DNA from: a virus
IMG/VR virus record: IMGVR_UViG_3300020183_003455
Coordinates: 1-25,654 of that record
DNA: 25,654 nt
Direction: 5' to 3' (one strand)
Shown here: in pieces, positions 1-25,654 of the stretch
Position numbering within the stretch: position 1 is the first letter of the stretch
Layout of the letters: each line of letters begins with the position of its first letter
Made by a program: the position numbers and the translations under genes
Notes under the pieces: model-generated
Told to the model about the DNA's origin: nothing
Databases searched by the model: none
The model's input: the letters and a program-made list of their open reading frames with translations, nothing else

Positions 1-95
1 GTAGTGCCTTTTATGGCGCCTTGGAAATACATCCAGGCTCCAAAACAACAGCTCATTAGGAACCATAGAATATGTATACCATATTGTTCTATCAT
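1..95 (-). CDS. small membrane protein, partial (3' end outside window)
   Basis: An ATG at 95-93 opens a frame that runs off the left edge of the window without a stop. The visible 31 residues start M-I-E-Q-Y-G and are mostly hydrophobic and aromatic (around I-L-W-F-L-M-S-C-C-F-G-A-W), so one membrane segment is likely. It begins four bases after the TAG stop of the upstream 65-residue gene, the tight spacing seen throughout this phage. I do not recognise a family. It is similar in kind to the other tiny membrane ORFs at 2192-2287, 12553-12633 and 13151-13258. Confidence 0.5.
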   Translation of the reverse strand, partial: MIEQYGIHILWFLMSCCFGAWMYFQGAIKGT

Positions 96-98
96 TAA

Positions 99-296
99 CT
101 ATCGCCTATAGTCTGATTCATAGTCGTAAAAGTCTTCATCCATGTCGTCGGCCGACAACCTCTTTAGCGCATCCAAATCGGTGGTCCTCAAAGCATTCCG
201 AATATGCTTCTCACTACGGTCCTTCTGCTTTGGTTTAGATGGGCGGTCCTCATAGTCATCAAAGCGTTGATTACGAGAATACTTCTTAATCGTCAT
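99..296 (-). CDS. hypothetical small charged protein (65 aa)
   Basis: A highly charged protein without a membrane segment. The N-terminal half is Lys/Arg-rich and the C-terminal tail is Asp/Glu/Tyr-rich (D-E-D-F-Y-D-Y-E-S-D-Y-R-R). I do not recognise a family. It lies 14 bases after the stop of the DUF6433-like gene; a GAGG lies about 10 bases before the ATG at 296, supporting this start. The strongly polar composition with an acidic tail suggests a cytoplasmic binding protein, but the function is unknown. Confidence 0.6.
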   Translation of the reverse strand: MTIKKYSRNQRFDDYEDRPSKPKQKDRSEKHIRNALRTTDLDALKRLSADDMDEDFYDYESDYRR

Positions 297-310
297 GGAA
301 CTAAAACCTC

Positions 311-751
311 TTACTTAACATCATCCGGTAGGATTTCTGGGAATGCTAACTTAGCGACATCAGCTGTGATTCCCTTATACAGCTTATGAAGTTTCTTATC
401 CTTGGCAGCAACAAGCATATCAGCTTCTGCACCAGGTAAAGATTCGATAATAGTAATAAAGATGTTCTCTCTTTTCATCTTGGTCATATTCTGACCTGGC
501 TGGTCAACAAGGTAACCAAACTTACGAGCCTCAGCATGAATATAACCTTTATGGTATTCATCCTGCTGCTTCTCAATTCGCTTGAAGGGAGGAGCACCTT
601 CTGGCAATGCTGCCACAACATTAGGATGGAATGCCAACTGAAGAACACTCTTCAGAGCAAACGAATCATTGGCCTTTAGGACATCAGCTCTTTCTTGCTT
701 TGTCTTAAACTTGTTGGCAACCTCTAGTACTTCATACACATTATTATTCAT
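311..751 (-). CDS. conserved T4-like phage protein, DUF6433-like (146 aa)
   Basis: The N-terminal half has the pattern of a protein family common in marine T4-like phages: a helical start (Y-E-V-L-E-V-A-N-K), then K-A-N-D-S-F-A-L-K-S-V-L-Q-L-A-F-H-P, then L-P-E-G-A-P-P-F. I match this to DUF6433 from memory. No function has been shown for that family. The start at 751 overlaps the stop of the RNase H gene as TAATG, and a GGAG lies a few bases upstream, so translation is probably coupled to it. It is soluble, with no signal peptide. Confidence 0.7.
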   Translation of the reverse strand: MNNNVYEVLEVANKFKTKQERADVLKANDSFALKSVLQLAFHPNVVAALPEGAPPFKRIEKQQDEYHKGYIHAEARKFGYLVDQPGQNMTKMKRENIFITIIESLPGAEADMLVAAKDKKLHKLYKGITADVAKLAFPEILPDDVK

Positions 752-1620
752 TAGAATTCTCCAATATGTTCCATTAAGTTTTTCAGTTTGAACTTAATGA
801 AGTAATTTAACAAATCTGCTTTCTTCTTTCCTTCCTGCTCATTGAACTGAGTAAGGATAGTGTTATAGACATCTACTGGAATCTTAGATAGGTCTACAAG
901 TGCTTCGTTTCTCTTATATCCACGAAGCATATTCTGGTCACAAAAATCTTCAGGGTTACAATGCTTGACCCACTGATCGAGACTTTTCTGGCGGATAGGC
1001 TTTTGACGAGTGCCTGAGATAAAGACATCATCGCCTGATAGGAAGTTTGGAACACCATCACCTGAGTCACCTTTCATAATGTGCTCTTTCAAATACACAT
1101 CAGGATTCTTATGTGAGATGAACTTCTTACGGACAGGGTCATACTGGGTGACGTTTACAAACTTTTGAAGCTGAATGAAATCCTTATCACCAGAAAGGAT
1201 TAAAATCTTAGGAGCACTACCAGTCATTAGCAATGCGCCATGGTGATGGACAAGTGTTGAGATAATGTCATCTGCTTCAGCTGTATCTACCTTTAGAACT
1301 CGATATGGAAAATAGTCCTTCAGCTCTTCACGAATCTTATTAAAGCATTCGAAGATACTATTCCAATCGATATCCGATTCCTCTCTAGCCTTCTTTCGGT
1401 TAGCCTTATAGTAAGGATAGATCTTTCTACGCCAATAGTTCTTATCGTCACATGCAATTACAAGTTCGCCATACTCCTCACCAAACTTCTGTTTGTAGGA
1501 ACGTATCGCGTTCAAGACCATGTGACGGACAAGGCCTTCTTCAATCTTGGCATCTGTGTGGTTGCCAAGTTGCATCATTAGGTTAGAAATCATAACCTGG
1601 TTAAGGTCAACAATTATCAT
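751..1620 (-). CDS. rnh: RNase H, T4-type 5'-3' exonuclease of the FEN family
   Basis: Related to T4 RNase H, which removes RNA primers and adjacent DNA from lagging-strand fragments. At 289 residues it is close to the T4 protein (305). The metal-binding acidic residues of the FEN fold are visible: D5 in M-I-I-V-D-L-N, the cluster D-T-A-E-A-D-D-I near residue 112, and S-G-D-K-D-F near 143. The helix-hairpin-helix region follows with G-D-S-G-D-G-V-P-N-F near residue 185. The start overlaps the previous gene's stop as ATGA. With the primase at 22912-23955 it forms part of a phage-encoded lagging-strand system. Confidence 0.9.
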   Translation of the reverse strand: MIIVDLNQVMISNLMMQLGNHTDAKIEEGLVRHMVLNAIRSYKQKFGEEYGELVIACDDKNYWRRKIYPYYKANRKKAREESDIDWNSIFECFNKIREELKDYFPYRVLKVDTAEADDIISTLVHHHGALLMTGSAPKILILSGDKDFIQLQKFVNVTQYDPVRKKFISHKNPDVYLKEHIMKGDSGDGVPNFLSGDDVFISGTRQKPIRQKSLDQWVKHCNPEDFCDQNMLRGYKRNEALVDLSKIPVDVYNTILTQFNEQEGKKKADLLNYFIKFKLKNLMEHIGEF

Positions 1621-2003
1621 GCTCTTTCTGGTCCTTCATCATCTGGATCTTCATCGGCATTATGCCATTCAGAATCCAGGAAATATTCAAGTTTATTAAA
1701 GTATTTATCAAAATCATCTACAAACGAATGCAGAGGATGGTGATGTTCCCTATACCGTAGTATAATCGAAAACACTGCTTCCCTCAACAGCAAAACATCT
1801 CTTCGGTCAAAATCATCCGTCTCAAAGCCGTATGCTTTGAGTAACATTATTGACTTATTAAAGATATCTGTCGCTTCTGGACCGGCCTCATTGTACCCCT
1901 CGACAAAGCTTTCGATATGCTTAGTTCTTTTGAGCTTAGGTTCTATCTTCTTCCGACGGAACTCAGCCATGCTAACGACGTTGTCGTTATTCGAGGATTC
2001 CAT
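1617..2003 (-). CDS. hypothetical protein (128 aa)
   Basis: The frame could be read from 2090, but the ATG at 2003 is chosen because it overlaps the preceding gene by only 17 bases and begins a normal hydrophilic N-terminus (M-E-S-S-N-N-D-N-V-V-S-M-A-E-F-R-R-K-K). The longer reading would start with a basic-hydrophobic stretch that is just the other frame of the upstream gene. The middle is helical with a His-rich segment (Y-R-E-H-H-H-P-L-H-S-F) and the C-terminus is acidic. The stop overlaps the RNase H start as ATGA, so it is probably co-translated with a replication gene. I do not know the family. Confidence 0.7.
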   Translation of the reverse strand: MESSNNDNVVSMAEFRRKKIEPKLKRTKHIESFVEGYNEAGPEATDIFNKSIMLLKAYGFETDDFDRRDVLLLREAVFSIILRYREHHHPLHSFVDDFDKYFNKLEYFLDSEWHNADEDPDDEGPERA

Positions 2004-2202
2004 CTTCCTCTTCCTCTTCCTTAGCAACGATCGATTCAGTAAACAAAGGAGTCTTATAGGTAGGAACCATATCAAGTTCCGTAAACCCATCTTCTTTCAT
2101 TTCCTTAACAAGGTTCAATGCCTCCATCTTACTGAGGTCGAAGAACTCAATGATACCGCCCTCGGCGTTACGAACAAAAATAGAGAAAGTATTAGTAGGC
2201 AT
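1987..2202 (-). CDS. hypothetical small protein (71 aa)
   Basis: A small soluble protein with an N-terminal beta-like section (N-T-F-S-I-F-V-R-N-A-E-G-G-I-I-E-F-F-D-L), a helix, and a very acidic tail with five consecutive Glu. The last 17 bases overlap the next gene in another frame; the acidic tail is encoded just before the next start. No family recognised. Confidence 0.65.
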   Translation of the reverse strand: MPTNTFSIFVRNAEGGIIEFFDLSKMEALNLVKEMKEDGFTELDMVPTYKTPLFTESIVAKEEEEEDGILE

Positions 2203-2287
2203 ATGCTAATCCTATGAAGAAACCAATAAAAAGGGGAGCAGAATATATAGCGACAGCGATCAAAATTATTTTGAAAAATGTTTTCAT
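2192..2287 (-). CDS. tiny membrane protein (31 aa)
   Basis: An ATG at 2287 overlaps the stop of the 352-residue gene as TAATG, and the frame ends with TAA at 2194-2192 inside the start of the next gene. The product begins M-K-T-F-F-K and is then almost entirely hydrophobic (I-I-L-I-A-V-A-I-Y-S-A-P-L-F-I-G-F-F-I-G-L to Y-A-Y), a single membrane span or uncleaved signal-like peptide. It fills a gap of 84 bases that would otherwise be empty in a genome with almost no gaps. Function unknown. Confidence 0.55.
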   Translation of the reverse strand: MKTFFKIILIAVAIYSAPLFIGFFIGLAYAY

Positions 2288-3345
2288 TACCACACTCTCA
2301 AGAGAACAGTGAACTCATTCAGACGACCATTCATCGGCTTAGCAACAGCCTTGATAGTATCGAACTGCTTGTTGAGCTGAGGCTTAGATGCACTCATTAC
2401 AACCTTCAAGAAGTCCTCAGGCTTACGGAGCTTTTTGCTAACACACTGGTCAAGTTCTATATTAATAAGCGATGAACGCTTGAACTGAATGTTACTACCA
2501 ACATAGCGACCAAGTTGGCGAGTCTTAGTGTTAAAGACCCAAAGCTGCTCACAACCAAGAACCTTCTGAGGATGGATTGAACCAATCTTGAATTCAAAAG
2601 ACTCCTTACAGTACTTAACCTTAGAGAGCATCTTCTCGACGTTAGGTTTCCTAACCTTACGAACCCGAGCAGCCTTCTTCGTCTGCTCAAGTTGAGCAAG
2701 ATCAGATTCTAACTTCTCATAGAATGCAACAAGAACCTTGATAGTCTTCTTACCATAGGCCTCATAACACTCAACGACAGCCGGATCACCATCTTTCAGG
2801 CGAGCCATCTCATCGAAGTTAAATTGAAACGCCTCACGGATGATCCGAGCATGAGCACCCTTACAACCTTGACCATTCAAGTAGTCGTAGACATTACTAT
2901 CATACGGCTTACCAACAATGAAGTTATCAATCTGCTCATCGACCCAAGCGACATACGGAGTGCATGACTCCTTCAAGCGGTCACGAATCGAGATCACATT
3001 AGTTGGCTCGGCAACCTCGTCCTCATCAACATGAGTGGATGTTGCAATTGCCTGTTTCACAAACTCAAGAACACGAGCAGACTCGCCGGTATGAACACCA
3101 CGAAATTCCATTCTAGCGATTGCAGCTATAACACGAGGCACATCACCACTAGTAGCCTTAGCAATGTCAATCTTAGAGTACTTATGCTGGACAAGGAACT
3201 GCCTCAACCAAGTCTTGTGGTCACTATCTTCGCTGTTATAGTTATACCAGTTAAAAGCCTCAACGAGGTTCAACTTGGTAGGTTCAGTGAACGTCGGTTC
3301 TGAACCGAGAGCACGAGCGAGAGAATCGTTACGCTGCTTTGCCAT
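2287..3345 (-). CDS. conserved hypothetical protein (352 aa)
   Basis: I chose the ATG at 3345 (M-A-K-Q-R-N-D-S-L-A-R-A-L-G), which overlaps the upstream SWIM gene by 17 bases; the possible earlier start at 3426 would overlap it by almost 100 bases. The first half is helical and soluble. A very basic stretch (K-K-A-A-R-V-R-K-V-R-K-P-N) around residue 225 is followed by a beta-rich C-terminal region with W-V-F-N-T-K-T-R-Q-L-G-R-Y. The basic segment would suit nucleic-acid binding, which is inference only. It resembles large uncharacterised proteins of marine T4-like phages, but I cannot name a family. Confidence 0.75.
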   Translation of the reverse strand: MAKQRNDSLARALGSEPTFTEPTKLNLVEAFNWYNYNSEDSDHKTWLRQFLVQHKYSKIDIAKATSGDVPRVIAAIARMEFRGVHTGESARVLEFVKQAIATSTHVDEDEVAEPTNVISIRDRLKESCTPYVAWVDEQIDNFIVGKPYDSNVYDYLNGQGCKGAHARIIREAFQFNFDEMARLKDGDPAVVECYEAYGKKTIKVLVAFYEKLESDLAQLEQTKKAARVRKVRKPNVEKMLSKVKYCKESFEFKIGSIHPQKVLGCEQLWVFNTKTRQLGRYVGSNIQFKRSSLINIELDQCVSKKLRKPEDFLKVVMSASKPQLNKQFDTIKAVAKPMNGRLNEFTVLLRVW

Positions 3346-3748
3346 AAATTTTTGTCTTTGCCTCTGCGATGTGTTTACATTGATTGCGGAATTCGAACCC
3401 TGTACAAGTACAGGACCATTTTCCACCCTTGGACACTACATTATACACGTTACCCTTACTGCCGGCAACAGTACATTCAATAGTTAGTAATTTGCTAAAT
3501 TCGGTCTTGTTAAGAGCTTTGCCTTCTAAGATCTGAAGGTCAATGACCCTATGAGCATAGATGAGTGACACAGGATGATATGAACGCCCGGTCTCAACAG
3601 CAAATGTGTTGCCGACCTCGTTCTTCCAGTATACAGGAATCGGTACGACCCTACCCGTATGAGTGTTATCATCCCACTCTCGACCAGCCACATTACTCGG
3701 ATACCGAGTAGTGACCTTAACGAGAGAACCTATAGAAGGAATCTGCAT
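3329..3748 (-). CDS. SWIM zinc-finger protein (139 aa)
   Basis: The C-terminal part carries the SWIM pattern C-x-C-x(n)-C-x-H: W-S-C-T-C-T-G-F-E-F-R-N-Q-C-K-H-I, preceded by a short beta hairpin (N-V-Y-N-V-V-S-K-G-G-K-W). SWIM domains bind zinc and usually mediate DNA or protein contacts. The N-terminal half is an uncharacterised beta-rich region with V-K-V-T-T-R-Y-P-S-N. The start at 3748 lies immediately after the stop of the preceding gene. There is no catalytic domain, so a DNA-binding accessory role is the most that can be inferred. Confidence 0.75.
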   Translation of the reverse strand: MQIPSIGSLVKVTTRYPSNVAGREWDDNTHTGRVVPIPVYWKNEVGNTFAVETGRSYHPVSLIYAHRVIDLQILEGKALNKTEFSKLLTIECTVAGSKGNVYNVVSKGGKWSCTCTGFEFRNQCKHIAEAKTKIYGKAA

Positions 3749-3749
3749 C

Positions 3750-4049
3750 TTAGCCTACAAACTTGTCGATCACGCTAACGAGTTCGGGCGCGTAGACATC
3801 CTTGACAATATTGTCATGGATAACCTCAAAGCCCTCAACACGCATCTTACGAAGACGGAAGAACTGAACCTCATAGAGGTCAGGAACTGGATTGTACTTA
3901 ACGTACACATAGCCCTTCCAAGGCGTCATCCCTGAAGTTTTAAACTTCAAGCCATCTTCCATGGCGACAAGATCCTTAGCACCCCAAGAGCTGAGCGCCC
4001 AAGCATCGATCGTCTTGATCTGAGAAACAATGGTCTGAGCAATATTCAT
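3750..4049 (-). CDS. hypothetical protein (99 aa)
   Basis: A compact soluble alpha/beta protein, with W-A-L-S-S-W-G-A-K near residue 17 and Y-V-Y-V-K-Y-N-P-V-P-D-L-Y-E-V-Q-F-F near residue 48. The start at 4049 overlaps the preceding stop as TAATG. Small proteins of this look are frequent in T4-like phages but I cannot assign a function. Confidence 0.7.
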   Translation of the reverse strand: MNIAQTIVSQIKTIDAWALSSWGAKDLVAMEDGLKFKTSGMTPWKGYVYVKYNPVPDLYEVQFFRLRKMRVEGFEVIHDNIVKDVYAPELVSVIDKFVG

Positions 4050-4318
4050 TAGGCAACCACCTGGATGCGCGGTTCCGAACCCTTTTCTTCAGCCATGTCA
4101 TCGAAGAAATGGCAACCAGGGAGAGGAGCAACGAAGAAGTCGATGGGTGAGTCCGAGTCGACCTTACCTTCCCATACGCGCTTGATCGTCTTTGCGCGGA
4201 ACGTGTTGTTCTGATAGTTGACGCTATCGACGAGACCAACAAAGTAACAGTTGCTGACACCAACGAAGTCAAGGCTCTTGACGACGTCGCCCTTTTCTAT
4301 ATATTTCTTACTTTCCAT
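4049..4318 (-). CDS. hypothetical protein, first gene of an early transcription unit (89 aa)
   Basis: A small soluble protein beginning M-E-S-K-K-Y-I-E-K-G-D-V-V-K. I prefer the ATG at 4318 over the in-frame ATG at 4327 because the latter lies inside the -10 box of the promoter at 4326-4353 and could not be in that transcript. With that promoter, RNA would start within a base or two of 4318, so the mRNA would be nearly leaderless. The sequence between -10 and ATG (GGACGGC) is almost the same as before the gene at 16435-16812. Confidence 0.65.
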   Translation of the reverse strand: MESKKYIEKGDVVKSLDFVGVSNCYFVGLVDSVNYQNNTFRAKTIKRVWEGKVDSDSPIDFFVAPLPGCHFFDDMAEEKGSEPRIQVVA

Positions 4319-4325
4319 GCCGTCC

Positions 4326-4353
4326 ATTATACACTGTTGGTCAATAGGTGCAA
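4326..4353 (-). promoter_or_regulatory. sigma70-type promoter
   Basis: On the minus strand: TTGCAC (4353-4348), 16 bases, TATAAT (4331-4326). A TTGACC also sits inside the spacer, too close to act with this -10. The predicted start is about 4319-4320, at the ATG of the downstream gene. Confidence 0.65.
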
Positions 4354-4362
4354 CAGCAACAG

Positions 4363-4446
4363 CTCCTTTAGAATCAAGGAGTTACACGTGTTTTAAAAAC
4401 ACCTGTAGAATCAGTAAGTTACATTCCCTGTAGAATCAAGGAGTTA
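4363..4446 (-). repeat. three tandem copies of a hairpin repeat with GATTCTA loop
   Basis: On the minus strand the motif TAACTCCTTGATTCTA(A/C)AGG occurs at 4446-4427, 4421-4402 (diverged: ACTTACTGATTCTACAGG) and 4384-4363. The last copy forms a perfect stem CTCCTT/AAGGAG around the loop GATTCTA (4381-4363). Between copies 2 and 3 lies a separate inverted repeat GTGTTTT/AAAACAC (4402-4388). The first copy lies inside the last codons of the methyltransferase gene; the others are between it and the promoter. Related single copies occur at 9204-9224 and 16858-16880, both beside a TTGACC box. Confidence 0.75.
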
Positions 4447-5111
4447 GTAGTCCATAGGGAAACTGGCATGGTTTCAATGGTTTCTAGGCCTGGAGTGAAG
4501 CATGGAACATCATAAGACATAAGATGGTGGAATGCTTCGTGTTTAACTTCATATGGAGGATGCTGACGACCTGACTGAGCAATAATGACAGTGGATGTTT
4601 GACCAAGGTCTGCCAAATAGTTAAGAAGGTCTGTACTTGTTTGTTGACCATATATTAAATCTGATGCAAAGATGACAGACTGCTCAGCAATCTTAGCTTT
4701 AAACAAATCTTTAATATATGCAGTCACAACTTCATTGTTGTGTGTGCTGTTGACAGCAATAGTGAAGTCGCTGTATACACAACAATCAACCCCTATTGAA
4801 ATTTTTGCTCCTGCTCTCTTAGCAGCAATTGCAACTGTGCCCTGACCTGTGCCTACATCATAGACGACTTTATCCTTTACTATATTTGGATTGTCGAGAA
4901 TCCATCTGCCTAGTACAACTCCACATTCCCAGAGGTAGGGCCATTGCCATGAATGATTATTTTGTTGAAGTAGCTTTTTAACACCATCGTCTTTTTGGGG
5001 CAGACAAAACATCTCGAGTTCAGGTAGAAGGGGATGCCTTCTCCATTTGAACCCTATAGTTAGTGTTTCTACATCTGGTGTTATAGAAGAGAATTTAGCA
5101 GGAATGTCCAT
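4419..5111 (-). CDS. class I SAM methyltransferase resembling family 16 lysine methyltransferases (230 aa)
   Basis: The N-terminal region ends in W-P-Y-L-W-E-C-G, followed by motif I V-Y-D-V-G-T-G-Q-G-T-V-A-I-A-A, an acidic end of strand 2 (G-V-D-C), and A-S-D-L-I-Y-G. The D-x-x-Y motif after strand 4, with the W-E-x-G upstream, is typical of family 16 methyltransferases, mostly protein lysine methyltransferases such as those acting on ETF-beta and calmodulin; bacterial PrmA-like enzymes are an alternative. The ATG at 5111 is preceded by GAGG eight bases away and overlaps the GT4 gene by 31 bases. A TTG at 5132 is possible but less likely. The C-terminal residues S-L-I-L-Q-G-M are encoded by a copy of the hairpin repeat. 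Confidence 0.8.
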   Translation of the reverse strand: MDIPAKFSSITPDVETLTIGFKWRRHPLLPELEMFCLPQKDDGVKKLLQQNNHSWQWPYLWECGVVLGRWILDNPNIVKDKVVYDVGTGQGTVAIAAKRAGAKISIGVDCCVYSDFTIAVNSTHNNEVVTAYIKDLFKAKIAEQSVIFASDLIYGQQTSTDLLNYLADLGQTSTVIIAQSGRQHPPYEVKHEAFHHLMSYDVPCFTPGLETIETMPVSLWTTNSLILQGM

Positions 5112-6043
5112 TCTTCTTTCCTCAAGTTCCAATCATAATTTCTATCAAAGTATTCTTTTTGAGCTTTTAAATAATTATCAGCAGAGTTTTTCTTAACAAC
5201 ATCAATTGCATGATGAAGAATTTTGAAGAACATATTAGCATGGGTATTGACATCTTCTGTATAATTATACATTAGTGCATAGTTAGCGCAGGTCTCAGGC
5301 AATGCAGCAAGAGAAGATGTCACTGTTAAGCATTGAGCTGACATTGCCTCTAGGGCACATAAGCAGCTTGTCTCTTGCCAGATAGAAGGATAGGCAAAAA
5401 TATGAGCCTTACCAATTGATGTTCTTAGTTCTTCTTGGGATACGGAGCCATGATAGGTCATATTTGGATGTTCTTGGATTTCCTTAAATAGCTCTTGATA
5501 TGGAGCATCTCTTTCTGCCCAACCATATAGCTTGAAGCTTGAGAATACATCAAGGTGAATTTGTGGATGGTACTTCAGCATCTCTTTAAATACTGGTACG
5601 AGAATTTCTAATCCACGGTGAGGAGTTGGGTGATAGATTAATCTAATCTTACCATGTCTAATGTCTGATTCATCTAGAGGTGACTTATCAATTAAATTCA
5701 TTGGAATAGGATTAATAGCATTCTTGATTACAATACCTTCTGAATAAGGTACACCAAGAACGGTATGATACATTTGCTGTTGCCAATGAGATACAAAGAC
5801 AATCTTTTTGAATTGTTTTCTATACTCAGGGTCCTTCAGCTTAGCTGACTCTGGATCCCAAGGTAGGTCATGTAACCAAAGGATTGGAATCTTGTCAGGA
5901 TTAATATCTCTAACCCTTGATGGTATAATTTGAAATTTACTTAAAAGTTCCTTATCAACATATTGCTCTAAGGCTTGAGCCATGAGCTCTGTACCACCCT
6001 TAGAATTCTTATTTGTTTCATTTCTTTCAATCACTAGTTTCAT
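5081..6043 (-). CDS. GT4-like glycosyltransferase (320 aa)
   Basis: A GT-B fold glycosyltransferase. N-terminal features include G-G-T-E-L-M-A near residue 17 and I-L-W-L-H-D-L-P-W; the middle has K-I-V-F-V-S-H-W-Q. The C-terminal domain has R-L-I-Y-H-P-T-P-H-R-G-L-E-I-L and the signature P-S-I-W-Q-E-T-S-C-L-C-A-L-E-A-M-S-A, equivalent to the E-x7-E motif that binds the sugar nucleotide in GT4 enzymes. The ATG at 6043 follows GAGG by seven bases; the TTG at 6055 is rejected. It overlaps the GT29-like gene by 17 bases and belongs to the glycan block at 4419-8283. Acceptor unknown. Confidence 0.88.
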   Translation of the reverse strand: MKLVIERNETNKNSKGGTELMAQALEQYVDKELLSKFQIIPSRVRDINPDKIPILWLHDLPWDPESAKLKDPEYRKQFKKIVFVSHWQQQMYHTVLGVPYSEGIVIKNAINPIPMNLIDKSPLDESDIRHGKIRLIYHPTPHRGLEILVPVFKEMLKYHPQIHLDVFSSFKLYGWAERDAPYQELFKEIQEHPNMTYHGSVSQEELRTSIGKAHIFAYPSIWQETSCLCALEAMSAQCLTVTSSLAALPETCANYALMYNYTEDVNTHANMFFKILHHAIDVVKKNSADNYLKAQKEYFDRNYDWNLRKEEWTFLLNSLL

Positions 6044-6857
6044 TTTTATCCTCAACTACCTCTTCTGAGGTTACTAATGTTGCGTTAGGTCTATATTTAG
6101 ACATTATAAGCTGAATATTTTCGGGAGGAGGAGATATGTTTTTCATCTCGTGGAAAACAATTTTCTTCTGATTAATTAGTTTCTCGATATATGTTTTATC
6201 AAGGTTTTCTTCAACATAAAGGCCAGCATGGGGGTTACTGTTTTTTCCTTTATGAGTTGGTAAAGGTAGATGGAAACTACTAACCTCATTAATTTGGTCA
6301 TTAAGCTTATACTGAAATCTACCTTCGAAAAAATCAAACCCAATCACATGAAGCTCTTTATATGAACGGATTATGTTTGTAAAGTATGATAGGACCATGG
6401 CGCCTTGGGACATTCTGTTGTTTATATCTATGTGCCCATAAGCCTTTTTAATTAGGCTTCTTGTCATATCATAATTACCTATGAGAAAATAGTCCTTATA
6501 AATTTGAAATTCCTTCGAGTAGAACAGTTTTGGAATTGACACATTTGGTTTATTGGCATCGTATAGAGGAATCTGTGTTATATTAATAATCTTGAATGGC
6601 GTATCCTGAAAATACATGAAGTTGTTTACACGTAGAACAGATCCTACCCAAACATCTGTTTTGGAACCTAAAAATTTTTTAAACTCTGGGAATGGTACAC
6701 CTTTACCCATTCTCACAACTACATCAAAGTTATCAATGAGACCCCCATACTCGTTAGCAAATAAACTAATTGCGTTGCCAACAACTAATACTCTCTTACC
6801 TTGGCAATATCCAATTAGTCTATTTTGAAACTTATCGTTGAGTCTCTCATTCCACAT
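6027..6857 (-). CDS. GT29 sialyltransferase-like protein (276 aa)
   Basis: Two stretches resemble the sialylmotifs of family GT29. Near residue 23: V-L-V-V-G-N-A-I-S-L, then Y-G-G-L-I-D-N-F-D-V-V-V-R-M-G-K-G, which matches the L-motif (V-V-G-N-S ... G ... I-D ... D-x-V-x-R-x-N). Near residue 147: M-S-Q-G-A-M-V-L-S-Y-F then E-L-H-V-I-G-F-D-F-F-E-G, which matches the S-motif (S-T-G ... V-x-V-Y-G-F). Such enzymes use CMP-activated sugars in eukaryotes; phage and bacterial relatives are mostly untested. A His-containing segment follows (F-H-L-P-L-P-T-H-K-G-K). No signal peptide or membrane anchor, so it would act in the host cytoplasm. It lies between the GT4 and GT8-like genes. The real donor sugar is unknown. 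Confidence 0.72.
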   Translation of the reverse strand: MWNERLNDKFQNRLIGYCQGKRVLVVGNAISLFANEYGGLIDNFDVVVRMGKGVPFPEFKKFLGSKTDVWVGSVLRVNNFMYFQDTPFKIINITQIPLYDANKPNVSIPKLFYSKEFQIYKDYFLIGNYDMTRSLIKKAYGHIDINNRMSQGAMVLSYFTNIIRSYKELHVIGFDFFEGRFQYKLNDQINEVSSFHLPLPTHKGKNSNPHAGLYVEENLDKTYIEKLINQKKIVFHEMKNISPPPENIQLIMSKYRPNATLVTSEEVVEDKNETSD

Positions 6858-7549
6858 TAGAATCTACCGTACTTCTGGATTACCCTTTCTTTGTAGAAAT
6901 TAAACCTATCAGCAAACTCAACATTTTCATAACCAGCATGCCAAGGGCCGCCATCTGTAAAATGAATTGCCTTTGGATTCTGTTGGTCGCTATAATAACC
7001 TACAAGATAGTTATATGTATGTGGAATAGAACCGATGTATTGATCATCACACCATTTGAATTCGTGTAGATATCCAGCAGGTGATTCAGAAACAACCTGA
7101 GGAGTCAATCTCTTTGTGAATGCATGGTCACAGTTAAATACCATCAGTGATGACCAATTCTTTCTAGGATACCAGCTTTGTTTTTGACCATCCATTTTTA
7201 ATGGTTTAATTTGATCTTGTTGGATGTTATGCTTGACAACACTAACAGCTTTAGTTGGGTCAACAATATCTAAAAGTTCAAGTGGATCACAATTCCAAAT
7301 AAAATCGCTGTCGCAGAAGATAGCATATCCATAGAACCCCTTGAGGTATGGAGTTAGAAATCTAGTAAATGCAAACTCCGTACTACCAACAGCCTGCTCT
7401 CTCCAATACAATCCATTATTACTAACATTGGTTAGATGAATTGTTTCAATCTCAATATCAGAATGATCCTGGATAGAAAGTCTGCATGTATCAGCCACAC
7501 TTGATTGTTTTCTATCATGGCCAATAAAGAGTTTTATTTTTTCTTTCAT
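6857..7549 (-). CDS. GT-A glycosyltransferase, GT8-like (230 aa)
   Basis: The N-terminus I-K-L-F-I-G-H-D-R-K-Q starts a nucleotide-sugar fold, and A-I-F-C-D-S-D-F-I near residue 77 gives the D-x-D motif that binds the metal and sugar nucleotide. The C-terminal motif I-H-F-T-D-G-G-P-W-H resembles the H-x-x-G-x-x-K-P-W end motif of GT8 enzymes. It touches the neighbours on both sides (overlap of four bases with the methyltransferase upstream, one base with the GT29-like gene downstream). Glycosyltransferases of this form are common in large phages. Acceptor unknown. Confidence 0.82.
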   Translation of the reverse strand: MKEKIKLFIGHDRKQSSVADTCRLSIQDHSDIEIETIHLTNVSNNGLYWREQAVGSTEFAFTRFLTPYLKGFYGYAIFCDSDFIWNCDPLELLDIVDPTKAVSVVKHNIQQDQIKPLKMDGQKQSWYPRKNWSSLMVFNCDHAFTKRLTPQVVSESPAGYLHEFKWCDDQYIGSIPHTYNYLVGYYSDQQNPKAIHFTDGGPWHAGYENVEFADRFNFYKERVIQKYGRF

Positions 7550-8283
7550 ACTTCCTGAACTTCACACAACCGATCTTTTATTTTGACTTCTGCGTACTTA
7601 TATACCCACGAAGTCGCTGATGAATTTTTATATACAAGTTTTAAAGGGTCTTCATTATTGTTTGTATCATTGTAAATAACAATGAAGCTTTTGTTGGAGA
7701 AGGCGTTCTTTAATTTGTCAACCCACCACTCTAAAGGCTTGACTGTAGCATGAAGATTTTCTCCATTATTAAAACACTTGCCAGCAAGGTTACCAGAAAT
7801 CGTCAGTAGGGCAGTGCCGTCTTCTTTCGTATAAGCAGCCAGCTCTTCGAGGACATAATCAACACTATCTTCTGGAACATGCTCCATAACATCAGCACAA
7901 CAAACCAAATCAAAAACCATTCCTTGAGGAGGCTTTACGCTATAAATTTTTACTGCTGGATCGTAGCAATAGTAACATTGAATCATGCCGTTAAAGCGGG
8001 CAATTAAAGTTTTATTACCATGTTCTTTAAGGTTAGTATAATTGTGGATAGCTTTACCACACCCATAGTCAAGTAGGGTAATTGCCCTTGACTTATTATC
8101 GATGACATCCTGAATAAACCTAGGCAATTTTTTGCCTAGCTGGGATCCATCAAAAATTACTTTGCCACGGTCCTTTTCCAACTTTGCTGGTGATATTGTT
8201 TTGTTGGTCTCGCTAGCGATGTAACTGTCTTTACCATCATGCAGTCTCTGATATCTTAAAACATACTCTTCTAATTTATTCAT
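7546..8283 (-). CDS. SAM-dependent methyltransferase (245 aa)
   Basis: A class I methyltransferase: motif I L-L-D-Y-G-C-G-K-A near residue 71, then D-L-V-C-C-A-D-V-M-E-H-V-P-E near residue 124 (the H-V-P motif of small-molecule or sugar methyltransferases), then L-A-A-Y-T-K-E-D-G-T-A-L-L-T-I-S. H-A-T-V-K-P-L-E-W-W follows near residue 179. The long N-terminal region before motif I is typical of phage and cell-surface glycan methyltransferases. It is the first gene of the 8283-4419 block. A weak late-promoter-like ACTAAATA lies about 25 bases upstream. O-methylation of a sugar is a guess from context. Confidence 0.85.
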   Translation of the reverse strand: MNKLEEYVLRYQRLHDGKDSYIASETNKTISPAKLEKDRGKVIFDGSQLGKKLPRFIQDVIDNKSRAITLLDYGCGKAIHNYTNLKEHGNKTLIARFNGMIQCYYCYDPAVKIYSVKPPQGMVFDLVCCADVMEHVPEDSVDYVLEELAAYTKEDGTALLTISGNLAGKCFNNGENLHATVKPLEWWVDKLKNAFSNKSFIVIYNDTNNNEDPLKLVYKNSSATSWVYKYAEVKIKDRLCEVQEV

Positions 8284-8319
8284 CTCAAGGTCCTACCAAA
8301 GAAATAACTAATGATATAT

Positions 8320-8532
8320 TTAGTCCTTTTTTAGGTAGGGGATAAGAAAATGTCTAATCAATTTATTATTAATCATTGTTGGTATATCATGGAATGGCTG
8401 CTCAAGCAAATACTTGCAACCATCTTTCCAGTTAGAGTTCTTTAAGAACATAGCATAGTCTTCAACATGAAGATTATTAGAAGGGTCAAAGTGAACCCGT
8501 TCCCGAGGCTTCAACACACTTTCACAGTACAT
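8320..8532 (-). CDS. hypothetical protein (70 aa)
   Basis: The frame is open further upstream, but the ATG at 8532 is chosen: GGGAG lies seven bases before it, and it starts just after the stop of the previous gene at 8544. The product begins M-Y-C-E-S-V-L-K-P-R-E-R-V and has H-V-E-D-Y-A-M-F-L-K-N-S-N-W in the middle. It is soluble and of unknown function. Confidence 0.65.
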   Translation of the reverse strand: MYCESVLKPRERVHFDPSNNLHVEDYAMFLKNSNWKDGCKYLLEQPFHDIPTMINNKLIRHFLIPYLKKD

Positions 8533-8543
8533 AATATAACTCC

Positions 8544-8732
8544 CTAGGCAATCTTTCTTGCTAGTTCCAACACCTGATCCACTATAGGATTGTTTCTGTT
8601 TTGAACGTATCCTTGTCTTATAAACCATCTTGCATTCAGTGGCGTAGCGGCCTTCCTGTCCTCTGGTACGTTTAGCTTTTTGATTAACTTCTCATAAAGC
8701 TCTAACTTATTGTCCTCTGTAACCCTGTTCAT
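8544..8732 (-). CDS. hypothetical protein (62 aa)
   Basis: A small helical soluble protein (E-L-Y-E-K-L-I-K-K-L-N-V-P-E-D-R). It overlaps the 3' end of the glycine-zipper gene by 26 bases and is followed 11 bases later by the 70-residue gene. The segment T-P-L-N-A-R-W-F-I-R-Q-G looks like a conserved core, but I do not recognise a family. Confidence 0.65.
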   Translation of the reverse strand: MNRVTEDNKLELYEKLIKKLNVPEDRKAATPLNARWFIRQGYVQNRNNPIVDQVLELARKIA

Positions 8733-9123
8733 AAACGTGCTGCTCCATTTCTCTCATTTCTTCGCTTAGACGTTGAACACAACCTCTATTGTACGACCAG
8801 TAGAATCGTGAATCTTTTGGATAAGGGTTTCTACGATCACATAACCTATAGACATCAGCTTGTCTATATCTTAGTTGTCTCCAACTTCTATCGTGGTATC
8901 CGTGGTATCGATACGTGTAGCCTTGACTGTTACCAAGTACCTGTGGGCCAACGTTGTAACCAATAATTGCACCTAGTACTGTTGCTGCAGTCTTACCATC
9001 ACCATCACCTATAGTGGAGCCGAGATATCCACCCGCAATTGCACCTAGAAGTTTTTCATCTTCCTCATCTGCATAGGCAGCAGGAACTAACGCTAATAGA
9101 CAAATAAGTACTAACATTTTCAT
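8707..9123 (-). CDS. secreted glycine-zipper protein (138 aa)
   Basis: The first 18 residues form a clear signal peptide (M-K-M-L-V-L-I-C-L-L-A-L-V-P-A-A-Y-A) with an A-Y-A cleavage site and no lipobox Cys. Residues 25-62 are a glycine zipper (L-L-G-A-I-A-G-G-Y-L-G-S-T-I-G ... V-L-G-A-I-I-G-Y-N-V-G), a membrane-inserting motif found in Gram-negative outer membrane and 17-kDa antigen-like proteins. The rest is Tyr/Arg-rich with two Cys. It probably acts in the host envelope, perhaps in lysis or exclusion (inference). The ATG at 9123 follows GAGAGG, and a late box CATAAATA lies upstream at 9148-9155. Confidence 0.78.
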   Translation of the reverse strand: MKMLVLICLLALVPAAYADEEDEKLLGAIAGGYLGSTIGDGDGKTAATVLGAIIGYNVGPQVLGNSQGYTYRYHGYHDRSWRQLRYRQADVYRLCDRRNPYPKDSRFYWSYNRGCVQRLSEEMREMEQHVYEQGYRGQ

Positions 9124-9147
9124 GGCACACCTCTCTAATTACATGAA

Positions 9148-9155
9148 TATTTATG
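9148..9155 (-). promoter_or_regulatory. T4-type late promoter box (CATAAATA)
   Basis: One mismatch from the T4 late consensus TATAAATA. It lies 24 bases before the ATG of the glycine-zipper gene, with room for a short leader and the GAGAGG ribosome site. Confidence 0.6.
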
Positions 9156-9187
9156 CCATTGACCATATTCCATCAAAACAATATTTA

Positions 9188-9224
9188 GGTCAACAACTAA
9201 ATTTCCTTTACAATCAAGGAGTTA
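9188..9224 (-). repeat. hairpin repeat joined to a TTGACC box
   Basis: Directly after the purA-like stop, the minus strand reads TAACTCCTTGATTGTAAAGG. The stem TCCTT/AAGGA (9220-9204) encloses GATTGTA. It is followed by TTTAGTTGTTGACC, nearly the same as at 16843-16880. TTGACC (9193-9188) would be a -35 box, but only a poor -10 (GAATAT) sits 17 bases downstream, so promoter activity is uncertain. Confidence 0.6.
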
Positions 9225-10211
9225 TATGTTGTGTGGTGTATCCGAGAATATAACCTTAACATTATCCGGTAATGCATTGACAATTGCGTCAATTAAACCA
9301 AGTCTGCTACCAGCATCATGCTCTTTAGAGTTTTGGATATATCTATAAACACCAACTTGGTCAAGGACATCAATCTTATTGACAATAAGCTGAGTGATAT
9401 CATTTACTCTTGCAGCATACGCCAACTTGTCTAGATTGATCCAATTACACTTTCTAGGACGGCCTGTGGTCGCTCCAAATTCCTGTCCTAGAATTTGAAC
9501 CTTCAATAATTCTTCACAATGCATACCAAACTCTTTTGTTCCAACATATGTTTCATATGCTTTGGCAACACCAATGATCTTTCTGATCTTCCTTGGCGAT
9601 ACACCATTCAGAACAACAGAACCAATAGTACAGTGGGAAGAAGTAACGAAAGGATAATCACCCCAATCAATGTCCAAAGCAAAGCCTTGAGCACCTTCGG
9701 CCAGAACACGAGCGCCAGCAAGATAGTCAAGACTATCCACAATGGTGAAACTATCAGTGTTAATAAGACAGTCGCCAATATGAGTGCCAGTACGTCCATA
9801 TTTGTCTTTATAGGCTGGGCCTATTCCTTGTTTAGTTGTTCCAATTGCTGTATCTTTATTATCTTCTGCCAAGTGGTCATCTGTGACAACATGGGCTCTT
9901 GAATCAATAAAGATAAGACCACGAGTATATCTGCCATAAGCTTGAAGCATTTGAATTTCTTCTTCAAGCTTCCTCACATTGACGACACAACCAATACCAA
10001 TCAATGATCGGATGCCGTAGAGAACTCCAGCTGGCACTTGATGCGTGACAATCTTCTGACCATTGTGGTAGATAGTATGTCCAGCATTCGAGCCACCATT
10101 ATATCGGAGAACTAGGTCGTACTCTCCACTACTTAGTAAAGAATGAGTAACCTTACCTTTCCCGGTATCACCTGACTGGAGGTCTACTACGGCATCACAA
10201 AAATTAACCAT
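9222..10211 (-). CDS. adenylosuccinate synthetase-like enzyme, possibly PurZ/PurZ0 type (329 aa)
   Basis: PurA joins IMP and Asp using GTP; phage PurZ relatives instead use dGMP to make the precursor of 2-aminoadenine (Z) DNA. Visible motifs: V-V-D-L-Q-S-G-D-T-G-K-G-K (residues 8-20), N-A-G-H-T with the catalytic His, G-T-T-K-Q-G-I-G-P-A-Y-K-D-K, E-G-A-Q-G, Y-P-F-V-T-S-S, and the Asp-binding loop G-A-T-T-G-R-P-R-K. At 329 residues it is about 100 shorter than bacterial PurA and near archaeal PurA and phage PurZ length. The D-L-Q-x-G-x-T-G-K-G form is like PurZ, but the catalytic Asp of G-D is kept, whereas I recall Ser there in PurZ. This points to PurZ0 or a phage PurA. No DatZ, MazZ or DNA polymerase is in the window. 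The start at 10211 overlaps the preceding stop as TAATG. Confidence 0.85.
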   Translation of the reverse strand: MVNFCDAVVDLQSGDTGKGKVTHSLLSSGEYDLVLRYNGGSNAGHTIYHNGQKIVTHQVPAGVLYGIRSLIGIGCVVNVRKLEEEIQMLQAYGRYTRGLIFIDSRAHVVTDDHLAEDNKDTAIGTTKQGIGPAYKDKYGRTGTHIGDCLINTDSFTIVDSLDYLAGARVLAEGAQGFALDIDWGDYPFVTSSHCTIGSVVLNGVSPRKIRKIIGVAKAYETYVGTKEFGMHCEELLKVQILGQEFGATTGRPRKCNWINLDKLAYAARVNDITQLIVNKIDVLDQVGVYRYIQNSKEHDAGSRLGLIDAIVNALPDNVKVIFSDTPHNI

Positions 10212-10462
10212 TAGTGCATACCCCTAACATTGTTCGTTAGTCTTGCATAATCCTTTAGGTCAGGAACGTCGTCAAGATTTGTTACGACATATTTCATCAT
10301 GCTCTTATACTCGTCACTAGATAACGTCGTCTTGTAAATCATTAGGACGTTACGAAGCTTGGCAGCACAAATTGCATAAGGGTCATGTCCTTCATCGAGA
10401 AGACGAGCAGTGTCCCTAATGTCATGCTCGAGGATATACGCAATTGATTGATCAGAATTCAT
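10211..10462 (-). CDS. hypothetical protein (83 aa)
   Basis: A small, helical, acidic protein (Y-I-L-E-H-D-I-R-D-T-A-R-L-L-D-E-G-H-D-P-Y-A-I-C-A-A-K-L). It overlaps the preceding gene by four bases and the purA-like gene by one base, so the three are probably translated as a unit. No family recognised and no membrane segment. Confidence 0.65.
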   Translation of the reverse strand: MNSDQSIAYILEHDIRDTARLLDEGHDPYAICAAKLRNVLMIYKTTLSSDEYKSMMKYVVTNLDDVPDLKDYARLTNNVRGMH

Positions 10463-10656
10463 ACAGGATACTTCTCGTTATGACCGGTATACCACAACTC
10501 CAAAGTATTAATTAAATACCTCATCTCATGTGGAGTTGGCATATCGTGAATAGAGTTATAAGCAGACATTTGTTTGGCAAACTCTCTAAGAACTTTAAGT
10601 TCTTCCATTGTGCCTCGCGGCATCACTTCAAAATCACCATTAGACGGATAAGACAT
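10459..10656 (-). CDS. hypothetical protein (65 aa)
   Basis: The ATG at 10656 is preferred to the one at 10668, because GAGGTGG lies at the right distance before it and would otherwise be inside the coding region. The product begins M-S-Y-P-S-N-G-D-F-E-V-M-P-R-G-T and contains M-R-Y-L-I-N-T-L-E-L-W-Y. It is the first gene of the unit leading to the purA-like gene. Unknown function. Confidence 0.65.
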   Translation of the reverse strand: MSYPSNGDFEVMPRGTMEELKVLREFAKQMSAYNSIHDMPTPHEMRYLINTLELWYTGHNEKYPV

Positions 10657-10678
10657 AGACCACCTCATTACAAAAGTA

Positions 10679-10712
10679 GGGATACTATCCCATCATACTA
10701 TTAGGAAGACAA
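10679..10712 (-). promoter_or_regulatory. possible promoter with palindrome over the -10
   Basis: Minus strand: TTGTCT (10712-10707), 17 bases, GATAGT (10689-10684). A perfect 13-base inverted repeat GGGATAGTATCCC (10691-10679) covers the -10, as an operator would. It lies about 25 bases before the first gene of the purA-like unit. It could also be a weak hairpin after the cell wall hydrolase gene. Confidence 0.35.
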
Positions 10713-11339
10713 CTAGTGATAAAAAATATGATTACCTATTTGTGCAACTATTCGTTTCGTGTTTGACCACGCTGGGTTAACGTAGGTAGCATGGAAGTAC
10801 TTAGCCCCACCAACAACATTATATGACCTTTTGTTAATCAAAATGTTTTCGGCAATCTTCAAGGACTCTTTCCATGCCTGACCATATTTTGGCTGAAGGT
10901 TATCTTGACATACCCAAGAGAACTGGCAAGTACCTTTTGTCTTTTGGTAAACAACCCCACAAACAGTTCTTGGAAACTGATTGCTCTTAACCCTATTCAT
11001 TGTAACTTGAGCAACAGCTAACTTACCATTATAAGGCTCTGAACCAGCCTCATAGTAAATATTCTTGGCGAGGCATTCAACCTCACGCATGACCTTTTGT
11101 TTTTTATCGTAAGATAGCTCAAGAAATTCCATTCGACTGTTCATGTCGTCCATTTGAGCTATAAGAAATAAATTCTTATCTTGCTCTGCTTCGAGCTTAT
11201 CCATTACTGCAAAATGTATTGAAAACGGAACATATAAGAAAAAGAACAATGCTGCAAATAGTCCACCAAACCTGATAAACAAGTTATGGTTTCTATCAAA
11301 GTACGCTTCAATGCGATTTAATGTTTCTACTGCTTTCAT
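10713..11339 (-). CDS. membrane-anchored cell wall hydrolase, SleB/Hydrolase_2 family (208 aa)
   Basis: Likely the endolysin or an envelope-degrading enzyme. I chose the ATG at 11339, preceded by an excellent GGAGG; the longer frame to 11492 runs into the divergent gene. Residues 1-22 are cytoplasmic, about 24-43 form one membrane segment (G-G-L-F-A-A-L-F-F-F-L-Y-V-P-F), then a charged linker. The catalytic domain starts with E-C-L-A-K-N-I-Y-Y-E-A-G-S-E-P (residue 87 on), the hallmark of SleB-type hydrolases with the catalytic Glu, followed by A-V-A-Q-V-T-M-N-R-V, C-Q-F-S-W-V-C and the Y-F-H-A region. The anchor suggests a signal-arrest-release or membrane-tethered form. A late box (CATAAATG) lies just upstream. 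Confidence 0.85.
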   Translation of the reverse strand: MKAVETLNRIEAYFDRNHNLFIRFGGLFAALFFFLYVPFSIHFAVMDKLEAEQDKNLFLIAQMDDMNSRMEFLELSYDKKQKVMREVECLAKNIYYEAGSEPYNGKLAVAQVTMNRVKSNQFPRTVCGVVYQKTKGTCQFSWVCQDNLQPKYGQAWKESLKIAENILINKRSYNVVGGAKYFHATYVNPAWSNTKRIVAQIGNHIFYH

Positions 11340-11350
11340 GTTGTTACCTC

Positions 11351-11358
11351 CATTTATG
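11351..11358 (-). promoter_or_regulatory. T4-type late promoter box (CATAAATG) for the hydrolase
   Basis: A variant of the late box 12 bases before the ATG at 11339, leaving just enough leader for the GGAGG. It lies four bases from the divergent TATAAATA at 11363. Confidence 0.5.
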
Positions 11359-11362
11359 CAGT

Positions 11363-11370
11363 TATAAATA
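11363..11370 (+). promoter_or_regulatory. T4-type late promoter box (TATAAATA), plus strand
   Basis: A perfect match to the T4 late consensus. Taking the box as -13 to -6, the RNA start falls on 11376, the A of the sulfotransferase ATG, so the message would have no leader. A TTGTTA 16 bases upstream could let it work as a sigma70 promoter with the same start. Confidence 0.65.
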
Positions 11371-11375
11371 AATCT

Positions 11376-11972
11376 ATGCATGACAAAGTTTTGTTTATAC
11401 ACATACCAAAGACTGGTGGGCATTCCATCAGACGTTTTCTCAATCAAAACAAAATGGATAAGTGGAAAAGAGAGTATATTTTTACTCACCACGATCCTTT
11501 GTTTTATCTAGAAACTGTCAACGATTTATCTAATACCTTTATCTTTTCTGTTGTAAGGAATCCCTTTACAAGAGTGTTTAGTCATTATGTCCACGCAAGG
11601 AACATAAAGCAAATCAATCTATCATTCAATGAATTCTTAAAGTACATAAGATACAATGGTAATGTATTTCTTGTTCCAGCATTCTACCCCTCATTACCGT
11701 TAGTGTGGTACAATCAATCATTCTACCTTCACAGCAATAATGGTCAGATGATTGCTAATAAAATTTATAGGTATGAGTCACTTTCAGAATTTGAAATAGA
11801 TTTTGATACAAAACTAGAAGTAACTAATGTTGGTGTGTACACTAAATCAGATTACCTAACAAGTTATTCAAAACAAAATATTAACCTTGTTAAACAATTA
11901 TATTTCGAGGACTTCATTCGATTCAATTACTCAGATAATTTTGACGAATCAGTTGGCCTGGTAAAGGAGTAG
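11376..11972 (+). CDS. sulfotransferase, Sulfotransfer_2-like (198 aa)
   Basis: The only plus-strand gene. The N-terminal F-I-H-I-P-K-T-G-G-H-S-I (residues 7-18) is the 5'-phosphosulfate loop that binds the sulfate donor PAPS. F-S-V-V-R-N-P-F-T-R-V-F-S-H-Y (near residues 57-71) is the 3'-phosphate motif. This pattern matches carbohydrate sulfotransferases of the Sulfotransfer_2 group. It is not obviously a close paralogue of the two at 14836-16442. The start must be at or very near 11376 because the donor loop begins there. It is flanked by its own late box and by a terminator, so it looks like a separately acquired, self-contained unit. It is AT-rich (many AAT, AAA, TTA codons). Confidence 0.87.
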   Translation: MHDKVLFIHIPKTGGHSIRRFLNQNKMDKWKREYIFTHHDPLFYLETVNDLSNTFIFSVVRNPFTRVFSHYVHARNIKQINLSFNEFLKYIRYNGNVFLVPAFYPSLPLVWYNQSFYLHSNNGQMIANKIYRYESLSEFEIDFDTKLEVTNVGVYTKSDYLTSYSKQNINLVKQLYFEDFIRFNYSDNFDESVGLVKE

Positions 11973-12008
11973 CGGTTACCCGCTACTCCCTCGACTCGTC
12001 AGTGAGTC
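11966..12008. terminator. bidirectional terminator with two adjacent hairpins
   Basis: A 10-bp perfect stem GGAGTAGCGG/CCGCTACTCC with a 4-base loop (11966-11989) begins inside the sulfotransferase stop region. A second stem GACTC/GAGTC (11993-12008) is followed on the plus strand by TTACTTATTT. It separates two convergent genes. U-tracts are weak, so efficiency is uncertain. Confidence 0.7.
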
Positions 12009-12242
12009 TTACTTATTTCCTGAAATAAACTCATTAAGGCGCAGCGCCTTTCTAATGACTTCATTCTCAGAAAAATAGTCTGGCAAAGATGGAGCAGCTG
12101 GTGGAGTCTTGCTTGCATTCACAGCAGCACTAACTTCGTAATTCCACTCTTGCTCAATCATGCTTCTTTTAGAATGATATTCCTCAGAAAGCATATCCTT
12201 TGCCAATTTAACTAATTCTAATCGAATTTCAAACGGTGTCAT
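12009..12242 (-). CDS. conserved phage protein (77 aa)
   Basis: The ATG at 12242 follows AGGAGA and starts M-T-P-F-E-I-R-L-E-L-V-K-L-A-K-D-M-L, an N-terminus I recognise from small proteins in cyanophage and other marine T4-like genomes, none with a known function. The upstream part of the frame runs into the tmRNA terminator and is rejected. The C-terminus has P-P-A-A-P-S-L-P-D-Y-F then a helix. It lies downstream of the tmRNA and may be expressed by read-through. Confidence 0.72.
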   Translation of the reverse strand: MTPFEIRLELVKLAKDMLSEEYHSKRSMIEQEWNYEVSAAVNASKTPPAAPSLPDYFSENEVIRKALRLNEFISGNK

Positions 12243-12280
12243 ATTTTTATCTCCTATGTGTGTTATGTGTGTCATAATGT

Positions 12281-12306
12281 AAAAGATGGTGGGCTTTTCG
12301 CCCACC
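12281..12306 (-). terminator. rho-independent terminator of the tmRNA
   Basis: Minus strand: perfect 7-bp GC-rich stem GGTGGGC/GCCCACC with loop GAAAA (12306-12288), followed by ATCTTTT (12287-12281). It lies just after the 3' end of the tmRNA coding piece. Confidence 0.75.
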
Positions 12307-12552
12307 GTCCTAACTCGTTCTGTTACCAAGTGAGTTAAACTCTGGAACCTATACTGCTATTAAGCAGCTAGAGCCATTTCGAAGTAATCGTCGTTTGCGT
12401 TTACTTATTTTTGCGCTGATTAAGTCAGTCGCCTCACTGGTAGCCGTCGGTTTATTACTTGCCCTGTCGAAGCCAAATTCATCCCCGTAGTGGTGGAGAT
12501 GTCGGGGGTCGAACCCGAGTCCAAGACACCTTTAGTCGTCAGTTTACTACCA
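12307..12552 (-). ncRNA. ssrA: circularly permuted two-piece tmRNA
   Basis: tmRNA rescues stalled ribosomes and tags the unfinished protein. Here the tRNA 3' half comes first. Acceptor piece (12552-12491): T-arm TCGGG-TTCGACC-CCCGA (12518-12502), then CATCTCC, discriminator A and encoded CCA ending at 12491. After only four bases (CTAC) the coding piece starts at 12486 with GGGGATG and the tmRNA signature GGCTTCGACAGGG. The 7-bp acceptor stem pairs fully between the pieces, with a G-U at the third pair, the alanine identity element. TGGTAG (12552-12547) can pair with CTACCA (12443-12438), and CTTG with CAAG, as inter-piece helices. The tag frame is 12398-12360. The exact 5' end of the acceptor piece and 3' end of the coding piece are estimates. 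Permuted tmRNA is known in alphaproteobacteria, some cyanobacteria and a few betaproteobacteria. Confidence 0.95.
12360..12398 (-). other. tmRNA tag reading frame (ANDDYFEMALAA, stop TAA)
   Basis: Resume codon GCA at 12398-12396 through TAA at 12362-12360 encodes A-N-D-D-Y-F-E-M-A-L-A-A. It starts with the usual A-N-D and ends with A-L-A-A, the signal read by host ClpXP-type proteases. It is preceded by GTAAAC and the stop lies in a stem-loop, as in cellular tmRNAs. The A-N-D start with acidic and aromatic residues is like alphaproteobacterial tags. Confidence 0.93.
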
Positions 12553-12633
12553 TTATTTTTTCGTAAGCCAATAAATGTAGTTGCCCCAGATAGCGATACC
12601 AATTAACCAGTACCAATTAGGCAACCATTCCAT
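12553..12633 (-). CDS. tiny membrane protein (26 aa)
   Basis: ATG at 12633, stop TAA at 12555-12553. The product is very rich in Trp and hydrophobic residues (M-E-W-L-P-N-W-Y-W-L-I-G-I-A-I-W-G-N-Y) ending T-K-K, a plausible single membrane span. GAGAAGAG lies just before the ATG. It overlaps the 54-residue gene by 17 bases and ends exactly where the tmRNA acceptor piece begins. Too short to identify by family. Confidence 0.5.
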   Translation of the reverse strand: MEWLPNWYWLIGIAIWGNYIYWLTKK

Positions 12634-12781
12634 ACTCTTCTCTCAAGATCTTCTTGTACGGTTTACCTTCTTCAATTAGAAGAGTAACAAGTTTCAATTT
12701 GTCGGCGAGAGCTAATTGTTCATCCTTCTCTAAGGATACAACAATTGTTCGCAGTTCATCAATAGTGATTGGAAGATCCAT
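12617..12781 (-). CDS. hypothetical small protein (54 aa)
   Basis: Begins M-D-L-P-I-T-I-D-E-L-R-T-I-V-V-S-L-E-K-D and is a helical, charged, soluble protein ending E-E-Y-G-M-V-A. GAGG lies eight bases before the ATG. It is the first gene after the strong promoter at 12814-12842 and is followed by the tiny membrane gene and the tmRNA, so all three may share one transcript. No family recognised. Confidence 0.65.
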   Translation of the reverse strand: MDLPITIDELRTIVVSLEKDEQLALADKLKLVTLLIEEGKPYKKILREEYGMVA

Positions 12782-12805
12782 TTGTTCAACCTCTACATTA
12801 CCAAA

Positions 12806-12842
12806 TATTTATCATTATACAAGATTCAAATGGTCAAGTCAA
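12806..12842 (-). promoter_or_regulatory. strong sigma70 promoter with overlapping late-type box
   Basis: Minus strand: TTGACT (12842-12837), exactly 17 bases, TATAAT (12819-12814). This is the best sigma70-like promoter in the window. Directly downstream is GATAAATA (12813-12806), a late-box variant, so the tmRNA unit might be expressed early and late. Confidence 0.78.
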
Positions 12843-12891
12843 CGTCATATATTAATATGAATTGCCCTGCGATATTCACCCAGCCCAGCTC

Positions 12892-13137
12892 TTACTCCTT
12901 TGGTACTTCTGTGCAACGGAAAAATAGATATCTCTTTGCATTTCTCATTTCTGAGTTTGAAAGAAAACCATCGCTATCTTTATCTGCTCTTTCAAAGAGA
13001 CTCTTTGATACAGTGCAGAAGCGGTTTAGGTCTTCTAGTGAAACTTTGCCGTCCTTGTCAAAGTCATATTGTGATACACGGTCTTGTGCGAATGCTGGCA
13101 TTGCAGCAAATACAAGGGCGAGAGCTAACTTTTTCAT
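12892..13137 (-). CDS. secreted EF-hand protein (81 aa)
   Basis: The ATG at 13137 starts a clear signal peptide (M-K-K-L-A-L-A-L-V-F-A-A-M-P-A-F-A) with cleavage after A-F-A. Two calcium-binding EF-hand loops follow: D-F-D-K-D-G-K-V-S-L-E-D and D-K-D-S-D-G-F-L-S-N-S-E, each with acidic residues at the expected positions. Two Cys are present. It should act in the host periplasm. An upstream reading from 13197 is rejected because it would extend through the small membrane ORF in another frame. The function of calcium binding here is unknown. Confidence 0.8.
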   Translation of the reverse strand: MKKLALALVFAAMPAFAQDRVSQYDFDKDGKVSLEDLNRFCTVSKSLFERADKDSDGFLSNSEMRNAKRYLFFRCTEVPKE

Positions 13138-13150
13138 TTTGATTTTTCCT

Positions 13151-13258
13151 TTAGTAAAGTATATTTGTAAACGTAACAACCAACCAAAATGCTCCAAGCA
13201 ATAATACTGGGATTAAAATTAACCCCCAATTCTGTATAAACTGCAGAGCCTTATTCAT
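13151..13258 (-). CDS. tiny membrane protein (35 aa)
   Basis: The ATG at 13258 overlaps the peroxiredoxin stop as TAATG. The product M-N-K-A-L-Q-F-I-Q-N-W-G then runs through L-I-L-I-P-V-L-L-L-G-A-F-W-L-V-V, a clear single membrane segment, and ends N-I-L-Y. It fills the gap between the peroxiredoxin and the EF-hand gene. Function unknown. Confidence 0.6.
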   Translation of the reverse strand: MNKALQFIQNWGLILIPVLLLGAFWLVVTFTNILY

Positions 13259-13860
13259 TATAGAACATTCAATGTAGGTTCGCCAACCTTGCGGTTGCAC
13301 TGGCAAAGTTCACCAGTTTGCAATGCATCAAGGACACGAAGTGTTTCATCTGCATTACGACCAACAGCTAGGCTATTAACTGTAACGTGCTGAATTGTAT
13401 TTGTTGGATCAACAATAAATGTTGCACGAAGAGCAGCACCAGCTGGATTGAAGAATACACCTAGCTGGTCAACAAGACCCTGGATCTTAGTACCTGGATC
13501 AAATTCATCTTCTAACTTCGAGTAAACATATTGTGTACGCTGTGTATCAGCAAACATCCAAGAAGTTGTCTTCTTTAGATCTTCGTGTGCATTCTTCCAT
13601 GCTAGTTTACAGAATTCGTTGTCTGTAGAACCAATTAAAAGAACTGCATCTCTATCAGCGAAGTCTTTATTTAGCTTATCGTATGCTACAATCTCTGTTG
13701 GGCATACGAATGTAAAATCCTTAGGATAGTAGACAATTACTTTCCACTTACCCTCAAATGACTTCTCTGTAATATCTTCAAATGCACCTTCTGGTGCTAG
13801 AGCGCCTGGCTTAACACCAGTGAGCTTGAATGAGCTTAGTCTATCACCTACTGTCTTCAT
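13258..13860 (-). CDS. peroxiredoxin, AhpC/Prx1 type (200 aa)
   Basis: Reduces peroxides with a reactive Cys. The motif Y-P-K-D-F-T-F-V-C-P-T-E-I holds the peroxidatic Cys at about residue 53. The resolving Cys is in G-E-L-C-Q-C-N-R near residue 187. The supporting Arg lies in L-R-A-T-F-I-V-D-P. Length is normal for the family, so it appears intact. The ATG at 13860 follows AAGGAG; the longer frame to 13944 is rejected. It follows a conserved 45-residue phage ORF. As a phage-carried host-metabolism gene it may protect the cell from oxidative stress during infection; no reductase partner is nearby, so host electron donors would be needed. Confidence 0.92.
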   Translation of the reverse strand: MKTVGDRLSSFKLTGVKPGALAPEGAFEDITEKSFEGKWKVIVYYPKDFTFVCPTEIVAYDKLNKDFADRDAVLLIGSTDNEFCKLAWKNAHEDLKKTTSWMFADTQRTQYVYSKLEDEFDPGTKIQGLVDQLGVFFNPAGAALRATFIVDPTNTIQHVTVNSLAVGRNADETLRVLDALQTGELCQCNRKVGEPTLNVL

Positions 13861-13981
13861 TTTGTTTTTTCTCCTTAATAAGTTCCTTCTCAAGTTTGCC
13901 AAATTCACGTCTATAGACTGTCTCACCTTTATCGGGTGATTCATAGATGTATTTCTTTTCTTCCTGTTTTTGTTCTGTCAT
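13844..13981 (-). CDS. small conserved phage protein (45 aa)
   Basis: ATG at 13981, stop TGA at 13846-13844, overlapping the peroxiredoxin start by 17 bases. The core Y-I-Y-E-S-P-D-K-G-E-T-V-Y-R-R-E-F-G is a pattern I recall from small proteins in many T4-like and cyanophage genomes. The rest is a charged helix. The overlap places the AAGGAG of the peroxiredoxin inside this gene, suggesting coupled translation. Role unknown. Confidence 0.7.
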   Translation of the reverse strand: MTEQKQEEKKYIYESPDKGETVYRREFGKLEKELIKEKKQNEDSR

Positions 13982-14054
13982 ATGTATACCACTCTACTTT
14001 AAAATAGTAGTTTATCCAATTGATTGTTTCTTTTGTTTTGATAGATTTCAACTA

Positions 14055-14834
14055 TCAAGTAATTCCCATCTCTTTTCTAATCTTTGTCGCAGAGATAGCC
14101 TGAATGTCTTCTGAGAGTTCAATCTTGCTGATCGTATATCCTACATCACGACCATAGGAAATGTCAACGATATTGGGTACCCAAATGATTTGAAACTTAC
14201 CAAAGTAGTCTGAAAGCTTTCTGAACACATGGCGTTCTGTTTCTCTATTACCAAATGGATTCTTACTATCTTGTGGCATAGAGCGAATAAAGATAGCAAC
14301 TTGACCTGTCTTCTTTAGCGCTTCTTCAAACAAGGCCTTATGGCCATCGTGGAATGGCTGATATCTACCCATCATCTGAACTGTTGGCTTTGTCCAATCA
14401 AAATCTTCCATTGCAATTGTATATGCAATTTCGTTAAGTTCATCTTCATAGTCCCAAGAATTAATCCAGAACATAAATTCTTTTGGTTTCTGAAATAGCT
14501 TGTTTGTATCTTGAAACCTACCTTCCTTAATTGTATCCATAAAGATAACAATCTCACCAGCAAACAGATCTTGGGTTTCTTTTGTTGGACAGACAAAGTC
14601 ACATACTGCATGGCGACCCCGGGCGTTAGCTTCTTCAGCAAGCTTTCTCATTCGTTGAGCTTGTCTCAATCTACCTTCTGGGGAAAAGTCCCAATCGTTG
14701 AATTTTTCTCTTACCTTATCAGCATTGAAGTGTTCTACTTTGCCTTCGTGGCCACCAAGAAGGTCAACGAGTTTCATTGCGAAAGTGGTTTTACCTGAAC
14801 CGGGTAATCCCATTACTAATATTGTCGATGGCAT
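14055..14834 (-). CDS. APS kinase-like / nucleotidyltransferase fusion (259 aa)
   Basis: Residues 1 to about 145 are a P-loop kinase: G-L-P-G-S-G-K-T-T-F-A (9-19), F-N-A-D-K-V-R-E (about 38), F-S-P-E-G-R-L-R-Q-A-Q-R-M, and V-C-D-F-V-C-P-T-K-E-T. This order matches APS kinase (CysC), which makes PAPS, although its D-G-D is N-A-D here. Residues 150-259 are a nucleotidyltransferase fold with G-R-Y-Q-P-F-H-D-G-H (H-x-G-H) and a C-terminal I-S-A-T-K-I-R, similar to NMN adenylyltransferases and to the ATP sulfurylase active site. Next to two sulfotransferases, a small PAPS synthase is plausible; an NAD-salvage enzyme (NadR-like) is the main alternative. The start at 14834 is one base after the upstream stop, with GGAG before it. 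Confidence 0.82.
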   Translation of the reverse strand: MPSTILVMGLPGSGKTTFAMKLVDLLGGHEGKVEHFNADKVREKFNDWDFSPEGRLRQAQRMRKLAEEANARGRHAVCDFVCPTKETQDLFAGEIVIFMDTIKEGRFQDTNKLFQKPKEFMFWINSWDYEDELNEIAYTIAMEDFDWTKPTVQMMGRYQPFHDGHKALFEEALKKTGQVAIFIRSMPQDSKNPFGNRETERHVFRKLSDYFGKFQIIWVPNIVDISYGRDVGYTISKIELSEDIQAISATKIRKEMGIT

Positions 14835-14835
14835 A

Positions 14836-15660
14836 TTAAATCTCCACTAAATGCTTATGATGGTTTATATAAAACAGCGCTTGCTCCCACGCGCCAGGTA
14901 TTGGCTTGGGGTGATCATCAATTATGATAACTTTATCAGTATTGAATGGTGTGGGGACCAAGTGCTGGGTTAGCTGTTTATAATTTTTGATAGTGGCCTG
15001 ACTAATGTTGAGGCGATCAAATTTCATTGGTTTGATTTCATCTTCATATGAAACAACCCTGATGTTTGGATACGTTTCATATATAATTCTCCACATCATC
15101 AACTGCTCTAAAAATACATTAACGTACATATGAAGCCATCTAAAATTAATCCTTATTTCGTTATAAGTTTCAGCTTCCATGTTATTGGTGTAGATGAAAT
15201 GGCCATCTCCTTTCAGCCTTGCTATCTCTGATCTATACCTGGCATTAATTTTTGAAATAAACTGGGAAGTTACATCTCGCCTATGCGGTAGGTAAATATT
15301 TACACCACTCTTTGCACAATAGTTAATGAATTTCCAGTCAATCGTTAGCTTCTCGAGATTTTCTTTGACGGTCCATTCCTCGTTCGTATTTTCAAGAAGC
15401 CGAATGCGGTTCTGCTTAGCCTTAAAATAGTCAATGTAATTAGAACCTCTTGTAGCTAAGTTGTTGTGTTTTTGTACTATGTTTGTTTGAGAGAACTCTT
15501 TATACAAGGCCTTTAATTTATTTGTATCTGTGTTATAATTATAATCCCTTACCATAGAATGAAGTCCCTCACCAAGGTTTATGGAACCATCATTGTAGGC
15601 TATAATATCAGTAAGTAATGTACTACCTGATCTATTTGTAAAAAGAATTAGATTACTCAT
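14836..15660 (-). CDS. sulfotransferase-like protein (274 aa)
   Basis: The N-terminus L-I-L-F-T-N-R-S-G-S-T-L-L-T-D-I-I is the 5'-phosphosulfate loop of PAPS-dependent sulfotransferases. Y-L-P-H-R-R-D-V-T-S-Q-F-I-S-K near residue 124 is the 3'-phosphate motif with Arg and Ser. It resembles the Stf0-type bacterial group more than the gene at 11376. Its partner at 15657-16442 has the same layout (loop, 3' motif, H-I-Y-T-N segment, Y-E-D near the C-terminal third), so the two come from an old duplication and have diverged widely. The overlap of four bases with the partner and one-base spacing to the APS kinase-like gene indicate a unit. Target unknown. Confidence 0.75.
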   Translation of the reverse strand: MSNLILFTNRSGSTLLTDIIAYNDGSINLGEGLHSMVRDYNYNTDTNKLKALYKEFSQTNIVQKHNNLATRGSNYIDYFKAKQNRIRLLENTNEEWTVKENLEKLTIDWKFINYCAKSGVNIYLPHRRDVTSQFISKINARYRSEIARLKGDGHFIYTNNMEAETYNEIRINFRWLHMYVNVFLEQLMMWRIIYETYPNIRVVSYEDEIKPMKFDRLNISQATIKNYKQLTQHLVPTPFNTDKVIIIDDHPKPIPGAWEQALFYINHHKHLVEI

Positions 15661-16442
15661 TTTGTAATTAAATATTTTTCAATTACTGGTTCAATAACAT
15701 CCCAATTCGCTATTGTATTTTTTTCTTTTGTAGGAACGAGATACTCTTCTTGCTGAAGATATTGGTCAAATAACTCTTTTGATATTGATGCAGACGTGAA
15801 ATCACTCTTAGCTATTGTATCTTCATAGCACATTGTAACACCGTGTTGTTTATATCTATCATGCAGGTAGTGCCATGTATGTATAGATGAACCTATTTGG
15901 TAACACAGATTATGCATACTCTTCTCGTCATATGTAAGCGATTCATTTTGAGAGCTTTTTGTCTTATTAGTATAGATGTGACCTGACCATGGTCGTTTAT
16001 TGTTTTTCTCCCTTGCCATCGCTGTTACTAGACTACGCATCTGCTCCACTTTATTTGATCTATATAAGAAATAAATTTCAAAGTTATATTGTATAGCTAG
16101 CTGCAAGATTTTGTGAGGAAGTGCAGCTGGATACGTATAACATTTCAACACAACATCATTATATTGCGCAAGATCAGCAGCAAACGAGAATGCACGAATT
16201 ATTTCATTGCTCATTTCATAATAAAAATCTTCCGGCCGTTTGTTGTTTAAGTTTACTCTTGCATTGAAGTTACCCTGTTTAATGAAATCCACAACTCGTG
16301 GTGGCAACTTATTTAAAATTTGAGATCTTATTTGATGTGACAATATTTCATCGAGGTTCCAAGCATTATACTTAAATGCCAGTAAATCAGCAAGTATAGA
16401 ACTTCCGGTTCTTGGTGTAAAGAAAATTATACAGTTAGCCAC
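15657..16442 (-). CDS. sulfotransferase-like protein, paralogue (261 aa)
   Basis: The N-terminus I-I-F-F-T-P-R-T-G-S-S-I-L-A-D-L-L is the donor loop, and F-L-Y-R-S-N-K-V-E-Q-M-R-S-L near residue 125 is the second PAPS-binding motif. Like its neighbour it has H-I-Y-T-N in the middle and C-Y-E-D later. It overlaps the upstream 125-residue gene by eight bases and the next sulfotransferase by four. The catalytic base cannot be assigned by eye. A distant kinase-like P-loop protein is less likely because there is no G-K-T/S. Confidence 0.72.
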   Translation of the reverse strand: MANCIIFFTPRTGSSILADLLAFKYNAWNLDEILSHQIRSQILNKLPPRVVDFIKQGNFNARVNLNNKRPEDFYYEMSNEIIRAFSFAADLAQYNDVVLKCYTYPAALPHKILQLAIQYNFEIYFLYRSNKVEQMRSLVTAMAREKNNKRPWSGHIYTNKTKSSQNESLTYDEKSMHNLCYQIGSSIHTWHYLHDRYKQHGVTMCYEDTIAKSDFTSASISKELFDQYLQQEEYLVPTKEKNTIANWDVIEPVIEKYLITK

Positions 16443-16812
16443 CGCGCCTTAACCTTTCACCGCTACCAATTGTCTTAGGATCAGTTTCATCAGTAACATA
16501 CTGATAGGCACCCTTGTTATAGGCAATAGCAATTCGCTTACTCTTAGCAATGATAGCCTCGCGAACATGCTCTGGCTCTTTAGCTAAAACTGCAGCATCG
16601 GTCATTGATACACGCTGGGTGAAGCAGGCATTTGTCTGAAGCGACTTTGCCTGCATAACAACCTCACTATCAGGTCGGGGCGGACGATAGTCTCGAGGGG
16701 TATATACAGACTTGCTATCCATGTATTTTTTAATATCAAGCTTAGTAGCAATAACGCCACGAACCTTGCGCTTCTTTTTAGGCTTGAAGCGAGCACGAGT
16801 GTAGATTAACAT
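16435..16812 (-). CDS. conserved hypothetical basic protein (125 aa)
   Basis: The start at 16812 (M-L-I-Y-T-R-A-R-F-K-P-K-K-K-R-K-V-R-G) is chosen; the earlier codon at 16851 lies upstream of the -10 box. The N-terminus is strongly basic, the middle has Y-T-P-R-D-Y-R-P-P-R-P-D and the C-terminal half is helical and ends G-S-G-E-R-L-R-R-G-G. Basic ends suggest RNA or DNA binding (inference). It begins directly at the predicted RNA start of the promoter at 16820-16848, so the message would be leaderless, and it leads the sulfotransferase unit. Confidence 0.68.
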   Translation of the reverse strand: MLIYTRARFKPKKKRKVRGVIATKLDIKKYMDSKSVYTPRDYRPPRPDSEVVMQAKSLQTNACFTQRVSMTDAAVLAKEPEHVREAIIAKSKRIAIAYNKGAYQYVTDETDPKTIGSGERLRRGG

Positions 16813-16819
16813 ACCGTCC

Positions 16820-16848
16820 ACTATACGCACATTGAGCAAATAGGTCAA
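16820..16848 (-). promoter_or_regulatory. sigma70-type promoter
   Basis: Minus strand: TTGACC (16848-16843), exactly 17 bases, TATAGT (16825-16820). GGACGGT then separates the -10 from the ATG at 16812, placing the RNA start at or next to the ATG. It drives the sulfotransferase and APS kinase-like unit. Confidence 0.75.
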
Positions 16849-16857
16849 CAACTAAAA

Positions 16858-16880
16858 TTCCTAATAGAATCAAGAAGTTA
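16858..16880 (-). repeat. hairpin repeat with GATTCTA loop
   Basis: Minus strand TAACTTCTTGATTCTATTAGG starting at the stop codon of the cytidylyltransferase gene. The stem TTCTT/AGGAA (one G-U pair) encloses the conserved GATTCTA. It is followed by TTTAGTTGTTGACC, the -35 box of the promoter at 16820-16848, in the same arrangement as at 9188-9224. Confidence 0.65.
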
Positions 16881-17321
16881 GGCTAGCCCAGCTTGCTGTA
16901 GCGTTTTATTAGCCTCTGCATCGACAACTCTCTGCCGTAATTCCGTCGTAGAAAATGTATGTTCTCTTTTGTTAAAATAGAACTTAATACCACGTTCAAT
17001 ACATTCACTACGACCGGTAAACTCTCTGTGCTCATATTCGTCACCTAGAATGCGAATATTGATTGAGTATGCTAGAAGAATATCGACAAGATCTTTTTCT
17101 GTAGCATATACCACAACTTCATCAACATATTTGCAGGCCTGAAGCTGAACATATCGTTCAAAAATACTTTGGACGGGTTTGTTCTTTTCCTTTCTATCGA
17201 GTGTTGGATCTGTTTGTAAACCAACAATCAAGTGGTCACACTGCGTCTTTGCTTCTTTTAGCATAATGACATGACCAGCATGAAATAAATCAAATGTCGA
17301 GCAAGTAAATCCTATTTTCAT
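16878..17321 (-). CDS. cytidylyltransferase, TagD-like (147 aa)
   Basis: A small nucleotidyltransferase of the glycerol-3-phosphate cytidylyltransferase group. G-F-T-C-S-T-F-D-L-F-H-A-G-H-V (residues 4-18) contains the H-x-G-H that binds the nucleotide. K-P-V-Q-S-I-F-E-R near 48 and H-T-F-S-T-T-E-L-R-Q-R near 118 match the conserved R-Y and S-T-T motifs. Length is near the usual 130. It activates a polyol phosphate or related acid as a CDP or similar derivative; the exact substrate cannot be told (ADP-heptose-type enzymes are close relatives). The start overlaps the preceding gene by four bases. It fits the glycan role of this region. Confidence 0.85.
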   Translation of the reverse strand: MKIGFTCSTFDLFHAGHVIMLKEAKTQCDHLIVGLQTDPTLDRKEKNKPVQSIFERYVQLQACKYVDEVVVYATEKDLVDILLAYSINIRILGDEYEHREFTGRSECIERGIKFYFNKREHTFSTTELRQRVVDAEANKTLQQAGLA

Positions 17322-17713
17322 AATCCAATATTCCTTCTAGTAAATTTTACTAAAATGTTATCATTATAGTATTTGTCTGACTCTAGAACTTCATTGGCAA
17401 ACTGCAACTTAGCTTCCCAATAGTTTGTTTCGCCTCGAGTCTTACATAAGCGAACAATTCGTCTAATAAACTTGTCTTTACCTAACCTTTCAATATCCTC
17501 TAACAAACGAGGAGAGGACCCGTAGTAGTCCTTCCAATCAGACTGCTTACGCGTCTTCCTTTTCTTACCCTTAACTTGTTTGGTACCAGCTTTCGTAAAG
17601 TACTTACGGCCTAGATATAACTTGTTATTATCTAAACACTCAATCTCGTAGATGAAGCCATAGTAGCCTTTAACATCTTCATCCGTAAGTTCTTTGTCAT
17701 TATAAAACCACAT
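17318..17713 (-). CDS. GIY-YIG-like endonuclease of T4-like phages (131 aa)
   Basis: The N-terminal G-F-I-Y-E-I-E-C ... L-Y-L-G-R-K-Y-F is a GIY-YIG variant, with the Arg that follows. W-K-D-Y-Y-G-S-S-P-R-L-L-E-D-I and E-A-K-L-Q-F-A-N-E-V-L-E-S-D-K-Y-Y-N-D-N are patterns shared by similar small proteins in cyanophages and other T4-like phages. It is the nuclease domain only, with no DNA-binding module, so it is more likely a stand-alone nuclease than a homing enzyme. A late box (CATAAATA) and AGAGG precede the ATG, so it should be made late. Confidence 0.75.
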   Translation of the reverse strand: MWFYNDKELTDEDVKGYYGFIYEIECLDNNKLYLGRKYFTKAGTKQVKGKKRKTRKQSDWKDYYGSSPRLLEDIERLGKDKFIRRIVRLCKTRGETNYWEAKLQFANEVLESDKYYNDNILVKFTRRNIGL

Positions 17714-17729
17714 AATATACCTCTTGGTA

Positions 17730-17737
17730 TATTTATG
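17730..17737 (-). promoter_or_regulatory. T4-type late promoter box (CATAAATA)
   Basis: One mismatch from the late consensus, 16 bases before the ATG at 17713 and directly after the GT25 stop. The ribosome site AGAGG lies between box and start. Confidence 0.65.
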
Positions 17738-17739
17738 CG

Positions 17740-18483
17740 TTAGTGAGAGGTAATCCTTAGTGGGTCAGCTTTAAGCCCTTTCATGAACCCCGGCGATACA
17801 CAAGCATTATAGGCAGCTGGCCTACCTTGAATAGTGGAGATTCTGTCCCCTACCACGCATACTACTGGTGGTGGATCCATAACACATCTTGGTATACCAA
17901 ATGAATCGTGGATAGAAAGAATACCATCAATAGTAGTATTCACACCGCCAAACTCTTTTGTATAGTAGCCTTGCATTTTATCAATCATATATCTTGCCAT
18001 GGCAGGAGTTATAGCATAGGCATGAGTGCCTTCAAACTTATTGATATCCATAAATGATACTTGTTCATCTGGACGTTCGTAATCTTCTGCCTTTAGTACT
18101 CTATATCCAAGCATTACTAGTTTGTTATCTGGTATCTCCGTATCATAGAGTTTATCTTTTAAAATCGCATCATGTTCAAACACACAGCATGCAGTTGGCT
18201 GTTCTGCTATCACTCTCCAAAGTTTAAGATGGCTAGCAGTGCATCCCATTTCTGGAGTTCTAGATACCCACGTGAACCCTGTTACAGCCTCTAGATCCTC
18301 ACCTCTTGTTGTTTCCATACTAACTCCTTCCCAGAGTGTGTATGGCATACCATGCTCTTCACAGGACCTAGCACATTCGTTTGCATATTGAATAGATTCA
18401 GGCTTATTAATATAGATGATATAGGCATGGCGAATTTTACCTGTCTCACCAAACGCCTTATGGTTAGATCTATCTAGTTCCAT
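17740..18483 (-). CDS. glycosyltransferase family 25-like (247 aa)
   Basis: H-A-Y-I-I-Y-I-N-K-P-E-S near residue 19 is the usual opening of GT25 enzymes that extend LPS. G-C-T-A-S-H-L-K-L-W-R-V-I near residue 78 and C-V-F-E-H-D-A-I-L near residue 97 are the family's G-C-x-x-S-H and E-D-D-type motifs; here the acidic motif is E-H-D. The ATG at 18483 is chosen because no other usual start lies in frame before the nrdB stop at 18534. GGTGG lies seven bases upstream. An intergenic 50 bases separates it from nrdB. It probably transfers a hexose to a surface glycan. Confidence 0.8.
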   Translation of the reverse strand: MELDRSNHKAFGETGKIRHAYIIYINKPESIQYANECARSCEEHGMPYTLWEGVSMETTRGEDLEAVTGFTWVSRTPEMGCTASHLKLWRVIAEQPTACCVFEHDAILKDKLYDTEIPDNKLVMLGYRVLKAEDYERPDEQVSFMDINKFEGTHAYAITPAMARYMIDKMQGYYTKEFGGVNTTIDGILSIHDSFGIPRCVMDPPPVVCVVGDRISTIQGRPAAYNACVSPGFMKGLKADPLRITSH

Positions 18484-18533
18484 ACTATCGCCACCAATAG
18501 TCTTCTCGCCCTTTATCTTATGGCCTCTAACTA

Positions 18534-19514
18534 TTACGCTGCCCAAACATCCTCCCAAGAACCACTTAGTGCGCCCTTGGCATAATCCGTTGCTCTATTC
18601 TCAAAGAAGTTAGTATGGGTAGGAGCATTAATCATCTCCTCAACCCAAAGTAATGGATTCTTCTTTACTTTGAAGATGCCTTTCATCCCAAGCGATATGA
18701 GACGTCGATCAGCGATGTATCGGATATACTTCTTGACGTCTTCCGAAGTAAGATTCTCCATCTCTCCCCCCTCGAACGCCAAATCAATAAATTGATCTTC
18801 CAATTCGACCATCTTAGTTGCAATAGTATAAATTTCAGATTTAAGTTCATCATTCCACAACTCCCTATTCTCTTCGATATAGGTTCTGAATAACTTAATC
18901 ATTGCTTCGGCATGTTGAGTTTCATCAACAATACTCCAGGTAATGATCTGGCCCATCCCTTTCATCTTGCCATGGCGTGGAAAGTTAAGTAGCATAATGA
19001 ATGAACTAAACAATTGCATGCCTTCAGTGAAGGCAGAGAATGCAGCAATGTTTTGTGCAATTCTCTTTTTGTCACTCTTTGTAAACTTTGCTAGATAGTC
19101 ATGCTTATCCTTCATTGCTTGATATTCTAGGAACTGATTGTATGTATCTTCCGGCATGCCTAAAGTTTCAATCAAATGAGAATAAGCAGCAACATGTAAT
19201 GCTTCGCGAGCAGCAAAGCCAGCCAGCATCATTCTAATCTCAGGCTGAGGAAAAAATGGAAGATAGGTCTTGATGTACCCGCCAGCAACATCAATATCGC
19301 CTTGAGTAAAGAATCTGAAGATCTGTGTTAAGAACTTCTTCTCATTATCGTTTAGCTTATTCTTCCAATCTTTTAGGTCTTCTAGCATTGGTACTTCAGT
19401 ATGCAGCCAATGGCTCTGCTCATGCTTCAACCAAGCGTCATAGGCCCATGGATAATTGAATGGCTTAAAGTATGATCGTTCATCTGTAAGTACTAACTCT
19501 TGCTTTGTTGTCAT
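18534..19514 (-). CDS. nrdB: ribonucleotide reductase class Ia, small subunit
   Basis: NrdB holds the di-iron centre and tyrosyl radical used by NrdA. Metal ligands are visible in order: F-T-Q-G-D-I-D, R-E-A-L-H-V-A-A-Y (Glu, His and the radical Tyr in the E-x2-H-x3-Y arrangement), F-T-E-G-M-Q, and D-E-T-Q-H-A-E. At 326 residues it is slightly short of E. coli NrdB (376) but complete. The C-terminus G-S-W-E-D-V-W-A-A would bind NrdA. The ATG at 19514 follows AGGA. It is separated from nrdA by three genes and the duplicated nrdA tail. Confidence 0.95.
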   Translation of the reverse strand: MTTKQELVLTDERSYFKPFNYPWAYDAWLKHEQSHWLHTEVPMLEDLKDWKNKLNDNEKKFLTQIFRFFTQGDIDVAGGYIKTYLPFFPQPEIRMMLAGFAAREALHVAAYSHLIETLGMPEDTYNQFLEYQAMKDKHDYLAKFTKSDKKRIAQNIAAFSAFTEGMQLFSSFIMLLNFPRHGKMKGMGQIITWSIVDETQHAEAMIKLFRTYIEENRELWNDELKSEIYTIATKMVELEDQFIDLAFEGGEMENLTSEDVKKYIRYIADRRLISLGMKGIFKVKKNPLLWVEEMINAPTHTNFFENRATDYAKGALSGSWEDVWAA

Positions 19515-19523
19515 TTGTTTTTC

Positions 19524-20153
19524 CTATTTCTCGATCCAACCTGTGATAATATATTTTTCACCACTTAATGGTTGATTGCCTCTATGAGCATGTGTGAAGT
19601 ATGCAGGCCAAATCAACATCTGACCCATAACTGGTTTAAATCTAACTTTTTGATATAGAAATTCTGTTTCACCACCATCATCAACTGTATTAAGATATAA
19701 TGAAAACGCAAGCAGCCTGCGGTGGGCCCTGCCCCCTGCTCCATGCTCATGATGCCAAACATGATAACCTTGGCCAGGTACAGTTTTCTGTACCTTTGAG
19801 TCTTGTATTGATAACTTTTTCTCAGCATCAGGGAATCCAGCTAAACCTGGGTAAGCCCTACAATACTCCTTCAGGCACTGTTCCATCAATACTTTACTAA
19901 ATTCATTTGAATGAATATAGACTTCGGCAAGTTCAGGATTCTTTTCCAACATAAACTGAGAAATATGTAAACCATTAGCAGTAGTTGATAAATCATCTTT
20001 ACTAAATGGTGATACATTCTCACTTGATTGTCTGTTAACAACCATCCCAGCTTTTTCCGCATTCTTGAAGAAGCGTATATAGTTATCACACTGTTGCTGA
20101 CTATATGCTTGATCAAACACACCAATAAAGTCATCTCTTATATGAAATTTCAT
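19524..20153 (-). CDS. 2-oxoglutarate/Fe(II) oxygenase, prolyl hydroxylase-like (209 aa)
   Basis: A double-stranded beta-helix dioxygenase. Y-H-V-W-H-H-E-H gives an H-x-E (in place of the more common H-x-D) for iron. L-L-A-F-S-L-Y-L-N-T-V-D-D-G-G-E-T-E-F is a standard core strand-loop (like the P4H L-N-D-V-x-x-G-G-E-T). T-H-A-H-R-G-N contains the distal His, and G-E-K-Y-I-I-T-G-W the 2-oxoglutarate-binding basic residue. The ATG at 20153 overlaps the upstream stop as ATGA and is preferred over 20162 and 20174. Such genes are very common in marine T4-like phages; the substrate is unknown. Confidence 0.87.
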   Translation of the reverse strand: MKFHIRDDFIGVFDQAYSQQQCDNYIRFFKNAEKAGMVVNRQSSENVSPFSKDDLSTTANGLHISQFMLEKNPELAEVYIHSNEFSKVLMEQCLKEYCRAYPGLAGFPDAEKKLSIQDSKVQKTVPGQGYHVWHHEHGAGGRAHRRLLAFSLYLNTVDDGGETEFLYQKVRFKPVMGQMLIWPAYFTHAHRGNQPLSGEKYIITGWIEK

Positions 20154-20545
20154 TTGAACCATCCCTGAATCCATTCAATTAATATTGCCAGAGCCCAAAT
20201 TATAAACATCCACTTAATTATAAATGCACCCACTGGATCACTTTCGCCATCGTTGTCAAACGCTTTCCAGTTTATATTATAATTATCACTCTTGGCTTTT
20301 TTAAGCGCTTTTGGTCTTTTAGCATTTAAAGACCTCTGTGTTGTCTTGTAGTAACCACCACCAGCACCTTCAGTTGTGCGGATATATCTCTGGCCATTTG
20401 ATTTTGTGGTTACAGTTCTTCTAATACCTCTACCACCCTTCATAGTACTACCAGCACTGTGAGAAGTAGTGGTACCACCATAACCTCCTGGTCCTTGGCT
20501 TATGGTTCTTGATCCCTGCTTAGTTGTTTTTCTATAGTTAGCCAT
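20150..20545 (-). CDS. Gly/Thr/Arg-rich protein with C-terminal membrane segment (131 aa)
   Basis: The first half is low-complexity and basic with many Gly, Thr, Ser and Arg (G-P-G-G-Y-G-G-T-T-T-S-H-S; G-R-G-I-R-R-T-V-T-T-K). The C-terminal 25 residues form a membrane segment (A-F-I-I-K-W-M-F-I-I-W-A-L-A-I-L-I). Its ATG overlaps the stop of the nrdA tail remnant as TAATG, marking the old nrdA junction. No family recognised. Confidence 0.68.
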   Translation of the reverse strand: MANYRKTTKQGSRTISQGPGGYGGTTTSHSAGSTMKGGRGIRRTVTTKSNGQRYIRTTEGAGGGYYKTTQRSLNAKRPKALKKAKSDNYNINWKAFDNDGESDPVGAFIIKWMFIIWALAILIEWIQGWFK

Positions 20546-20598
20546 TAGCCTTCACATGCCAAGCATTCTGTACCTTCTGTTAAAGCCTTGATATCAAT
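20545..20598 (-). pseudogene. remnant of the nrdA 3' end (17 codons plus stop)
   Basis: This segment translates to I-D-I-K-A-L-T-E-G-T-E-C-L-A-C-E-G-stop, identical to the C-terminus of the intact NrdA at 20944-20997. I count 10 base differences in 54, all synonymous. An in-frame TAA lies just upstream, so it is not translated as NrdA. Its stop overlaps the next gene's ATG, as expected if nrdA once ended here. It is most simply explained by an insertion that brought a new nrdA 3' end together with the 103-residue gene. Confidence 0.85.
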
Positions 20599-20628
20599 TT
20601 ACTTCTTTTCCTCCACGTTGCCATTCAC

Positions 20629-20940
20629 TTATGTTGGCACAACGGTTGATGTGTTGTATGGTATATCAGCTTCGGCTTCACTAAGTAATTCAAACTTTTC
20701 CTGGAAGTCTTCATCTAAAGAAACAAAAATACGGACTCCACCATCATGGTAATTTATAACCCAATAGCCTAGTCTGGCTGGCACACTTCGACCACCTGTT
20801 TGAACAATAAATGAATCAGCTGTTAGTGTGTCGGCAGTAGCCCACCCAGAGGCGTTGACCCAGGCATAAACATCATTGATGGTTTCTGCCGTGACCTGCT
20901 GGGCTTCGATCTTGAATGGTTTTCTTTTAAAATGTGGCAT
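20629..20940 (-). CDS. phage protein of unknown function, inserted beside nrdA (103 aa)
   Basis: It begins M-P-H-F-K-R-K-P-F-K-I-E-A-Q-Q-V-T and contains N-D-V-Y-A-W-V, I-V-Q-T-G-G-R-S-V-P-A-R-L-G-Y-W-V-I-N and F-Q-E-K-F-E-L. This layout (K-P-x-x-I-E-A-x-Q-x-T ... A-x-x-G-x-W-I ... F-x-x-x-F-E) is typical of small proteins found scattered in many phages, of unknown role. It lies between the intact nrdA and the remnant of its 3' end, so it was probably gained recently with an nrdA end. The gene starts three bases after the nrdA stop. Confidence 0.75.
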   Translation of the reverse strand: MPHFKRKPFKIEAQQVTAETINDVYAWVNASGWATADTLTADSFIVQTGGRSVPARLGYWVINYHDGGVRIFVSLDEDFQEKFELLSEAEADIPYNTSTVVPT

Positions 20941-20943
20941 TGT

Positions 20944-22725
20944 TTATCCCTCGCATGCTAGGCACTCAGTGCCTTCTGTTAAAGCCTTAATATCTATCTC
21001 CTGAATAATCTCACGCTCGATCTTCTTGGCAACCTTATCAGCCTTACCAATTTTCTCAGAACGACAATAGTATAGAGTCTTTAGTTCATGTTTCCACGCC
21101 ATATAATGTACAGCATGAAGGTACTTGACATTAGCGTTTGGTCTAAAGAATAGATTAACTGATTGACCTTGATCAATGAATTGCTGACGGTCAGCTGCAT
21201 GTTCAATAATCCATCGCTGGTCAATTTCCATTGCAGTCTTGAATACATCTTTTTCATAATCTTCTAACCCATCCAAATGTTGTACAGAACCATCGTTAGC
21301 AATAATAGACGACCAAATCTCTGGTAGCTTATCTTCGCTATATTTACTCTTTAGTAAATTATTTAGATATTTGTTCTTATAAAAGTATGCTCCTGAAAGA
21401 GTGTCCTGTCTAAATCCGTTGGCCCTATATGGTTCAATTGAAGGGCTGGTGTTACCCATAATGATACTGCTAGAAGCATTAGGAGCAACAGCCATAAGAT
21501 GGCTAAAGCGTAGACCTGTTCCTTGAGCATCTGGCGCCTCACCCCTTTCCTTCCCCAACTGCTTATTAGCTTCATTTAACTTCTCTCTAATGTTTTTAAA
21601 CATTCTCATGTTTGCTGACTTAGCCATTGCAGATTCAAATGCTAACATATTCTTTTGGAGGTAGGCGTGGAACCCTAGCGCGCCAACTCCAATTGATCTT
21701 TCTCTTGTTGCTGAGTACACAGCTCTGTGGACTGGCTTTGGTGCATTATCAATAAAATGCTGTAATACATTATCTAGCATTTCTGCAACATCACGTAGGA
21801 ACCTTTTATCGTCCTTCCACTCATCATAGTACTCTAGGTTTACAGAGGATAGACAACAAACTGCGGTTCTCTTCTTGTCGGTTGGTAGAATAATCTCAGA
21901 GCAAAGGTTTGATTGCTTTACAGTCAATCCTTTATCCTTTAACCACTGAGGAAGGTACTTGTTAGAAGTATCAATAAAGTGGAGATATGGTTCGCCTGTC
22001 ATCATTCTTAGTTCAAGAATTTTCTGCCAAAGCTCTCTTGCTGATACCTTCTCCTTTACTTCACCTGATGCTGGGTCAACTAGTTCCCAGGTATCATCTG
22101 CATTAGCATCTGTCATACACTTCTCAATAAGTTGCATAAACTTATCAGGAATATTAATGCCATGGTGAAGATTCAAGCAACGAATATTCTGATCACCAGT
22201 TGGCTTTCTCATTTCCAAAAATGGAATAATATCTGGGTGGCCAATGTCTAGATACGCTGCATAAGAACCTCTGCGAGTTCTACCCTGACGGTAGGCAAGA
22301 CAAGACGAATCATAGATCTTTAGGTGGGGCATGATACCAGTAGACTTCTCGTCAGCTGATCTAATACCTAGACCAATACCAACACCACCACCAAGCATCG
22401 AGAGCCAATTAGTTTCTGAAAGAGTGTCTACAAGGCCTTGGGAAGAATCATCCATGTAGTTGAGGAAGCAGGAGATAGGTAGGCCCTTAGATGTTCTACC
22501 GTAAGACAGAATAGGTGTAGAGTAAGATAACCAATGCTTAGAAGAATAATCGTACAATCTCTGAGCATGCTTTTCATCTGTACCAAATGCTTTTGATACA
22601 AAAGCAAAACGATGTTGAGGCGATTGTTCATCATCACGCATGTAAGATTCTTTCATTCTCTTCATGCCATGGTCGTCAAATAGAACGTCTCTCGAAAGGT
22701 CGATGTTGATGTCTAGATATTTCAT
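20944..22725 (-). CDS. nrdA: ribonucleotide reductase class Ia, large subunit
   Basis: NrdA reduces ribonucleotides. The ATG at 22725 is preferred (GAGGGC six bases upstream; it begins just after the AbrB-like stop), giving 593 residues. That is shorter than E. coli NrdA (761) and lacks an N-terminal ATP-cone, so activity may not be controlled by dATP in the usual way. The first redox Cys is in P-I-S-C-F-L, the active-site Asn, Cys and Glu in S-N-L-C-S-E-I, the partner Cys in A-V-C-C-L-S-S-V-N-L, the radical-transfer Tyr pair in L-Y-Y-C-R-S, and the C-terminal Cys pair in E-C-L-A-C-E-G. All catalytic residues are present. A diverged copy of the last 17 codons lies at 20545-20598. Confidence 0.96.
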   Translation of the reverse strand: MKYLDINIDLSRDVLFDDHGMKRMKESYMRDDEQSPQHRFAFVSKAFGTDEKHAQRLYDYSSKHWLSYSTPILSYGRTSKGLPISCFLNYMDDSSQGLVDTLSETNWLSMLGGGVGIGLGIRSADEKSTGIMPHLKIYDSSCLAYRQGRTRRGSYAAYLDIGHPDIIPFLEMRKPTGDQNIRCLNLHHGINIPDKFMQLIEKCMTDANADDTWELVDPASGEVKEKVSARELWQKILELRMMTGEPYLHFIDTSNKYLPQWLKDKGLTVKQSNLCSEIILPTDKKRTAVCCLSSVNLEYYDEWKDDKRFLRDVAEMLDNVLQHFIDNAPKPVHRAVYSATRERSIGVGALGFHAYLQKNMLAFESAMAKSANMRMFKNIREKLNEANKQLGKERGEAPDAQGTGLRFSHLMAVAPNASSSIIMGNTSPSIEPYRANGFRQDTLSGAYFYKNKYLNNLLKSKYSEDKLPEIWSSIIANDGSVQHLDGLEDYEKDVFKTAMEIDQRWIIEHAADRQQFIDQGQSVNLFFRPNANVKYLHAVHYMAWKHELKTLYYCRSEKIGKADKVAKKIEREIIQEIDIKALTEGTECLACEG

Positions 22726-22726
22726 T

Positions 22727-22912
22727 TCAGCCCTCGGGTGATTGTAGTTTAATAATAGAGCATTGTTTACCATCATCTGATATAACCCATGCTAAATTAT
22801 CACCCTCTTTCCAACCCACATGCTGCATAAGATCAGGAGGAAATAAAATAACTAGTTCACCATTCTCTTCAACTACCTTCGTAGTCCATACTTTTGCTTC
22901 ATATTCACTCAT
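22727..22912 (-). CDS. AbrB/MazE-like swapped-hairpin protein (61 aa)
   Basis: A short beta-rich protein with V-W-T-T-K-V-V-E-E-N-G-E-L-V-I-L-F-P-P-D-L-M-x-x-V-G-W-K-E-G-D-N-L, matching the AbrB fold pattern (strand, P-x-x-L, G-W-K-x-G-D-x-L). Such domains bind DNA as dimers. The start at 22912 overlaps the primase stop as TAATG. It precedes nrdA directly and could regulate phage or host genes; no toxin partner is visible, so a toxin-antitoxin role is unlikely. Confidence 0.72.
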   Translation of the reverse strand: MSEYEAKVWTTKVVEENGELVILFPPDLMQHVGWKEGDNLAWVISDDGKQCSIIKLQSPEG

Positions 22913-23955
22913 TATACTTTCTTCCATTTTTGTAGTTCTAATAATGCTTCCATGCCTTTCTTGGCATTTCGGTATACTATACCAGAAATCTCCTCTTGAC
23001 TCAACCCACTTAGGACCATATCATTAACATCTTTATGCTGAATGGTAGGTGGCCAAAAAGTTACTCTGTATCCTTTATCTATCATCTTTTTCATACGCTT
23101 GACAGTGTCTACATTGCGAGGTTCATTGTCAAAGCAGAAAATAAGTTTATTATTTAGTCCAAGCTTCTCGACATCACCATTGTCGCCACCAGCCATAGCA
23201 ATAGAGTTTGGTAGGAACAGCGAATCAATAGGACCCTCTACCACAATAATATCTTGGTTAATATCAATTGTATCAAGACCAAACAGCCTAGGTTTAGTCT
23301 CATCCAGGACAATCGTAATGTATCGAATTTTATCGTTGCTGAGCGCTCTACCTTGATAACCAAACATTGTCCCTTCTCGGTCAATCAATGGTATCATTAA
23401 CCTGCCACTATCAACATCAGTGTTTTCAAACTTACCAGGAATCAACTTATTGGTAAACTCTTTGAACTTAGGACAGTAGTAGAGTAGGTAGTGCTTATTG
23501 GAAGGGATCTGTCTACTGACCACATACTTCTTGGCAATATGGTCTGGTTGTAGCTGGGAGACCTTCTTTAGCTCTTTCAGTGGCTCAAACTTCTCAAATC
23601 TCCTCTTAGCAAACTTAGACATATCAGGCTGAAATACGTTCGCAGAAACAGTCGAGGTAACGGCTTGCGTCGCCCTCTCCCTATACTTCTCGAGAACATA
23701 TTCCTTATGTAATACTGGGTCGACAAATTTAAGAGCACTGTCAAAGCTCGTAGAGACACCACAATTATGGCAATGATAGACCACATACCCCTTAGAGTTC
23801 TCTAAGAGATATCCTCTTGTCTTGTATTTATTGTTCTTAGAGTCGCCGCAGTAGACGCAGCGAAAGTTAGCCTGGAACGGCTTCTGCTTTTTTACTTTAT
23901 ATCTTGGGAACTTGCTAGAGGCAAGGTTAGCATACTTAATATCAATCCAAAGCAT
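22912..23955 (-). CDS. DNA primase, T4 gp61-type
   Basis: Makes RNA primers for lagging-strand synthesis with a gp41-type helicase. The N-terminal zinc-binding domain is C-V-Y-C-G-D (near residue 34) and C-H-N-C-G-V (near 62). A TOPRIM domain follows, with I-I-V-V-E-G-P-I-D-S-L-F (catalytic Glu), G-G-D-N-G-D and F-C-F-D-N-E-P (metal-binding acidic residues). At 347 residues it matches T4 gp61 (342). A good promoter lies 33 bases upstream (23988-24016) and AGGG lies before the ATG. Confidence 0.92.
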   Translation of the reverse strand: MLWIDIKYANLASSKFPRYKVKKQKPFQANFRCVYCGDSKNNKYKTRGYLLENSKGYVVYHCHNCGVSTSFDSALKFVDPVLHKEYVLEKYRERATQAVTSTVSANVFQPDMSKFAKRRFEKFEPLKELKKVSQLQPDHIAKKYVVSRQIPSNKHYLLYYCPKFKEFTNKLIPGKFENTDVDSGRLMIPLIDREGTMFGYQGRALSNDKIRYITIVLDETKPRLFGLDTIDINQDIIVVEGPIDSLFLPNSIAMAGGDNGDVEKLGLNNKLIFCFDNEPRNVDTVKRMKKMIDKGYRVTFWPPTIQHKDVNDMVLSGLSQEEISGIVYRNAKKGMEALLELQKWKKV

Positions 23956-23987
23956 CTTATAACCCTAATCAGAATGGCGACACGCTG

Positions 23988-24016
23988 ATTATACAGAGAG
24001 AGGGCTGAAAGGTCAA
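23988..24016 (-). promoter_or_regulatory. sigma70-type promoter for primase-nrd genes
   Basis: Minus strand: TTGACC (24016-24011), exactly 17 bases, TATAAT (23993-23988). It starts right after the upstream gene's TAG. It leaves a leader of about 25-30 bases, enough for a normal ribosome site. Confidence 0.8.
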
Positions 24017-24208
24017 CTATTTCCTTTTGCTATGCATATTGATAAACCAATGTGCAAGCTGCTTTTTTCTCGGGGATGCTGAGCTGGATGATCTAACTTT
24101 CTTTAGTTGAGCAATTGATTTACCTTTCAAGCCATGGCGTGCCATATCGCCCTTATCTTGAGGGTTACGGCCGTCGATAAAGTTTTCTAGGAATTGCTTA
24201 AATTTCAT
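24017..24208 (-). CDS. conserved small T4-like phage protein (63 aa)
   Basis: Pattern F-L-E-N-F-I-D-G-R-N-P-Q-D-K-G-D-M-A-R-H-G-L, then a Ser/Lys/Arg-rich C-terminal half with L-A-H-W-F-I-N-M-H. I recall similar D-G-R-N-P-x-D-K-G-D-x-x-R-H-G small proteins in many marine T4-like phages; role unknown. It overlaps the methyltransferase end by 11 bases and sits just before the primase promoter. Confidence 0.75.
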   Translation of the reverse strand: MKFKQFLENFIDGRNPQDKGDMARHGLKGKSIAQLKKVRSSSSASPRKKQLAHWFINMHSKRK

Positions 24209-24968
24209 GTTTTTCGTACACGGTTATTATATAATTTTCTTGGTTGACAATATACTTTTTTTCGTCATTAAATAACACTGATCTCGTTTTAATTTTTGAA
24301 TAAGGATCAGTTAAATTTAATGGTAACGCATATTTGCTTATTGCGCATGATATATTTACATTATTTGTAATATCAAGCACCTTAGTAAGTTTTAATTTTG
24401 GCTTTAACAAATCAGGAACGCTAAAGTTTTCAAAATGCGAGCGATGTTCAGCCACTATTAATTTACCGCCGGTCTTTAAAATTCTAGCACACTCTTTAAA
24501 ATATGTTTCGTGGGGAAGATAATATCCACTTGCTTCAATCGATGTTATAACATCGACACTATCATCACTCAAAGGTATATCAGTAGCTTGACCTACATAG
24601 AAATCAATATCCTTACACCAACTTCTACAAAAATTTATTTGCTTTTGACTTGGGTCAACACCAATAATTTTACTGAATGTAAAATTGTCTTTGGCAAAAT
24701 CAACTCCACCGCCGCGGCCACAACTAAGATCTAAGTAAGTTCCTGTAAAACATTTTCCTACTGTTAGAGCTTTATAATAAAGGTGAGCTTGATATTTAAA
24801 AAATTTATTATTCAAATTTAATTTGAATAACACCTCCGATACTGGTAGATTGTATTCATCCAATTCAACGTACCCATCATTCATGAATATTACTTCATCA
24901 CTAAATTCAAACTGCTCATACTTATTAATTGGTGCAATAAGTTTTTTTTGTATGTCCTGTCTATCCAT
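24198..24968 (-). CDS. SAM-dependent methyltransferase (256 aa)
   Basis: Class I fold: Y-L-D-L-S-C-G-R-G-G-G (motif I, near residue 78), I-I-G-V-D-P-S-Q-K-Q-I (strand 2 end), A-T-D-I-P-L-S-D-D-S-V-D-V-I-T-S-I-E-A-S (motif II and IV), and A-R-I-L-K-T-G-G-K-L-I-V-A-E. This layout matches small-molecule or lipid/sugar methyltransferases of the Methyltransf_11 type. It is more AT-rich than the neighbouring genes, hinting at separate origin. The ATG at 24968 begins eight bases after the upstream stop. Substrate unknown. Confidence 0.83.
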   Translation of the reverse strand: MDRQDIQKKLIAPINKYEQFEFSDEVIFMNDGYVELDEYNLPVSEVLFKLNLNNKFFKYQAHLYYKALTVGKCFTGTYLDLSCGRGGGVDFAKDNFTFSKIIGVDPSQKQINFCRSWCKDIDFYVGQATDIPLSDDSVDVITSIEASGYYLPHETYFKECARILKTGGKLIVAEHRSHFENFSVPDLLKPKLKLTKVLDITNNVNISCAISKYALPLNLTDPYSKIKTRSVLFNDEKKYIVNQENYIITVYEKHEI

Positions 24969-24975
24969 AATTTAA

Positions 24976-25233
24976 TTACACGACTATGTGAATTCGCTCT
25001 TGTTGCTCCCTAAACCGTTCAACTTGATATTTAATTTCTTCTGGAGAAGTAGCTAACAAGCTACGATCATCTGGTGCTTGTCTAGCATATTCCCTTCTTA
25101 GCTCAATATATTTTTCCCACATAGCTGCATTATGAATTGCATCTATAGGGGTCACTTTCCTAGCATCATTCGGGAAAATGTTGAGACTACCCAAGCGACC
25201 AATCCTGCTGCCCCCACTACGATCCAACGCCAT
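24976..25233 (-). CDS. hypothetical protein (85 aa; start uncertain)
   Basis: A soluble, charged protein with W-E-K-Y-I-E-L-R-R-E-Y-A-R-Q-A-P near the middle and a coiled tail. The ATG at 25233 overlaps the previous gene by 82 bases, unusually long here. A GTG at 25155 would overlap that stop as GTGA and give 59 residues, but its ribosome site is poor. The ATG has GAGGAA about ten bases upstream. Function unknown. Confidence 0.55.
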   Translation of the reverse strand: MALDRSGGSRIGRLGSLNIFPNDARKVTPIDAIHNAAMWEKYIELRREYARQAPDDRSLLATSPEEIKYQVERFREQQERIHIVV

Positions 25234-25496
25234 TTGTTGAGTTCCTCGATCTTCTTCGCTTGTGATCTATGCTGCTCGGCGACTTCCTCGCGCATTGCTT
25301 TGATTTCTTGTAGCAAATCAATGCGCAATTCATCCATCATTGATTGTAATTCTTTACGATCATCAATGGTTCGTTCGTCGAGTTTCTCAAGAGTCTTGTC
25401 AAACTTTTCGTAGATTACAGAGAAGAAGCTGACCTTCTCTCTCATGGCAGCTACTTCCATTTCTATTTTTGAAAGTCTATTTTCAAAATCAATCAT
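25152..25496 (-). CDS. coiled-coil protein with C-terminal membrane segment (114 aa)
   Basis: About 90 residues of helical heptad-like sequence (R-L-S-K-I-E-M-E-V-A-A-M-R-E-K) precede a membrane segment W-I-V-V-G-A-A-G-L-V-A-W-V-V-S-T-F and a short basic tail. A tail-anchored coiled coil of this type could act in lysis, virion attachment or membrane remodelling; none of these is shown. The ATG overlaps the upstream stop as ATGA. Confidence 0.7.
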   Translation of the reverse strand: MIDFENRLSKIEMEVAAMREKVSFFSVIYEKFDKTLEKLDERTIDDRKELQSMMDELRIDLLQEIKAMREEVAEQHRSQAKKIEELNKWRWIVVGAAGLVAWVVSTFSRMMLGK

Positions 25497-25654
25497 TTTT
25501 GAAATGCTCTTCTCGGTGATGTTTCTTTCATCTTTTTAGTTTTCTTTTTCATCATATTTATAAATTTATTATAAACACCAGCAGGACCTGTTTTACCCAT
25601 AACCTTTGCACGTTGTCCCATGGCAACAGCTGCTTGTATTTTATGAGCATGACT
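25493..25654 (-). CDS. phage protein, partial (5' end outside window)
   Basis: The frame is open from the right edge and ends with TGA at 25495-25493, giving 53 visible residues: H-A-H-K-I-Q-A-A-V-A-M-G-Q-R-A-K-V-M-G, then K-T-G-P-A-G-V-Y-N-K-F-I-N, and a Lys-rich tail. Small basic proteins with A-V-A-M-G-Q-R-A-K-like cores occur in T4-like marine phages; role unknown. It is translationally coupled to the next gene. Confidence 0.65.
   Translation of the reverse strand, partial: SHAHKIQAAVAMGQRAKVMGKTGPAGVYNKFINMMKKKTKKMKETSPRRAFQK

Follow-up and report, generated by a model that had tools for sequence, protein, structure and literature searches.

Two-piece tmRNAs encoded by phages have already been published. 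A 2022 survey of 18,146 phage genomes detected tmRNA genes in 402 of them and described 133 unique structures, of which 53 were predicted to be two-piece, 50 of these being marine or aquatic (PMC9004378), and a 2025 tmRNA database holds 79 unique phage sequences (PMC11915505). Since such RNAs are on record, the part of the present locus that remains unusual is its linker, and a search of the two texts turned up nothing on how long phage linkers are. The marine myophages Melnitz and Mosig (PMC9004378) resemble the window, by which we mean the whole analysed stretch of 25,654 bases, in that a permuted tmRNA is carried by a T4-related phage and presumed to use host machinery. They differ from it in that marine myophage tmRNAs were linked to alphaproteobacterial lineages, in the glutamine riboswitch of both phages and, for Mosig, in a long spacer (IVS) with a hairpin where the window has 4 nt. 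The cultured Stenotrophomonas maltophilia phage BUCTxx99 has an unannotated permuted locus (L205, OR529408.1 98042-99301; tag ANDDVYVVALAA; RF04321 100 bits) that reads CCA-CTAC-GGGGATG, with the same encoded CCA, the identical CTAC and the same acceptor strand as the window, but with a different body sequence, and in an isolate whose host is known. Outside tmRNA, the permuted tRNA genes of Thermofilum pendens share with the window a minimal spacer in the acceptor loop (a 1-nt IVS) and an encoded CCA, yet they are archaeal tRNAs that are religated elsewhere, and removal of their 1-nt spacer has been described as an open question (PMC3978253).

Our data show that the window carries a complete permuted tmRNA gene on the minus strand, at about 12551-12288, as an earlier note made from the letters alone had proposed. 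ARAGORN calls a permuted tmRNA at 12583-12269 (-) with the tag ANDDYFEMALAA and two stops. In cmscan, RF04321 (tmRNA_permuted) matches over the full model (1-213) at 12551-12360 with 135.2 bits and an E-value of 1e-26 against a gathering score of 47, so that the two-piece form is recovered at full length, with T-arm and CCA upstream of the acceptor 5' strand. RF01850 (beta_tmRNA) matches at 12584-12284, including the last hairpin, with 118.3 bits (E 9e-36; cut-off 84 bits). The earlier note had given the span as 12307-12552; the ends of the two pieces, CCA at 12491 and G1 at 12486 with four bases between them, are exact in the sequence. Two points need correction: the gene lies on the minus strand, and its span has to be extended over the terminator hairpin (12306-12288). 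The features are as follows.

12814-12842, minus: candidate sigma-70-like promoter TTGACT-17-TATAAT upstream of the tmRNA unit, a consensus match (11 of 12).
12617-12781, minus: 54-aa ORF beginning MDLPITIDELRT, from the sequence; first ORF of the probable transcription unit.
12553-12633, minus: 26-aa hydrophobic ORF MEWLPNWYWLIGIAIWGNYIYWLTKK, from the sequence, its stop one base before the first paired tmRNA base; a similar ORF in L401 and L371.
12491-12551, minus: acceptor piece (5' piece of the gene) with P2 strand, T-arm, acceptor 3' strand and encoded ACCA (sequence, ARAGORN, cmscan); its 5' limit is that of the gene model.
12547-12551, minus: GGUAG strand of the helix joining the two pieces, partner CUACC at 12439-12443 (cmscan, fold).
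12502-12518, minus: T-stem and T-loop UCGGG-UUCGACC-CCCGA (cmscan), with compensatory changes in 5 of 5 pairs.
12495-12501, minus: acceptor stem 3' strand CAUCUCC (cmscan, alignment).
12491-12494, minus: discriminator A and encoded CCA, the CCA end at 12491 (sequence).
12487-12490, minus: four-base linker CUAC (DNA CTAC), predicted to be removed; the same in the second assembly L054 and in phage BUCTxx99.
12307-12486, minus: coding piece with acceptor 5' strand GGGGAUG from G1 at 12486, GGCUUCGAC signature, tag frame and 3' part (ARAGORN, cmscan).
12357-12398, minus: tag reading frame ANDDYFEMALAA with two stops and resume codon GCA (ARAGORN).
12288-12306, minus: terminator hairpin GGTGGGC-GAAAA-GCCCACC followed by a T-rich tail, the last helix of the beta_tmRNA model (cmscan, sequence).

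In the transcript the order is the GGUAG strand, the T-arm, CAUCUCC, A, CCA, CUAC, GGGGAUG, GGCUUCGAC and the tag frame, which starts at an alanine resume codon (GCA) and ends in GCT GCT TAA. The acceptor stem has seven pairs, CAUCUCC with GGGGAUG, and the third is G-U, as had been stated; a G-U at this position is the alanine determinant. Segment order, T-arm, CCA, G-U acceptor, GG-YUUCGAC signature and ALAA tag are all shared with RF04321, which merges RF01849, RF01850 and RF01851. What differs is the spacer, which in the consensus is about 23 nt for RF04321, about 28 nt for the beta model and about 12 nt, without an encoded CCA, for the cyano model, compared to 4 nt in the window. Four bases is thus short against the consensus spacers of the lineage models, a statement that stops short of absence from bacteria. 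In the P2 helix the outer GGUAG/CUACC pairs are formed and the four inner pairs of the RF04321 consensus are not. The tRNA-like stems are present in the unconstrained minimum-energy fold; relative to shuffles, the folding energy of the whole gene is lower (z -3.59) and that of the tRNA-like domain alone is not (z -0.39).

In order to judge the stems beyond chance, we aligned 24 diverse relatives whose linkers have at most 8 nt. All 288 of the 288 cells of the T-stem and acceptor stem are paired (100% compared to 84.8% in shuffles), 37 cells are changed on both sides where 8.0 are expected, and compensatory change is seen in all 5 T-stem pairs and in the free acceptor pair, a result matched by 0 of 500 shuffles. 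As most acceptor and signature bases in this alignment were fixed by the search, the evidential weight lies in the T-stem and the free acceptor pair. That pair, which the search did not constrain, is formed in 184 of 186 pattern hits unfiltered for pairing, as GC, AU, CG, UA or GU. The stems of the two-piece tmRNA are backed by compensatory changes, beyond chance.

The lineage signal differs from what had been claimed. The alphaproteobacterial origin that had been proposed is not supported: of the three lineage models the beta model scores best (118.3 bits, above its cut-off of 84), compared to 72.0 bits for alpha (RF01849) and 46.3 bits, below the cut-off, for cyano. The beta score is nevertheless far under that of a real host gene, which reaches 284 bits on a Cupriavidus replicon. 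For the ribonucleotide reductase of the window, the nearest matches are in phages of Alcaligenes (61%) and Pelagibacter (about 55%), which does not fix a host. The primase is closest to that of DLP_6 (49%), a Stenotrophomonas phage with a permuted tmRNA of its own, and then to cyanomyophages (about 45%). The suggestion that the tag might be a phage-specific label finds no indication either, as ANDDYFEMALAA ends in the ordinary ALAA.

Further evidence on the linker comes from sister phages. A second assembly (L054), 99.74% identical to the window over 13.4 kb, has an identical tmRNA operon with the linker CTAC, and the syntenic sisters L335/L437, L401 and L371 carry a 44-nt IVS with the rest of the tRNA-like domain near-identical to the window. 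In the fold this 44-nt spacer forms a hairpin stacked on the acceptor stem. Two further pairs repeat the pattern: L015 (4 nt) aligns colinearly with L322 (44 nt) along 4.8 kb, with 80% identity, and L007 (IVS 5) and L346 (IVS 44) have near-identical mature RNAs. The tags ANDDYFEMALAA and ANDDSFTPMALAA each occur with both a 4- and a 44-nt IVS, and in the RNA clade of the window sister phages alternate between a linker of 4-5 nt and one of 44-51 nt. In a tree built from the mature RNA without its spacer, short and long states interleave. They require 8 changes or more (bootstrap 8-10), and well-supported branches force 3 of them; many forks of this tree are weak, and gain and loss are indistinguishable on it. 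Recombination between phages could move either spacer form. Because the same RNA is found with a 44-nt hairpin spacer in sister phages, and the same tags with both spacer forms, the spacer is dispensable for whatever maintains the gene.

The exact coincidence in position of the hairpin spacer in the long relatives and the four bases in the window is also what a collapsed hairpin would produce, in which case the linker would be an assembly artefact. We regard this as very improbable, since the operon is identical in the second assembly, at least about 20 further contigs have 4-5 nt, the same CTAC is found in the cultured isolate BUCTxx99, and the short form has a conserved CTAY or TCTAY of its own and does not look like a ragged deletion. 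The four-base linker is real, and it is not unique. The earlier note had called a permuted phage tmRNA with so short a linker unusual; the short linker stands, with relatives of its own, and permuted tmRNAs in phages had been published before (PMC9004378).

Pattern scans of IMG/VR, whose counts are lower bounds and not unbiased, gave at least 200-odd (>200) unique permuted tmRNAs with an IVS of 0-60 nt. At least about 47 of the IMG/VR cases have an IVS of 12 nt or less, and at least about 20 of these have 4-5 nt; most relatives come from metagenome assemblies. Short linkers are found in unlike bodies and with unlike tags. At the extreme, L111 and its 98.6% identical relative L176 have a zero linker, with CTCCACCA running directly into GGGGCTG, the tag ANDAVYELAA and an RF04321 score of 111 bits. 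In cyanophages S-SSM7 and S-CAM1 the sequences ACTCAG and ACTCAT, respectively, lie between the acceptor strands, without an encoded CCA. Long spacers are kept in several marine groups, in Menderavirus and in DLP_6. These results show that phages carry more tmRNAs than their annotations would lead one to expect.

A number of candidates were set aside during these searches. L087 was a coincidental pattern fit and L035 was unsupported, and both were removed from the counts; L035 and L037, which by pattern have a 2-nt linker, were dropped as being without ARAGORN or Rfam support. The latter two do have acceptor-like strands, a 2-nt gap and a tmRNA signature, but no usual T-loop. A blastn search of the 0.9-kb locus against the phage collection at 1e-5 gave no match, and CcrPW and some other blast hits turned out to be tRNA genes. 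One scan of bacterial genome contigs fixed a 5-nt spacing after the acceptor, where the spacing is 4 in the beta model and in the two bacterial genes compared; its Halobellus and Raineyella hits are due to chance and say little. Two plasmid-borne betaproteobacterial permuted tmRNA genes have long spacers. The conjugative plasmid pPO70-1 of Pandoraea oxalativorans (L429) carries a permuted tmRNA in which CCC replaces CCA, with the tag GKNDAFYYEAA.

Taken with the sister comparisons, the bases that adjoin G1 bear on how such a short linker might be removed. In short linkers, position -1 is a pyrimidine in 81%, position -2 a purine in 96% and position -3 a U in 80% (a YURY end), and long spacers also end mostly in A and then U. 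Constrained bases before G1 fit a leader read by RNase P. The bacterial enzyme recognises the acceptor and T-arm and the RCCA, often with U-1 or C-1, and cleaves hairpin model substrates (PMC11143913), and for one permuted pre-tmRNA, that of Orientia, cleavage within the loop has been demonstrated (PMC7335160). Our preferred reading, to which we give a probability of roughly 0.7, is that the locus is a functional permuted tmRNA of a T4-like phage, with the IVS reduced to CUAC, and that it relies on SmpB, AlaRS and RNase P of the host, the processing being what we infer from the sequence. Within the 25,654-base fragment no gene for SmpB was found.

According to this reading, transcription would probably start at the predicted host-type promoter, include the two small ORFs and end at the intrinsic terminator. 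The transcript would fold into a tRNA-like domain whose acceptor stem is capped by an 8-nt loop, ACCACUAC, and host RNase P would probably cut between C-1 and G1 (12487/12486), freeing the coding piece. The acceptor piece would be left ending in ...CCACUAC, from which host 3' exonucleases may trim CUAC back to CCA. A 3' tail of 4 nt is routine for tRNA 3' exonucleases, and a single cleavage by RNase P followed by this trimming of 4 nt would probably suffice. By analogy with the tmRNA family, AlaRS would charge the RNA via the G-U pair, host SmpB and EF-Tu would deliver the charged tmRNA to stalled ribosomes, and ANDDYFEMALAA would mark products for ClpXP-type proteolysis. It is plausible that the phage tmRNA would supplement host ribosome rescue, as had been suggested.

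The tight 8-nt loop could hinder RNase P from binding RCCA and cleaving at the same time, and a loop that resists cleavage might leave the RNA uncut. The short-linker RNA would then be a decoy or inhibitor, whose capped tRNA-like domain would bind SmpB and thereby prevent ribosome rescue in the host, in the manner of DS6A; for a DS6A-like RNA consisting of the tRNA-like domain only, inhibition of tmRNA is described in PMC4131195 and PMC11915505, citing Mao 2009. We consider this quite improbable, as the encoded CCA, the resume codon, the full tag ending in ALAA and the stops are retained in short and long forms alike, a decoy needs no tag, and the bases adjoining the cut site are constrained.

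A different route of cutting is less remote than a decoy, though still unlikely. Here tRNase Z, RNase E or RNase III would open the loop, exonucleases would clear the rest, and the CCA-adding enzyme would repair the CCA. The cyanophage cases speak for such a route, as ACTCAG and ACTCAT replace both CCA and linker in S-SSM7 and S-CAM1, where CCA must therefore be added, and the hairpin spacer of the long-IVS relatives could attract other nucleases. The window, in contrast, encodes its CCA, and an encoded CCA tends to deter tRNase Z. RNase III would find little to act on in four single-stranded nucleotides, and the YURY that adjoins G1 agrees with a leader for RNase P.

A wider generalization, which we hold as tentative and just short of an even chance, is that in phages the permuted tmRNA genes switch time and again between a hairpin spacer that can be removed and a spacer of 0-5 nt, so that one RNase P cut and a trim of at most 5 nt would give both mature ends. 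If this is true, in the zero-linker form of L111 and L176 a single cut would produce CCA-OH and the 5'-phosphate of G1 simultaneously. The matched natural pairs, in which the same tmRNA has 44 or 4-5 spacer bases, together with a cultured phage that has the same four-base linker, make the minimal substrate of RNase P on permuted tmRNA directly testable, and the locus lends itself to finding out how short a spacer can be and still be processed.

As for the surroundings of the gene, the 25,654-base record is probably a fragment, with genes for ribonucleotide reductase subunits, a T4-type primase, an exonuclease and an endolysin, among others. The 26-aa ORF at 12553-12633 (-) may encode a small membrane protein co-transcribed with the tmRNA. 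At 13258-13944 (-) lies a phage-encoded peroxiredoxin of the AhpC/TSA type, with only distant matches (at most 35% identity) among the best phage records listed. The regions 4419-8283 and 11376-18558 hold a probable set for surface or nucleotide-sugar modification, made up of glycosyltransferases (a sialyltransferase-like GT29 hit among them), methyltransferases, a sulfotransferase and cytidylyltransferase-like proteins. Finally, the gene at 9222-10211 (-) is adenylosuccinate synthetase-like; its sole PHROG match is annotated '2-aminooxy adenylosuccinate synthetase', and it could be either PurA-like or PurZ-like (Z-genome).
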